Positions 1 to 64,000 of a DNA stretch of 64,000 nt are shown one piece after another; position 1 is the stretch's first letter, and each line of letters opens with the position of its first letter. The notes under the pieces were generated by a model that saw nothing but the letters and a program-made list of their open reading frames with translations, ran no database searches and was not told the DNA's origin. A program made the translations under genes and the position numbers. Location: contig CATLDC010000003.1 in assembly GCA_949902595.1 (NCBI GenBank), forward strand, positions 116,153 to 180,152, given 5' to 3'. The DNA comes from an uncultured Candidatus Melainabacteria bacterium. Lineage in GTDB: Bacteria; Cyanobacteriota; Vampirovibrionia; Gastranaerophilales; Gastranaerophilaceae.

Positions 1-861
1 TCTTCTCTCGTAATTCCCCTTTGAGATTGCAATAATCGCCTTGAAAAGCTGGCGGATGTTTGTGTACAAATAAGATGTGTAAAGCCCGACAACAAAGAAC
101 ACAGTAAGAATTGTAACGATTATGGATAAAATAATCTTGTCTCTGTTGTAGTCAATAGCGTGTTTTGTCACGTCCTTTGTGGTGTTTACTATGACAATGG
201 ACTTTGGAGCCGATTTTTTTATATAAACCATTGGCTGGTTCTTGATATCACCGTAAACAACCGGCTTGTCCTTTTCCAATTTCTGCGGAAGCTGGGCAAT
301 GCTTTTTTCATACCCGTCTTTTGTGTAATTGATTGAGCCGATTAGTACATTGTCTTCACCGCCGAGCACATAAATCTGGCGCTTGTCCTGCGCAAGAGTC
401 TTGAACAGGTTTTTCTTAAGGCTGTTCATGTCAAGCACCGCTATCAAATACCGTCCGTCTTTTAGAGGCCGGTCAAAAACAACGTAATCATCACGGAGGT
501 TGTACGCTTTGTAATCGTCAAGCCTGTCTTCGCTCACAACAGTGAGCTCTTTGTAGAAGGGAAGGCTCTGGATTACAGTGTCAAGATACTTCTGCTCCTG
601 CCACGATGATTTGTAGTATTCAAGCGTTGTGACAATCTGAGAAAGCTCGTTGCTGATTGAGTGGTCAAAGACATCGATTTCTTCTGATACAATATTCGCT
701 ATCATCACAGCTGCATCCCGGAGCTGCGCACGGTTTGACTGCTGGTTGATGTTGTTTATGATAATCCCGCTCACGGTCATTGGAATAAGTACCGCAAAAA
801 AGATTACGATAATTATCTGCTCAGCTATCTTAAGTCTACGTTTGCTAAAGAATTGAACCAT
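1..861 (-). CDS. sensor histidine kinase, N-terminal TM plus extracytoplasmic sensor region (partial, runs off left edge)
   Basis: Open frame on minus strand from ATG at 861 (MVQFFSKRRLKIAEQIIIVIIFFAVLIPMTVSGIIIN...), TM segment, Cache-like region, second TM, then window edge; directly upstream of a response regulator reads in the same strand context. Confidence 0.7.
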   Translation of the reverse strand, partial: MVQFFSKRRLKIAEQIIIVIFFAVLIPMTVSGIIINNINQQSNRAQLRDAAVMIANIVSEEIDVFDHSISNELSQIVTTLEYYKSSWQEQKYLDTVIQSLPFYKELTVVSEDRLDDYKAYNLRDDYVVFDRPLKDGRYLIAVLDMNSLKKNLFKTLAQDKRQIYVLGGEDNVLIGSINYTKDGYEKSIAQLPQKLEKDKPVVYGDIKNQPMVYIKKSAPKSIVIVNTTKDVTKHAIDYNRDKIILSIIVTILTVFFVVGLYTSYLYTNIRQLFKAIIAISKGNYERR

Positions 862-863
862 GC

Positions 864-1571
864 TTATTCCCCAAAAGGAGTGAGTTTGTATCCGACATTC
901 GTTACAGTGTGGAGGTATCTCGGGTTCTTGGAATCCGGCTCAATCTTGTTTCTTAAAGCACCCACATGAACCCTGAGCATCCTTACATCCTCGTCGCTGC
1001 TGTAGCCCCAGACCTCTTCCAAAAGGGTGGCAAGAGTGACAGCCTTGTTAAAATGCTGCAATAAGCAATACAGGATTTCAAACTCTGTTGGAGTGAGTTT
1101 CATCCTCTTATTAAGAATAACGGTCTCCAAGGTGTCAGGAAAAATCTCGATTTCTCCCGCTTCCAGAATCTCGGTTGAAGCAAGGTTTTCTACAGGAGGC
1201 TGGTTTCTGCGAAGAAGCACGCGGATTCTCAGGAGGACTTCCTGAATATCAAAAGGTTTTACAAGGTAGTCGTCTGCGCCGCTGTCAAACCCGCTTGTTT
1301 TGTCTGCAATAGTGCCTTTTGCAGTGAGCATAAGCACAGGCACACTAATCTTTGCCTGTCGGATGTTCTTGCAAACATCAAACCCGTTCATTTTAGGCAT
1401 CATAACGTCAAGGAGAATCAGGTCGTATTTGTTATTGAGCGCTTTGTTTAAGCCTTCCATCCCGTTTGTTGCCGTATCAACAAAGTACCCGCTTGATGAG
1501 ATATCAAACTCCAAAAGGTCTCTGATTTCCGGATCATCATCAACAATGAGTATTCTTTTCTTTTCGCCCAT
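864..1571 (-). CDS. OmpR/PhoB-family response regulator
   Basis: Receiver domain (ILIVDDDPEIRDLL, LILLDVMMPKMNGFDV, PVLMLTAKG, DDYLVKPF) plus winged-helix DNA-binding domain. Confidence 0.95.
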   Translation of the reverse strand: MGEKKRILIVDDDPEIRDLLEFDISSSGYFVDTATNGMEGLNKALNNKYDLILLDVMMPKMNGFDVCKNIRQAKISVPVLMLTAKGTIADKTSGFDSGADDYLVKPFDIQEVLLRIRVLLRRNQPPVENLASTEILEAGEIEIFPDTLETVILNKRMKLTPTEFEILYCLLQHFNKAVTLATLLEEVWGYSSDEDVRMLRVHVGALRNKIEPDSKNPRYLHTVTNVGYKLTPFGE

Positions 1572-1663
1572 AACATTTCCCCTTTATTGTTTTATTTTAA
1601 AAGAATATAAGCATGTTTGCAAGGAATATATTTTTGAATTATGATTTTCAAAAAGGAGCAGGA

Positions 1664-1981
1664 ATGAGCGATTGTATTTTTTGTAAAATAATTAACGGTG
1701 ATTTCAACACCGAATTTGTGTACGAAAACGAGTGCGCAGTTGTGTTTAAGGACATCAACCCGAAGGCTGATACACACTTACTTGTTGTACCGAGAAAACA
1801 CGTTGAATCACTTAACGAGCTTGATGACGAAGCTTTGCTCGGCAAGCTTATGATGACAGTAAAAGAAGCTGCTAAAAAAGCAGGCTTGAAATCATACAGA
1901 ACAGTTATTAACACAGGAAAAGAAGCAGGGCAGGAAGTTTTCCACCTGCACATACACATACTAGCAGGAGGTATTAAGTAG
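1664..1981 (+). CDS. HIT family (HinT-like) nucleotide-binding protein
   Basis: MSDCIFCKIINGDF... and HLHIHILAGG histidine triad; SD aaaggagc before ATG at 1664. Confidence 0.95.
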   Translation: MSDCIFCKIINGDFNTEFVYENECAVVFKDINPKADTHLLVVPRKHVESLNELDDEALLGKLMMTVKEAAKKAGLKSYRTVINTGKEAGQEVFHLHIHILAGGIK

Positions 1982-2818
1982 ATGACACAATTCTATAAAG
2001 AAATAACACCATCAGGGTTTGGTATTGCAATCAAGCAAAAGGAAGTTCTGTTCTCAGAACAATCTCCTTTCCAGAAAGTTGAAATTTTTGAATCTGATTC
2101 AACACTCGGAAGAGTGCTTACCCTTGACGATTTGATGATGACAACCGAGGGCGATGAGTTTCATTACCACGAAATGATTGCGCACATCCCGATGATGCAC
2201 CACAAAGCACCGAAAACTGTTCTTGTAATCGGAGGCGGTGACGGCGGAACAGTGAGAGAAGTGCTTAAGCACGACACTGTTGAAAAAGTTATCTTGTGTG
2301 AAATCGACGGAATGGTAATTGATGCTTGCAAAAAATACCTTCCGACAATCTCTTGCGAGCTTGATAACCCGAAATGCGAAATCCTTGTTGAGGACGCTAT
2401 TGAATACATCAAGGGCAAAGAAAACATGTTCGATATCGTGCTAATCGACTCAACCGACCCGATGGGGCCTGGAGAAGGTTTGTTTACAGAAGAGTTCTAC
2501 ACAAATGTTAAGCGTTCGCTTAAAGAAGGCGGAATCGTTTGCGCGCAATCAGAATCACCGTTTGTTAACAAGGAAGAAATCAAAAAGATGTACAATCTTC
2601 TGAAAAAAGTGTTCCCGATTTGCTCAACATTCACTTCAAACATCCCGACATACCCGGGTGGATACTGGGCATGGGCGTTCTGCTCCGAAACAGTTGAGCC
2701 GCTTTCTTACTGGGATGAAAGACGCGGAGAAGCAATCACAAAGACTTGCAAAATCTATAACAGGGATTACCACAATGCAAGGTTTGCGCTTCCGAATTAT
2801 TTGAAAGAATTGTTATAA
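1982..2818 (+). CDS. speE: spermidine synthase (polyamine aminopropyltransferase)
   Basis: VLVIGGGDGGTVREVLKH, DSTDPMGPGEGLFTEEFY, YPGGYWAWAF motifs. Confidence 0.95.
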   Translation: MTQFYKEITPSGFGIAIKQKEVLFSEQSPFQKVEIFESDSTLGRVLTLDDLMMTTEGDEFHYHEMIAHIPMMHHKAPKTVLVIGGGDGGTVREVLKHDTVEKVILCEIDGMVIDACKKYLPTISCELDNPKCEILVEDAIEYIKGKENMFDIVLIDSTDPMGPGEGLFTEEFYTNVKRSLKEGGIVCAQSESPFVNKEEIKKMYNLLKKVFPICSTFTSNIPTYPGGYWAWAFCSETVEPLSYWDERRGEAITKTCKIYNRDYHNARFALPNYLKELL

Positions 2819-2827
2819 AAACGAAAA

Positions 2828-2855
2828 AAGACCGGTTTTAAAACCGGTCTTTTTT
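2828..2855. terminator. bidirectional hairpin terminator
   Basis: AAAGACCGGTTTTAAAACCGGTCTTTTTTT. Confidence 0.85.
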
Positions 2856-3004
2856 TATCTCAAACCTCTTTCCGGAAATGCGGAATTAGATTTTACAATC
2901 TCGTAGTACTCATTCTTGTCGATATTTACGCCCATGTTCCTTATATCGACAGTGAATTTTTTCTTCTTTTTCTTTTTGGACTGATAAGCACTATTGCCTG
3001 ACAA
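2855..3004 (-). CDS. possible 49-aa lysine-rich small protein with TTG start, overlapping the end of panD
   Basis: Open frame (L/M)[48 protein letters not shown] with a purine-rich region upstream; no ATG. Confidence 0.3.
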
Positions 3005-3344
3005 TTGAGTTTCCTTCTCCCACCTGAACAATGTTTGGTTTGTGGGTTTTGATTTCGTCTTCTGTCAGCTGGGCGTAAGTTACGATAATAATTTTGTCGC
3101 CCGGTTGTGCTTTTCTTGCTGCTGCGCCGTTCAGGCAGAAGCATTTTGAGCCGCGTGCGCCTTTTATTGCGTAGGTCTGGAATCTTTCTCCGTTATTGAT
3201 ATTAAGGATTTCAACTTTTTCCCATTCCAGAATATTCGCCTGCTCCAGAAACTCTTCGTCTATTGTAATAGAGCCAACGTAGTTTAGATTTGCGTCTGTA
3301 ACAGTGGCTCTGTGTATTTTTGAATTTAAAAATTGTCTTAACAT
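2991..3344 (-). CDS. panD: aspartate 1-decarboxylase
   Basis: [29 protein letters not shown]...[31 protein letters not shown]. Confidence 0.95.
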
Positions 3345-3431
3345 ATCTTACCTCATGTTTATACTATCATAAAAATTGTATGAGTGGTGAATAGTTAAAT
3401 GCTGTAACTTGACTAATAATGAATTGTCGTT

Positions 3432-3467
3432 GCACCCCACCCTAGCCCTCTCCATCAAGGGAGGGAA
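3432..3467. repeat. copy of dispersed GC-rich intergenic repeat (CCCCACCCTAGCCCTCTCCATCAAGGGAGGG)
   Basis: Closely matches 46271-46312; related copies at 55366-55402 and 55441-55480. Confidence 0.7.
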
Positions 3468-3487
3468 CAAGTTTAAAGGAGGTAATT

Positions 3488-3718
3488 ATGCTTGATTTGT
3501 ATATTTTAGAAACATGCCCTTACTGTAGAAAAGTTATGAGTTTTATGGACGAAAAAGGTATCAAATACAACAAGGTTGATATCACAAACAAGGCTTCCGA
3601 GGACGCCCTAATCCAGATGGGCGGCAAAAGACAGGTTCCGTTCCTTGTTGATAACGACAGAAATATCCAGATGTATGAGTCCAATGATATTATTGAATAC
3701 TTAAAAACAGTTATTTAA
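3488..3718 (+). CDS. glutaredoxin
   Basis: CPYC active site, GGKRQVPFLVD; SD aaaggaggt. Confidence 0.9.
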   Translation: MLDLYILETCPYCRKVMSFMDEKGIKYNKVDITNKASEDALIQMGGKRQVPFLVDNDRNIQMYESNDIIEYLKTVI

Positions 3719-3730
3719 AGAAAAGGCAAA

Positions 3731-3757
3731 CCCTCGAAGCACAACACTTCGAGGGTC
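3731..3757. terminator. hairpin CCCTCGAAG-CACAACA-CTTCGAGGG
   Basis: 9-bp perfect stem downstream of glutaredoxin; no strong U-run. Confidence 0.5.
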
Positions 3758-3803
3758 ATTGAAAGGACCTTATTATATCTATTATTATGTTTCTAATTAA
3801 TTA

Positions 3804-4922
3804 TTAGAGTAAGTTCAATGCGATTTGAGGCTGCTGGTTAGCAGTTGAAAGCAATGACGCAGTTGCCTGCTGCAATATCTGATACTTAATGTAGTTTGAA
3901 GACTCAGTAGCAGCATCCGCATCCTTGATAGTTGATACAGCTTCTGTTAAGTTTTCTCTCTGAACATCTGTTGATTCAATTGCAGAATCCAATCTGTTCA
4001 TGTAAGCACCAATTTTTGTACATCTGAGTGAAATGTTGTCGATTGCTTCATCAATTGTATCAATAAATTCACGAGCAGAAGAGTCATTTCTGTAGATTGC
4101 ATTACACATGTTAGTAATTGATATTGTTGGAGCATCATTAGCACCTGGCTTTGACTGAACAATATTACCTTCTTTTACAACTCCGTTTTCAGCAAGAGCT
4201 GCTGTAAGAGCTGACTGGTAAGAACCCGGAAGATATTCATAACCGCCTTTACCGTCAGAGATAGGCTTGCCGTCTTTGTCAAGTTTTCTAGCTCTAAATT
4301 CATAAGTGTCTTCGCCTGCATCATAAGTCATATCCAAATAACCAGGTCTTGTTTTTGTTGAAGTTGTGTTTGGTTTAAACCCGAAGATAATGGTTGATTT
4401 TGCACTGTCGAATAAGAATGCATCCATCTTGATTACACATCTTTTGTCAGAATACAAACCTACCTGAAGGTTAATATCTGTTTGTCTTGAACCATCTAGC
4501 AAGTAAGCGTCATTAAAGTCTGTAATTTCGCACAAACGGTTGATTTCGTCCATTCTCTGTTGAACTTCCAAATTAATAGCGTCAAGAGAAGCAGAACCGT
4601 AAGTACCGTTTGCTGCCTGCATGGTCAAGTCTCTAATTCTTTGCAAGTAGTCATTGATAATTTGCAAAACGCCTTCTTCTGTTGTTAGCATATCTAACCC
4701 CATCTGAGCGTTTGTTTCAATAATATCATAACCGCTAATTTTAGCTTCCATACCGGTATACACAGCATAACCGGCTGCGTCATCCTTGGCAGAATTTATC
4801 TTGAAGCCTGTAGATAATTTCTCCATTGCTGAGTTCATGCCCTTGGTTGCATCTCGTAGATACTTTTGGCATGTCAGGGATGACAAATTCGTGTTAATTG
4901 TAATTGTTGAAGTTGATCCCAT
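3804..4922 (-). CDS. flagellin
   Basis: N-terminal ITINTNLSSLTCQKYLRDATKGMNSAMEKLSTGFKINSAKDDAAGYAV and C-terminal SRCTKIGAYMNRLDSAIEST...QILQQATASLLSTANQQPQIALNLL. Confidence 0.93.
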   Translation of the reverse strand: MGSTSTITINTNLSSLTCQKYLRDATKGMNSAMEKLSTGFKINSAKDDAAGYAVYTGMEAKISGYDIIETNAQMGLDMLTTEEGVLQIINDYLQRIRDLTMQAANGTYGSASLDAINLEVQQRMDEINRLCEITDFNDAYLLDGSRQTDINLQVGLYSDKRCVIKMDAFLFDSAKSTIIFGFKPNTTSTKTRPGYLDMTYDAGEDTYEFRARKLDKDGKPISDGKGGYEYLPGSYQSALTAALAENGVVKEGNIVQSKPGANDAPTISITNMCNAIYRNDSSAREFIDTIDEAIDNISLRCTKIGAYMNRLDSAIESTDVQRENLTEAVSTIKDADAATESSNYIKYQILQQATASLLSTANQQPQIALNLL

Positions 4923-4987
4923 AATAATTTCCTTTCAATAAATTATTTTGCCTTTCATCATGTATTACGGCGTTTAAGAATTTAACT

Positions 4988-5109
4988 TTACAACTTTAGT
5001 TATAGAATCCTCTATATGGAGTAGAAGTTGGGCTGAAACCCTTGTGGATATTGACTTCTATTTTTTAAGATTTTTATAAAAAAATTCCTTCCTATAACTA
5101 AAGTTGTAA
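4988..5109. repeat. 122-bp segment bounded by 18-bp perfect inverted repeats, upstream of flagellin
   Basis: TTACAACTTTAGTTATAG (4988-5005) and CTATAACTAAAGTTGTAA (5092-5109). Confidence 0.75.
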
Positions 5110-5200
5110 CTAAATGGAGACTACCCGACTGACATGCCAGAGCGGGTAAGTAACAAATATTTATAAATAAATATAATCTGGGTATATAAGGAGAGAGAGA

Positions 5201-5770
5201 ATGAAATTTGAGAACTCTGAAACACTTAAATGCCTTATTAACGCTTTTGCGGGAGAATCACAGGCAAGAAACAGGTACACATTTTTTGCAAAAGTTGCAA
5301 AAGAAGAAGGTTACGAAAAAGTCAGCGCGGTTTTTCTTGACACGGCTGATAACGAGTATGAGCATGCCAAACTTTTTTACAAACACATTCCAAACGACCA
5401 CCATACTGTTAATGCGGCATACCCGTTTTTCTACGGCGACACTTATAAGAACCTGCTGTCCGCATCATCAGGCGAGCGCGAAGAATGGGAAATCCTGTAC
5501 AAAAACTCCGCGCAAATTGCAAAAGAAGAAGGTTTCGACGATATCTCAAGACTATTTTCAAACATTGTAGAAATCGAAAAACTCCATGCCCATAGATTTG
5601 AACTCCTTGCAGAAGAGATAAAAAACGGAACCATGTTCAAAAAAGAAGAGGTCACTCAATGGATTTGTAGAAAATGCGGCTATACACATATCGGTAAAGA
5701 AGCACCATGCCAGTGCCCTGTGTGCGGACACCCGCAAGCCTATTTCCAGTTATTCTGCGAGAAATTTTAA
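5201..5770 (+). CDS. rubrerythrin
   Basis: Ferritin-like diiron EXXH motifs, C-terminal rubredoxin-type CRKCGYTHIGKEAPCQCPVCGHP. Confidence 0.93.
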   Translation: MKFENSETLKCLINAFAGESQARNRYTFFAKVAKEEGYEKVSAVFLDTADNEYEHAKLFYKHIPNDHHTVNAAYPFFYGDTYKNLLSASSGEREEWEILYKNSAQIAKEEGFDDISRLFSNIVEIEKLHAHRFELLAEEIKNGTMFKKEEVTQWICRKCGYTHIGKEAPCQCPVCGHPQAYFQLFCEKF

Positions 5771-5775
5771 AAGTG

Positions 5776-5812
5776 TAAAAAAAGCTTTACATTAAATTGT
5801 GAAGCTTTTTTC
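5776..5812. terminator. hairpin terminator AAAAAAGCTT...AAGCTTTTTT
   Basis: inverted repeat with U-run after rubrerythrin. Confidence 0.6.
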
Positions 5813-5862
5813 TTTTTGATATTATGAAAATCTGGAATTGAGTTTTATTTGGAGTACAGGAA

Positions 5863-8800
5863 ATGAAAAAGAACTTAAAAGCTTTTTTGTGTTTGACTGC
5901 GCTTCTAGGTGCAATGTCGACAGTAAACGCAGACGATATAATTATCACACAAGGTGACACTGAAACTATCACAACAGATACAGTAGTCAATGGCGTGATT
6001 ACTAATAGCGGAACGCTTGAAAATTCAGCCGTTCTTAGCGCAATCACTGATATCACAAACAACATCGGCGCATCTATTTCAAACACCGGCACCATCACAG
6101 GCGGAAGCCTGCTAAATAACGGCGCTATCAGTGGAGGAGGAAACCTGACTGTTAGCGGAGGCTCAAGCAGCGGTGCGATTTCCCAAAACAATATTAATAT
6201 TGACGGAAGCTTTGCTAACAGCGCAAGCCTTACTGCAAACGGCACACTCACAAACAACAGCTCTTTAAGCAACTCTTCTAATATAGTTGCAGCAGCCATA
6301 AGCAACGCAGCAGGCTCAACAATTGACGGCTCTGGTAATATTCAGATTAGCGGCGGCTCAAACGCCGGAACAATTGACCAGACAAATGTTACCGTCGGAG
6401 GAAGCCTTGGAAATACCGGAACTATTGTTTCAACCGGTACCTTTACTAATACGGGAACTATTTCAGGCGACTCCGGAAGCTTAAGTATCAAAAACGGTAC
6501 AAGCTCCGGCTCTATTACACAGGGCAATATTACTGTAAGCGGTAATTTTACTAACAGTGCAAACCTTGAGGCTAAAACAAATTTAACAAACAGCGGTACA
6601 ATAAGTAACGGCTCAAATATTATTGCAGCGGCAATTGATAATCAGGCCGGAGGGGTTATTTCTGGCGCAGGTAACATTCAAATTAATGGCGGTTCAAACG
6701 CCGGAACAATTTCACAAACCGATGTAACCATTGGAAACACTTTTGAAAATACTGGAAGCCTGACTTCGACCGGTACATTTACAAACACCGGTACAATCAC
6801 TGGTGATAGCGGGAATCTTATAATAAAAGACGGTTCTAGCACGGGTTCTGTCACGCAAAATAATATTTCAATATGCGGTAATTTTACAAATGGCGCTTCA
6901 ATGGAAGCCAAGAACAAATTTACCAACACAGGCTCTTTAAGCAACAGCTCAAGTATTATTGCTGCTGAGATTGAAAACAAGAGCTCTATTTCAAATACAG
7001 GGGCTGTCACTGCAGACAACAATTTTACAAACTCCGGCACAATCACAGGCACGGGTGATTTAAACATTCAAAACGGCGGCACAAGCACCGGCGCTATTGA
7101 GCAGGGAAACATAAATATCACAGGTAATTTCACTAACAAAGCCAAGCTGGAAGCAACGGACACGCTTACAAACAACGGAGTTATCAGCAATACTTCAAGC
7201 ATCGTTGCAAACGCTATTGATAACAAGGCTTCCGGCTCTATCTCCGGCACAGGCAATACCACGATTGGAGGCGGGACAAACGCGGGTACTATTTCTCAAA
7301 AGAATGTAACAACAAGCGGTAGTTTATCAAACACGGGTACAATAACCTCGACTGACACATTCACGAATACCGGAACAATCAGCGGTGACAGCGGAGTACT
7401 GAATATCAACAAAGGCTCAAACTCGGGCTCTATCACGCAGGATAGTATTACTATTTCCGGACTTTTCACCAATAATAGCAGGCTTGAAGCAAAGCAAAAG
7501 CTTACCAACAAAGGAAATACAATAAACAATAACGGAACGATTGTTGCAGTAGAAATAGACAATCAGGCCGGCAAATACATTACGGGTAACGGAAATCTGG
7601 AAATCGGGGGCGGAGTAAACAGCGGCTTGATTTCACAGAAAGATGTTAATGTGACCGGTGACCTTGCTAACAACGGGACAATCACATCTTCTGGTAATTT
7701 CACAAACTCTGCTGATATAACCGGAAACAACGGGACTTTGAATCTGGCAGCCGGCAGCAATTCCGGAAACATCACTCAAAAGAACGTTACAGTTGGCGGG
7801 ACTTTCTCAAATACAGGTTCTTTTACAACAAACAACAGTTTTACAAACAACGGAACCTTGTCCGGTGCGGGCACAATTACCATTGAGCATGGTACGGGCA
7901 CAAACAACGGGACTCTGGCTCAGGGCGTTATAAATGTTAACAACGATTCTAAGTTCATAAACGCGCTTGGTAAAGTTGTAACTGTTAATGATTTGCACAA
8001 CGCTATTCAGGCAGAGGTTGAGAACAACGGTACGTTTACAGTGAGTCAGGTTCTTGACAATCAGGGTAGGATTACCAACAAAGGCGAGTTCAACCTTGGT
8101 GACACGCTTACAAACGACGGTATATTTATAAACTCCGGTGAGAATGCGCAGATGAGTGCATCAAAGGTTGTGAACAACAATATTTTCGGGGTAGAAAACG
8201 GAGCGGTTGTTTCAATTGATTCTATAAACAACACAAACGGTACTATTCAGATAAACACAGGTTCAACCCTTAACGTAACCGGCCAATCATCAGGTGTTAT
8301 GGATGGTATAATTACTTCTCTCGGTCAGGGCAACACTCTTGACGGAGGGCTTGTTGATATTACGGGAACCGTAAGAATTGGTGACGGAAGCACAGCAACT
8401 TCTCTTACCCTTCCGCAGGGAAACATTACGGCTGACGCATCGTTGAACGTGCTTCAAAATGCGGTATTAAATATTGGAACTGCTGACAAAGAAGCGCATG
8501 TTATATTCAACGACAACGCAACAGACACGTGGAACGGCGGGGTTAATCTTGCAAACGGAACACTGGTGCTTGATAACTTTAACCAGAACGTTCAGGGAAC
8601 TTCGTTTTACGAGCAATCCGGCGGTGAGTTGAGCATCTTAAACAATTCATACCTTTCAGCAGTGTCTAACAAGATTACCGGCGGAGATATGATTGTTGAC
8701 AAAACTTCTACCTACCAGTCTCAAAGCAACAGCGGCGGGTTTATTCTTGACAATCTGTCAATTGTAGCTGATTCAACAGACCGCGGTGTTACACCAATCG

Positions 8801-10149
8801 GCGGCTTAATCGGCGCAATGAACGGCGGGGTTGAAAAATACCAGATTGGAACCATGACAATCGACAATCAGGCAAACTTCACTATCGACGTGCTCGGAAG
8901 AAGCAACAGGGCTGACCAGCATGCAATCGACCAGTTTGATATTGGGAATCTTTCCGGTACCGGCACAATCAACATTGCTGACTGGGGGCTTGCCGGTGAT
9001 ATTTTCGGATGGCAGGCGCCTATTGATAGAAATGTGAAGCTTGATAATATCTTTAACAGTGTTCTTGATGGAATCGAATTTCAGTCTACGAGCAAAGAAA
9101 CCTTCACTCCGATTGGTTGGTACCAGCTGAACAACCACGGCGGAGCAACAGGTACATACAGTCTTGATTTAGTCAGGTTCAATCCTCAGGTATTCAGAGG
9201 GCAGGTAACAACGATTTCTCAATACATGAATCAATTAGCGATTGATGACATGTTGTTCAATCACTCAATGCTGTTACCAGGGTTCAAGATGTTTGACGAT
9301 ACAGAGCAGAAGTCTGCTTCAATGGCAAACAAGAGCGCTGCAATTTCGCCTTTATTTGCGCCATATCAGTACTCTATAAAAGACGGCGGGCTCTGGTACA
9401 AGATGTACGGCACGTTTGAGCACCTGCAAATGAGTCAGGGTTTAAATGTCGGGAACAACGCTTACGGTGCATTAATCGGTGCTGACTTTGGGTTAAAGGA
9501 TTTGAAGAACGGTTGGAAGTTCATGCCGACAGCATATATTGGCTACAACGGTGCTCACCAGTACTGGGCTGGCATGGGTGCTTATCAGAACGGTGGTCAG
9601 GCTGGTTTGATGGGAACATGGTACAAGGATAATTTCATAGTAGGCGGTTTAATCTACGGCGGGATTTATGACAACTACATGAGTGTGGCCGGAAGAAACG
9701 ACAACACATTCAACTACTTTGGAGGTGCTGCGACCAAGGCTGCTTACAACTGGAGACTTCACAGAGACTGGGTATTGCAGCCAAACTTATTCCTTGCGTA
9801 TAATTACTTCGGGCAGCAGAACTGGCATTCAACTTTCGGGCAAATGGGGATGATGTCCGGCATGCTCAACGGCATAAACTTAGCGCCCGGAGTTAACTTA
9901 ATCTGGGAAAAAGAAACATTCAGTACGTATTTGACTCTTCAATACATGTACAATCTAAACGGCGCTGTTGGCGGAAGAGCGGGGAATGTATATCTTCCGA
10001 ATATTTCAATGGAGCGCGGGTATATTCAATACGGAATCGGATTCACAAAGCAATTCACGGAAAGGTTCTCCGGTTATTTGCAGGCTGTATTGAGGAATGT
10101 TGGAAGAACAGGTGCAGGCTTCCAGATGGGATTCAGTTGGAAGTTATAA
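5863..10149 (+). CDS. autotransporter-like surface protein: signal peptide, N/G/T/S-rich tandem repeats, C-terminal beta-barrel
   Basis: MKKNLKAFLCLTALLGAMSTVNADD signal peptide; repeats NTGTISGDSG..LNIKNGSNSGSITQ..ITVSGNFTNSA with ~336-bp period; C-terminal alternating aromatic strands (WYKMYGTFEHLQMS...MGFSWKL). Confidence 0.85.
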   Translation: MKKNLKAFLCLTALLGAMSTVNADDIIITQGDTETITTDTVVNGVITNSGTLENSAVLSAITDITNNIGASISNTGTITGGSLLNNGAISGGGNLTVSGGSSSGAISQNNINIDGSFANSASLTANGTLTNNSSLSNSSNIVAAAISNAAGSTIDGSGNIQISGGSNAGTIDQTNVTVGGSLGNTGTIVSTGTFTNTGTISGDSGSLSIKNGTSSGSITQGNITVSGNFTNSANLEAKTNLTNSGTISNGSNIIAAAIDNQAGGVISGAGNIQINGGSNAGTISQTDVTIGNTFENTGSLTSTGTFTNTGTITGDSGNLIIKDGSSTGSVTQNNISICGNFTNGASMEAKNKFTNTGSLSNSSSIIAAEIENKSSISNTGAVTADNNFTNSGTITGTGDLNIQNGGTSTGAIEQGNINITGNFTNKAKLEATDTLTNNGVISNTSSIVANAIDNKASGSISGTGNTTIGGGTNAGTISQKNVTTSGSLSNTGTITSTDTFTNTGTISGDSGVLNINKGSNSGSITQDSITISGLFTNNSRLEAKQKLTNKGNTINNNGTIVAVEIDNQAGKYITGNGNLEIGGGVNSGLISQKDVNVTGDLANNGTITSSGNFTNSADITGNNGTLNLAAGSNSGNITQKNVTVGGTFSNTGSFTTNNSFTNNGTLSGAGTITIEHGTGTNNGTLAQGVINVNNDSKFINALGKVVTVNDLHNAIQAEVENNGTFTVSQVLDNQGRITNKGEFNLGDTLTNDGIFINSGENAQMSASKVVNNNIFGVENGAVVSIDSINNTNGTIQINTGSTLNVTGQSSGVMDGIITSLGQGNTLDGGLVDITGTVRIGDGSTATSLTLPQGNITADASLNVLQNAVLNIGTADKEAHVIFNDNATDTWNGGVNLANGTLVLDNFNQNVQGTSFYEQSGGELSILNNSYLSAVSNKITGGDMIVDKTSTYQSQSNSGGFILDNLSIVADSTDRGVTPIGGLIGAMNGGVEKYQIGTMTIDNQANFTIDVLGRSNRADQHAIDQFDIGNLSGTGTINIADWGLAGDIFGWQAPIDRNVKLDNIFNSVLDGIEFQSTSKETFTPIGWYQLNNHGGATGTYSLDLVRFNPQVFRGQVTTISQYMNQLAIDDMLFNHSMLLPGFKMFDDTEQKSASMANKSAAISPLFAPYQYSIKDGGLWYKMYGTFEHLQMSQGLNVGNNAYGALIGADFGLKDLKNGWKFMPTAYIGYNGAHQYWAGMGAYQNGGQAGLMGTWYKDNFIVGGLIYGGIYDNYMSVAGRNDNTFNYFGGAATKAAYNWRLHRDWVLQPNLFLAYNYFGQQNWHSTFGQMGMMSGMLNGINLAPGVNLIWEKETFSTYLTLQYMYNLNGAVGGRAGNVYLPNISMERGYIQYGIGFTKQFTERFSGYLQAVLRNVGRTGAGFQMGFSWKL

Positions 10150-10153
10150 TTAA

Positions 10154-10190
10154 CAAAAAAATGTCCGGTAACATGCCGGACATTTTTTTT
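10154..10190. terminator. hairpin terminator AAAAAAATGTCCGG-taacatg-CCGGACATTTTTTT
   Basis: 14-bp stem with U-run. Confidence 0.85.
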
Positions 10191-10210
10191 GTTTATATTT
10201 TATACGATAC

Positions 10211-10567
10211 CTAGCTCAAAGCCAATAAAGATTTTACTGAACGAGCATTTTCTTTAACTGCTTCGTCTGAATGCATGTTAATAGTATCGTCCAAAATTCT
10301 AATAACTTCTGATTTATCCTTAAGAGAAAGAATCTCATTGATTGTGCTCATTGCAACAGAAGGTGAAAGGTCGTTGATACCTTTGCCTTGGTTAATAATA
10401 ACAATCTTCAAAGAGTCGTGTACATTCTTTTTAACAAGAGCACGAGAAGTGTATTCTCTTACTTCGTTGTCAGGAGAATTTGTACCAAGTTCTTCTAAGA
10501 CTTCAATAGAAGCCATGTCCTGATGAGCTGTTAGAGCGTCAATAATTTCTGCAACATTTTTATTCAT
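10211..10567 (-). CDS. hypothetical all-helical (HEAT-like) 118-aa protein
   Basis: ORF translationally coupled (TAATG overlap) to the upstream gene. Confidence 0.7.
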   Translation of the reverse strand: MNKNVAEIIDALTAHQDMASIEVLEELGTNSPDNEVREYTSRALVKKNVHDSLKIVIINQGKGINDLSPSVAMSTINEILSLKDKSEVIRILDDTINMHSDEAVKENARSVKSLLALS

Positions 10568-11214
10568 TACGCAGCCTCCTTAGAAGATAATGCGATTTGG
10601 TCTAACCACATAGTCTTAAGTTCTGATACAGAAGTATCTTTTGTAATTCTGTTGTGGTGAACATTGCTAATCAATGAAGACCATTTTTCTGAAAGGCCTT
10701 TGCCGATTTCGGTAACGTCAGTGTTAAGGAAAGCCATTCTGCTAGAGATGCCTTTTCCTATATCAACGATATCTGTGTTAAGGAATGACATCTTGTCAGA
10801 GAGTCCTTTACCCATATCAGAAAGTGAATTAGAAATTCCCTTACCTAAATCAAGGATGTCAGCGTGCATAACTTCGTTAATAGCTTTAATACCTTTTACA
10901 TCAGAAATATTTGTATTCTTAGCATAGTTCCATGCGATGGAAACGCCTTCTCTTACTCTGTTAACGAAATTAACGATTGATTCCGGTAAAAGAGAGTTCA
11001 ATTTGTTCATGCTGCCAGCTACGGAAGCTGAAATCATTTTTAATTTGCTTGTGTTTTTTTGCTCAAATCCCTCAAAAACATCAGCAAATTGCAAAGTGTT
11101 TCCCTCAAAATTTGAGTATTTAAACGGGTTTGGGGTAGACATACTGCGTGATGTTTTAAAAGGATTAGCGATTTTCTGACCAAGGTTAAGACCTACGTTG
11201 TTAATTTTTGCCAT
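10567..11214 (-). CDS. hypothetical protein with internal 'DIGKGIS/LSxKMxFLNTD' repeats
   Basis: ORF with repeats DLGKGISNSLSDMGKGLSDKMSFLNTDIVDIGKGISSRMAFLNTDVTEIGKGLSEKW; N-terminal SNFEGN tag. Confidence 0.75.
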   Translation of the reverse strand: MAKINNVGLNLGQKIANPFKTSRSMSTPNPFKYSNFEGNTLQFADVFEGFEQKNTSKLKMISASVAGSMNKLNSLLPESIVNFVNRVREGVSIAWNYAKNTNISDVKGIKAINEVMHADILDLGKGISNSLSDMGKGLSDKMSFLNTDIVDIGKGISSRMAFLNTDVTEIGKGLSEKWSSLISNVHHNRITKDTSVSELKTMWLDQIALSSKEAA

Positions 11215-11392
11215 ACTAATTCCTTTCTATAGTACTCAGATTACTTTACACATAATAGAATAACATATTGCAAAAAAAGTAAATCATTAGAATAGATGAT
11301 TCTTTTTTGAATTCTTTCTATAACTTTAGTTAGAAAAAAGGAGCCGGTGCTTTACAACGCCCCCTCCCTTATGTATAATAAATAATAACCGA

Positions 11393-11479
11393 AGAGGGGT
11401 GTCCGAGCGGTTTAAGGTGCAATCTTGGAAAGGTTGTGTAGGAGCAATTCTACCGTGGGTTCGAATCCCATCCCCTCTG
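11393..11479 (+). tRNA. tRNA-Ser(GGA)
   Basis: Acceptor AGAGGGG/CCCCTCT, anticodon loop TTGGAAA on stem CAATC/GGTTG, long variable arm, T-loop GGGTTCGAATCCC. Confidence 0.93.
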
Positions 11480-11480
11480 T

Positions 11481-11518
11481 ATTGAAGGCGGTGTGCAGAA
11501 TGCACACCGCCTTCAATT
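11481..11518 (+). terminator. hairpin ATTGAAGGCGGTGTGCA-GAA(T)-GCACACCGCCTTCAAT
   Basis: ~17-bp stem immediately after tRNA-Ser. Confidence 0.8.
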
Positions 11519-11909
11519 TATTGTTATATGTATTTTTTGAGTTGTTTCGATTATGACAGATGGTGCTATTATTTCGGGTAATTGGCTTTGTGTGCGAGTT
11601 TGAGGGGTAGGAAATAATCAAACCATGTGTCAAACAAAACGGTCAAATGACTCTTTTGATGGTCAGGACAGATGGTGTGATTATTTTAGGCAAAGGGATT
11701 TTTTGTTAATTACCGGTTGCTTTTTAGGATGTGTAGGGCGTTTGACAAATGGTTTGATTATTTTGGGTACTGACCGTTTTGAGGTTTTTGAAAAATTTTT
11801 GTTATAATAAAACCGTTACATTAGAAATATAGGAACTTGAAAATGAAAAATCAATCATTTGTTACTAAATGCCTGAAAAATGAAAACTTATATCCCAGTG
11901 AAAATATTG

Positions 11910-12233
11910 TTAGTCTTTTTCGTTTCCAACTTTATTCCAAATCTTATCAAGATTTTTCCATTGCTCTTTGCCATTTTGAGTTTTAGACAGAACAACGGAT
12001 TTTGTGTATAAGTTATATTTCTTAACGGCATTTTTATCTTTTGACATATCAATCGTTTGATAATGCACCGTAGAATCATTCATTTTTGTAATTGCATTTT
12101 GTGTGTATGTTTCAAACTTCTTACAAGTTGCACATCTTGGATTTCGCCAGTAATAATAAACATTAACATCAACTGCAAATACCGAAGTTGAAAAACACAA
12201 AAGTAAACCTAAAATTGCAAATATTTTTTTCAT
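11910..12233 (-). CDS. exported thioredoxin-fold protein, ArsF-like family
   Basis: Signal peptide MKKIFAILGLLLCFSTSVFA then VYYYWRNPRCATCKKFETYTQNAI (CxxC). Confidence 0.7.
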   Translation of the reverse strand: MKKIFAILGLLLCFSTSVFAVDVNVYYYWRNPRCATCKKFETYTQNAITKMNDSTVHYQTIDMSKDKNAVKKYNLYTKSVVLSKTQNGKEQWKNLDKIWNKVGNEKD

Positions 12234-12460
12234 TAAATTAACTCCTTCACTTCATCAGGACTTAAAACTTTCCCTGAAGCTACAACTTTTCCGTCAACTG
12301 CAAGAGCAGGGGTAACAATTACATCAAACTTCATTATTTTCATAATGTCTGTTATTTTTTCTATTTTGTAATCGGGATTTCCTGCAATGGCAGTTTCAAC
12401 ATTTTCGTATAATTTTTTGCATTTAGGACAACCTGTGCCTAATATTTGTATTGTTTTCAT
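12233..12460 (-). CDS. small thioredoxin-family (redox-active disulfide) protein
   Basis: MKTIQILGTGCPKCKKLYENVETAI...IMKFDVIVTPALAVDGKVVASGKVLSPDEVKELI. Confidence 0.9.
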   Translation of the reverse strand: MKTIQILGTGCPKCKKLYENVETAIAGNPDYKIEKITDIMKIMKFDVIVTPALAVDGKVVASGKVLSPDEVKELI

Positions 12461-12472
12461 ATTTAATCCTCC

Positions 12473-13453
12473 TTATAAAATCCAATTATAAAAATACCCA
12501 ACAATTGTAAAAGTTATAAACATAAAAATTACAAATCTGATTATTAGTTCCTTTTTCATAACTCTTGAAATAATAATCATTTCTGGCAAGGATAGTGCAA
12601 CAATCGCCATCATAAATACTAAAACAGTGCCAACAGCTGCCCCTTTATCAATCAACACCTGAGCAATCGGAATAATCGTTGTAGCGTCAGCATATAAAGG
12701 AATTCCTGCCGCAACTGCTAATGGAACTGCAAAGAAATTATTGTTGCCCATATATTTAATAAAGAATTCTTGCGGAACATAGCCATGTAAAAATGCACCG
12801 ACACCAACACCAAGAAGAACGAAAAGCCATATTTTTTTCATTAAGTCTTTTGCATAAATAAATGCGTCTTTGATTCTTTCTTTAGTTGTTAGTTTTTCTT
12901 CCTCACCACCACAACTGCAAGAACAGCAACAAGAACTTTCTGTTTTTGTTGCTTTATTCAATAGATAATCTTGAAGATATTTGCCCCAGCCAAATTTTTC
13001 CATAATCATACCACCAAATGTACCAACGGCAATTCCTGTTGCAATATATATTGTGGTTATCTTCCAACCTATAATTCCTGCAAGAACTAAAATAGCGATT
13101 TCATTTATCATAGGTGAAGTTATTAAAAAACTCATTCCAACACCAAACGGAACTCCGGCTTCTGCAAAACCTATAAAAACAGGTATTGATGAACAACTGC
13201 AAAACGGAGTTATTGCACCAAAGAATGAAGCAAAAAGATGAGCTAAAAATTTCGGTTGTTTTTCGATGAAGTGTTTTAATTTTTCATTATCTATATAACT
13301 TCTTAAAAATGAGATAACAGAAATTATTGAGAACAATAAAAATAATATTTTTAGAACATCGTACACAAAAAAGTGCAAGGCTTCGCCAAAACTTGTTTCA
13401 GCCGACAATCCTAAAATTCCATAAACTAACCAATCTGCAAATTTTAAAAACAT
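12473..13453 (-). CDS. permease (ArsP/YraQ-like family) with Cys-rich cytoplasmic loop
   Basis: FFGAITPFCSCSSIPVFIGFAEAGVPFGVGMSFLITSPMINEIA motif; internal SSCCCSCSCGGEEE. Confidence 0.9.
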   Translation of the reverse strand: MFLKFADWLVYGILGLSAETSFGEALHFFVYDVLKILFLLFSIISVISFLRSYIDNEKLKHFIEKQPKFLAHLFASFFGAITPFCSCSSIPVFIGFAEAGVPFGVGMSFLITSPMINEIAILVLAGIIGWKITTIYIATGIAVGTFGGMIMEKFGWGKYLQDYLLNKATKTESSCCCSCSCGGEEEKLTTKERIKDAFIYAKDLMKKIWLFVLLGVGVGAFLHGYVPQEFFIKYMGNNNFFAVPLAVAAGIPLYADATTIIPIAQVLIDKGAAVGTVLVFMMAIVALSLPEMIIISRVMKKELIIRFVIFMFITFTIVGYFYNWIL

Positions 13454-13513
13454 TGTTTATTACCTCCGTTAGGTTATTAAGTATTGACTTTTTACAAGGT
13501 TTATTCCATAATT

Positions 13514-13542
13514 GGAATATTCTATGTTACACATAATATTCC
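13514..13542. promoter_or_regulatory. candidate ArsR-type operator
   Basis: Imperfect palindrome GGAATATTCTATGT-tac-ACATAATATTCC in the divergent promoter between permease operon and ArsR gene; additional GGAAT half-sites on each side. Confidence 0.6.
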
Positions 13543-13570
13543 ACTTTTGGAATAATGTCAAGAGGTTAAT

Positions 13571-13870
13571 ATGGATAATAATTTAAACGATAAAAAAGCA
13601 GAAATATTTAAAGCATTGGCTAATCCGGTAAGATTAGATGTTATAGATCAATTATTAGAAGGTGAAAAGTGTGTGTGTGAAATTCAAGAGAATTTAAAAA
13701 AATATCAACAAGCACATATTTCTAAAAGCCTACAAAAACTCAAATCTGTTGGATTAATCAAAGACAGACGAGATGGCATGAATGTTTATTATTCACTTAG
13801 GATTTGTTGTATGAGTGAATTTTTCGGGTGTTTGAATAAAATTTTAAAAAATGAAATCAATGACTGTTAA
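13571..13870 (+). CDS. ArsR/SmtB-family transcriptional regulator
   Basis: KAEIFKALANPVRLDVIDQLLEGEKCVCEIQENL...HISKSLQKLKSVGLIKDRRDGMNVYYSL; CVC metal/thiol motif. Confidence 0.93.
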   Translation: MDNNLNDKKAEIFKALANPVRLDVIDQLLEGEKCVCEIQENLKKYQQAHISKSLQKLKSVGLIKDRRDGMNVYYSLRICCMSEFFGCLNKILKNEINDC

Positions 13871-13988
13871 AAATTTTTTCAAAAGACTTTGTATTCACAA
13901 GAAAGAATATTAAATCTGATTTTATAGCCCGATTGGTCGGCTCTCAAAGTGTATAGAACAAAAAGTGCCTATAACATAGTATTTAGGT

Positions 13989-14336
13989 ATGCAGATATTC
14001 AATGAAAAAACACTTAAAAAAAGAATGGGCAAGCTGATTTCAGAAAAAAGAAAATCAATGAAATTATCACAAGAAGCTCTTGCCGAAAAGTTAGATATTC
14101 ATGTTAGAACTGTTGGAAAATTAGAAAGTGGTCGTTCTTTTGTTTCTGCCGAGAATTTATGCAAATTAAGCGAACTTTTTAATATGCCGGTTAAGGCATT
14201 TTTTGAAGTTGAAGATACTCATACTGTGAGTGAGCGAAATTTAAACGCAATTATAGATATTCTTCAAACCGGCGGTGATGAAAAAATAAACTATTATTAT
14301 GATGTAATAACTGCTATTGAGAAAAAGTTTTCTTAA
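13989..14336 (+). CDS. XRE-family HTH regulator
   Basis: LISEKRKSMKLSQEALAEKLDIHVRTVGKLESGRSFVSAENLCKLSELF. Confidence 0.9.
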   Translation: MQIFNEKTLKKRMGKLISEKRKSMKLSQEALAEKLDIHVRTVGKLESGRSFVSAENLCKLSELFNMPVKAFFEVEDTHTVSERNLNAIIDILQTGGDEKINYYYDVITAIEKKFS

Positions 14337-14552
14337 AAGCACACTAAATTAAAAGACTAAATAATGAAATTTTATGTGTACAAAGTGTATTATAATTTCT
14401 AAAATTTAGATGAAAATTGCGAGCATTAAAAGAAAAATTTTTATTAATGTTGCCCAAAATAGTCAAACCATCTGTCATAAGTAATCAAACCATGTGTCTT
14501 TTTACATTATACTCGAATTATCATCGGTCTTTCGCTTACTATTTTTTATTAT

Positions 14553-15167
14553 TTAATTTCCTATTTGGTTTATAAATTCAGTCAGTTGTTTAGCTATCAA
14601 TATGTGCGACTTGCTATCGTAATGTAATCCGTCTAACTTTGATGGTTTTACAAATTCATTAAAATCAAAGCAATATATATTGTTTTGATTGGCAGCAGTT
14701 TTATAAATTTTATTTGCCTGTTTGGATTTAATGATGCTTGATTTGTTAAATTGATGTGAAAAATTTCCCTTAAAAACATCTTCTGACATAATAACAGGTG
14801 GAATTAGAATTATTTGCCCTGCCTTAGTTTTAGCAAAGTGTATAAATGTTATAAGTTCGTTTTCTAAAGCATTGCAATCAATATCAAAGAGGAACTGCAA
14901 GTCATTTGTACCGATAGCAAAAATTAAAATATCAATAAAAATATTCTCGACAATTTTAGGAAAATGGTGTTTTGTATTATGGTTGATTCCGTCAAGATTT
15001 TTTACAAAACCAGTACGATTGTTTAAACCTTCTTCAATAACTTCGTATTTATTGGCTAAAGTTGATTTTAATATTCCACTCCAACGGTTATTTTCATCAA
15101 ATCTTAAACCGTTTGCAGGATTATATCCAAATGTATTAGAATCACCATAACATAATATTTTTTTCAT
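14553..15167 (-). CDS. SGNH/GDSL hydrolase
   Basis: MKKILCYGDSNTFGYNP... IFAIGTNDLQ ... DGLHYDSKSH catalytic blocks. Confidence 0.88.
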   Translation of the reverse strand: MKKILCYGDSNTFGYNPANGLRFDENNRWSGILKSTLANKYEVIEEGLNNRTGFVKNLDGINHNTKHHFPKIVENIFIDILIFAIGTNDLQFLFDIDCNALENELITFIHFAKTKAGQIILIPPVIMSEDVFKGNFSHQFNKSSIIKSKQANKIYKTAANQNNIYCFDFNEFVKPSKLDGLHYDSKSHILIAKQLTEFINQIGN

Positions 15168-15452
15168 TTCTTCCTCTATTGAAATTTTATGCCATACCAT
15201 AACATATTATAAACATTATGCTTTTGCAACATTTGTCTATTGACAAAACATTTGTTTATTGAATAATTAAATTATGATTACAAATTATTCTAGAAAAACT
15301 CAAAACTGTTGCTGTAAGTTCTTATGTTTAAGGACTTAATTATGTTGCAATAAACTTTTAAAACCCGAATTTTTGTCCTTAAACCTTTGAATATAAGAGT
15401 TTAAGGCTTTTTTGTATGCCGAAATTAACACATTTAGTCGAAAGGAACAACA

Positions 15453-16897
15453 ATGAAAATTAACAATACGCCATCATATAATCCTGATTTTCAGGGTATG
15501 AATTTATCGCCATTATCATCTGCTCTTTATACTTTAGGCAATAATGACATGCTAAACGCCTCTTTTATAGATGTTTTTGCAATGGATACCCCAAGAACCA
15601 TAGTAGAATTTAAGCACAGAGGTAAACAAGCCGGAATTGAAATGGGTTTTAGAGAATATACAGGTACATTTATTGCAGAATTTAGTGCGATAGTTTTTGC
15701 ACTTTTAACTTCAAAACTTTTCACTAAAAAATATAAACCCGAAGTAGAAATAAACCAAAATTCTTGGCTTACGAATAATGCGATAGATACATATTCTGCA
15801 ATTTATAATAAATCAAATAAAACTTTGGATGATTTTTTAGACAAAACTTTAAAATCCTTATCCGGGCTTGTAGGGAATAAAAATAACCAATTCAGCAATC
15901 TTGAATCAAAAACCACATCTTCAATTAAAGAAAAATTTATTGGAATTATAAAAAATACCAATTTGGACAAAAATGCAAAGAAGAAAGCCATCCAAAATTT
16001 AGAGAATGAAATAATAAAAGTTTTAAAAGCAGACAATAATATTACACTAAACGGCGGAATAAAAAGCTATAGTGATAATCTGTCTCACATTGTAAGAGAT
16101 ATTATTGATGTTTCACAAAATGTGTATTTCAAAAATGGCAGCAATTCTGCATCTATAATACAAAAATTAAAAATACTGAATAAGTCAAGAATTGCAATAG
16201 CAATCCCATTATCGATGCTTTTAGCAATTTCAAACCAATACATAAATAGATATCTGACTAAAAAAAGAACTGGAATTGATAATTTCGTCGGTGAAAATGA
16301 TTATGAAAAAAATGTACAAGGCAAAAATGAAACAAAACAAGAAAAAGGGTTATGGACCAAAAAAGCATTATCAGCTGGAGTTTTTCTTTTATTGCTTTCA
16401 AGCGTAATGGGATTAAAAAAACATCCGATATTGTTAAAAAACTTGAATTTAATGGAGCTGCTACGGGCGGAAATGCTATTAAAACAATTTATGGAACATT
16501 GATTTTAGGTCGAATTTTTGCTGCAAAAGATTCAACCGAACTAAGAGAAACTAATGTCAGAGATTACTTAGGCTTTTTATCTTGGCTTGTCTTAGGAGGT
16601 TTTGTTGCAAAAGGTGTCGGACAAATTCTTGATCCTAAAAAGGCAAATTTATTTAACGTTTCAAAAAATGGTCAAGGGATTGGTCGTTGGCTAAAAAATG
16701 TATCCTTGAAATCACAAAAAGAAATCATTGCTCAAGGCGGAGACGTAAAAGCAAATTTAAGAAAATTAAATATTGCACAACTGTCGGGAATTGCTTATTC
16801 TGCCTTAATGTTGGGGATATTATTACCGAAATTAAATATTTGGATGACAAAACATAAGAAAACCCCGAAAGAAAATATGAATAATTTTATGGTATAA
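15453..16897 (+). CDS. hypothetical protein, member 1 of a 3-copy paralogous family; frame split at A7 run 16415-16421
   Basis: ORFs 15453-16502 and 16352-16897 jointly align to 41191-42930 and 42939-44576 (PRT[IA]..., Q.IN.YLT...G, R.F.A.D..ELRE). Confidence 0.75.
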
Positions 16898-16904
16898 CAT
16901 AACT

Positions 16905-17423
16905 ATGAAACAAAATGAGAAAAAACTTAGTGAAAGTTTAGAAAAATACTTACTTGCAATCTATGATATTTCAAAAAATAATCCAGATATTATCGTAAAA
17001 GATGTGGCAAACTATTTAGGCATTGGCGGAGCATCAACTGCAACTGCAATTAGAACTTTGGCTGAAAAAGAATATATAAATTATGTTCCATACGGCACGA
17101 TAACACTTACTTCTAAAGGTTTAAAAGCCGTGCAAATTAAGATATATAGGCACAATACGATTTCTAACTTCTTAAATCAAGTTTTAGAAATTGATTTGGA
17201 TAGTTCAGATAAAAATGCGAATGCCATTGAATATTCAATGACAGAAGATGTGCTCACTAAATTTGTTCATTTTCTTGATTTTATGGGCAAATGTTCCTGC
17301 AAAGAACCTAAATGGCTGAACAGTTGTAAACATAGCCTTAAGGCCGGTAAACTACTCGAAAAATGTGCAAATTGCACTCAAGGTTGCAGCGGATGTCAGG
17401 GCGGATGCTATAATATGGACTAA
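16905..17423 (+). CDS. DtxR/MntR-like metalloregulator with Cys-rich C-terminal tail
   Basis: LSESLEKYLLAIYDIS...VKDVANYLGIGGASTATAIRTLAEKEYINYVPYGTITLTSKG; tail CSCKEPKW...CANCTQGCSGCQGGC. Confidence 0.8.
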   Translation: MKQNEKKLSESLEKYLLAIYDISKNNPDIIVKDVANYLGIGGASTATAIRTLAEKEYINYVPYGTITLTSKGLKAVQIKIYRHNTISNFLNQVLEIDLDSSDKNANAIEYSMTEDVLTKFVHFLDFMGKCSCKEPKWLNSCKHSLKAGKLLEKCANCTQGCSGCQGGCYNMD

Positions 17424-17545
17424 AAGCAAGGTTTCGTTGGGCTTAACAAACAGTTTTAAGTGCTACCTAACAACGGTAATGCAAAATTTATACAAACTAT
17501 TACATAGCGCAAAAAATTTTTTGTTCGGGTTTAAAATAAATAACT

Positions 17546-18988
17546 ATGAAAATAATTTTTAAACCATATAAAACAAACCAAAAACAATACAGGCCCGTTA
17601 ACTTTCAGAGCAAAACTTCAAATATTCCTACAGAGCATATTGTAGAGCTTATGCAAAGCGGCAAGAGTGTAAGAGAAATTGCTACGCAACTGGGTATCGC
17701 TGCTGATACTTATTATAAGCTGTTGCGCGAGCGTAATATTCCTTACAACAAACAAAAGCCTTCCGGAAAAACGGCACATGTGACAAAAGAAAAATTATCA
17801 GAACTGTTAGAGCAAAATTTACCGGTCGCGCTAATTTGTAAGACACTGAAAATTAAAGAAAATGCTTATTATAAATTGATTGAAAACTTTGGATTGAAAA
17901 GCCAGTTGCAATTAAAAAAAGAGAAAAACGCCTCTATAAGCAGAGAACAATTGCTGGCAAAAGTAAATTCAGGACTAAGCACAAAAGAGATTTGTAATTA
18001 TTTTAATATTGAGGAGTGGATATATTATGGCTTGCTGAAGAAATATGATATTCAAACTCCAAGAAAAGAAAGTATTGCCCATCGTGATTCAATATCTAAA
18101 GAGCGGTTTTTAGGTTTGTTAGAGTCCGGCAAAAAGTTTAAAGAAATTTTGAAGGAACTGCAAATTACTGCAGATGTATATTCTTCCCTGATTGCCAAGT
18201 TTGGAATCACAACTGAACAAAAAACGCAAAAAGAAAATATCGCAGCGATAACTAAAGAACAAATGCAGAAACTCGTTGACAGCGGCATACCTGTAAAAGA
18301 AATCTGCGAAATTTTGCATATTAATGAACGTACTTATACACGTTTGTTAAGTAAGTTTGAGATAATCACCAAACGCAATGTCTCAAAACAAAAGATTGCC
18401 AGTATCGATGCTGCCACTTTGCAACGAATGGTTGATGAAAAATTGTCTCCTGCGGAGATTACTGAAAATTTGGGCATAACTAAACCGATGTTTTATAGAC
18501 TGCTGAAACGCTTGAATGTCAATTATGACTACCTTCACCATATTGGAGAAATCAGTATTCCTAAAGAAAAACTTGAAGAACTGGCCACATCCGGTAAAAC
18601 CGTAAAAGAAATAACAGAAGAATTAGGAATTGCGCAAGAGACTTACCATGAAAAGGCAAAGCTCGCTAAGGTTAACACTCTGTATAGAAAATCTATTGAT
18701 GATATAGCCTCTATTCCAAAAGAAAAAATCCAGACTATGATTGATTCCGGAATGTCTACTAAAGAAATTTGCACTGAACTCAATATTACTTCTGCAAACT
18801 ATACAGCACTGCTTAGAAAACATAATCTAAGTACCAGCCATAGAATATCTTCAGAGATAATCTCGAATATATCAAAACAACAAATTGAAGACCTGAAACA
18901 TGCCGGAAAAACCGTTAAAGAGATTTGTCAGGAACTAAATATCAGCGAAAGCTCGTATCGCAGAATAATGCAACGGACTGATAAGTAG
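17546..18988 (+). CDS. tandem helix-turn-helix repeat protein (9 units of 52 aa)
   Basis: Nine aligned units [IV]xKExLxxLxxSGxxVKEICxELxIxxxTYYxLLxKxxI separated by 13-aa (once 12-aa) linkers. Confidence 0.9.
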   Translation: MKIIFKPYKTNQKQYRPVNFQSKTSNIPTEHIVELMQSGKSVREIATQLGIAADTYYKLLRERNIPYNKQKPSGKTAHVTKEKLSELLEQNLPVALICKTLKIKENAYYKLIENFGLKSQLQLKKEKNASISREQLLAKVNSGLSTKEICNYFNIEEWIYYGLLKKYDIQTPRKESIAHRDSISKERFLGLLESGKKFKEILKELQITADVYSSLIAKFGITTEQKTQKENIAAITKEQMQKLVDSGIPVKEICEILHINERTYTRLLSKFEIITKRNVSKQKIASIDAATLQRMVDEKLSPAEITENLGITKPMFYRLLKRLNVNYDYLHHIGEISIPKEKLEELATSGKTVKEITEELGIAQETYHEKAKLAKVNTLYRKSIDDIASIPKEKIQTMIDSGMSTKEICTELNITSANYTALLRKHNLSTSHRISSEIISNISKQQIEDLKHAGKTVKEICQELNISESSYRRIMQRTDK

Positions 18989-19002
18989 ACAAGACAATTT
19001 GG

Positions 19003-19336
19003 CTACTTGATAATTTCAATAATGTTCTTTACCCGAATCTTAGATTCTTCGGATAAATTTATTAACATGTCCAGTATTTCGTAATCTAAATTAGATGCCT
19101 GTGCAGCACCCTCACTTTTAAAACTGAATAAGAAATTAGGCTCTACACGGGCATTTTTTATAATCGAAAATAAAGTTGTTATATCCGGAAAGTTTTTCCC
19201 GTTCTAAATGTTGGATAAATTCGGCTGTTCCAATCCTATAAGCTCGCAAAACTGCTCTTGCGTGTAATTCTTGCTGTTTCTTATGGATTTTATCTTGAAA
19301 CCTAAATCTTTTTTTAATTGTTCATTGTTCAAACTC
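19003..19336 (-). pseudogene. XRE-family HTH regulator interrupted by an in-frame TAG
   Basis: Reverse strand reads NNEQLKKDLGFKIKSIRNSKNYTQEQFCELIGLEQPNLSNI*NGKNFPDITTLFSIIKNARVEPNFLFSFKSEG...IIEIIK*; no obvious ATG. Confidence 0.7.
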
Positions 19337-19927
19337 AACCTTCTTTCTGTAAACCAACATCCTTATCACCTTGCCATTGACACAAACCTCTTTCTCCTTG
19401 CATAAATCAAAATTATTCTTCTGATAATAATCGCAATCACAGGTTGTATCTGTCCAAAGATATATGCTCTTGATTCCACTAGCCCTGCAAACCTCGTTGA
19501 GCCTCGCAAGCAACAATTTCCCGCAACCCTTCTGTATGCTCACAAATAACCCTAACATGACGTCATTCTCTTCCATTAAGCTCTTGACCTCACGCCCACA
19601 AGCCTCAAGATAATCAAATAAGTCTGACGCAATTTTTTGCTCTTTCTTATCATCAAGAGACTGCACCTTTTTAGTGAAATCGCCTTCGTATTTGTCAGAT
19701 TTCTTAAACGCAAGTATAAACCCCTTTAACCCGCCTTCAATTATACTAAATGAATATTCGCGGTTAAGATTGTAATACTCCACCATAAAACTGTAAATCA
19801 AAGCTTGCAGCTCAGAACTTTCATGAGTGTAAAAATTACCCCAGGTAAGCTTTGCAAGCCTGGAAGCCTCTGAAATGTCCGAATTTTGAAACGACCTGAT
19901 TTGCATATCCCTACTGCTTAATTCCAA
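19322..19927 (-). CDS. GNAT-family N-acetyltransferase
   Basis: MQIRSFQNSDISEASRLA...LFVSIQKGCGKLLLARLNEVCRASGIKSIYLWTDTTCDCDYYQKNNFDLCKEKEV. Confidence 0.8.
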   Translation of the reverse strand: MELSSRDMQIRSFQNSDISEASRLAKLTWGNFYTHESSELQALIYSFMVEYYNLNREYSFSIIEGGLKGFILAFKKSDKYEGDFTKKVQSLDDKKEQKIASDLFDYLEACGREVKSLMEENDVMLGLFVSIQKGCGKLLLARLNEVCRASGIKSIYLWTDTTCDCDYYQKNNFDLCKEKEVCVNGKVIRMLVYRKKVEFEQ

Positions 19928-20828
19928 ATCTTGCGTATTTTGTGGTGTCGATTAATTTTTCGATGTCTTCAAGCTTGCAGTTGCGGCTCCAGCGGGAAGG
20001 ACAAATGTCTATTCCGCCTCTTCTCGTATAAAGCGCGGAAACAAAAAGCTGGTCTTCCGGATAAAGATAATCATATAACCGCTTGTAAATCATCTCGCAG
20101 CATTCCTCATGGAAATGGTACTCTGAACGGAATGAACACAGATATTTTACAAGACAGTCTTCCTTGAAATGGACTCTGGAACGGTAATAAATAAACAAGT
20201 CCCCAAAATCCGGCTGGTGCGTAACCCTGCAGTTTGAACGCAATGAATCAAAATGCAGATAATACTCCTTTGGCTTTTCACAAGGTTTTATGTCAATTAA
20301 CTCAGGAGATTCTTTGAAGTGCTCGATTTTTAGGCTCTTTTCATCCACAAAATCCATTATGTTCCTGAAATCCTGATAAATTTCAATGCGCTTTGAATTT
20401 GGATCTAGAAAATTCACTTCAACATTTGTTTTTAAAGCGTTTTTTAAATCTCTTTCTATTGTTTTTTTGCAGATTTCTAAACACTCCTCAATCGTATCTC
20501 CAAAATACGACATGTTGAACGAGTTTAAATACAACTTGAGAGATTTTGATTCCACAATGTAACAGTTGTAACAATTGTAACGAAGCTTCAACACTCTTGT
20601 GACCGGAATCCCGTTGTTTGTCAGGCAGGAGAACTCGTAAGCATGCCAGACATCCCACCCTGCAAAAGGAAGACGACCAGTGTCAATGTCATACTGCTTC
20701 CTGTTCTCAAGCCTCGGGACAGCTACTAATAAAGACGGGTCGTAAGTTTCACTGCCGCTTGTTCTTTTGCCTAAAAATGTTGATGCGATTTCATCTGTTC
20801 TGCCAGCCATTTTATTCTCCTCATTCAA
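19911..20828 (-). CDS. queF: NADPH-dependent 7-cyano-7-deazaguanine reductase (long form)
   Basis: GWDVWHAYEFSCLTNNGIPVTRVLKLRYN, LRSNCRVTHQPDFGDLFIYY, FHEECCEMIYKRL, YTRRGGIDICPSRWS. Confidence 0.92.
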   Translation of the reverse strand: MNEENKMAGRTDEIASTFLGKRTSGSETYDPSLLVAVPRLENRKQYDIDTGRLPFAGWDVWHAYEFSCLTNNGIPVTRVLKLRYNCYNCYIVESKSLKLYLNSFNMSYFGDTIEECLEICKKTIERDLKNALKTNVEVNFLDPNSKRIEIYQDFRNIMDFVDEKSLKIEHFKESPELIDIKPCEKPKEYYLHFDSLRSNCRVTHQPDFGDLFIYYRSRVHFKEDCLVKYLCSFRSEYHFHEECCEMIYKRLYDYLYPEDQLFVSALYTRRGGIDICPSRWSRNCKLEDIEKLIDTTKYARFGIKQ

Positions 20829-20882
20829 GTTTATATATTAAATTATTAAACAATGGAGTTTTTTTATCAATAGGCCGTAAAA

Positions 20883-20906
20883 AAAGCGGGCTTAAAACCC
20901 GCTTCT
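20883..20906. terminator. hairpin AAGCGGGCTTAAAACCCGCTT
   Basis: inverted repeat between convergent/adjacent genes. Confidence 0.7.
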
Positions 20907-20909
20907 TAA

Positions 20910-23711
20910 TTATTCCGGAAGCTCTTTTCCTTCATCTTTTATGACTTCCGTCACATCCTTGCCCTGAATGACAATTCCCGAGTATAAGTCCTTCATACCT
21001 TGCTCAAGAGACTTGTACTCCTCTGTCATGCTGTATTCATCCAACTGCTGGGTTAGAGCTTCTGTATCACCTTCGTACTCTACGCCGTCTTCGGTTGTGT
21101 AAGTGTATGTGCCATCCTCATTTTCAGACCTGTAAACGGTTGCACCCTCACTGTCAGAGTATAACATGCGGCCTTCCTCGTCAGTCTTTGGATACCCGCG
21201 CATTATGTAGACATCTGATAGACCGGTGTAGTCTTCTCCTTCAAGGTCAACGTACATTGGGGCACCGTCTTCGTCAAACATAGGATTGCCTTCTTCATCC
21301 AGCTTTTCACGAAGCTCAAGCCCGCCAAGGGTTTGGTATCTGGTTAGTCCGTTTTCATCCTTGAGCGGGATGGTTGTTGTTTCATCCAGGAACGAAGAAT
21401 CACCGCCCATTGCGCAACCTTCGTTGTGGGTTACTTCGTTTACCATGTCAATGATTTTATAATCAAGCTGATAAACCGCTAACTTGAGGTTCTCTATGTC
21501 TGTTAATGCTTCTCCGCTCTGCTGACGCTGAAGCAGGTACTCGTACTCAGGCTCGTCTATGATGTAACTTCCGTCACGGGCTGCATCATAGTTAAATCTC
21601 TCAAGCAGTGATTTTATTATCTCGTCCTGATAATACTTGACCATTGAGGTTATCTGCTCTCTGTATTTTACCTCGTCCTTGTCAAGTCGGGTCTGGACAT
21701 TTGTTTTCTGATTCTTGCAGAAGAATTGCAGGGTTGTTTTGGAGAACCCGTCTTCTCCTCTTCCGGTAAATACGTAGTAGTTACCCTTGTCGTCCTTGTA
21801 TAGCCCTTCAATCATCGTGCGCTTGTACTTGCATACAAATACTTCGGCGTTGTCACAATCAGCCGCGAATACATTCTTGTGGAAAGTGCTTTCGGTATCT
21901 ATCTCGTTGTCTATGTAAACATCGTTGACAACAGTCGTTGTGCCGTCTGTGCTTGTTTCTTCATACAAATGTTGCACAACACCGTACTGGTCGTAATTCG
22001 AACTTGTATACTGCTCATCCATTGCCTCAAAGTCAAACCCGATATTGAAAGTCACTAACTCTGCTAAATCCGGATTCTTTTCAATCATGGCAACAAGCTT
22101 GTCCATACCGTTTAGCGTGCTTACTGAAATCTCGTACTGGTGCTTTCCAAGCTCTTCATTGTAAACCGGAGTAAGTGCGTCAACCCCGTCTATCATGAGA
22201 ATGTCGTCTACCGGCATGCCTGCACTAAGCTCAAAGATTGTGACATGGGCATCATCCATGTAATAACCGTAATACTCGCCCTGGAAGTCGCCCTGCGCGT
22301 CAATCTTGCCTTTGTAATCAGAATTACATATCGCAATCTTTGTCCCGTTGGCATTCCCGATAAACCCGCCAACTCTTGAAGCACCGTCTTCTGCAGTTAG
22401 ATTTACACCGCTTGTCGAATTGTTGATAGTAACAATCGTGTCACCAGCCTCGCCAATGAACCCGCCTGCGCCCTTTTTGCCAACATTAATGTTACCATCG
22501 GCAGTACAGTTGTTCATGAATACTTCCTGCCAGCCGTTGTCTGCAATCCGGCCGACGATTCCTCCGGCGTAGTAATCAGCCTTCACATCAACGTTGACTT
22601 TTACGTTTGTAATGTTGCTCTTCTCGTTGATGTTGGCAAAGCCGGCACCGTAAGTGTCCTGTGTTCCAAGAGTACCGATTAATCCGCCGACCTTCTGGAA
22701 CCCTGTTATGTCACCTGTTACAGAAATGTTGTCAACATTTGTAGAACCCTTTGCATGCCCGATTAAAGCCCCAACAGAGCCCTTGCTGTATGTTTCAGGA
22801 GTGTTAATGTTAACATCTTCCAGTACCAGATTACTGAAACTAGCGTTTTCTGTTACGCCAAATAACCCGACATTACCAGTGTTCGCGCCGTCATCCGCAT
22901 TAATGGTGAGGTTGGAAATCTTGAACCCGTTACCATTAAGACTGCCGGTGAACGGAATTTCGTCAGAACCGATTGGCGACCAGTCAACTCCGGCAAGGTC
23001 AATGTCTCCCATTAAGATAAAGTTGCCGGTAATGTATTTTGTGCCGTCCTCTCTTTCAACAATGTTGCCCGCAATCGCAGCCAAATCTTCTGCTGACTTG
23101 ATAACGGTGTAACCCTGCGCAACAGCTTCTTCTTCCGTTAGCGGCTTGACCTCGTTTGCAAGCGAACTTTCTTCGGCTTTTGCAGCTTCTTCTGCTGCTT
23201 TTGCTTCCTCTTCTGCAAGCTTGAGCTCTTCGTCTGCTTTCAACGCCTCGGCCTCTGCCGCGGCTAAAGCTGTTTCGGCTTCTTTTAATTCCTTGACCGC
23301 GTCTTCTGCGGCCTGAGCAGCCTTTTCTGCTTCCTGCGCTTCTATCTTAGCCTTGTCCTGGGCAGCTTTTGATTCTTGTTGCGCTGCGACAAGTTCCTTG
23401 TATGCGCTGTTGACCGCGTTTTGAGCGCTGGCTTTTGCTGCCTCATCATCACCGTTCATTACCCGGTTAAGCTGTGCAAGTGCGTTATTGTAAGCCATCT
23501 GAGCTGATGTCAGCCTCATATTCGTGCTTGTAACGTTGTTGTTCGCTTCTTGAGCTTCCTGCGCCTCTTTTTGCGCGGTTGCCTGAGCTTGGGTCTCTTT
23601 TAATGCCGCAGCTTCTTTGGCTGCCTGCGCTGCAACTCTTGCGTCCGCAGCTGCTTTCTGGCGTGCTCTTGCATCCTCCAGGGACTTACTGTAATCCACA
23701 TTTATACTCAT
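20910..23711 (-). CDS. large surface/secreted-type protein: Ala/Glu-rich coiled coil followed by GLUG-like beta-repeats
   Basis: MSINVDYSKSLEDARARQKAAADARVAAQ...; GSLNGNGFKISNLTIN...NVGLFGVTENASFSNLVLEDVNI...VGALIGHAKGS...VGGLIGT. Confidence 0.8.
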   Translation of the reverse strand: MSINVDYSKSLEDARARQKAAADARVAAQAAKEAAALKETQAQATAQKEAQEAQEANNNVTSTNMRLTSAQMAYNNALAQLNRVMNGDDEAAKASAQNAVNSAYKELVAAQQESKAAQDKAKIEAQEAEKAAQAAEDAVKELKEAETALAAAEAEALKADEELKLAEEEAKAAEEAAKAEESSLANEVKPLTEEEAVAQGYTVIKSAEDLAAIAGNIVEREDGTKYITGNFILMGDIDLAGVDWSPIGSDEIPFTGSLNGNGFKISNLTINADDGANTGNVGLFGVTENASFSNLVLEDVNINTPETYSKGSVGALIGHAKGSTNVDNISVTGDITGFQKVGGLIGTLGTQDTYGAGFANINEKSNITNVKVNVDVKADYYAGGIVGRIADNGWQEVFMNNCTADGNINVGKKGAGGFIGEAGDTIVTINNSTSGVNLTAEDGASRVGGFIGNANGTKIAICNSDYKGKIDAQGDFQGEYYGYYMDDAHVTIFELSAGMPVDDILMIDGVDALTPVYNEELGKHQYEISVSTLNGMDKLVAMIEKNPDLAELVTFNIGFDFEAMDEQYTSSNYDQYGVVQHLYEETSTDGTTTVVNDVYIDNEIDTESTFHKNVFAADCDNAEVFVCKYKRTMIEGLYKDDKGNYYVFTGRGEDGFSKTTLQFFCKNQKTNVQTRLDKDEVKYREQITSMVKYYQDEIIKSLLERFNYDAARDGSYIIDEPEYEYLLQRQQSGEALTDIENLKLAVYQLDYKIIDMVNEVTHNEGCAMGGDSSFLDETTTIPLKDENGLTRYQTLGGLELREKLDEEGNPMFDEDGAPMYVDLEGEDYTGLSDVYIMRGYPKTDEEGRMLYSDSEGATVYRSENEDGTYTYTTEDGVEYEGDTEALTQQLDEYSMTEEYKSLEQGMKDLYSGIVIQGKDVTEVIKDEGKELPE

Positions 23712-23900
23712 GGGCTCTCCTTTATTTTGTAAATTATAGTTAGTATAACGGCACATTTGATAAAAACTTTAGGAATTTTTAAAAAATCATTACAAAAGTT
23801 TACAATTGAAAGGGTGATATATGGGGCTTTAAAACTTGCCATTCCGACAGGTTTCAGGTATTATTAAAGGGCACAATAAGATTATTAAAGGGGATATCAA

Positions 23901-24659
23901 ATGAGCGGACACTCAAAATGGTCAACTATTAAGCATAAAAAAGCAAAAACAGACTCGCTTAGAGCAGCAGAGTTTCAGAAGTTTTCAAGAGAAATAATTG
24001 TGGCATCAAAACTTGGCGGACCGGATCCTGCCGGTAATTTCCGTCTGAGAACAGCGATAGAAAAAGCTAAGGCAGCGGGGCTTCCAAACGACAACATCAA
24101 AAGAGCGATTGAAAAGGGCTCCGGCGCAGGAAGCAACGAAAACTATGATGAAATGGTTTACGAAGGATACGCAGCAGGCGGTGTGGCAGTTGTAGTAGAA
24201 GCAATGACTGACAACAAGAACAGAACAGCCGGTGATGTCAGAAGCTATTTCACCAAATTCAACGGAAATCTTGGTGAAACAGGGTGTGTTGGCTGGATGT
24301 TCGACAAAAAAGGATGTATTACGTTTAACAGCGAAGATGTTGATTTTGAAAAGCTTTTTGAGGCAGCAATAAACCTTGATGCAGAGGATATTGTTGAAGA
24401 GGAAGAGGAATACAAGGTTTACACTTCGATTCCAAACTTGCAGTCTGTAACAGAGGGGCTCGAAAAAGAAGGGTTCAAATCGACTTCTGCCGAGTTCACA
24501 AGAGTTCCGCAGAACACGATTGAGGTTACTGACGAGAAGACTGCTGTAAGCATTATGAGGCTTTTGGGCAGGCTTGAAGAGCACGACGATGTGCAGAATG
24601 TATATGCAAATTTTGATATTGACGACGACTTAATGGCAAAAATAGAAGAACAAATCTAG
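23901..24659 (+). CDS. yebC: YebC/PmpR-family transcriptional regulator/translation factor
   Basis: MSGHSKWSTIKHKKAKTDSLRAAEFQKFSREI... Confidence 0.96.
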   Translation: MSGHSKWSTIKHKKAKTDSLRAAEFQKFSREIIVASKLGGPDPAGNFRLRTAIEKAKAAGLPNDNIKRAIEKGSGAGSNENYDEMVYEGYAAGGVAVVVEAMTDNKNRTAGDVRSYFTKFNGNLGETGCVGWMFDKKGCITFNSEDVDFEKLFEAAINLDAEDIVEEEEEYKVYTSIPNLQSVTEGLEKEGFKSTSAEFTRVPQNTIEVTDEKTAVSIMRLLGRLEEHDDVQNVYANFDIDDDLMAKIEEQI

Positions 24660-24674
24660 GGAGGACAATCAACT

Positions 24675-25010
24675 ATGATGAACATGATGAATATGATGAA
24701 ACAGGCGCAAAATATTCAAAAGAGATTAAAAGAGGCTCAAGACGAGCTTAACAGCATGGATATTTCAGGCGAAGCAGCAAACGGCTCTGTAAAAGTTATC
24801 TGCGACGGCAAGGGCTTATTTAAATCAATCAAGCTTTCAGCAGAAGCAATCAACCCTGAAAACCCTTCTTCTGTTTCAGAAGACACTATTGAAATGCTTG
24901 AAGATATTATCACAACTGCAATCAACCAGACTTCCGGCAAAGCAATCAAGGTTATGGAAGAAAAAATGAAATCCGTAACCGGCGGTATCAGCATCCCGGG
25001 ATTGTTCTAA
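24675..25010 (+). CDS. YbaB/EbfC nucleoid-associated protein
   Basis: MMKQAQNIQKRLKEAQDEL...GSVKVICDGKG...MKSVTGGISIPGLF. Confidence 0.93.
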   Translation: MMNMMNMMKQAQNIQKRLKEAQDELNSMDISGEAANGSVKVICDGKGLFKSIKLSAEAINPENPSSVSEDTIEMLEDIITTAINQTSGKAIKVMEEKMKSVTGGISIPGLF

Positions 25011-25092
25011 GGGTTGTAGAGAGGTCTTGGAAAACGCGTTCTGTGCCTTCGCCCCTTGTGGGAGAAGGTGTTTGGATGGCGGATGAGGGGTT

Positions 25093-25689
25093 ATGATTTA
25101 TCCAAAGTCAATAGCAACACTAATTGAGCAGTTTCAAAAATTTCCGTCCGTTGGACCAAAGTCAGCCCAACGGATGGCTTTTCAGGTGCTAAAAATGCCT
25201 TTGAGCGAGGTTGAGAAATTTGCAAACACGATTCTTGACGCAAAAAAGAGCTCCAAGACCTGTGAAATCTGCTACAATATATCATCCCAGAGCCCTTGCG
25301 AGATTTGCGAGTCGAGAAATCGCAACCGCTCGGTAATTTGCGTAGTAGCAGAGACCAAAGACCTTATTGCAATCGAAAAAACCAACGAATACCGCGGACT
25401 TTACCATGTTCTACAGGGGCTTATTTCGCCTATGGACGGAATCGGCGCCGAGGACATCAGGATAAAAGAGCTGCTCACAAGGCTTACGAGCGAAGAAGTT
25501 CAGGAAGTTATACTTGCGCTTTCTCCTTCTGTTGAGGGCGAAGCTACAAGCCTTTATTTAACAAAACTCATAAAACCATTCGGTATCAAAATTTCGCGAA
25601 TAGCTTTCGGGCTTCCGGTAGGTGCTGATTTGGAATACGCCGACGAAGTTACCCTTGCGCGGGCTATTGAAGGGCGAAGAGAGCTATAA
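25093..25689 (+). CDS. recR: recombination protein RecR
   Basis: IATLIEQFQKFPSVGPKSAQRMAF, C4 zinc finger CEICYNISSQSPCEIC, Toprim ICVVAETKDLIAIEKT, LPVGADLEYADEVTLARAIEGRREL. Confidence 0.97.
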   Translation: MIYPKSIATLIEQFQKFPSVGPKSAQRMAFQVLKMPLSEVEKFANTILDAKKSSKTCEICYNISSQSPCEICESRNRNRSVICVVAETKDLIAIEKTNEYRGLYHVLQGLISPMDGIGAEDIRIKELLTRLTSEEVQEVILALSPSVEGEATSLYLTKLIKPFGIKISRIAFGLPVGADLEYADEVTLARAIEGRREL

Positions 25690-25700
25690 TTTTACCTCCT

Positions 25701-25730
25701 AATGTAACACAATCGGTATTGTGTTACATT
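25701..25730. promoter_or_regulatory. palindrome AATGTAACACAAT-CGGT-ATTGTGTTACATT upstream of pilin-like gene
   Basis: Perfect 13-bp arms; family members at 52350-52378, 52531-52560, 55289-55318, 55557-55585. Confidence 0.7.
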
Positions 25731-25752
25731 CACACAGAGAAGAGAGGTTTGT

Positions 25753-27064
25753 ATGAAAAAAAAGGATTCACACTTGCAGAACTACTGATTGTATTGGGAA
25801 TAACAGGAGTTATCGCAGCTGTATTACTCCCAGCTATCAACAACCTCCTGCCCGACAAAACCAAAATCCTCTACCTCAAAGCCTACGACGAACTCCAACA
25901 CACCATCCAATCCCTCGCCTCCAACTCATCCCTCTACCCAACATGCCTCGAAGAAAACAACACAAGTATCGGATGCTCCGAACACCCACTTATTAATACC
26001 TCCAAACCACTTACCAAAAAATTCGAATCATACACAGGCGATACAAAACTCTGTAAACTCCTCCCTTTACCATGGACACAGAAGAATCATGCAAAGAAGA
26101 AAGCTATACATACAATAACTCCACCTTCAAAAACAACCTTTCCTTCACCACAAAAAACGGCATGCAATGGATAGTCTCCCCACAAGCAAGAACCATAGAA
26201 TCAGATAAAGCAATCTACCAATCAGATGTATATGTTGATGTCGACCCATCAAAGAAATCTAAGAATTGTCTATATGATTCTGTAAACTGCAAAGAACCCG
26301 ACCGGTTTAAATTCCTTGTGGCTGCAGATGGAAGTGTAATTCCTGCAGACCCCAAGGGTTTGATGTATGTGAATACGAGGAAGTCTTACATGAAGAACAA
26401 GAAGCAGAAGGCTGATGGTGAGGTGGCTGTGCTTTTGGATGATGAGTTGAGGGAGTTTGGGTATAGGCCGTGTAGTGAAGACAATAATATGAATGAGGAT
26501 GAACTGCCGGATGAGCCGCCAGAAATACCATCTCCCGAGCCGACTCCAGAACCTCAGCCTGAACCTGAGCCAGCTGGTAAAGCAGGTTTAGCTTGCGGGG
26601 ATTCTTATGAAGGATACATTGTAAATTGTGTACAAGAAAATGATAGCTCTACTACAGAATTTTGGGAAAGCATAAGTATACAGCACCCGGTTGCATATCC
26701 GGTTTATGCAGCCCAACTTGTATTAATAAGAGAAAGTCAATCTAAAGTTAAATATGTGGGTTTAAATATCTGTACTCTTCAACCAAATTTCTCATCAGGC
26801 AATTGTAGCTATATCTTGCTAGAGGGATACAGTTCTTCTGATAAACTTATTAAAAAAGATTGGAATGGCTCAGGCTATATTCCTTATAACGGATATGCAG
26901 ATGGGAAATATATACTTTTGAGTGCGGCACTTGATGACAAAGACATTTTATCTCACAATTTTTTCTATATTTATGAATCACCAAACCCAAATTTTTTAGG
27001 AAGAATTGCTACTCATTTTAAAAAAGATAATATTCCACAAAATATAATTGATTTGTTAAACTAA
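25753..27064 (+). pseudogene. type IV pilin-like (prepilin N-terminus) gene disrupted by two -1 lesions
   Basis: GFTLAELLIVLGITGVIAAVLLPAINNLLPDKTK prepilin signature; A8 run after ATG is out of frame with the signature; second frame change near 26061-26066; paralog of 50833-52323. Confidence 0.75.
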
Positions 27065-27071
27065 CGAAAAG

Positions 27072-27479
27072 TCATTTTCTCTTTGAGACCTTTTCAAAAA
27101 CCTCTTCAAAACTCTCAATAGGCTCCAGGCGGTATCCGCAGTGTTCGGCAAGTGTACCGCCCATAAGGAACAACTCTTCCTGCGGATACCGCCTGCAAAT
27201 CCCCGGGCGTTTTTTGTGAATCTTGCATTTATGCGTCTCTTTGTCCAGATTCATACACTCAAACACAAGCCCTGTTTCGTCCTTGTCGATTATTTTGAGG
27301 TAAGTATAAAACGGATGCAGCCTCTGGAGTTTCTTGAACTCCTCCTCTGTCTGGATAACGTTTTTATGTTTGACATAAATCTTCTGACAGCACCTTCCGC
27401 ACGCATTGCAGGAGCCGACTCTGTAATACTTGCGCTTTAGAATATGGAGATAAAAGAACTTTTTTAATTTTTTAAACAT
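27072..27479 (-). CDS. YkgJ-like Cys-cluster (Zn/Fe-chelating) protein
   Basis: SCNACGRCCQKIYV...FECMNLDKETHKCKIHKKRPGICRRYPQ; start placed at 27479. Confidence 0.85.
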   Translation of the reverse strand: MFKKLKKFFYLHILKRKYYRVGSCNACGRCCQKIYVKHKNVIQTEEEFKKLQRLHPFYTYLKIIDKDETGLVFECMNLDKETHKCKIHKKRPGICRRYPQEELFLMGGTLAEHCGYRLEPIESFEEVFEKVSKRK

Positions 27480-28653
27480 CGACAATCCGTGATTTTGCCA
27501 TCTTGTACTCAACAGAGTTTTCATGCGATAAAAGCATTATTTTTGAAAAATATTTGTTTGAAGTCGTATAATCACCGCTGGTATAAAACTCCCCGCCTTT
27601 TTCAAAACAGTTTTTGATAATTCTCTCTTCCGGATATATAAACGATTTGAGCCGGTCTATGCGTTCTTTCACTTCCGCCTCCATCGAGTCTTTGAGAATC
27701 AGGCAGTTCTCGTATTCCATAAGCGCAAGATGGTAGTTATTATTATCATAATACCTGTCTGCCCATTCTTTGTGCCCCTGAAAACTTGACGAGTCAAAGG
27801 TAGAATCAAGCTCCTTGATTGTCCGCATTGTATTAAGATACTCGGCCTGTCTGTTCAGCACCATCGGAGTGAGTTTTCTCAACGTACAATAAGCAGCGGT
27901 GTAGTCGCCGAGGTTAAGAAACACGGAAGAAAGTTTTTGGAGCACATCCAGTGATTTGCTATCAATGCAAAGCGCCTGTTTGAAATATATCTGGGCGTGC
28001 ATAAAATCGTTCATATCAAGGTAGGTTCTTCCAAGAAGGTAGTTGATATCAAAATTGGTCGGATAGTTCTTCACTGCAAATTCAAGATATTCTATCGCAG
28101 CTTTGCTGTTCGCGCGGTTAATCTCAATCTGGCCTTTTTGCAGAAATTCAAGCGCAGAAGATTTACACTTTTCAATACTTGTTTTTATTGCGCTGTAAGA
28201 ATTGTTCTTATCCTTTGCGTATTTAAGATACTTCTCATAGAAAAATATCGCCTGAAACTTCATCCCCTTGGTAAAATAAGAGGTTGCGAGGTTTAGGCAT
28301 ACTGATTCGTCGTCCGGTTTGTAGGCATAAGCGCAGGACCAGTTTTCGATTGCATGCTGCAGGTCTTTGCGTTTGAAGCAGATGTTTCCAAGATAGAGAT
28401 AGGAGGAGTTTTTGAAGCTTTCCATCCCGATGGATTTTTTGAAATACTCTTCTGCCGGCAAAAAATCGTTAAGTTTGTAGTAGCATCTTCCGATTTCGTA
28501 ATAGAGCTTGTAAGAAGCGCTCATATTGAGCATTCCAAGATAGATCCTCAAAGCGTCACTATACATTTTGTTGTTGTAGTGTTTTTTTGCAGCGTCAAGT
28601 TTTTTGTTTTCCAAATCGGAATTATCTTGTATATAATAATCAGACGATACCAT
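27472..28653 (-). CDS. TPR-repeat protein
   Basis: Multiple TPR units (YLYLGNICFKRKDLQHAIENWSCAYAYKPDDESVCLNLATSYFTKGM...). Confidence 0.85.
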   Translation of the reverse strand: MVSSDYYIQDNSDLENKKLDAAKKHYNNKMYSDALRIYLGMLNMSASYKLYYEIGRCYYKLNDFLPAEEYFKKSIGMESFKNSSYLYLGNICFKRKDLQHAIENWSCAYAYKPDDESVCLNLATSYFTKGMKFQAIFFYEKYLKYAKDKNNSYSAIKTSIEKCKSSALEFLQKGQIEINRANSKAAIEYLEFAVKNYPTNFDINYLLGRTYLDMNDFMHAQIYFKQALCIDSKSLDVLQKLSSVFLNLGDYTAAYCTLRKLTPMVLNRQAEYLNTMRTIKELDSTFDSSSFQGHKEWADRYYDNNNYHLALMEYENCLILKDSMEAEVKERIDRLKSFIYPEERIIKNCFEKGGEFYTSGDYTTSNKYFSKIMLLSHENSVEYKMAKSRIVDV

Positions 28654-28671
28654 AGCCGTATTCTACCATAT

Positions 28672-29016
28672 TTACAGCTTTAAATCATCCCATAATTTAG
28701 AATTTGTTACAAGACTTGATAAAACATCGTCTTCAAAAACATCAACAACCCCGTTTGAAAAAAGTTCTTTCATTCTCTCAAGGTGGGAAGTGTTATCTAA
28801 ATCGCTTGAGGCTATTTTGGCAAACTTCTGGATATCAAGGTCTTTTTGGAACAGCTTCATTGCGTTTGCAGAAATCTCTGACTTATCAACATAAGGGTTG
28901 TCGGTTGTGTATCCGCTCTTTTGCAAATTATTGCGGATTGAATTTAGGTTAATGATGTTGCTTGCATTACCCAGACCAGAACTATATGTATCGCCATTGT
29001 TGATATTATTGAACAT
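28672..29016 (-). CDS. hypothetical 114-aa protein, faintly FlgM-like
   Basis: DKSEISANAMKLFQ ... HLERMKELFSNGVVDVFEDDVLSSL resembles FlgM 'D.VEIS..A..L...RV..LK..I..G.Y.......A'. Confidence 0.6.
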   Translation of the reverse strand: MFNNINNGDTYSSGLGNASNIINLNSIRNNLQKSGYTTDNPYVDKSEISANAMKLFQKDLDIQKFAKIASSDLDNTSHLERMKELFSNGVVDVFEDDVLSSLVTNSKLWDDLKL

Positions 29017-29094
29017 GAGACCCTAATCTCCCCCAACTATTTTCTTATATTATTATACATTTTTCGGGAGTTGCAATCAACCAGATGGAGGAGA

Positions 29095-30291
29095 TTATAA
29101 CAATACCTGCGTACCAAGCATAACCCTGTGAGAATCTCTTGCCGCATCGTTCTGGCAATAAACATAATTAAGTATCAGCCTCAAACCCTGCCCCTTCATG
29201 AAATAGTTCAGTCCGGCAGTGTATTCACGCTTGTTATTATTCGCGATTTCCCTGTTCGGGTCAAATTCATCGTAACGAGCAATCAGCTGGAGCTTCTTTG
29301 TAAGCATATATCCTAAAGTCGTGTAAAACCCGCTCGCGTGCTTATCTGTTGAATATCCGGAAGGCCCGTTATATCCGTTTGCCTGCGCCCACTCAAAGTT
29401 TGCCATAAAGCGCTTGTAATTGTACTGCACATGCGCGCCTACTACACAAAAATTATTATCCCTGTGCCCTGCGTCCATACTACCGCCGACAAGCAGTTTT
29501 CCGTACCTGCCATCAGTTTTACCAAGAGGCTTGAAATCAACACGCCCGATAAATTCAGCACCAGGGAAAAATTCCTGAAAATAAGTATCAGAACTGTACA
29601 CCCCGAAATCGTAGCCCATCAGGCTGTAGTCTCCGGAGACTCTTGCACCGAGTTTACGCACAGTACCGAAGTTTCTAGAAATCTGGGAGCGTGCAATAAA
29701 CGGCAGCACGAACGGGCCTGCTGCGCCTTCCATGCCGACCGGAGGTCTTGAGTGGCCTATCAAAAGTCTGTGGTGCGGAATCTTGTTTGTTGCAATATAC
29801 ATATCCGCAAAAAGGTTTTGGACAAAATTTCGCGATGTAAACGGGTTGTAATTAAACATAACGCGCATATCCGCGTTATTGTCCTTCAAAAAGATATCAT
29901 AGCCCACATTGAGGGTATTGAAATCATAGTGGTTTGTAATATCTCCGGAGTCAGAAAAAGTCATTCTTACATCACCGTTATAACCTGCCCAGAGTTGGGT
30001 TCTGTCGATTATGGGATCTTCGTCAAAGTGTTTTGTGAGCACTTCTGACAACAGGTAGTTCGGCGTATCGTACTTATCCACCTCGAGGTGGTAAACATCC
30101 TGAAGTTTTTCTTTCAGTGATTTCTCTTCAACCGGTGCTTTTTCTTCTGAAATAGAAATCGATTGAGGCACCTGAACATCTTCCTCTATAGCGTTTTCAA
30201 GAACAACTTCTTCAAGTTCTTTTTCTGCTGCAAAGGTTAATGCAGGTGTTAATATCAGGGCTAATATAAAAACTAAAATCTTCTTTTTCAT
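29095..30291 (-). CDS. outer-membrane beta-barrel/porin-like protein
   Basis: Signal peptide MKKKILVFILALILTPALTFAAE; long amphipathic strands (RMTFSDSGDITNHYDFNTLNVGYDIFL ... LRLILNYVYCQNDAARDSHRVMLGTQVLL). Confidence 0.8.
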   Translation of the reverse strand: MKKKILVFILALILTPALTFAAEKELEEVVLENAIEEDVQVPQSISISEEKAPVEEKSLKEKLQDVYHLEVDKYDTPNYLLSEVLTKHFDEDPIIDRTQLWAGYNGDVRMTFSDSGDITNHYDFNTLNVGYDIFLKDNNADMRVMFNYNPFTSRNFVQNLFADMYIATNKIPHHRLLIGHSRPPVGMEGAAGPFVLPFIARSQISRNFGTVRKLGARVSGDYSLMGYDFGVYSSDTYFQEFFPGAEFIGRVDFKPLGKTDGRYGKLLVGGSMDAGHRDNNFCVVGAHVQYNYKRFMANFEWAQANGYNGPSGYSTDKHASGFYTTLGYMLTKKLQLIARYDEFDPNREIANNNKREYTAGLNYFMKGQGLRLILNYVYCQNDAARDSHRVMLGTQVLL

Positions 30292-30315
30292 AACTATATT
30301 CTATATTTAAACAAA

Positions 30316-30349
30316 TAAAAAGACCAGTAAAATCTACCGGTCTTTTTAT
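30316..30349. terminator. hairpin AAAAAGACC...GGTCTTTTT
   Basis: inverted repeat with U-run downstream of the transporter gene. Confidence 0.65.
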
Positions 30350-30359
30350 CTAATTATTA

Positions 30360-31229
30360 CTAGTGTTGTCTGTGTTCTTCTCTCAAATAAGCTGTCCAGA
30401 ATAAAAGAACAACAAATACGAATGCACCAACCATGTTACCTAAAGTTACAGGTAATAAGTTGTTAAGGAAGAATCCTTTCCAGGTCATAGTTGCAACCTG
30501 ATCAGGAGTCAAACCTGATGCAGCAACAATACCCGGGATGTGTTTCATCAAAATTCCGTTAGGAATAAAGAACATATTCGCAACACTGTGCTCATATCCT
30601 GATGCAACGAATGTCATAATCGGGAAGAATATTGCAAAAATCTTACCGATGACACGTTTAGAAGTTGAGGCCATAAATATTGCTAAGCATACAAGCCAGT
30701 TACAAAGAATACCTCTAAAGAACGCTTCCGTGAAGCTCAAATTAATCTTTGAGAAAGCTGTCTGCATTGCAGTAGCACCAACTGCGTCGCCACCGTTATG
30801 CCCCATGCCGGCACCGTAAACAAGAGCCGCTACAAGAATTGAGCCAACAAAGTTGAATGTATAAACAAACGACCAGTTTCTTAAAAGCTTCCATAGACTC
30901 AATTTCTTTTCCAAAACAGAGAATGTCATCATAACATTACCTGTGAACAATTCTGCGCCGGTCAGTGTAACAAGCATCAAGCCTGTAGCGAATGTCATAG
31001 CGCCAATAAGCTTGGTGAAGCCCCAGCCCATATTTGAATCGCCAGTCATTACAGTTAATGATACCTGCGCACCGAATGCGATGAACGCACCTGCTGCGAT
31101 TGCGAGTGATATTAATTTTGTTTTACTGTATTCAGCTTTGCCTGTCATAACTTTGTCGCAAAGTTCATGAGCAGCTGTGCTTGGGGTTAAACAATCCTGT
31201 GTGGAAATTACCTTTTCTTCTTCTGCCAT
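30360..31229 (-). CDS. formate/nitrite transporter family (FocA/NirC-like)
   Basis: FIAFGAQVSL...GAELFTGNVMM...LLRNWSFVYTFNFVGS...GILCNWLVCLAIFMA...NLLPVTLGNMVGAFVFV; SD GAGGAG before ATG at 31229. Confidence 0.92.
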   Translation of the reverse strand: MAEEEKVISTQDCLTPSTAAHELCDKVMTGKAEYSKTKLISLAIAAGAFIAFGAQVSLTVMTGDSNMGWGFTKLIGAMTFATGLMLVTLTGAELFTGNVMMTFSVLEKKLSLWKLLRNWSFVYTFNFVGSILVAALVYGAGMGHNGGDAVGATAMQTAFSKINLSFTEAFFRGILCNWLVCLAIFMASTSKRVIGKIFAIFFPIMTFVASGYEHSVANMFFIPNGILMKHIPGIVAASGLTPDQVATMTWKGFFLNNLLPVTLGNMVGAFVFVVLLFWTAYLREEHRQH

Positions 31230-31329
31230 TTTCCTTTTCTCCTCTTTGAAATTGCTATTTATTTTCAAATCCATATTGATAATATCACTTGAATTTCTAC
31301 ATGCAAGTACTACGTACGTAATTTAAAAA

Positions 31330-34300
31330 CTACTTGTTCCAATCAATCTTATACCCGTTAATCTCCTTCAACATGTGTACATTAGAGATTGAACAGTCTT
31401 CAAAAATAAACTTCCCGCCTACAAGCTCAAGCCTTGGAAGCGCGGTTGCGTTCGAATTTCTAAAATCCGCGTCGCATCTTATGTGGCTGACATTAGAAAG
31501 CAGGTCATTTTCTCTTACACCCAGCTCTGAAAGGTTAAACTGACCTATAACAGGAGAGTAGTGTGAGAGACTCAGAGTCTTATCATCACCAACAATAACC
31601 TCAATACCAATTTTGGCAAATATTGCTTTGTAATCCTGTTTCTGCATAAGCTCCTGAATCTCTTTGTGAAGCCTGTCAAACTCCGGCTTAGCCTCTAATG
31701 CGGTATCAATATTTTTCTTGCAGGAATACTGAGCTTGCAAATTGTTTCGTGACATATAATCAGTAATCACGTTGACATAAGGTATCGGAACAGTAGCATT
31801 CTGCTGCCGTTTTTGGATTTCATAAACACTTCCCGGCTCTGTCTCTCTTATGCAAACCTGAGTAAGCCCATTTTCGTCAACAAAGAAATGCATCGCGCCC
31901 TGTTGAACATAAGGTTCTGCGTTGTAAGTTCTGATACACCAGTTTGTGCCGTCAGAAAATGCCTTAACTTTGTCAACATTTTTCTTGTACTCGCCGGATG
32001 ACTTGTCGGTTTGAGGTACAGTGTACCACTTACCTTTAATCCCGTCCACTTCGACTTCTTCTGCATGCGAGTCCTGCATTGCTTTTTCTCTCACACGCTC
32101 TGAATAAACTTTGGAGAAATTCACATTTGCGCTGTTAAGAATTTCTTTCACAAGCTGTTTGTCAAGCTGCGGAGGAATATCAGCGTTTTCAGGATGCAAG
32201 TCTTTTGTAACAAATTCTGTTACAAGAATCCTCGCATAAGGATTGTCCTTTATTTCAGGCTCGGTGTCCAAAAATTCAAACCACTCTTTTAAGCCCTCTT
32301 TTCTGCCCATGTTCGCGTCAGGATAAGCTTGTGAGAGCCAGTTATGATTTTTGAAATCATTGTACTTTTCTTCTGCCCATTTTTTTGTCTCTGCCTTATT
32401 GCGCCAGATTTTCTCGTCAGGGTTATACTTGTTAACCACAATCTTTTCAAATCCTGTGATAGAGGATTTTGAGCGGAATCCTGACTGAATTTTTGCTTTA
32501 TCCGGAACAGAATCTGATTCTTTTACTATTTTTGTATCCAATTTTTTTAGAATCAAATCAAGGTCAAAATTCCGTTCCTTAAGCCCGTATCTCAAAGCAT
32601 CAGGAAGCCGCTCAATCATTGCCTTAAGCTGACCTTTTACCTTGCTGTTAAATTTAACAGCTACATCCGGAGCGCTTATGTTGTTCAAAACCGGAAGGTT
32701 TCTTTCTAACAGAGGATTCAACCCCAGATTTTTGATAGAAATAAAATCATCCACAATCTGCCTGTTGTATTCACCATTAATCTTGACAGAAGCCAGGATT
32801 TCACCAATCCTGTTGTGAGCAATGCCTGAATTTATGAGCCTCATTGCTTCCTGCTGCATATTCAAATCCACAATCCCGTCTGTAGAAATTGCCTTGACAA
32901 TCGACGCTGACTCTTTTTCTCCAAGCCCGCGCGCAGCCAAAATATCATGAACATTTTGCTGCTCCTCGCTGTAGCCTGATTTTTTCTCAACAGCTTTTTC
33001 TATTGAATAAAAGTTCTGCTTTGTTCTTGAGAGGAATGCTGCCGTATGAATATCCACGCCATCATTCAGAATCTTAATTATGAATCCGGAGGTATTCGGG
33101 TTTTGTAACAAAGCTGTGTAACGCTTGATTTTGTTAGTATCAACATGACCGAAGTTAACACCGTCTTTTAGAGTCATTGAATCTAAAATTGCTGGGATTT
33201 TAGACTTATCAAGTTCCTTTATATCAAACAGAGTTTGTAAAAATGGTCTGTTCTCATCCTTTGAAGCACGTATAATATGCGATAAATCCTCAGGCGGAAT
33301 ATCCTGACGGGCGCATAGTTCCACAGCTAAGTCTATATTTTTTGCGTTGCAAACTCTTCCAATATCTGCGACTTTATCTTTAGGAAAATCAGGTCTGTTA
33401 CACAAGTCTTTTAAGAGATTTTTGTTAATATCACAGTATACCTGTACTATTCTTGAAATATTATCCTTCGGAAAATCAGCTCTGTTGCATAATTCTGTAA
33501 CAAAACCAAGATTTTCTTCGTCTATATATTGAATGCTATCCTTAGGGAAATCTTTTCTTGAGCACAAGTCTTCAATAAGTTTGATATTAGTTTTATTGCA
33601 ATGAGTTGCTATATCAGGAATCAAGAATTTCGGAAAATCTATATCATTAACCAACTTTTTAAGCAACTCTATGTTTACATTGTTAGATGCTTGTCCTATC
33701 CTTGCAATAATCTCCAGTGGAAATTCCGGACGATTGCACAGGTCTGCAATAAGCGACGCGTTCGCATCGTTAACACTTTCTGCGACTTTATACAAATCAC
33801 TTGTCTTGTAGTTTTCATTTTTACTTAACTCAACTGCTAAATTAAGCTGGTTTGACTTATATATTCTAAGAGTCAGTGGCAAAAGATTCTCCGGAACTCC
33901 GTTTTTTCTAAGTGCTTCAATAGAGTTCTTCATATCTTCAGGTAAAATCTCGGAATTAGCAGAGCGAATCCTGTCATAACCTCTTACTCCAGGGTTCATT
34001 GAATCATACAGCTCAAGCTTTGCCTTGAAATCCTCAAAGGATATTTCTGAACCTGCTATTATTTCGTGGTAGCTCTGACAGGCGGTATCCGTTGCACCTT
34101 CCTCTTTCAAGGACTCAATCTTCTTAACTGTCTCAATCATGTTGTTGTCACTAAACAGCATATTAAATCTATAATATAAAAAGTTAAGTTTGTTATCCTG
34201 CAAGTATTTCAAGTTCGTATTAGCGCGCTCAAAATCTGTATTAATATCACTGATTAAATTTTCAAAGATTTTCATATCAAAACCAAGCTCGCGCAATCTT

Positions 34301-37017
34301 ATTAAACATTGTCTGGCTCCATCGTAATCACCGTTTTTTACATCCAGATATTTTTTCGAACTGAACTGATTCAAAATTCCGGAGCCTTTAAATGTTTCTA
34401 TAAGCTTAACAATACCTTCAAAATCTGTTTGTCCGTTCTTTGTGAGTCGAGTTAGAGCATCTGCTACACTAAATTTATCAACTTTTCCATAATCAGGACT
34501 ATGTATTATATTATAAACCTCTGCAAGCTTGTCTTTCGGGAATCCGACATCAACCGGGCCAAGATTTCTACACCCGAAATCTTTTGCTTCTTTTGAAAGA
34601 GAATCAACATATTGTTGAATCTCAGACACATCTTTTCGGATAGACAACTCTTTTAAAAGATACGAATCCAGAACTTTACCGTCAGGACAATTTAAATCCA
34701 TCGGATACTTATCAAGCATGTCAGAAATTACTTTCATTGCAGATGTTTTTTCTTTAATAGAATTATAGCCGGTCAGGTAATTTAATTTATTTTCTTCAAA
34801 ACGCTTTGCCTCTTTTGTATATTCATCCATTGTTGAAGGAGTCAGGTCTTTTGTATCACCCAGACTATCCACATCAGAAATCCGGATGGAAAATTCAGGA
34901 CTAACTTTTTCGTTAAGTTTGTAAACAAAATCAATTCTTTCAGGTGTAATACTATTGTAAAGTTCAGCTCTACAGTATTTTAGGGATTTGGCGTCATCAA
35001 TAGAAAGCTTTCTTTTCCCGTTTTTGGTCAAAACAGGCAAGGCATTAAAAAAGTCAACAAAATTTTCATTGCCTTCCAAAATTTCAACGATAGCTTCTCT
35101 ACCTTCTCCAGCTTCGATATTTTTGCTTAAAAGCTTAATATTTTCAGGGGTAGTGTATTTAAAAGCTTGTAAAAATTCATTTAAATTTTTTTTGTCAGAT
35201 AACTGTTCCAAAACAGTACTTCTTACATCCGGATTTGTCAAATCCCAATCTTCAGGCTTACAATTTTTATAAACGACATCAATAACATTCACCGCTTTAC
35301 GCGCATCAATGTCACTAAGGTCAATCGCTTTGATTTCTTCTTCTGTAAAATTCAATTCTTTCAAAGCTTCAATACATTCGTTTTCAGACAAAGGCTTCAC
35401 TTCGGGCGGGATAAGTTTTTTAGGCTGAGTTTTCTCTGTGACTTTAGCAGCCACCTTATCCATAATAAACATGACAAGCTCCCTCTCACCCGCAAGCTTG
35501 ACAACTTTGCCATTCTTGTCAGTGACCTCATACACCTTCTGTCCCTTGAACACACTTAACTTCACCTTAAACCCCGCAAGCTCGGTGTTTATTTGCTGCA
35601 CCTTCTCAGGAGTCAAAAACGACAAATTCTTTCCGCCCAATAAGGCAACAACCATCTTTGATACAGCATCCATCTGCGCAAGACTTTCAATAGCCTCACC
35701 ATAACTCATACCATCTGCAGCCGCCATGTAACCGGCGTTTACAGAAAACTCAGTACCGAACTTCATTACTGCGCCCAAAGCATTAGAATGCTCTGACAAA
35801 TTCCGCAAAACATTTGTTAATGCAGTAGGTTTGTTTGTAACAGTTGCTTGCAAAACCCTTGATATAACAGGCTCACTGTTTAACATCCTCGAAGTCAACT
35901 CCGATACCTTCGCACCCAGAGGCCCTGACAAAGCACCACCAACATACCCGAACTTGAACAAGCCGACTGCACTCTCCTGCAATTGCGCCCGCTCCTGGGG
36001 AGTCACATCGCCATCTTTAACCGCATCAAGCACCCTGGTTAAGTTAAACCCGGCAGACGTAACAGCAGCATTCGTCATCTGGGTAGCCGTAATCCCTGCC
36101 ATCTGCGAAATTATCTCTGATGCACTCTTCTTTAGCCCGACCTGTGTTAGCGCACTGCGCATTGCTGTCTGCATGGCTTCACCAGCCATCATCGAACCCT
36201 TTGCCGCTGCGCCAAACCCGCCTGTGCCGTAAAGCAGTGCCATGTTGAACCCTAAATCAACAAGCCCTCCTCCGTTTAAGGTAGAGCCGCTCCAATCTTG
36301 TACAAGATTGGCAAGCTTGCTTCCAGCAAGCTTGCCATTAAACTCTTCAAATCGTTTAGTATTCTCCTTAAGTTCCTTTGCAGCAGCCGATTCCAGAACA
36401 TCAAGTTTAAGCTTTGAATAAGTATCAACCTGTTTGACGTTTTCAATATAGTCAATCACGGGAGAATAATCAGGAGCCTTATCAAAATACTTAGTATAGA
36501 GTTCCTCAAACTCCTCGTCAGAACAGTTTGCCATCTTCACAGCATCGTTAATAAACCTGTTTACTTTTTCATACACAGACCCGCGTGTCTCCGGCTCAGC
36601 TATTCCGAGCACTTTGTCTAAGTCTAAATTCTTCACAAGGAAAGAACCGGCTTCTTGCAGCTCCATCATCCCTTCGTTCCCGATAGAGCGATTGTTTGCA
36701 GTATCCCAGTAAATCTGGTAGAGCTCGAGAGCCTGCTGGAAAAGGATTTGAGCAAGATATGCTCTTGCCATGTTCTTTTGCTCCGGAGTATAATTTTTCT
36801 TTTCCCTTGGTTTGACAGAGGTTGGCTTGAATGAATCCAATTCCATATCCGCAAAGCCCGCACCAAAAGCAGAGCCCTTCTTTGCAGCTTCAACTTCGGA
36901 AGCTGTTAGAACGCCCTCTGATTCCATGATACTAACAAGCTCGCTCTCGCGATAGAGTTTGTATTCAGGGTGGTTTTGGAGATATTGCTGTATTTTCTGC
37001 CTTACATCTAACGCCAT
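31330..37017 (-). CDS. giant (up to 1895 aa) helical-repeat protein of unknown function
   Basis: Single ORF; central ~30-aa repeats (DLCNRPDFPKDxIxxIxxxxNxxN); C-terminal DGTNWCIRTYNAEPYVQQGAMHFFVDENG and LRR-like end. Confidence 0.85.
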   Translation of the reverse strand: MALDVRQKIQQYLQNHPEYKLYRESELVSIMESEGVLTASEVEAAKKGSAFGAGFADMELDSFKPTSVKPREKKNYTPEQKNMARAYLAQILFQQALELYQIYWDTANNRSIGNEGMMELQEAGSFLVKNLDLDKVLGIAEPETRGSVYEKVNRFINDAVKMANCSDEEFEELYTKYFDKAPDYSPVIDYIENVKQVDTYSKLKLDVLESAAAKELKENTKRFEEFNGKLAGSKLANLVQDWSGSTLNGGGLVDLGFNMALLYGTGGFGAAAKGSMMAGEAMQTAMRSALTQVGLKKSASEIISQMAGITATQMTNAAVTSAGFNLTRVLDAVKDGDVTPQERAQLQESAVGLFKFGYVGGALSGPLGAKVSELTSRMLNSEPVISRVLQATVTNKPTALTNVLRNLSEHSNALGAVMKFGTEFSVNAGYMAAADGMSYGEAIESLAQMDAVSKMVVALLGGKNLSFLTPEKVQQINTELAGFKVKLSVFKGQKVYEVTDKNGKVVKLAGERELVMFIMDKVAAKVTEKTQPKKLIPPEVKPLSENECIEALKELNFTEEEIKAIDLSDIDARKAVNVIDVVYKNCKPEDWDLTNPDVRSTVLEQLSDKKNLNEFLQAFKYTTPENIKLLSKNIEAGEGREAIVEILEGNENFVDFFNALPVLTKNGKRKLSIDDAKSLKYCRAELYNSITPERIDFVYKLNEKVSPEFSIRISDVDSLGDTKDLTPSTMDEYTKEAKRFEENKLNYLTGYNSIKEKTSAMKVISDMLDKYPMDLNCPDGKVLDSYLLKELSIRKDVSEIQQYVDSLSKEAKDFGCRNLGPVDVGFPKDKLAEVYNIIHSPDYGKVDKFSVADALTRLTKNGQTDFEGIVKLIETFKGSGILNQFSSKKYLDVKNGDYDGARQCLIRLRELGFDMKIFENLISDINTDFERANTNLKYLQDNKLNFLYYRFNMLFSDNNMIETVKKIESLKEEGATDTACQSYHEIIAGSEISFEDFKAKLELYDSMNPGVRGYDRIRSANSEILPEDMKNSIEALRKNGVPENLLPLTLRIYKSNQLNLAVELSKNENYKTSDLYKVAESVNDANASLIADLCNRPEFPLEIIARIGQASNNVNIELLKKLVNDIDFPKFLIPDIATHCNKTNIKLIEDLCSRKDFPKDSIQYIDEENLGFVTELCNRADFPKDNISRIVQVYCDINKNLLKDLCNRPDFPKDKVADIGRVCNAKNIDLAVELCARQDIPPEDLSHIIRASKDENRPFLQTLFDIKELDKSKIPAILDSMTLKDGVNFGHVDTNKIKRYTALLQNPNTSGFIIKILNDGVDIHTAAFLSRTKQNFYSIEKAVEKKSGYSEEQQNVHDILAARGLGEKESASIVKAISTDGIVDLNMQQEAMRLINSGIAHNRIGEILASVKINGEYNRQIVDDFISIKNLGLNPLLERNLPVLNNISAPDVAVKFNSKVKGQLKAMIERLPDALRYGLKERNFDLDLILKKLDTKIVKESDSVPDKAKIQSGFRSKSSITGFEKIVVNKYNPDEKIWRNKAETKKWAEEKYNDFKNHNWLSQAYPDANMGRKEGLKEWFEFLDTEPEIKDNPYARILVTEFVTKDLHPENADIPPQLDKQLVKEILNSANVNFSKVYSERVREKAMQDSHAEEVEVDGIKGKWYTVPQTDKSSGEYKKNVDKVKAFSDGTNWCIRTYNAEPYVQQGAMHFFVDENGLTQVCIRETEPGSVYEIQKRQQNATVPIPYVNVITDYMSRNNLQAQYSCKKNIDTALEAKPEFDRLHKEIQELMQKQDYKAIFAKIGIEVIVGDDKTLSLSHYSPVIGQFNLSELGVRENDLLSNVSHIRCDADFRNSNATALPRLELVGGKFIFEDCSISNVHMLKEINGYKIDWNK

Positions 37018-37107
37018 TTCTTGTCCTTCTTATTTAGGTTTACGGCATTTTTCGTAAAAACTTGAGGAAATCTTTACAAATATTTACAAAAGCGATATGA
37101 TTCTAGT

Positions 37108-37452
37108 ATGTTACCGGAAGAATACAGGCTCAAAAAAAGAAGTGCTTTCAAAGCAACTTACAAAAGCGGAAAATCCTTTCACAAAGACGGGATTACAATG
37201 TTTTGCGGGCGTGAAAAAAACAACGACACGCCAACAAGAATCGGGTTTGTTGTGAGCAAAAAAATACACAAGAGAGCGGTTAGGAGAAATCGGATTAAGC
37301 GGCTTATGAGAGAGAGTCTGCGGCTTATCATAAAGGAAAACGATTTTTCAACCAGATATATGTCAGTAATCTTCGTTTCTACAGCCAAGCTTCTGGGCAA
37401 AAACTTTGCAGAGGTTGATTCTGCAATGAAAAAGCTTGTGGAGAAGCTATGA
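37108..37452 (+). CDS. rnpA: ribonuclease P protein component
   Basis: RLKKRSAFKATYKSGKSF...RIGFVVSKKIHKRAVRRNRIKRLMRESLR. Confidence 0.95.
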   Translation: MLPEEYRLKKRSAFKATYKSGKSFHKDGITMFCGREKNNDTPTRIGFVVSKKIHKRAVRRNRIKRLMRESLRLIIKENDFSTRYMSVIFVSTAKLLGKNFAEVDSAMKKLVEKL

Positions 37453-38003
37453 TTGACGGGATAATAACTCCGGCGCTCCGTGACATTGACTATCTTGCGC
37501 CATCAGCGCCCTATCCTGCTATCCCTTCCGGAATAACCGTGCATCAGAGCACGCTATACCGCTACGCTGTTCCGACTGACGAGCAGCCCGTACTTACACT
37601 TGTTGACTACATTCCGGACTACAACGGGAATTTCATAAAGCCCGGACATTACACATTAGCGCTTTCAAGCGACAGAGAATTTCTTTATCTGATTGAATCG
37701 CGCGAGCTTGTGGCTGTGATTCCTGTATTCAAGGTTGCAGAAAACAAAAAAGAGTTGCGCAAGTATTATGAGAAGAGCAAGGAGCTTTCAAAAGACGAGA
37801 AAGCTGAGCTTCGCAAAAAGAAGCGCAAGGACAAATTTCAGGCAATAATTAATGCAAAATACGCTAAGACCGGAGCCACGCCGCCTAAGGAATACGAGCA
37901 CATGGAGGCTTCTATTGAGTACATAAAAGACGGGGCTTATTATCTTGTGACGTACGAAAAGGGATTTTTGAGAGCGTGGGGTGCAATTAAGGTCAAAGAA
38001 TAA
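37449..38003 (+). CDS. hypothetical protein translationally coupled to rnpA
   Basis: ATGA overlap with the rnpA stop; ORF 184 aa. Confidence 0.75.
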   Translation: MIDGIITPALRDIDYLAPSAPYPAIPSGITVHQSTLYRYAVPTDEQPVLTLVDYIPDYNGNFIKPGHYTLALSSDREFLYLIESRELVAVIPVFKVAENKKELRKYYEKSKELSKDEKAELRKKKRKDKFQAIINAKYAKTGATPPKEYEHMEASIEYIKDGAYYLVTYEKGFLRAWGAIKVKE

Positions 38004-38045
38004 ATATTTATGTTATGATTAGAGAGTAAAAAATAGGAGTTTGTT

Positions 38046-38546
38046 ATGGCTAAAGATTGCAGTTTTGATGTTGTTTCCGAATTTGACAAGCAGGAGCTTG
38101 TTAACGCAATAGATCAGGTAAAAAGAGACCTGACTTCACGTTTTGATTTGAAAAATTCCAACTCTACCATTGATTTGGAAGCAGACAAGTCAATCACAAT
38201 TACCACAAACGATGATATGAAGCTTAGAAATATCTACGATATTCTGCAATCAAAGCTCGTAAAGCGCGGGCTAAGCATAAAAATTCTTGACGCCCAGCCT
38301 GTCGAAAACGCACTCGGCGGAAACGTAAGACAGGTTTACAACCTCAAAAAAGGGCTCACACAGGAGCTTGCAAAGAAAATCGTTTCAGATATTAAGGATT
38401 CAAAGCTCAAGGTTCAGGCTTCTATTCAGGGTGAGCAGGTTAGGGTATCAGGAAAAAGCAAAGACGATTTGCAGGCAGTAATCCAGCTTCTGCGCTCAAA
38501 CGAGGATAAATACGATATTCCTCTACAGTTTACCAACTACAGATAG
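38046..38546 (+). CDS. YajQ family cyclic-di-GMP-binding/nucleotide-binding protein
   Basis: CSFDVVSEFDKQELVNAIDQVKRDLTSRFDLKNS... Confidence 0.95.
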   Translation: MAKDCSFDVVSEFDKQELVNAIDQVKRDLTSRFDLKNSNSTIDLEADKSITITTNDDMKLRNIYDILQSKLVKRGLSIKILDAQPVENALGGNVRQVYNLKKGLTQELAKKIVSDIKDSKLKVQASIQGEQVRVSGKSKDDLQAVIQLLRSNEDKYDIPLQFTNYR

Positions 38547-38554
38547 GTCGAAAA

Positions 38555-39922
38555 ATGCCAAATATAGAAAATACAATTGACAGAATACAGGAACTGATCG
38601 AATGTAACGCCGAGCAGCAGCTTTGTGATGAACTCAACAGCTACCACTCAGCGGATTTGGCAGACATTTTTCAACAGCTAAAACCCGAAGAGCGGCTCAA
38701 ATGTATAACAAAAGTTGACGAAGAAAAAGCAGCGGATGTTATTGAATACCTCCCGCCGCAGCTTCAGGTTGAAATCCTTGGTGACATTGACGAGGGCCTT
38801 GCTTCAAGGTTAATATCAAAGCTTCCGCATGACGAAGCTGCCGACGTTTTGGGCGACATGGAAGAGGACGAGTCACAGATTTATCTGGACAAGCTTCCGC
38901 AAAAATTCTCATCAGAAATCCGTGAACTATTGACTTATAACGAAGACACAGCCGGCGGTATTATGACCCCGCTTGTTCTCACGGTTTTTGACAACATGAG
39001 TGTAAAAGATGCGCTCGACACAATCCGGATTAAGGCTGAAAAAGAAAACATGGAGCTTTATTACGTCTATGTTGTGGACAAGCACAACCACCTTGTGGGC
39101 GTTGTCTCATTAAGAAATCTTTTGACCACTCCGGTTCATCTCAATATTTCTGACATTATGTCAAAAGACCTTGTAAAAATCCATGTAGACGATTATCAGG
39201 GGCATATTGCTGATATTTTCATGAAATACCAGTTCAACGCGCTTCCTGTAGTTGACCTTTACGACCACCTCAAGGGGATTGTAACCTGGGATGACGTTCA
39301 GGACATTGTTGAAGAAGAAACAACAGACGAAATCTTTACATCATCAGGTATCGTAACAGATTTGGGTGATGACGACGATGACATCCTCACAGGCAGCCTT
39401 GCGCACTCAATAAAAGCGCGTATTCCGTGGCTGTTTATCACGCTTATTGGTGAATTTATTGCTGTTACGGTCACAAACAAGTACGACAAAACTTTTACAG
39501 CTCTTCCTGTAATCGCTGCATTTATGCCGCTTCTTGCAGGTTTGGGCGGGAATATCGGGACACAGAGTATAACCCTTATGGTTCGTGGTATGTCAACCGG
39601 ACAAATCACGCTTAACGAAGGCTGGCACCAGATTATGAGAGAAACAATAACCGGACTTAGCATCGGTGCAATTTTCGGAATCCTTGTGACTCTTGTTACG
39701 TGGGGCTGGCAGCACAATTTAGAGCTCGGTGTTATTGTAGGGATTGCAATGTCTTTGAATATGACAATTGCAACGGTTATCGGAACCTGCACACCTCTTG
39801 TTCTTAAAAAGTTGAAAATTGATCCGGCAGTTGCATCAGGTCCTGTAATTGCAACAACCATTGATGTTGTAGGTCTGGCACTCTATCTTACCCTTGTAAC
39901 ATGGTATCTGATTAAGTTATAG
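38555..39922 (+). CDS. mgtE: magnesium transporter MgtE
   Basis: N-domain repeats LPHDEAADVLGDM, CBS pair, C-terminal GGNIGTQSITLMVRG and PLVLKKLKIDPAVASGPVIATTIDVVGL. Confidence 0.96.
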   Translation: MPNIENTIDRIQELIECNAEQQLCDELNSYHSADLADIFQQLKPEERLKCITKVDEEKAADVIEYLPPQLQVEILGDIDEGLASRLISKLPHDEAADVLGDMEEDESQIYLDKLPQKFSSEIRELLTYNEDTAGGIMTPLVLTVFDNMSVKDALDTIRIKAEKENMELYYVYVVDKHNHLVGVVSLRNLLTTPVHLNISDIMSKDLVKIHVDDYQGHIADIFMKYQFNALPVVDLYDHLKGIVTWDDVQDIVEEETTDEIFTSSGIVTDLGDDDDDILTGSLAHSIKARIPWLFITLIGEFIAVTVTNKYDKTFTALPVIAAFMPLLAGLGGNIGTQSITLMVRGMSTGQITLNEGWHQIMRETITGLSIGAIFGILVTLVTWGWQHNLELGVIVGIAMSLNMTIATVIGTCTPLVLKKLKIDPAVASGPVIATTIDVVGLALYLTLVTWYLIKL

Positions 39923-39934
39923 AAAGTAATTGAT

Positions 39935-40942
39935 ATGAAAACAGCACAGGTTTATCAAGATAAAATTATCATTAAACAGATGGACGATATTAAACTTGAT
40001 GGTCGTAAAGGCGCAATTGTAAAAGTTTTGGGCTGCGGACTCTGCGGGTCTGATATTGTTAAGTTCAAACACAAAATCGTACACAACGGCGCTGTTTTAG
40101 GTCACGAAATTGTAGCAGAAATTGTTGATATCAACTCTGACACTGATTTTAAATCCGGTGACAGAATTGTAACCTCACACCACATACCTTGTGGAGTTTG
40201 CAAATACTGCAAACACGGAAATGTCTCAATGTGCGAACATTTCAAATCAACAAACATATTTCCCGGCGGGTTCAGCGAACTGGTCTATGTTTCAGAAGAA
40301 CACCTCCAAAATGTTGCCTACCTCGTTCCAGAAAATATGAGCGAAGAAGAAATCTCTTTCTACGAACCACTCGGCTGCTGCATTCGCGCAATAAAAAGAT
40401 GCAAACTAAAGGCAGGAGATTCAGCACTCGTTGTCGGATTGGGCTCTATCGGGCTGCTTATGGCAGAAGGCTTAAAGGCAATGGGATACAAGGTTTTTGG
40501 CTGCGACCTTCTGGAAGAGAGAATCCGGCTTGCAAACAGTCAAGGTATAGAAGCCTTTAACTCCAGAAACCTTGAAGAGTTTTCTGATATTATCAACAAA
40601 AAAACAGACAACTTTGGCGTTGATGCCGTGTTTATGACATCAGGTGCCGACAAAGCAATAGATGTGGCGCTAAAAGTCATCCGTCAGGGCGGAAAAATTA
40701 TGGTCTTCTCAAGCACGCCGAACAACAACGGATACCCGAACAACGAGATTTATTACAAAGAATTGACAGTAATGGGAAGCTACTCCCCTTCACCTGCTGA
40801 TTTGAAGCTTTCCTACGAGCTTCTTTCAACCGGCAAAGTAAATGTCAAAAACCTTACAACAGTTTACCCGATTGACAGAATCCAGGAGGCTTTTGACGAC
40901 ACTATTACCAATAAGATATTCAAAGCTTACATAAAGCTATAA
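39935..40942 (+). CDS. zinc-dependent medium-chain alcohol/polyol dehydrogenase
   Basis: GCGLCGSDIVKFK, GHEIVAEIV, CGVCKYCKHGNVSMCEHF, VVGLGSIGLL. Confidence 0.92.
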   Translation: MKTAQVYQDKIIIKQMDDIKLDGRKGAIVKVLGCGLCGSDIVKFKHKIVHNGAVLGHEIVAEIVDINSDTDFKSGDRIVTSHHIPCGVCKYCKHGNVSMCEHFKSTNIFPGGFSELVYVSEEHLQNVAYLVPENMSEEEISFYEPLGCCIRAIKRCKLKAGDSALVVGLGSIGLLMAEGLKAMGYKVFGCDLLEERIRLANSQGIEAFNSRNLEEFSDIINKKTDNFGVDAVFMTSGADKAIDVALKVIRQGGKIMVFSSTPNNNGYPNNEIYYKELTVMGSYSPSPADLKLSYELLSTGKVNVKNLTTVYPIDRIQEAFDDTITNKIFKAYIKL

Positions 40943-41190
40943 ATTGTTACAAAACTTTACATTTATTTTGCGCTTGAATTTTGGTAAAACGGTTTTAAAG
41001 ATTATTAATTAAAAATAATAATTCATGCTGGTTTTGGGCTTTTGGGTTAAAGTATTCTTAGCTTAAAAAAATATGCAGAAATTCATCTTTACATTTCCTT
41101 TACAATTGCGAAAAACATGGCAATTTTTATTTTGACGGGCTTTTAAATATATATGTAAGTTGATATAATTGACTTATGTCATAAGAAGAT

Positions 41191-42930
41191 ATGTGTATGA
41201 TAAACAAAATAAGTGTAGACAGTACTAGCAGAATAAATAGCAAAATTGCCCGTAACAAAAAAGATGAGGGACAGAATCAGAACCCGAACTTCAAAGGTCT
41301 GGGTGCGGTTGCGCTTGCCGGAATACAGGCTTGCGAGCGTATGCCTATGGTTAACGTTACTGTTATTGACATGCTGTCTGCAATTTTGCCTAGAACCATT
41401 GTTGAATCAATGACCAACTGGTTTGCGGGATTTGAAGCTTTCAGGCGTGAATCATCAGGGCTTGTTGTAAACTGTTTGATTCCGAGTCTTGTAACACTCG
41501 GGCTTGCAAAGTGCATTAACCCTGCTTACATGCCAAAAGGGGTCAACATGTCCAAGTGTTGGGCTGACAGTTCGCTGCTTGAAAAGGCATCAGATTATTA
41601 CAAAGATTCTGCTTCTAAGGACAAGGTTCAGGAGTCTTTGAAGAAGATTATTGCCAATATTGAAGGCTATGACGGAAAAGAACAAGTTCGATTTAAAGAC
41701 CATATCAAAGAAGATGAATTAAACAAATTAGCAGAAAAACTCGCAGAAATCTCACGCAGACAAGATAATGAAAAAACTTTTGCGCAAAAAACAAAACAGT
41801 GGTTTAAGACCGTGTTTGGCAAAGAAAAGAAAGATATCAACCCGATTGATGACATTGTTAAATCAATCATAGAAAAAACTCATGTTTCTGAAAATATTAA
41901 CATCGTTGACGGCGGAAAAAATGTTCATGCATCATCAGTCGAATCATTATTAAAAGACTCTGTAAAATTCTTCAAAGAATACCAGAAAACAGAAGGAAAA
42001 ATGGGCATTGAAGAGTTTGCAAAACAGAGCAAAAAACTTGTTAAGGCTAAGAGTTTGGCTGGTTTAGCAGTAATCCTTCCTCTTGCAATTTCAATGCAGT
42101 ACATTAACCGCTGGATTACAGGCAAGATTTCCGGTGTAAAAGGCGCGCCGATTTATGATGATTTCGGCAAAAACAAAGACAACATTGAACAAAATCCGGC
42201 TGCAAAAGAAGGTTTGTTGAAGCAGAAGATTATTTCAATATCTTCAATGATTGGCGTATCGCTTCTTTCAATGATGAAAAAGCCTTCTATGAATATGCTT
42301 GAATTTAAGGGTATGTTCCCGACAATGGATCAGGCTAGAATCATCTCAACAGCAACGTTTGCTTCACGTATGGCAGCTGCTGATGACAAGAACGAGCTTG
42401 CAGAATCAACAGTTCGTGACATTGCAACATTCTCCGGATTATATTTCTTAGGTGATTACGCAGCAAAAGGCGCTGCAACAGCAATCCAGAACAAGACAGG
42501 TGTTTGTCTGCTTAACGAAACAAAAAAGCTTGATGAAAATGCTAACGCCCTCAAAAAATTCTGGCACTGGGTAAAAGACGTTAACATCAAGTCATCAGAA
42601 GAAGTTGTCAGTGCAACCCAGCAGAAATTGAAGGGTGTTGCCCCAACAAAAGAACAGGCAGAAACGATTGCAAAAGAGCTTAAAAGGGCTAAAAATTTAC
42701 GTTCTGCTTGCCAGGTAACCAACCTTGGTGTATCATTAGCATTGTTAGGGATTATAATTCCGATATTTACTCGGAAGAATACCAAGAAAAAACACGAACA
42801 AGCATTAAAGCTTGCTCAGGAAAAAGCACAGACCGAAAAACAAGAAACTGAAAAGCAGGAAGCTGTAACACCGCTTAATCTTGAATACTCAAGACTCACA
42901 GCCGGTTTTAGAGCAGAAAAACACCAGTAG
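41191..42930 (+). CDS. hypothetical protein, paralogous family member 2
   Basis: NPNFKG tag; homologous to 15453-16897 and 42939-44576. Confidence 0.85.
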   Translation: MCMINKISVDSTSRINSKIARNKKDEGQNQNPNFKGLGAVALAGIQACERMPMVNVTVIDMLSAILPRTIVESMTNWFAGFEAFRRESSGLVVNCLIPSLVTLGLAKCINPAYMPKGVNMSKCWADSSLLEKASDYYKDSASKDKVQESLKKIIANIEGYDGKEQVRFKDHIKEDELNKLAEKLAEISRRQDNEKTFAQKTKQWFKTVFGKEKKDINPIDDIVKSIIEKTHVSENINIVDGGKNVHASSVESLLKDSVKFFKEYQKTEGKMGIEEFAKQSKKLVKAKSLAGLAVILPLAISMQYINRWITGKISGVKGAPIYDDFGKNKDNIEQNPAAKEGLLKQKIISISSMIGVSLLSMMKKPSMNMLEFKGMFPTMDQARIISTATFASRMAAADDKNELAESTVRDIATFSGLYFLGDYAAKGAATAIQNKTGVCLLNETKKLDENANALKKFWHWVKDVNIKSSEEVVSATQQKLKGVAPTKEQAETIAKELKRAKNLRSACQVTNLGVSLALLGIIIPIFTRKNTKKKHEQALKLAQEKAQTEKQETEKQEAVTPLNLEYSRLTAGFRAEKHQ

Positions 42931-42938
42931 AAGGACTT

Positions 42939-44576
42939 ATGAAAGTACAAGCACTCCAACAACAAAATAGCAGAATCCAAAACCCGCAGTTCAAAGGCGT
43001 AGCTGATGTCAGCTTACGTTACCTTGCAACAAATCAGGCTGTTGGCGCAAACAGCGTTGACTTTTGTTTCATGGTTGCACCGAGAACTGCAAGTGACGGG
43101 ATCAAACGCGGTCCGGCTGCAGGAGCAGAGACTTTCAGGCGTGAAATCATGGGTACGGTAAACGACTCTTGTCTTGGATTGTTCGGTGCTGGTGCCGGTG
43201 CATTACTTGCGCTTTCTATGAAAGACAAATTTGGTTTGAATGTAAACCACCTTTTTACAGCGCCTGAAACATTGAATATTTTGGCTGAAAACAAAGCAGA
43301 GCAGCTCAAAAATAACAAGTCCAGATTAGAATATATTAGAAATACTTTTAAAAACATAAAAGCATATAACCCGACTTCTAAGGGTGCTGACAAAGAAGGG
43401 TTTGTCAAGCTTTCAGACAAAACTATCAAAGATGTATCAAAAATCATAGACGATTCATTAACATCAAAAGTTGATTTCCACACCTGGACAAAAAAGAAAA
43501 CACCTAATAACAGACAGGTTTTAATCAACAAGATTATCGAAAATACTGGTGCTGAATCCAGATACATACTTGAATCAGCAGACAAAAAGACAGTAAGCAA
43601 CACCAACTTGAAATCTTTGTTGAACGATATTTACATTGTTTCTCATTCGTTTGACAAGCCAAAAGTAAAGGACGCTTTTGTCGAGCAAATCAAAGGCGGA
43701 AAAGGTATTCAGGAAAACACCTTCATCAAAGGGCTTTCAAAATTCATGAAGACCAGAGCCGGAGTCGGATTTGCAGTCGCATCAGCTCTCGGGCTTTCTG
43801 TACAGCCGATTAACATGTACTTAACCAAGCTCAAGACTGGTTCTGACGGTTTTGTCGGTGTGGAAGGGCGTTCTAAAGACAACAGCGCCGGATTTATGGG
43901 GCTGAAAACCTTGAGCAGTGCGGCGTTCTTTAGCATGGTGCTTACAACACTTGAACTTTCTCCGCTCAAGTTTATAAAATCACCTGGCAAGTTTATGGAG
44001 AAAATGTCTTTCACAGGCAAAATGCCAACCATCAATCAGCTGAAAGGTGTTTACGGTATCACAATTATTTCAAGAATCTTCTCTGCACGTGACAAAGACG
44101 AGCTTCGTGAAGTGCTCACAAAAGATACTCTTGGTTATTTGAGCTGGCTCGTTCTTGGTGATTTTGTTAACAAGCTCGCAGCAGACCAGATTGACAAATC
44201 TGTTATCAATTACAAAGATGCAGACAAAAAGAAAGGCGCATTTAAACGCGCGTTCGGTGCAACATTAAAAACAAGGGATGAAATTCTGATTGAAACTCTT
44301 GCACAGCACAAAGTTGACACGACAAAGATGGAAAACGGCAAGCTTAGAGCGCTCAAGTTCAGCGAAATGTTAAAAGAGCTTAAAGAAAATCCTAAGATTA
44401 CTGACGCGGTTAGAAAAACAACCCGCAAGCGTTTAAGCACGCTCAACAAAGCCCAGATTTCAGGCTACCTGTTCTCAGGTCTTGTGCTCGGGCTCGGGAT
44501 TCCAAACCTCAACATTTACGTCACAAACATGCTTGACAAGAAGCGCAAAGCCGCTGCTATGAAGCAGAGTGCTTAG
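42939..44576 (+). CDS. hypothetical protein, paralogous family member 3
   Basis: NPQFKG tag; SIQ.INMYLTKLKTGSDGFVG and ISRIFSARDKDELREVLTKDTLGYLSWLVLGDF blocks shared with family. Confidence 0.87.
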   Translation: MKVQALQQQNSRIQNPQFKGVADVSLRYLATNQAVGANSVDFCFMVAPRTASDGIKRGPAAGAETFRREIMGTVNDSCLGLFGAGAGALLALSMKDKFGLNVNHLFTAPETLNILAENKAEQLKNNKSRLEYIRNTFKNIKAYNPTSKGADKEGFVKLSDKTIKDVSKIIDDSLTSKVDFHTWTKKKTPNNRQVLINKIIENTGAESRYILESADKKTVSNTNLKSLLNDIYIVSHSFDKPKVKDAFVEQIKGGKGIQENTFIKGLSKFMKTRAGVGFAVASALGLSVQPINMYLTKLKTGSDGFVGVEGRSKDNSAGFMGLKTLSSAAFFSMVLTTLELSPLKFIKSPGKFMEKMSFTGKMPTINQLKGVYGITIISRIFSARDKDELREVLTKDTLGYLSWLVLGDFVNKLAADQIDKSVINYKDADKKKGAFKRAFGATLKTRDEILIETLAQHKVDTTKMENGKLRALKFSEMLKELKENPKITDAVRKTTRKRLSTLNKAQISGYLFSGLVLGLGIPNLNIYVTNMLDKKRKAAAMKQSA

Positions 44577-45685
44577 AGTCGGGTCTTCTCATTCAACTTG
44601 AAATATTCAATCATATCAAGGATTGAAATGATTTCATTTTGTATTCTTTCTATGTTTTTCCTCCCATCTAATTGGGTAGAAAAATCACCGATTTCAAACA
44701 AATCTTGCCAAGTTGAAATTGCAAACACAATTCTGTCTTTGACAAAAGAACATTTGATTTTATAAGTATCAAAACTAATCGAAAGTCTCAACAACCTTTC
44801 CATGAAAGCCGGTGTAACCAAATATCTGGATTCTACCTGATCATCAGAATACACATCAAATTCATTAGAAAACTCGGTGTCTTCAAGATGAACAACGTCA
44901 TCCTGTTTTTTAGAATATTTTAGATTTGTTATAACACCTATTATAATTGTGTACAACAAATAAAGATTAATCAGTAACAGGTAAATTGGATAACCAGAAA
45001 AATAATAGAAAATACTCAAAACAATAAATAAAAAGACTTCGGCAAAAATCTCAGCATGCTGATTTTTGATATTTTTGTCACCTTTTCCTGCAACTATTGT
45101 ATTAACCTTAACATTTTTATTTATAGGAAAAGCTACTATCAAACCTCCAAAAATCTTTGAGGTTGGAGAATATATTTTTTCGTTAGCTGCACCCATTATC
45201 GTTACTTCTGCAAACTTGTATTCAACTCCCTTATAGCTTCCGGAAAACGAATCATGAACTTGAATATGGGAGAAAATCCCAAAAAGTTTACTTTCTACAA
45301 TCTCTGCGCGTGTGAATATTTTTTGATTCTGCCCCCAATACATCCCAACATTTTGTAATAGTGCACTCAATTGCGTTTTCCATGCCGGTTTTATTTTTTT
45401 TAAAAACTCTTTTGAATACAAATCATTCAATACGATGGCAGGAACAAAACTTGAAAGTATTAAAGTTACCAATATAACCTGCCATTCATGAGTAAAATTT
45501 TCTCTAAGTTCGGGATTAATAATACTAACAATAAGACTGGCGGTACTCACTAAAAATATTACAGAACCCAATATTCTTGCAAACTTAAGCTTAGCTCTTT
45601 TACTCTTTTGGGTTGTTTCTAATTCTTTAAGATAGTTAGTAATATCTTCATCAACTAATTTTTTAAATTCGCTAATACTGTTCAT
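44573..45685 (-). CDS. DUF3137-like membrane protein
   Basis: Two TM regions, IFSHIQVHDSFSGSYKGVEYKFAEVTI, FKDRIVFAIS-like C-terminal layout. Confidence 0.65.
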   Translation of the reverse strand: MNSISEFKKLVDEDITNYLKELETTQKSKRAKLKFARILGSVIFLVSTASLIVSIINPELRENFTHEWQVILVTLILSSFVPAIVLNDLYSKEFLKKIKPAWKTQLSALLQNVGMYWGQNQKIFTRAEIVESKLFGIFSHIQVHDSFSGSYKGVEYKFAEVTIMGAANEKIYSPTSKIFGGLIVAFPINKNVKVNTIVAGKGDKNIKNQHAEIFAEVFLFIVLSIFYYFSGYPIYLLLINLYLLYTIIIGVITNLKYSKKQDDVVHLEDTEFSNEFDVYSDDQVESRYLVTPAFMERLLRLSISFDTYKIKCSFVKDRIVFAISTWQDLFEIGDFSTQLDGRKNIERIQNEIISILDMIEYFKLNEKTRL

Positions 45686-45732
45686 AACAATATAGTATCA
45701 TTTTTCAGCATAAATAAAATCATATAGATAAA

Positions 45733-46404
45733 CTACAAGCGCACAACCGCAAAATGACGCTCACTCGTTCCGTTTTCCCTGCGGTATGAGTAGAACAAAT
45801 CATTGTCGCAGCTTGTACAATAAGGGCAAATATCAATCTTCTCAACCCCGGCTTCCTGAAGCTGACGAGCGTTGATTTTTTTGAGGTCAACATGCCGGTC
45901 TTGAAAAAGCCCTGACCTGTCATTCACAGTGCTAAGCAAAGTGTCCCGCACTTCCTCCGAGACCTCGTAGCAGCAGATTGAGATTGCAGGGCCGATTACA
46001 GCAATAATGTCTTTCGGGTTTGAGCCCATTTTTTGAACGGTCTTTAACCCGATTTTTGCAGCTGTACCGCGCCAGCCGGCGTGTGAGACTGCTGCAATTT
46101 TTTGTTTGGTATCATAAAGAATCAAGGGCGTGCAGTCTGCAAACTTAAGGTAGATTGCATCATCGTGATTTGAGAGTATAAGTCCGTCTGTGTCAGGGTA
46201 TTCAGCTCTTGAGTCCACAAATTCCACATGGTCGCTGTGGGTCTGTGTTGGTGTGATTATGCGCTTTGGCTGCACCCCACCCCAGCCCTCCCCATCAAGG
46301 TAGGGAGCGAAGCTAAACCCGCGCGTGGTAAAAAACGCGGTAATCCCGTCCAGAAAATCGCTCTTTAATACTCTTCTTCCTGCAAAATCGTCAAAATAGA
46401 ACAT
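45733..46404 (-). CDS. pgeF: PgeF/YfiH (laccase-domain) family protein with in-frame repeat insertion
   Basis: TQTHSDHVEFVDSR...FADCTPLILYD...AAVSHAGWRGTAAKIG...IGPAISICCYEVSEEV. Confidence 0.9.
   Translation of the reverse strand: MFYFDDFAGRRVLKSDFLDGITAFFTTRGFSFAPYLDGEGWGGVQPKRIITPTQTHSDHVEFVDSRAEYPDTDGLILSNHDDAIYLKFADCTPLILYDTKQKIAAVSHAGWRGTAAKIGLKTVQKMGSNPKDIIAVIGPAISICCYEVSEEVRDTLLSTVNDRSGLFQDRHVDLKKINARQLQEAGVEKIDICPYCTSCDNDLFYSYRRENGTSERHFAVVRL
46271..46312. repeat. dispersed GC-rich repeat copy inside the pgeF CDS
   Basis: TGCACCCCACCCCAGCCCTCCCCATCAAGGTAGGGAGCGAAG vs intergenic TGCACCCCACCCTAGCCCTCTCCATCAAGGGAGGGAACAAG at 3431-3471. Confidence 0.8.
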
Positions 46405-46421
46405 AAAACAAATATAAACCT

Positions 46422-46451
46422 AAAAGCGGAAGATTGCAATCTTCCGCTTTT
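46422..46451. terminator. hairpin AAAAGCGGAAGATTGCAATCTTCCGCTTTT
   Basis: 14-bp perfect stem with U-run downstream of the AAA+ gene. Confidence 0.85.
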
Positions 46452-46453
46452 TG

Positions 46454-47713
46454 TTAATTTCTTGAAAAAATCGACCTAATCCAATCGAATAATCCTTTTT
46501 TTCCTTCAACCTTTGCCTCTTGAGGCTGCTGGTTAAAGTACTTCATCCACTCCGGCGCGTCATTTACATTGATTGTACCGGTTGTGCTGCCTTTTGCTTC
46601 CACCGCTTCTTTCAGGTACTTGATATCAAATTTCTCAGAAGCCATGTCCTTGCTGTCTTTGATTGCAATACCAAACTTGGTCTGGGCAAGTTCTGCAATC
46701 TTTTCAATATCACGCTGTGAGTACCTTTTCTCAACAAGTTCCTGCGCAAACTTTTCGATTTCTTTTTCGTTGTTTTCAAAGAACTTGTGGATCTTAACTG
46801 CTTCACTGCCTTTGAGGTGGAATTTGAGCGACGCAACAAGCTCTTTTGCGTTCGGCAAATCAATCTTTAACATATTACCAAATCTGCTCAAAGAAGCAGC
46901 ATCAAGGTTTCCGGATTTAGGGTCAACGTTTGTTGTACCCACAATTTTAACATTTTTAAATTTTGACAACTCGTCAAGGCCGTTCAAAAATGCTGTTCTG
47001 TTTTCAGCAAGGTGAAGGTTATTTGACCCGCATTTTTCTCTCGGCACAAGAAGCGCGTCGATTTCATTGAACGCAACAAGATATTTCTTTTGAGGGTTTT
47101 TCTCTGCCTTGGATGTCAAATACTTGAACACGTTTTTAATCTCAACCGAGGTCTGACCGATATAAGGAGAGGATACGTCTGCAAACTGAACTTCCGCATA
47201 CTCTGCACCGATTTCTTTTGCCATAAGCTTAGCACTGAATGTTTTACCTGTGCCCGACGGGCCGTACATCAGCATGAACTGTTCAGGAGCCTTGGAGCCC
47301 GAGTATTTACAGAGTTCTTCATTAAACTCACCTCTGTTTTTCATTGTTTTGATAAACTCGCGCACTTTCGGGTTAACGCAGTCGTCCTCAAGTTTTGGAA
47401 AGTTTTCTTTCTTTGCAATGTCTTCAAACTTAAGTTTAGATAATCCACCTTTTCCAAGCTGCTTATACAAACCTACAGCTGTTCCGATTGCCATAACCCC
47501 AAAAGCTATAGCCATACCAACCTGCGCAACAACTCTCGTTTTGTACCAGCGCTCCTTATTCTTCTCCTTTTTGGATGCCTTTTTCTTTTCTTTTTCCTGA
47601 GCCTTAATAAACGCATCCAGTTCGTTTTCCGGTATGACCACCTTTTCTGCGCGGAAATTCACGTTCTTAAGAGGAACAACTGTATTATTTGAGACATTAT
47701 CAACTCTGAGCAT
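46454..47713 (-). CDS. AAA+ ATPase with N-terminal membrane segment
   Basis: LMYGPSGTGKTFSAKLMAKEIGA Walker A, LVAFNEIDALLVPR Walker B, arginine finger region; start placed at 47713 (SD TTAGGAG). Confidence 0.87.
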   Translation of the reverse strand: MLRVDNVSNNTVVPLKNVNFRAEKVVIPENELDAFIKAQEKEKKKASKKEKNKERWYKTRVVAQVGMAIAFGVMAIGTAVGLYKQLGKGGLSKLKFEDIAKKENFPKLEDDCVNPKVREFIKTMKNRGEFNEELCKYSGSKAPEQFMLMYGPSGTGKTFSAKLMAKEIGAEYAEVQFADVSSPYIGQTSVEIKNVFKYLTSKAEKNPQKKYLVAFNEIDALLVPREKCGSNNLHLAENRTAFLNGLDELSKFKNVKIVGTTNVDPKSGNLDAASLSRFGNMLKIDLPNAKELVASLKFHLKGSEAVKIHKFFENNEKEIEKFAQELVEKRYSQRDIEKIAELAQTKFGIAIKDSKDMASEKFDIKYLKEAVEAKGSTTGTINVNDAPEWMKYFNQQPQEAKVEGKKGLFDWIRSIFSRN

Positions 47714-47872
47714 AGGAACTCCTAACACTAGTACTTCTAACATGATAAAAACCAAAAGTAACAAATAATTGCCTTATTGTAAAGTTTTGTAAAAATTTCT
47801 TCAAAATTCCTAAAGTTTTTCGGAAAAATGCCGATAACATTATTACAAAGGGAAAAATAAAGGAAAGAAAGC

Positions 47873-48862
47873 ATGTTAGCCTGTTCACAAGTCGTACTAT
47901 TAACATTAACAGCCCGCAAGTCAGATTGCGAGTACGGCATCTCTGTAGACTCCATGGAAAAAATGGCGTTAACGAGAGAGCAGACAGCACTGTCTAAAGA
48001 ATATTACAGCAAGCTCCAATCAAAGCAGATATCTTTTTATGCTAACGGTCAGTATAACAAGATGAACTACAAATATTTGATGGGCTATGGTCAGGACTAC
48101 CTTGCAATAACCGGCGGAACACAGCCATTGAAGACTGAAAACTCAATGATTCTTACAGACTACAGAGGTCAGGTTGTTTTGAGCAAGGCTTATGCTGACG
48201 CTATCACAAGCGTTCTAGGCGCTTCTGCGATGGATGCAAACGGAAGGGGCGGAACCTTCTCCGTTAACAAGATTCCTGAAATCTTAGGTAAGCTTATTCC
48301 TGGGCACAGCGCAGAAGAATTTCAAGCATTGATTGACAACAAGAAAGTTAACACAGAATACACAGCATCAAATGTTCAAACAACAACCGGCGAAGCAACC
48401 GGAGAAAAGACAGTTGTTGATAGTTCTGACAAAACAACAAAAATTCTCCAGAGCATTGTTGATTTTTATTATCCAATTTTCTCCGCAGCTGCGTCAAACG
48501 GTTGGACAACCGAGTACAATCAGGAGATGGATAATAACGAAAACTATGTAAGTGATGCAATAGTAAACGGAACTTTCAACCTTGCAACAGTTGGGGATGA
48601 AGGGAATTACGAGCCTGACACATCTTTAACATACTATGTTACAAACGGTTGGGTACAATCACGCACAGATTCAAGTGTGAGAGAAGAAATCACAGCATGG
48701 TACAACGCTGAAAAAGAAAGAATCACAGAAAAAGAAAACTATCTTGATATTGATATGGACAACCTTTCAACCGAGCTTGAAGCAATCAACACAGAGATTC
48801 AGTCAATACAGTCATTCATTGACGAGGCAATAAGCTCTGTATTTGATTGGGGTAGTTCATAA
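47873..48862 (+). CDS. hypothetical protein with C-terminal coiled coil, no signal peptide
   Basis: Single ORF with aggaaagaaagc upstream. Confidence 0.75.
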   Translation: MLACSQVVLLTLTARKSDCEYGISVDSMEKMALTREQTALSKEYYSKLQSKQISFYANGQYNKMNYKYLMGYGQDYLAITGGTQPLKTENSMILTDYRGQVVLSKAYADAITSVLGASAMDANGRGGTFSVNKIPEILGKLIPGHSAEEFQALIDNKKVNTEYTASNVQTTTGEATGEKTVVDSSDKTTKILQSIVDFYYPIFSAAASNGWTTEYNQEMDNNENYVSDAIVNGTFNLATVGDEGNYEPDTSLTYYVTNGWVQSRTDSSVREEITAWYNAEKERITEKENYLDIDMDNLSTELEAINTEIQSIQSFIDEAISSVFDWGSS

Positions 48863-48903
48863 TAACAAATACACATTTTTCCTTTATTTCCTTTTTTCTA
48901 AAA

Positions 48904-48931
48904 AAGACTTGCTATGTTTCAAGCAAGTCTT
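48904..48931. terminator. hairpin AAGACTTGC...GCAAGTCTT
   Basis: 9-bp stem plus U-run between convergent genes. Confidence 0.8.
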
Positions 48932-48943
48932 CTTTTTTATCAA

Positions 48944-50728
48944 TTAGTCTTTTTTAACCGTGCTCTTGATATGCAACTCTCTAAGCTGCTGCAAAGAAGC
49001 CTCGCCCGGAGCGTCGCTCATCAAGTCCTTTGCGCTCGCGTTTTTCGGGAACGCAATAACGTCTCGGATTGAATCCGTTCTGCAAAGCAGAGCAACCAAT
49101 CTATCCAAACCGATAGCCAGACCTGCATGAGGCGGAGTACCGTATTGAAGCGCGTTAACCATGAACCCGAATTTTTCGGTTGCTTCTTCTTCTGTTAAAC
49201 CAAGAGCCTTGAAGATTTTCTTCTGAACTTCTGAAGAGTGGATTCTTACAGACCCGCCGCCAAGTTCTGTACCGTTGTAAACGATATCATAAGCAATTGA
49301 CTTAACCTGACCCAAATCACCGCTGTCAAGCTTAGCAAGGTCTTCAAGGTTAGGAGAAGTAAACGGATGGTGCATTGCCATGAATCTGCCTTCTTCTTCA
49401 GAGTATTCAAACATCGGGAAGTCTACAACCCAGAGAAGGTTGTGTTTGTTCTCGTCAATAAGGTTCAAAGACTTACCAAAATGGAGTCTCAATCTTCCCA
49501 TGATGTCGTAAACAAGTTTCGGCTTGTCAGCAACAAAGAAGATAATATCGCCAGCTTGCGCGCCTGCTCTTTCCTGAATTTGTTTAGCCTGTTCTTCTGT
49601 CACAAACTTCAATACAGGTGATTTTGCAGTACCGTCTTCGTTGTAAATAATGTTTGCAAGAGCCTTAGCGCCGAATGACACAGCAAGTTTAGTAATATCA
49701 TCAATATCTTTTCTGCTGTACTTAGCGCCGCCAGGAATCCTGATACCGCGTACAATACCGCCGTTTTGAAGAGTCTTTTTAACGATTTCGAACTCGGATT
49801 GAAGGATAATATCTCCGATATCAAACAATTCCAACCCAAATCTTGTATCCGGCTTATCAGAGCCGTATCTGTCCATTGCTTCCTGCCAAGGCATCTGGAT
49901 GAACGGAGGCTTGATTTCTACTCCGGCTGCCTTAAACGCGTCTACAAGCAAGCCTTCCACTGTATCAATAACGTCCTGCTGTTCAACAAAAGACAATTCC
50001 ATGTCGATTTGAGTAAATTCAGGCTGTCTGTCTGCTCTCAAGTCTTCGTCACGGAAGCATTTTGCAATCTGGTAGTATCTTTCAATCCCGCCGACCATCA
50101 AAAGTTGTTTAAAGATTTGCGGAGACTGCGGAAGTGCGAAGAACTTGCCTTCCTGAACTCTTGAAGGTACAAGATAGTCGCGTGCGCCTTCCGGAGTTGT
50201 TTTAATCAGGATAGGTGTTTCAACTTCCAAAAAGTCCTGGGAGTTCAAATAATTTCTAACCGCCTGAACAATATTATGTCTTGTTGTGAGGTTGTGAAGC
50301 ATTTTTTCGTTTCTGATATCAAGGTATCTGTATTTGAGTCTGATATCTTCTGAAACGCTGTCGTCACCGAGAACGAACGGAAGAACTTTTGATTCTGAAA
50401 GAACTTCTACAGATTCAGGATACATTTCCACCTGACCTGTCGGATATTTTTCGTTGTAAGTTTCTTCCGGTCTTTTTGTAACTTTGCCTTTAACCGTAAT
50501 TACATATTCGCTTCTAACTTTTTCAAAAGCTTTATGCACATCAGGGTTAATTTGCGGGTTAGCAACGAGCTGGAAGAATCCGCTTCTGTCTCTAAGTTCT
50601 ATGAACAAAATCCCGCCAAGGTCTCTAACTGTTGACACCCAGCCGGATAGTGTAACTTCCTGGTTTAAATTATTGAGGTTCAACTCACCGCAATTATTTG
50701 ATTTCATACGAGTTTTCAATTTATTCAT
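48944..50728 (-). CDS. aspS: aspartyl-tRNA synthetase
   Basis: NNCGELNLNNLNQEVTLSGWVSTVRDLGGILFIELRDRSG, class II motifs, GLAIGLDRLVALLCRTDSIRDVIAFPK. Confidence 0.97.
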   Translation of the reverse strand: MNKLKTRMKSNNCGELNLNNLNQEVTLSGWVSTVRDLGGILFIELRDRSGFFQLVANPQINPDVHKAFEKVRSEYVITVKGKVTKRPEETYNEKYPTGQVEMYPESVEVLSESKVLPFVLGDDSVSEDIRLKYRYLDIRNEKMLHNLTTRHNIVQAVRNYLNSQDFLEVETPILIKTTPEGARDYLVPSRVQEGKFFALPQSPQIFKQLLMVGGIERYYQIAKCFRDEDLRADRQPEFTQIDMELSFVEQQDVIDTVEGLLVDAFKAAGVEIKPPFIQMPWQEAMDRYGSDKPDTRFGLELFDIGDIILQSEFEIVKKTLQNGGIVRGIRIPGGAKYSRKDIDDITKLAVSFGAKALANIIYNEDGTAKSPVLKFVTEEQAKQIQERAGAQAGDIIFFVADKPKLVYDIMGRLRLHFGKSLNLIDENKHNLLWVVDFPMFEYSEEEGRFMAMHHPFTSPNLEDLAKLDSGDLGQVKSIAYDIVYNGTELGGGSVRIHSSEVQKKIFKALGLTEEEATEKFGFMVNALQYGTPPHAGLAIGLDRLVALLCRTDSIRDVIAFPKNASAKDLMSDAPGEASLQQLRELHIKSTVKKD

Positions 50729-50790
50729 CTCCCTATTAAAATTCTATATTGCCCTAAAATCGTACCAAAAACATGATTAAAAGTAAATAA

Positions 50791-50818
50791 AAAGGCGGAT
50801 TGCTAGCAATCCGCCTTT
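50791..50818. terminator. hairpin AAAGGCGGATTGCTAGCAATCCGCCTTT
   Basis: 14-bp perfect stem. Confidence 0.85.
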
Positions 50819-50832
50819 AAAAAAAAGTTTAC

Positions 50833-52323
50833 CTATTCATAATATTCAGGATTTTTCACTTTCCCAAACTCAACTATTTCATACTCTCCGTTTGGAAAAT
50901 CAGTCCTACCGGTAAGAAGTTCCGGATCCACATCGTTGAAGAACCACTTTTGTCCTTCTGAATAGCCGTAATAATCGCTCGGAGTATTATAACCCGGAGT
51001 ATATTTACCACTCAACACAGCCATTTTATGCAAATCAGAATTTTTATCAAGCGGGTCACTCATATCAATACTAAAAGTATATCCTGCGCTGCTATGAAAA
51101 TAGCTTTCGCTTGACTGTACTTGCATATTCTGAGTAGTGACATTTGATATTGTACCGCTATAATCAGAACCTTCTATCCACGCATTTGTGCTAGAAATAG
51201 ACCATCCTGTACTATTAAACTTCAATCTCCAAGGATTTAAAACTCTGGATACACAGGCAGTTTTGCCTGCAGGTATTGTACATCTGTAATTTTCATATCC
51301 GCCGACTGCGTATTTTAAAGAAACACCTCCCTTTACATTGTACTGAATAGGTTTGTTTATCCTTAGTGTGACGAATACACCAAAAGCCATCTTTGTATCC
51401 GGATACCCATTGACTCTATTTGTAACCCAGAGTTTCAAAGGTGTAAGAGATATTGTTGCCCTTACGCTGGTTGGGTCAAATTCGGGTACAGACGGCTCCG
51501 GTTCAGGTTCTGGTTCTGGTGTTGGCTCTGGTTCCGGCTCCGGAGTCGGGGGCTCTTCCGGCTTTGATGGTTCAACAGCTTCTTTCAAACCAACTTCAAG
51601 CAGGCTTAAATCAAGTGCTGCAATCAAGCCGCCGTCGTCCAAATCGCCCTTTGTTTTCAGCCAGTTTTTTCTTGTTCTCAAATAAAACCTTCCCATCGGG
51701 TCGGCTGCAATAATTGTGCCATCAGCTGACAGCATAAACTTAAATCTGTCAGGGTTTTTGCAGCTATTAGCGTCGTAAATACAATCAGGTGATTTTTTAG
51801 AAGGATCGACATCCACATAAATGTCTGTCTGGTAGCTTGCCTTATTATCTCCGCTGCTAATCTCGTTTTTGAGCGGCACAATCCACCATTTCATGCCGTT
51901 AGCAGTCGTAAATGCGTTGCTATTGAATTTGTTTTTGAAATCAGATGAATTAAACTCATAGCTTTCGTCGCTGCATTTATTATCAGCATCCGAATTTAGG
52001 GTATAAGCAATGAGTTTGCACAGTTTTGTTTTACCGGAATATTCGGAGAATTTTGAATCCCTCGGCGCCTGTGTGTTTAAAAGCGGGTACTGATTTATTA
52101 CAAAGTCTTTGTCTCCGGCTTCCTGGGTGCTAAAAAACAGCGAAGAGTTAGATGCGAGGTTTTTAATATCCTGGCTCAACTCATCATAAGCCTTTAAGTA
52201 CATAACCTTCGTCTTATCCGGCATCAAATTGTTAATCGCTGGAAGCAGCACTGCTGCCACAACGCCTGTTATTCCAAGGACAATAAGCAGCTCTGCCAAT
52301 GTAAACGCTCTATTCTTTTTCAT
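50833..52323 (-). CDS. type IV pilin-like protein with Pro-Glu repeat linker
   Basis: AFTLAELLIVLGITGVVAAVLLPAINNLMPDKTK prepilin signature; PEPEPEPTPEPEPEPEP linker. Confidence 0.88.
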   Translation of the reverse strand: MKKNRAFTLAELLIVLGITGVVAAVLLPAINNLMPDKTKVMYLKAYDELSQDIKNLASNSSLFFSTQEAGDKDFVINQYPLLNTQAPRDSKFSEYSGKTKLCKLIAYTLNSDADNKCSDESYEFNSSDFKNKFNSNAFTTANGMKWWIVPLKNEISSGDNKASYQTDIYVDVDPSKKSPDCIYDANSCKNPDRFKFMLSADGTIIAADPMGRFYLRTRKNWLKTKGDLDDGGLIAALDLSLLEVGLKEAVEPSKPEEPPTPEPEPEPTPEPEPEPEPSVPEFDPTSVRATISLTPLKLWVTNRVNGYPDTKMAFGVFVTLRINKPIQYNVKGGVSLKYAVGGYENYRCTIPAGKTACVSRVLNPWRLKFNSTGWSISSTNAWIEGSDYSGTISNVTTQNMQVQSSESYFHSSAGYTFSIDMSDPLDKNSDLHKMAVLSGKYTPGYNTPSDYYGYSEGQKWFFNDVDPELLTGRTDFPNGEYEIVEFGKVKNPEYYE

Positions 52324-52349
52324 GCTCTCTTCCTCTTTAAGTTACCCTC

Positions 52350-52378
52350 AATGTAACATATTACCTATTGTGTTACAT
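52350..52378. promoter_or_regulatory. imperfect palindrome upstream of pilin-like gene
   Basis: AATGTAACATATTACCTATTGTGTTACAT, family of 25701-25730. Confidence 0.6.
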
Positions 52379-52530
52379 GTGCTACGCACGTAGACCGTCT
52401 TGCCCTTATGGTATCTGGCCTACAGGCTTGGCGCTTTTTGGCTTGTTTTGGTCCTACAAGGGGAAAGTTTGGCAAAAATGGCAAATTTGAATTAGTTGAT
52501 ATACTTGCTTTTCAACCAGCAAACTGGTAT

Positions 52531-52560
52531 AATGTAACACAATAGGTATTGAGTTACATT
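52531..52560. promoter_or_regulatory. palindrome AATGTAACACAAT-AGGT-ATTGAGTTACATT upstream of clpB
   Basis: Same family; one arm mismatch. Confidence 0.65.
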
Positions 52561-52646
52561 CAAAGTAACTTAAAAGTTGATTACTAATCTGGCAATAATT
52601 AATTAAAAGTTAAAAAAATCTTGATTTCTTAAATTTGTCATTAAAA

Positions 52647-52672
52647 TATAATTATACGGAGTTATAATTATG
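52647..52672 (+). promoter_or_regulatory. candidate RNA thermometer hairpin over clpB start codon
   Basis: ATAATTATA-CGGAGT-TATAATTAT perfect 9-bp AU stem (plus U-G) with GGAG in the loop and AUG within the stem. Confidence 0.45.
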
Positions 52673-55267
52673 ATTAATTTTGAAAAATTTACGAACTATT
52701 CACAGGAAATTATTTTTGCGGCTAACGCGAAAAAGGACTTTTACAAAAATTCTGAAGTCCAACCGGAACACATTGTTATGGCGATGATTGAGGATAAGGG
52801 GATTGCTAAGGATTACTTGGAAGAACTTAAACTCCTTAACCAGAATTTTATTAACGCAATTGTTGCAAAGATTAAAGAATACCCGACAATTTCAGGCGTC
52901 GCAGCTGGCCAGCAGGTGTTTTTGTCTCGTGATACAAACGCGCTTCTGGAGATTGCAACATCAGAGGCTGAAAGCCTTAAAGATGAATTTATCGGGATTG
53001 AATGTATTTTGATTGCGATGACAAAATTGGAAGGCTCCTTTATTAAAGACCTTTTGAAACGCAACGGCGTTGATACAAACTCAATTTTGAACGCAATGAA
53101 GAAAATAAGAGGTAATAAAAAAGTGGATACTAAAAACGCAGAAGAAAATATGAAAGCTCTTGAAAAATATTCAACAGACTTAACAGAAAGAGCACGCAAA
53201 GGAAAATTAGACCCTGTAATCGGACGTGACGAAGAAGTCCGACGTATTATTCAGGTTCTTAATAGAAGAACAAAAAACAACCCTGTTCTAATCGGTGAAC
53301 CGGGTGTTGGTAAAACTGCAATCGTGGAAGGACTTGCTCAACGTATTATAAGAGGCGATGTTCCTGAAAGCTTGAAAGAAGTTAAACTTATCTCGCTTGA
53401 CTTGGGCGCCCTTGTTGCAGGTGCTAAGTTTAGAGGCGAATTTGAAGAACGACTCAAAGCTGTATTGAAAGAAGTCGAAGAATCAAACGGCGAGATTGTA
53501 ATGTTCATAGACGAACTCCATACGGTAGTGGGCGCAGGCGCAACAGAAGGATCAATGGATGCCGGAAACCTGCTGAAACCAATGCTTGCAAGAGGCGAAC
53601 TCAGAACAATCGGCGCTACTACAATCAACGAGTACCGCAAGTATATCGAAAAAGACCCGGCTCTTGAACGCCGTTTCCAACCGGTTCTTGTTGATGAACC
53701 TTCGGTTGAGGACACGATTTCAATCCTTAGAGGCTTGAAAGAAAAATACGAAGTCCACCACGGGGTTAGAATCCTTGATAGCGCACTAATCAATGCTGCG
53801 CAGCTTTCTGATAGATATATTACAGACAGATTTCTGCCGGATAAAGCAATCGACCTGATTGATGAAGCTGCGTCTGCGCTCCGTATTGAGATTGACTCAA
53901 TGCCGGAAGAAATCGATGTTATGCTTCGACAAAAAATCCAGCTTGAAATCGAACGCGAGGCTCTTAAGAAAGAGACTTCACCGGAATGTATAGCAAAGAT
54001 TGATAAACTGACTTCTGAAATCAACGAACTGGAAGAAAAGATTTCTACACTCAAAACCCAGTGGGAAATCGAAAAGAATACAATCACCGGAGAAGCAGGA
54101 ATCAAAGAAGAAATCGACAAAGTTAAAACCCAGATTGCAGAGGCTGAACGCAACACTGACCTGCAAACCGCGGCAGAACTCAAGTACGGCAAGTTGATGG
54201 AGCTTGAAAAGAAACTCCAATCAATCCAGGGTAAAGAAAGAAGCGAAAACCAGCTTTTGAAAGAAGAAATCGACGGTGACGACATTGCTAATATTGTAAG
54301 CAAGTGGACCGGTATTCCTGTTACAAAACTGGTTGAAAGCGAGATGCAAAAACTTCTTAGAATGGAAGATGTGCTCCACAAACGACTCATCGGTCAGGAT
54401 GAAGCTGTTGACACTGTGTCAGACGCAATCAGACGTGCGCGCTCAGGCTTGAAAGACCCTAAACGCCCGATTGGTACATTTATTTTCCTTGGCCCAACAG
54501 GTGTGGGTAAAACAGAGCTTGCAAAAACTCTCGCAGAATTTTTGTTCAATGACGAAGACGCGATTGTGAGAATCGATATGTCTGAATATATGGAAAAACA
54601 CAATGTTGCAAGACTTGTTGGTGCGCCTCCGGGATACGTTGGCTACGAAGAAGGCGGTCAGCTTACAGAAGCGGTAAGACGCAAACCTTATTCTGTAGTG
54701 CTTTTTGATGAAATCGAAAAAGCTCATCCGGACGTGTTCAATATAATGCTTCAAATCTTTGATGACGGTCGTTTGACAGATTCTAAAGGCAGAACTGTTG
54801 ATTTCAAGAACACTGTAATCATTATGACAAGCAATATCGGAAGCGAAATTATTCTTGAAGACTCCTTGAATAATGCCGGCGCTAACTTTGATGAGACAAA
54901 GGATAAAGTAATGGCAGTAATGCGCGAGCGCTTCAAACCGGAATTTCTGAACAGGGTTGATGAAACAATCTTCTTCAAGGCTTTGACTTTGACCCAGCTT
55001 GCTTCAATTGTCGATATCCAGATGGAAAACCTGAAGAGCTTGCTTGCAGAACACAATATTACGTTTGAAATCACTGACGACGCCAAGGAATTTCTTGCCC
55101 GCCGCGGCTTCAACCCGATTTATGGTGCCCGTCCGCTCAAACGTGTAATCAGACAACTTGTTGAGAATCCGTTATCAAAACTCTTGCTGGCACAGAAGTT
55201 TACTGACGGCGACCATGTAAAAATCGACCTGAAAGACGACGAACTAGTGTTTGAAAAAGCAGAGTAA
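52670..55267 (+). CDS. clpB: ATP-dependent chaperone ClpB
   Basis: [23 protein letters not shown], coiled-coil middle domain, [36 protein letters not shown]. Confidence 0.97.
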
Positions 55268-55288
55268 ATGATGAATTAAGTAACATGT

Positions 55289-55318
55289 AATGTAACACAA
55301 TACTCATTGTGTTACATT
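55289..55318. promoter_or_regulatory. palindrome AATGTAACACAAT-ACTC-ATTGTGTTACATT
   Basis: Perfect 13-bp arms downstream of clpB. Confidence 0.65.
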
Positions 55319-55365
55319 ATACTATCTTGTGGGTTAAAAAGCAACTCCCTGAGCGACTTTTGCAT

Positions 55366-55402
55366 CGCCCCCTCTCCTTAGGGAGCGGGCTGGGGTGAGG
55401 GG
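55366..55402. repeat. dispersed GC-rich repeat copy
   Basis: CGCCCCCTCTCCTTAGGGAGCGGGCTGGGGTGAGGGG. Confidence 0.6.
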
Positions 55403-55440
55403 TCAACCCCAACCTCCTAAAACCCTTACACAAAAGGCTA

Positions 55441-55480
55441 TACCCCACCCTAACCCTCCCCATCCAGGGAGGGGACGCGC
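55441..55480. repeat. dispersed GC-rich repeat copy
   Basis: TACCCCACCCTAACCCTCCCCATCCAGGGAGGGGACGCGC. Confidence 0.65.
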
Positions 55481-55556
55481 CCTACTTTTGACAAAATTTC
55501 ACAACCAACCTGTACCCCCTATCCCAACGGGGCGGAGCCCCTCCACATTTACCCCC

Positions 55557-55585
55557 ATGTAACACAATGAGTATTGTGTTACATT
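55557..55585. promoter_or_regulatory. palindrome ATGTAACACAAT-GAGT-ATTGTGTTACAT upstream of prepilin/S74 gene
   Basis: Perfect arms; loop is the reverse complement of the 55289-55318 loop. Confidence 0.65.
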
Positions 55586-55622
55586 CAATGCTCTTCAAAA
55601 TAGGAATAGAAAGGAAGAGAAC

Positions 55623-57185
55623 GTGAAACAAACCGGATTTTCATTGATGGAAATGATGATAGTGCTGCTGATTATGTCAATCATCGCAGCCGCCACCGCA
55701 CCAATCGTGAGCAAAAAGATGAGCAAAAGCGCCTCCTCATCCTCAGGCAGCCCTTGGGTCTTTATCGATACCAAAGGCAATGCCGCCTTTAACATGGCAG
55801 GCAAAGACGTTACAGCCGTAATCGGTGCCTCCAAAGTCCCGAATAACGTACACACCCGCCTCTACATCGACTGCGGAACCTCCAACTCCCAACTCACCTT
55901 CGGACGCGGGGACGAAGTAATGCAAGTCACAGCCGACCCGTCAGGACGTGTCGGGATTTCAAACGACAATGTTCCAAATAACTCTGTTGCATTAGGAAAC
56001 GGCCAAACTTTGGGCTCTTCTAATATCGTCGCAATCGGCAGCAATGCTAAAACCTCCGAAACATATTCAGTGGCAGTCGGCTCAAATGCTCAAGCTGGCA
56101 ATGGCTCAACCGCAATTAACGCTGCGGAGGCAACCGGTAAAATGTCAATCGCGCTAGGATATGGGGCTAAAGCTAGCGGGGATAATGCTTTTGCTATGGG
56201 GCAGGCTACGGCTTCACAGCCTGATGCAATTTCTATCGGGCGTAATGCTAATGCAAGCGGAAAATCTTCTGTGGCTATTGGCGCTCAAATAAATAATAGC
56301 AAAAATACGCTTTCAAGCGGTACCTGCTCTGTTGCAGTGGGCTCCGGTGCGCAGGCAACTGATATTGGCACGGTTGCTATTGGTGACAATGTTATAGCTT
56401 CTGATGACGGCGCTATTGCTATAGGCTACACTAATGCCCTTTTCGAGACAAAAGCCACAGGCATGAATGCTATTGCGATAGGCGAAGGGGCACAGGCTAC
56501 AAAATTCAAGTCCATGGCGTTGGGCAGCGGCGCAAAAGCAAATTACGAGTACTCTACTGCTATTGGTAATGGCGCGCAAACCGGCGCTTCCCACCAGATT
56601 AGACTCGGAACAGAGCAGGATGTTGTATATGTCCCTGGGCACCTTGTTGTGGGCGGAAACACTTTCTTGGGAAGCAGAGGGAACTATGTTTTATGGTTGA
56701 AACACAAAACATACGGCAAAAATAACTGGTGGATTAGGTCTATAGAAGTTACTTCCGGTAAAAGCGATGACTACCGCTGGGGTGCTGGTGAAAACGATGC
56801 TACAGGACAGTGGGCGATTCCGGGATTCATTTCTGACAGACGCTTGAAAAATGTCGGAGAAAAATACACAGATGGCTTGGATGCCTTAAAAAAACTTGAG
56901 TTTTATCATTTTACTTTCAAAAAAGACGAATCCAAAACTCCGCACGTCGGCGTGATGGCTCAAGACTTGCAGAAGGTTTTCCCGAATGCTGTCACCAAAG
57001 GCGAAGACGGGTTCTTCAAAATTCGGATTGAAGACATGTTCTACGCAGTGATAAATGCTGTAAAGGAATTGGATTTGAGATACGCAAGCATGAAAAACAC
57101 AATTGATGAACAGCAAAAAATTATTCAGGAGCTTCAACAACAAAACGCTGAAATCCAAAAACAGCTGGCAGAGCTAAAAAAATAA
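55623..57185 (+). CDS. chimeric surface protein: type IV prepilin-like N-terminus, YadA-head-like repeats, S74-type intramolecular chaperone C-terminus
   Basis: GFSLMEMMIVLLIMSIIAAATAP; repeated SxAIGxxAxASGxxSxAxG units; FISDRRLKNVGEKYTDGLDALKKLEFYHFTFKKDESKTPHVGVMAQDLQKVFPNAV plus coiled-coil end. Confidence 0.9.
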   Translation: MKQTGFSLMEMMIVLLIMSIIAAATAPIVSKKMSKSASSSSGSPWVFIDTKGNAAFNMAGKDVTAVIGASKVPNNVHTRLYIDCGTSNSQLTFGRGDEVMQVTADPSGRVGISNDNVPNNSVALGNGQTLGSSNIVAIGSNAKTSETYSVAVGSNAQAGNGSTAINAAEATGKMSIALGYGAKASGDNAFAMGQATASQPDAISIGRNANASGKSSVAIGAQINNSKNTLSSGTCSVAVGSGAQATDIGTVAIGDNVIASDDGAIAIGYTNALFETKATGMNAIAIGEGAQATKFKSMALGSGAKANYEYSTAIGNGAQTGASHQIRLGTEQDVVYVPGHLVVGGNTFLGSRGNYVLWLKHKTYGKNNWWIRSIEVTSGKSDDYRWGAGENDATGQWAIPGFISDRRLKNVGEKYTDGLDALKKLEFYHFTFKKDESKTPHVGVMAQDLQKVFPNAVTKGEDGFFKIRIEDMFYAVINAVKELDLRYASMKNTIDEQQKIIQELQQQNAEIQKQLAELKK

Positions 57186-57186
57186 T

Positions 57187-57219
57187 AAAAAAGGGGAAAC
57201 AATTTGTTTCCCCTTTTTT
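57187..57219. terminator. hairpin AAAAAAGGGGAAACAATTTGTTTCCCCTTTTTT
   Basis: long perfect stem between convergent genes. Confidence 0.85.
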
Positions 57220-57970
57220 ATTCCCCTTTATAAATGGTAGCCTCTACATTTTTGTGCGGAAGAATCATCTCCTCCATTGACCGGAATAGCTCTGCTCTTG
57301 TGTCAGCCTCCACAAACTTCCCGCCTGTCACATTTGCGGTGCACTGGAGCTGCGCCAAATCGTCTTCGTCATGCACATTGAAAGCGATGACGTCAATTTT
57401 TATATCCCTCCTGGTCTTAACAAGCTCGATTGAGTAATCACAAGGACTTTCGTCGCAGTTCTCACCCCCGTCTGTCAGAAGTATTATGTGCTTTGTACCG
57501 TCATAACCGCTCAAATCACGTTTTACAGCCTGCTTGAGCGAATATGTAATCGGCGTCATGCCTCGCGGGCGCAGCCTTGACATGCTTGAGAGAATGTTCG
57601 GGCTGTTGGAGAATCCTAAAGGGACAAGGAGTTCTGAGCTTCTGCAAGCATTGTATGCAACGAGGTTGCAAGTGTGGCCGTAAACCCGCATTCCGACCTT
57701 TGTCTCCGGTGAGATTTTGGGCAGGATGTAATTCATCATGTCTCTGACCTGATTAACTTTTGTTTTGTGCTCCAAATACTCGCCCATGCTGTTTGAGTAG
57801 TCAACAACAAACAAAAGCTTGTCCCCGCTTTCTTTGTAGCGGTAATCATCCGGCGAGTAAACCCCGTAAGGCAGAGTTTCGGAATAAGCCATCATTCCTT
57901 TTATTGAGCCGCTTACGAAAAACATTACAGGCATTATTATTAAACATAGTAACAGGCAAAAATTTTTCAT
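57218..57970 (-). CDS. von Willebrand factor type A domain protein
   Basis: LLFVVDYSNSMGEY MIDAS DxSxS, ILLTDGGENCD; N-terminal TM/signal. Confidence 0.88.
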   Translation of the reverse strand: MKNFCLLLCLIIMPVMFFVSGSIKGMMAYSETLPYGVYSPDDYRYKESGDKLLFVVDYSNSMGEYLEHKTKVNQVRDMMNYILPKISPETKVGMRVYGHTCNLVAYNACRSSELLVPLGFSNSPNILSSMSRLRPRGMTPITYSLKQAVKRDLSGYDGTKHIILLTDGGENCDESPCDYSIELVKTRRDIKIDVIAFNVHDEDDLAQLQCTANVTGGKFVEADTRAELFRSMEEMILPHKNVEATIYKGE

Positions 57971-58028
57971 ACCCCTAAATTAGTATGAGGGTTGAGAAAA
58001 ATATATTGCCTGACAAGCTAATAAAAAA

Positions 58029-58061
58029 ACAGGCGGATTTTGCTTTGCAAAATCCGCCTGT
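58029..58061. terminator. hairpin ACAGGCGGATTTTGCTTTGCAAAATCCGCCTGT
   Basis: 15-bp stem downstream of glnA. Confidence 0.8.
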
Positions 58062-58074
58062 CAAATCCTTCAAC

Positions 58075-59436
58075 CTAGTACCTTGCAAGATACCTGTCGA
58101 TTTCCCACTGGGAAACATAAGTCCTGAATGAATCCCATTCAATTTCTTTTGCGGTCATGAACTCGTCAACAATATGGGAGCCGAGCGCTGTTTTCGCGAT
58201 AAGCGATTTGTCCATGTAATAGAGCGCTTCTTTTAGACTTCCAGGCAGAGACTCAATCTTCATTTTCTTTCTTTCCTTGTCAGAAAGCTTGTAAATGTTA
58301 GCTTCTACCGGTTTTGGCGGCTCAATTTTGTTCCTTACACCGTCCAAGCAGGCTGCAAGAATTGTTGCAAACGCAAGATAAGGGTTGCAGCTCGGATCCG
58401 GTGAACGAAGCTCTACACGGGTGGACATGCCGCGCTTTGCAGGCACCCTTAAAAGCGCGCTTCTGTTTGCAAGCGACCAAGCCATGTAAACAGGCGCTTC
58501 GTAACCCGGTACAAGACGCTTATAGCTGTTTACTGTCGGGTTAAGTATTGCGGTTATGCTCTTGATGTGCTTTAACATCCCGCCGATTGCGTAACGCGCG
58601 GTGTCAGAAAGCTGATACTCTGCCTTTTCGTCAAAGAACGCGTTTTTGCCATCCTTGAATAACGATATGTTGCAGTGCATACCTGAACCGTTGATTCCGT
58701 ATACAGGTTTTGGCATGAATGTTGCATGAAGCCCGTATTGCGCAGCTACTGCTTTAACAGCGATTCTGAATGTTGCAACATTGTCTGCTGTTGTTAAAAT
58801 GTCTGAGTATTTGAAATCGACTTCGTGCTGGCCGTCAGCAACCTCGTGGTGGGAAGCTTCGATGTCAAAATCCATTTCCTGAAGCGTGCTTACGATATCG
58901 GAGCGAACTGCTTCGCCCAAATCGTCAGGGCCTACGTCGTAGTAACCGGCTCTGTCATGGGTTTTTGTTGTAATCTTGTCTTCTTCGTCTTTTTCGAACA
59001 AGAAAAACTCTGCTTCCGGCCCGATGTTCATGGAGAACCCGAGCTTCTTGGCTTCTGCCATAAGCCTTTTCAGGTTGCATCTCGGGCAGCCTTCAAACGG
59101 CGTTCCGTCTGCGTTGTGAATATCGCAAATAAGTCTTGCAGAGTTTTTTCCGTCATGCTCCTGCCACGGCAGAATCTGGAAAGTGTTTTTGTCAGGGTAG
59201 AAAAACATGTCTGATGTTTCAATGTTTCTGAACCCTTTTATTGAAGAGCCATCAAGCATAATTTCGTTGTTAAGTATTCTGTCTATGTGCTCGGAAGGTA
59301 TAGCCATGTTTTTAACCTGTCCGTTGATATCAACAAACTGGAGCTTTATGAACTGAACATTGTATTCTGTAATAAGCCTCTTGATATCTGCATCTGTGTA
59401 ACTTGCGCCGTTAAGCGGCTGGTGTTGAAATTCCAT
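58075..59436 (-). CDS. glnA: glutamine synthetase, type I
   Basis: FVDINGQVKNMAIP, MLDGSSIKGF, GPEAEFFLF, GSGMHCNISLF, NSYKRLVPGYEAPVYMAWS, RVELRSPDPSCNPYLAFA. Confidence 0.96.
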   Translation of the reverse strand: MEFQHQPLNGASYTDADIKRLITEYNVQFIKLQFVDINGQVKNMAIPSEHIDRILNNEIMLDGSSIKGFRNIETSDMFFYPDKNTFQILPWQEHDGKNSARLICDIHNADGTPFEGCPRCNLKRLMAEAKKLGFSMNIGPEAEFFLFEKDEEDKITTKTHDRAGYYDVGPDDLGEAVRSDIVSTLQEMDFDIEASHHEVADGQHEVDFKYSDILTTADNVATFRIAVKAVAAQYGLHATFMPKPVYGINGSGMHCNISLFKDGKNAFFDEKAEYQLSDTARYAIGGMLKHIKSITAILNPTVNSYKRLVPGYEAPVYMAWSLANRSALLRVPAKRGMSTRVELRSPDPSCNPYLAFATILAACLDGVRNKIEPPKPVEANIYKLSDKERKKMKIESLPGSLKEALYYMDKSLIAKTALGSHIVDEFMTAKEIEWDSFRTYVSQWEIDRYLARY

Positions 59437-59673
59437 ACGAATCCTCCATTCTCTTTTATAATTTATATTATTTTTTGAATCCGGTCAATGGGTTTATATT
59501 AAGAATTTATAAAACTTTTAAGCTGATAAACAGCTTGCTCCATGCTTGCAATATTAAAATTTCTATGTAATAATATCCTTAGGTTGGGAGCCTTGTGGTT
59601 TAGAGCCGTTTTTAGAAATAGCTTAACCATATTTTGTTTGTAAACCCTTAAAAAGGATGAGTACCTCACGTTC

Positions 59674-62600
59674 ATGAGCGAATTTAAGTTTAATTATGAT
59701 TTCTTGAAGAAAAATGCAACGCCCGGAAGCTGGCGCCGCGGTTATGAATACTACCAGAAGGACATGATTCTGGAATCCTTCCCTGAAAAAAACTTCTTTA
59801 AAGGAAGGGTTAAAGGGAATTATCAGGACTCCTACGCAACTGATTTAATCTTCAAAAAGAACAAAGTCGAGGCAAGATGCAACTGCCCTCTTAAAGAGGA
59901 ATGGTGTAAGCACTCTGTCGCGGTTGCCCTAAAAGCAATCGAAGACGGGGCGTTTGAAAGCTGGATGTTCGAAAAATACGGGGTAGAGCCGGACTTATCC
60001 GACATTGATACTTCGCTCAAAGAAGCGCCAAGAGGAAGCTATATTTTTCATTTCAACCCGAAGCGCAGACAGAACTTCTTCTCAATCCTTGTTAGAGACC
60101 GCTCAACAAATAAGATTGTGCGCTCTCTGGAAAACATTTTGCGCGTGCTTATTGAGGTTCAGAAGGCAAATCCTGAATTTGAACTCAACGATGCACAAAA
60201 ATCAGAACTTGCACTTTTCCAAACCCTGTTGAAGATAGCAAAACAGGACAAAAAAGCCGGCTGGTACGATATTCCGATTACAAAGTTTGCGCCTGTGTTC
60301 CCGCTTATGGCCGAGTTGGAAGAAGTGCTGGACGAGAAAACCAAAGAGCGTATTGAGTTTACTAACAATACCTGGGATTTGAATCTTGATGTATCAACGA
60401 CCACGATTAACGGCGGTACAAACATTGTTCTTGAACTCTTCTGGACGCGTCCGGACAAGGATGAAACATACCCGTTTGAGGAGGTTAAGTACTTCTCAAG
60501 ACAGATTAAGTGGGGAAGATACAAAAATATTATATTCCCGATTAATGTTGCGATGAACGAGCTTCCGCAAAGCATAATCAAATCAACTTTTACTGACCTG
60601 AAAGACGCTGACGGCGGGAAGTTTGTTTACGAAGAGCTTCCGCACCTGCAACAGATAATGAAGGTTAATATTGCTGAGAACATAAGCAAGCTGCTTCTTG
60701 AACACAAAGCTCCTTTGAATGTCGTGACACTCGGTATTGACTACGACCAGTCACTTAAGGCATCTCTTGAATTTGATTATTCCGGAGTTCGGGTTCCTTA
60801 TTCAAAGAGCAAGGACAAATCGCCTTACCTTTCTGTAAAAAGCAGCGAGCAGGACGGGCTTGTTTACTGGATTAAGCGTGATTACGAACATGAGCAGATG
60901 GCTTATAACATGCTGCTTGCGTGCAAATTCGTGCCGATGCAGACCAACAACCTTGCTTTGGAAAAAGAAAACGCTATTGATTTTTACAACTACTACATCC
61001 AGCAGGCAGGCGAGGGCTGGAAGTTCGAAGAAAAAGACGACATGAATTTCTTCAAGCTTCTAAAAGAGCCGTTCAAGATGTGTGCGAAGGTTGACTTTTC
61101 AGAAGAGTCAATTGACAGCATGGAAATTCAGCTCTACGGTCAGGTTGGAGATGAAGTCATTGATTTTGACGATATTTATGAAACAATTCAGAGCGGCGAA
61201 AAATACGCGAGGGTTAGAAGCCTCGGGTTTGTTGAGTATCCGGCTCAAAACATTTATCAGATTATGCGCTCGTTCAACTCTTTTGACGCATACAGAAACA
61301 ATGAAAACAAATTTTTGGTCAAGACTTACCGCGTAGGCTTAATTACAGAGCTCCAGAACCAGGGTTTTGAACTGGTTATGAGCGAGAAGTTCCAGAAATT
61401 CTGGGAGCAGATTTCGACCTTCTCAACAACATCTGACGGAGTTGAGATTCCTGCCGGAGTCAACGCCGAGTTTCGTGAATATCAGGTTAAGGGCTTCCAC
61501 TGGCTCTGGTTCCTGTATCAGTATGGCTTGAACGGGATTCTTGCGGACGATATGGGGCTTGGTAAAACTTTGCAGGCTTTGAGCTTGCTCCAGAAAGCAA
61601 AAGAAGTTGACGGACCGCAGCCTACTCTTGTTATAGCGCCGACCACGGTTGTGTTCAACTGGGAGGCTGAAATCCAGAAGTTTACTCCGGATTTAACCTG
61701 CCTGAAATTATCTGGTGCTGACAGAAAAGATTTGTTCAAGCATATTCCTGAGTACGATATTGTAATCACAAGCTACGCGCTTGTAAGACGTGATATTGCA
61801 AAGCTTAAGAAGTATAACTTCAGATACATTATTCTGGACGAATCCCAGAACATCAAGAACGCGATTTCCCAGACAGCACAGGCAGTTAAGAGCCTTAATT
61901 CAGACCACAAGCTTGCGCTTTCCGGTACGCCGATTGAGAACAAGCTTGAAGAATTGTGGTCAGTGTTTGACTTCCTTATGCCGGGATTCCTGTTCAATGT
62001 TGCGGAATTTAATTACAGGTACGTTACTCCGATTATGGAAAGACAGGACAAGACTGTTGAAAAACGTTTGAAGCTCCAAATATTCCCGTTCATCCTGAGA
62101 CGTATGAAACGCGATGTTGCAAAAGACCTGCCGGATAAAGTTGAGAACATGGCATACTGCGAACTTACTGACGAACAAAGAGACTTCTACCTTGAAGTGC
62201 TTGACAGCACAAAAGAAGAGCTCTTCAAGAGCATTGAACTTAACGGGCTTGAAAAGAGCAGAATGTCAATCTTCTCTGCGCTTCTCCGTCTCCGTCAAAT
62301 CTGCTGTCACCCTAAACTTTATGACAAAGACCATGTTAAAGGCGTCATGAAGTCGGGTAAATTTGAGTACCTCAAAGGCATGCTCGAGCAAATTATTCAG
62401 GAAAAACACAGGGTGCTTCTGTTCAGCCAGTTTGTTGACATGCTTGACCTTATTAAAGGCTGGCTTGAGCGCGAAGGCATTCCTTATGAGTACCTTACAG
62501 GTAAGACAAAAGACCGTCAGGCAGCTGTTGAAAACTTTAACAACAACCCGAATATTCCTATTTTCTTAATCAGCTTGAAAGCTGGCGGTACGGGCTTGAA

Positions 62601-62868
62601 CCTGACCGGCGCGGATTATGTTATCCACTACGACCCATGGTGGAATCCTGCTGTTGAAGATCAGGCTACTGACCGTGCTTACCGTATCGGACAGACTAAG
62701 AAGGTATTTGTTTATCGTCTTATTACTAAAAACACTGTTGAAGAAAAGATTCAGAAAATCAAAGGGCGCAAGCGTGACCTTGTTGACAGCGTAGTCTCAA
62801 TCGACAGAAATATCACAAAATCTCTCACCATGGAAGATTTGAAAGATATTTTCTCTGTCGAGGGGTAA
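59674..62868 (+). CDS. SNF2/Swi2-family helicase with N-terminal SWIM zinc finger
   Basis: CNCPLKEEWCKHSVAVALKA SWIM; GILADDMGLGKTLQALSLL; DESQNIKN; RAYRIGQTKKVFVYRLITKNTVEEKI. Confidence 0.96.
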   Translation: MSEFKFNYDFLKKNATPGSWRRGYEYYQKDMILESFPEKNFFKGRVKGNYQDSYATDLIFKKNKVEARCNCPLKEEWCKHSVAVALKAIEDGAFESWMFEKYGVEPDLSDIDTSLKEAPRGSYIFHFNPKRRQNFFSILVRDRSTNKIVRSLENILRVLIEVQKANPEFELNDAQKSELALFQTLLKIAKQDKKAGWYDIPITKFAPVFPLMAELEEVLDEKTKERIEFTNNTWDLNLDVSTTTINGGTNIVLELFWTRPDKDETYPFEEVKYFSRQIKWGRYKNIIFPINVAMNELPQSIIKSTFTDLKDADGGKFVYEELPHLQQIMKVNIAENISKLLLEHKAPLNVVTLGIDYDQSLKASLEFDYSGVRVPYSKSKDKSPYLSVKSSEQDGLVYWIKRDYEHEQMAYNMLLACKFVPMQTNNLALEKENAIDFYNYYIQQAGEGWKFEEKDDMNFFKLLKEPFKMCAKVDFSEESIDSMEIQLYGQVGDEVIDFDDIYETIQSGEKYARVRSLGFVEYPAQNIYQIMRSFNSFDAYRNNENKFLVKTYRVGLITELQNQGFELVMSEKFQKFWEQISTFSTTSDGVEIPAGVNAEFREYQVKGFHWLWFLYQYGLNGILADDMGLGKTLQALSLLQKAKEVDGPQPTLVIAPTTVVFNWEAEIQKFTPDLTCLKLSGADRKDLFKHIPEYDIVITSYALVRRDIAKLKKYNFRYIILDESQNIKNAISQTAQAVKSLNSDHKLALSGTPIENKLEELWSVFDFLMPGFLFNVAEFNYRYVTPIMERQDKTVEKRLKLQIFPFILRRMKRDVAKDLPDKVENMAYCELTDEQRDFYLEVLDSTKEELFKSIELNGLEKSRMSIFSALLRLRQICCHPKLYDKDHVKGVMKSGKFEYLKGMLEQIIQEKHRVLLFSQFVDMLDLIKGWLEREGIPYEYLTGKTKDRQAAVENFNNNPNIPIFLISLKAGGTGLNLTGADYVIHYDPWWNPAVEDQATDRAYRIGQTKKVFVYRLITKNTVEEKIQKIKGRKRDLVDSVVSIDRNITKSLTMEDLKDIFSVEG

Positions 62869-62943
62869 AACATAGATATATAAATAGCAAAAAATTTTTT
62901 TACGTGTTTTTAATAAAACACAATGGTATAGAAAGGACTTATT

Positions 62944-63522
62944 ATGCAAATTTTACCAATCAATAACACTAGCAACAACCAGACTTTCACAGGGAAGCTT
63001 AACCGCGGAAGTTACAAGGTTTTTCAGGAAGCGTATGAAGCAGGAGCAAAAGAACTCGGACGCGGATTTGACAAGAGCGAGATGAACGGACAGTGGATGC
63101 AATTGAAAAAGTTCGTCTATAAAAACCTGCACGAAGATTCTGTTGTTACTCTTTCTAAAATTCCTAATAAGCAAACAGGGCTGGACGAAGTCTCTGCAGT
63201 AATAACAAACCCGACATTTGCTAACAATTCAGGATATATTGCGCACCACACAACTTTGAACGCAAACAAATCTTGTGAAGACAATCTGCTTAAGTTGTCA
63301 GCTTCTGATGAAGAATGGTTTGGCAAATTTATCAAAGGCACAATGAATAAATTCACAGCACGCCTGAAACCTGTTGAAGAATTTAAAAACACAATCACTG
63401 GCGCTGCAAAGAACTTATCGGGCTTGAAAAATCCGATGAACGGAAAACCATACATCGAGGATTCTGTTGCAAACTATACAAAGGCTTTGGAAAAGGCGCA
63501 GAATAATAGTTTTAAATTCTAA
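62944..63522 (+). CDS. hypothetical protein with N-terminal F-T-G tag
   Basis: MQILPINNTSNNQTFTGKLNRGSYKVFQEAYEAG...; SD aaaggactt upstream. Confidence 0.75.
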   Translation: MQILPINNTSNNQTFTGKLNRGSYKVFQEAYEAGAKELGRGFDKSEMNGQWMQLKKFVYKNLHEDSVVTLSKIPNKQTGLDEVSAVITNPTFANNSGYIAHHTTLNANKSCEDNLLKLSASDEEWFGKFIKGTMNKFTARLKPVEEFKNTITGAAKNLSGLKNPMNGKPYIEDSVANYTKALEKAQNNSFKF

Positions 63523-63546
63523 TATTGATATTTTTATTAGATTGTA

Positions 63547-63572
63547 TGAGGCCGGAGCTTGCTCCGGCCTCA
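63547..63572. terminator. hairpin TGAGGCCGGAGCTTGCTCCGGCCTCA
   Basis: 12-bp stem with following U-run. Confidence 0.85.
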
Positions 63573-63643
63573 TTCTTTTTTAATTTTTGTAACAATTTTT
63601 TAAAAAACCGTTACTAATTTCCAAAATGTGGAATTATATAACT

Positions 63644-63742
63644 ATGAGATACGGACGCTCAACATCTTTACAAAATTACGCTAACGCCTCAAACCCGCTC
63701 ATAACCATGCATTCCGGGGGGGGGGGCAGCTCTAGAAGCTAG
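63644..63742 (+). CDS. possible 32-aa leader ORF containing a G11 tract, ahead of flagellin
   Basis: MRYGRSTSLQNYANASNPLITMHSGGGGSSRS*; G11 at 63716-63726. Confidence 0.4.
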   Translation: MRYGRSTSLQNYANASNPLITMHSGGGGSSRS

Positions 63743-63765
63743 TCATCATGCTTTGAGGAGGTTGT

Positions 63766-64000
63766 ATGAATATTAATACCAACCTCTCCTCACTTATTAC
63801 CCAATTCTCACTCAAAACCTCTACCCTAAAACTCAATCAAGCCATTGAGCGCATGACAACCGGCTGCAAAATAAACCACGCCAAAGACAATGCAGCCAAC
63901 TACTCTATATCAACAAATCTTTCAACCAAAATAGGTGCCTATCAGGTAGCACAAGACAACGCCCTGATGGGTCTCGACATGGTTCAAACCGCATCAAGCG
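63766..64000 (+). CDS. flagellin, N-terminal part (runs off right edge)
   Basis: MNINTNLSSLITQFSLKTSTLKLNQAIERMTTGCKINHAKDNAANYSISTNLSTKIGAYQVAQDNALMGLDMVQTASS; SD TGAGGAGG. Confidence 0.92.
   Translation, partial: MNINTNLSSLITQFSLKTSTLKLNQAIERMTTGCKINHAKDNAANYSISTNLSTKIGAYQVAQDNALMGLDMVQTASS

What the first reader, a model, noticed from the sequence alone, without database searches (positions are those of the whole stretch)
46261..46330. Dispersed intergenic repeat inserted in frame inside pgeF
46271-46312 (TGCACCCCACCCCAGCCCTCCCCATCAAGGTAGGGAGCGAAG) is almost identical to intergenic 3431-3471. Here it is read on the minus strand as coding sequence: TTRG-FSFAPYLDGEGWGGVQPKR-IITPTQTH. It falls between the conserved N-terminal 'FFTTRG' and the 'QTH' motif of the YfiH/PgeF fold, in a surface-loop region. 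It is analogous in concept to Rickettsia palindromic elements that create peptide insertions in genes.
Basis: partly seen in the sequence, partly recalled or inferred. Interest (0 to 1): 0.7.

Follow-up and report, generated by a model that had tools for sequence, protein, structure and literature searches.

The report
Triplex-forming DNA repeat inserted inside pgeF
A short DNA repeat of the old "BoxC" triplex-forming type, reported in E. coli only from the gaps between genes, has here been copied in frame into pgeF and about ten other conserved genes of a gut cyanobacterial relative, so that the genes still read through and encode enzymes with a small foreign peptide loop.

Summary
Window 46269-46311 is a copy of a dispersed repeat (72 copies in this 2.1 Mb Gastranaerophilales MAG, 59 in its sister species), read in frame on the minus strand of an intact pgeF. 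About 50 congeners lack it and mostly have a shorter loop. Only the sister species shares it, and there the repeat is undamaged. The net gain is about 8 residues, not 14.

The repeat is a known type. 126 of 131 copies meet the published rule for a class II intrastrand-triplex motif (BoxC/PIT/"TM"; PMC4666352), against 0 of 393 shuffles. E. coli carries the same motif, reported there as always intergenic.

What is new is where it sits. In this genome at least 11 copies lie in frame inside recognised genes: pgeF, pabA/trpG, U32 peptidase, ldcA, bioA, ilvD, lipA, fliO, asparaginase II, an MBL hydrolase, a radical-SAM gene. Sister-species comparisons give filled/empty sites in both directions (+33, +60, +39, +39, +36 nt). 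The ldcA and pgeF loops were probably hit more than once.

It works like Rickettsia palindromic elements but is a different element in an unrelated lineage. No expression evidence exists; the enzyme that moves it is unknown (no RAYT/Y1 transposase found in this genome).

The parts
46269..46311 (+). BoxC/PIT-type repeat copy inside pgeF (C-rich strand is +; the G-rich strand is read as codons)
   Evidence: R1 model match G000:C3:162421-162463, E 1.2e-8 (this copy was also in the model); exact text
46286..46292 (+). hairpin arm CCCTCCC (stem B, GGGAGGG, on the G-rich strand)
   Evidence: sequence
46299..46305 (+). opposite arm GGTAGGG, one pair broken (T46301); GGGAGGG in the sister species
46276..46282 (+). 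CCCACCC, third block (third strand GGGTGGG on the minus strand)
45733..46404 (-). pgeF (peptidoglycan editing factor / YfiH), 223 aa, intact ORF carrying the insert FAPYLDGEGWGGVQP
   Evidence: AlphaFold2 pLDDT 90 overall, 53 over residues 31-40
3429..3471 (+). intergenic copy, best-scoring member, upstream of a glutaredoxin-like ORF
   Evidence: R1 match G000:C3:119581-119623, E 1.6e-9
55437..55479 (+). intergenic copy (type with CCCCACCC...CCCTCCCC)
   Evidence: R1 match G000:C3:171589-171631
55364..55407 (-). second copy in inverted orientation 29 bp away (type with CCTCACCC...CCCGCTCC), forming an inverted pair
   Evidence: R1 match G000:C3:171516-171559

Best explanation
The insert is a copy of a BoxC/PIT-type intrastrand-triplex repeat (three blocks: CCCTCCC, GGGAGGG, GGGTGGG). 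It was copied into the loop between early strands of PgeF before this species split from its sister. Shown: the repeat's identity by published triplex rules, its dispersal, the intact reading frame, the absence of the peptide from all other congeners examined, and in-frame copies of the same family in many other conserved genes, several of them filled in one sister species and empty in the other. Inferred: copies land widely, and those in genes survive only where the net length change is a multiple of three, the frame read has no stop, and the site is a flexible loop. The peptide is then a passenger that drifts, rather than a selected domain. The means of copying is not known: replication-fork template switching at the hairpin/triplex, or an unrecognised transposase acting in trans.
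For: 72 copies in G000 and 59 in G077; 60 of 65 genus genomes have matches. 126 of 131 copies meet class II triplex criteria against 0 of 393 shuffles (criteria from PMC4666352). pgeF loop: 37 aa against mostly 28-30 aa, peptide only in G000 and the sister. Sister pgeF has the undamaged repeat. Filled/empty pairs: pabA, U32, lipA filled in G000 and empty in G077; trmFO, coaE, pheT filled in G077 and empty in G000. ilvD insert shared by G000, G074, G059, partly deleted in frame in G077, absent in G076. ldcA loop carries different copies in many species, one in the opposite orientation, and is short in others. G017 has similar inserts of its own in pgeF and U32. Gene identities. The insert is the low-confidence loop of an otherwise confident model. 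pN 0.058 in the insert against 0.016 in the rest of pgeF (only 3 differences in the insert).
Against: No expression or activity data. The codons next to the inserts do not align to the empty sites, so the events are insertion plus local replacement rather than simple insertion. Element ends and target duplications could not be fixed. All genomes are metagenome assemblies.
Confidence: 0.88

Rival explanations
1. REP/REPIN element mobilised by a RAYT tyrosine transposase encoded in the genome.
For: Short palindromes, inverted pairs; RAYT-like Y1 transposases occur in 39 of 65 genus genomes.
Against: No Y1_Tnp match in G000 (99.8% complete) or G077. The RAYT genes of relatives are mostly flanked by GTAG-tagged palindromes of different sequence. 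The element has no GTAG or CGTC tag. In one relative (L127) a similar GC-rich repeat does lie near a RAYT.
Confidence: 0.15
2. The insert has been recruited: selection keeps the peptide because it alters PgeF (or the other enzymes) usefully.
For: Insert kept in both sister species; ilvD insert kept across at least three species.
Against: Several frames of both strands are used, giving unrelated peptides; the pgeF insert changes faster than the rest of the protein, on few changes; the model shows a floppy loop; the ilvD insert is half deleted in G077.
Confidence: 0.08
3. The loop is native, variable, GC-rich coding sequence that resembles the repeat by chance.
For: The loop varies in length across the genus (25-49 aa segment).
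Against: Zero chance matches expected; match as strong as intergenic copies; many other genes with the same repeat and empty sister sites.
Confidence: 0.01

Closest known systems
BoxC / PIT element / intrastrand triplex motif (TM) of E. coli and cyanobacteria (PMC4666352)
   Same: Same three-block GC-rich class II triplex sequence; a near-identical motif found in E. coli (92% over 37 nt); dispersed; inverted pairs of two subtypes.
   Different: In E. coli K-12 reported always intergenic (23 copies); here at least 11 of 72 copies are in frame inside conserved genes, with filled/empty sites between sister species.
Rickettsia palindromic elements (RPE) and the similar elements of Wolbachia (PMC10969869, PMC2229807)
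   Same: Short palindromes inserted in frame in many conserved genes, with the host protein kept.
   Different: Rickettsia elements are about 100-150 bp with a conserved peptide; here the element is about 43 bp, a different sequence, an unrelated lineage, and several frames of both strands are used.
Intragenic GTAG/CGTC REPs (PMC3733652)
   Same: Short palindromes found inside ORFs in several species; dimers common.
   Different: No GTAG/CGTC tag, and a three-block triplex layout rather than a simple hairpin.

Membership tests
BoxC/PIT/TM intrastrand triplex motif | three blocks forming a class II (C-G-G, T-A-A/T) triplex, stems 6-15 nt, loops 1-6 nt, at most 1 mismatch | tested here: met
   126 of 131 copies, 0 of 393 shuffles; the pgeF copy has stem 7 with 1 mismatch, the sister copy stem 9
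BoxC/PIT/TM intrastrand triplex motif | multi-copy, dispersed, some in inverted pairs of two subtypes | tested here: met
   72 copies; inverted pairs, e.g. window 55364-55479
BoxC/PIT/TM intrastrand triplex motif | intergenic location (as reported for E. coli; descriptive, not structural) | tested here: not met
   at least 11 of 72 copies lie inside recognised genes; the majority are still outside such genes
BoxC/PIT/TM intrastrand triplex motif | physical triplex formation | not testable with these tools
   shown in vitro for the E. coli motif (PMC4666352), not for these copies
Rickettsia palindromic element | in-frame insertion in conserved genes | tested here: met
Rickettsia palindromic element | length about 100-150 bp, Rickettsiales host | tested here: not met
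   model of 43 positions; host in Gastranaerophilales
Rickettsia palindromic element | conserved encoded peptide per family | tested here: not met
   peptides such as PHPNPPHPGRE, PQPSPQGEG, LTPTLSLGEG, APSPQGEGWGEG, APSPVEERAGVR
REP/RAYT system | GTAG (or CGTC) tag next to the palindrome | tested here: not met
   end consensus GGGAGGG-AACG, i.e. CGTT on the other strand
REP/RAYT system | RAYT gene in the genome | tested here: not met
   no PF01797 match in G000; the same search rings in five control genomes
MITE | terminal inverted repeats and target-site duplication | tested here: inconclusive
   filled/empty pairs show local replacement; no duplication could be recognised

The most novel reading that the evidence does not exclude
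BoxC/PIT triplex repeats are mobile DNA in this genus: they are still being copied into new sites, including essential genes, and over time act as a general source of new surface loops in proteins, without a recognisable transposase.
Probability: 0.5. Interest if true: 0.8.

Novelty: new variant of a known kind. Interest (0 to 1): 0.62.

Why it matters
BoxC/PIT repeats have been known since the 1990s without a known function or means of spread. Sister genomes that differ in having or lacking single copies inside core genes give base-level records of insertion and make the means of spread testable. The case also shows that in-frame, peptide-adding palindromes, best known from Rickettsia and Wolbachia, arose with a different element in an unrelated gut lineage, in genes such as ilvD, lipA, pheT, coaE and trmFO.

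Tried and rejected
RAYT-driven REP: no Y1_Tnp in G000 or G077, and RAYTs of relatives mostly have other REPs. Covariation of the hairpin: only modest support. ORFs running through copies that look spurious or are 5' extensions were not counted as genes (G000 C6:24320, C5:58495, C12:29719, C5:64542, C2:134503, C3:74053, C5:74649). An excess of stop-free variants among coding copies (Fisher p 0.013) is not used as proof because copies shared by the two species are counted twice. An original RPE paper was not held. A literature search for the encoded peptides found nothing relevant.

Full report
Observation. The 42-mer is at 46271-46312 and no chance match is expected. A DNA search of the whole 2.1 Mb genome gave 23 places, and a covariance model from 33 copies (nine or so of them loop copies from relatives) gave 72 in this genome and 59 in the sister G077. 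In the window the copies are 3429-3471, 46269-46311 and an inverted pair at 55364-55407 / 55437-55479. The pgeF ORF (45733-46404, minus) is intact and passes the PgeF equivalog cut-off.

Host. The nearest named records are Candidatus Gastranaerophilales MAGs. The sister species G077/L053 has PgeF 96% identical; the other congeners are near 60-75%.

The insert in pgeF. Between FFTTR and QTHSDHV the segment is 37 aa in this species and its sister, 28-30 aa in most others, with a few longer unrelated loops. The peptide APxLxGEGWGGVQ is found only in the two sisters. The sister DNA reads CTCCCTCCCTTGAAGGGGAGGGCTGGGGTGGGGTGCAG, that is, the repeat with an undamaged stem, so the insertion precedes the split and the window copy has since lost one stem pair. 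Between the sisters the insert has 1 silent and 2 replacement changes in 15 codons; the rest has 24 silent and 8 replacement changes in 208 codons. That fits a tolerated passenger, on very few changes. AlphaFold2 gives pLDDT 90 overall and 53 over residues 31-40, and the fold matches solved YfiH/YlmD structures.

What the repeat is. On the G-rich strand it has three blocks: a pyrimidine stem, its complement, and a third G-rich block mirroring the second, as in CCCTCCC-TTGATG-GGGAGGG-TTA-GGGTGGG. This is the layout of BoxC, also called PIT or intrastrand triplex motif (PMC4666352). I coded the published class II rule (stem 6-15, loops 1-6, one mismatch): 126 of 131 copies pass and none of 393 shuffles of the same copies does. 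The motif is also in E. coli (4437 of 5426 genomes have a match, mostly partial; the best place is 92% over 37 nt and lies between ugpB and ugpA). In E. coli K-12 it is reported as always intergenic, and five times as inverted pairs of two types. Inverted pairs of two types are seen here as well.

It is in many genes. Reading every G000 and G077 copy in its surroundings and naming the genes gives for G000: pgeF, pabA/trpG, a U32 peptidase, ldcA (muramoyltetrapeptide carboxypeptidase), bioA, ilvD, lipA, asparaginase II, an MBL-fold hydrolase, fliO and a TIGR03960 radical-SAM gene. In G077 it is also in pheT, trmFO and coaE, and probably in glycosyltransferase-like and other ORFs. Both strands and several frames are used, giving unrelated peptides. 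Most copies remain outside such genes.

Filled and empty sites. G000 filled, G077 empty: pabA (+33 nt), U32 (+60), lipA (+39). G077 filled, G000 empty: trmFO (+39), coaE (+36), pheT (+6, mostly replacement). All differences are multiples of three. The codons next to the copy do not align with the empty site, so a few native codons were replaced or lost. The ilvD copy is shared by G000, G074 and G059, half deleted in frame in G077, and absent in G076 and in the best solved homologue. In ldcA the same loop carries different copies across the genus, one of them (L153) in the opposite orientation, and is short in others. G017 carries inserts of this kind in pgeF (L011) and U32 (L208), although its genome has only one strong match to the model; those two are judged by eye and by sequence likeness.

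How it works. Shown: dispersal, identity of the motif, in-frame location, filled sites on both sister branches. Inferred: insertion is widespread, and purifying selection leaves in genes only those copies that keep the frame and sit in loops. Not known: the mover. No Y1/RAYT transposase is found in G000, where the search works on control genomes, nor in the 83%-complete G077; RAYTs are present in 39 of 65 genus genomes but mostly flanked by different, GTAG-tagged palindromes. Fork-linked template switching at a hairpin or triplex would fit the local replacement, but this is a guess.

Known or new. In-frame palindromes are known from Rickettsia and Wolbachia (PMC10969869, PMC2229807) and REPs inside genes from several species (PMC3733652). 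I found no report, in the open-access library searched, of BoxC/PIT motifs inside coding sequences or of any such element in Gastranaerophilales. It is therefore a new variant of a known kind: it works like an RPE and is a BoxC/PIT motif by structure.

Limits. All genomes are metagenome assemblies; no expression, activity or population data were available; gene counts rest on ORF reading plus family matches; the R1 model includes several of the coding copies it was later used to find, so those particular matches are by construction.

Noticed in passing
L110-L131 (congener genomes): RAYT-like Y1 transposases of about 180 aa in 39 of 65 genus genomes, many flanked by GTAG-tagged palindromes of several distinct sequences (e.g. 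GTAGGTTGGGCATACCTGCCCAAC).
   Followed up: partly
L044 and L048 (G000:C2:134503, G000:C3:74053): The repeat, with a second copy in inverted orientation or a remnant of one, lies just upstream of two paralogous proteins beginning MTEVNPLLN(G/S)TLAGKIAQKLDAADG; the upstream region looks duplicated.
   Followed up: no
L306 (G077:C131:1607 region): One glycosyltransferase-like ORF appears to hold several repeat-derived segments (KLPPHPNPLPEERE and further on PTLTPSWIIRGVGG...NPLPAGEG).
   Followed up: no
L336 (G076 trmFO): A different insertion of about 16 aa at the same trmFO loop that is filled by the repeat in G077.
   Followed up: no
L029 (G011 pgeF): pgeF is split by a frame change in this congener assembly (two pieces, query 1-126 and 123-223).
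   Followed up: no
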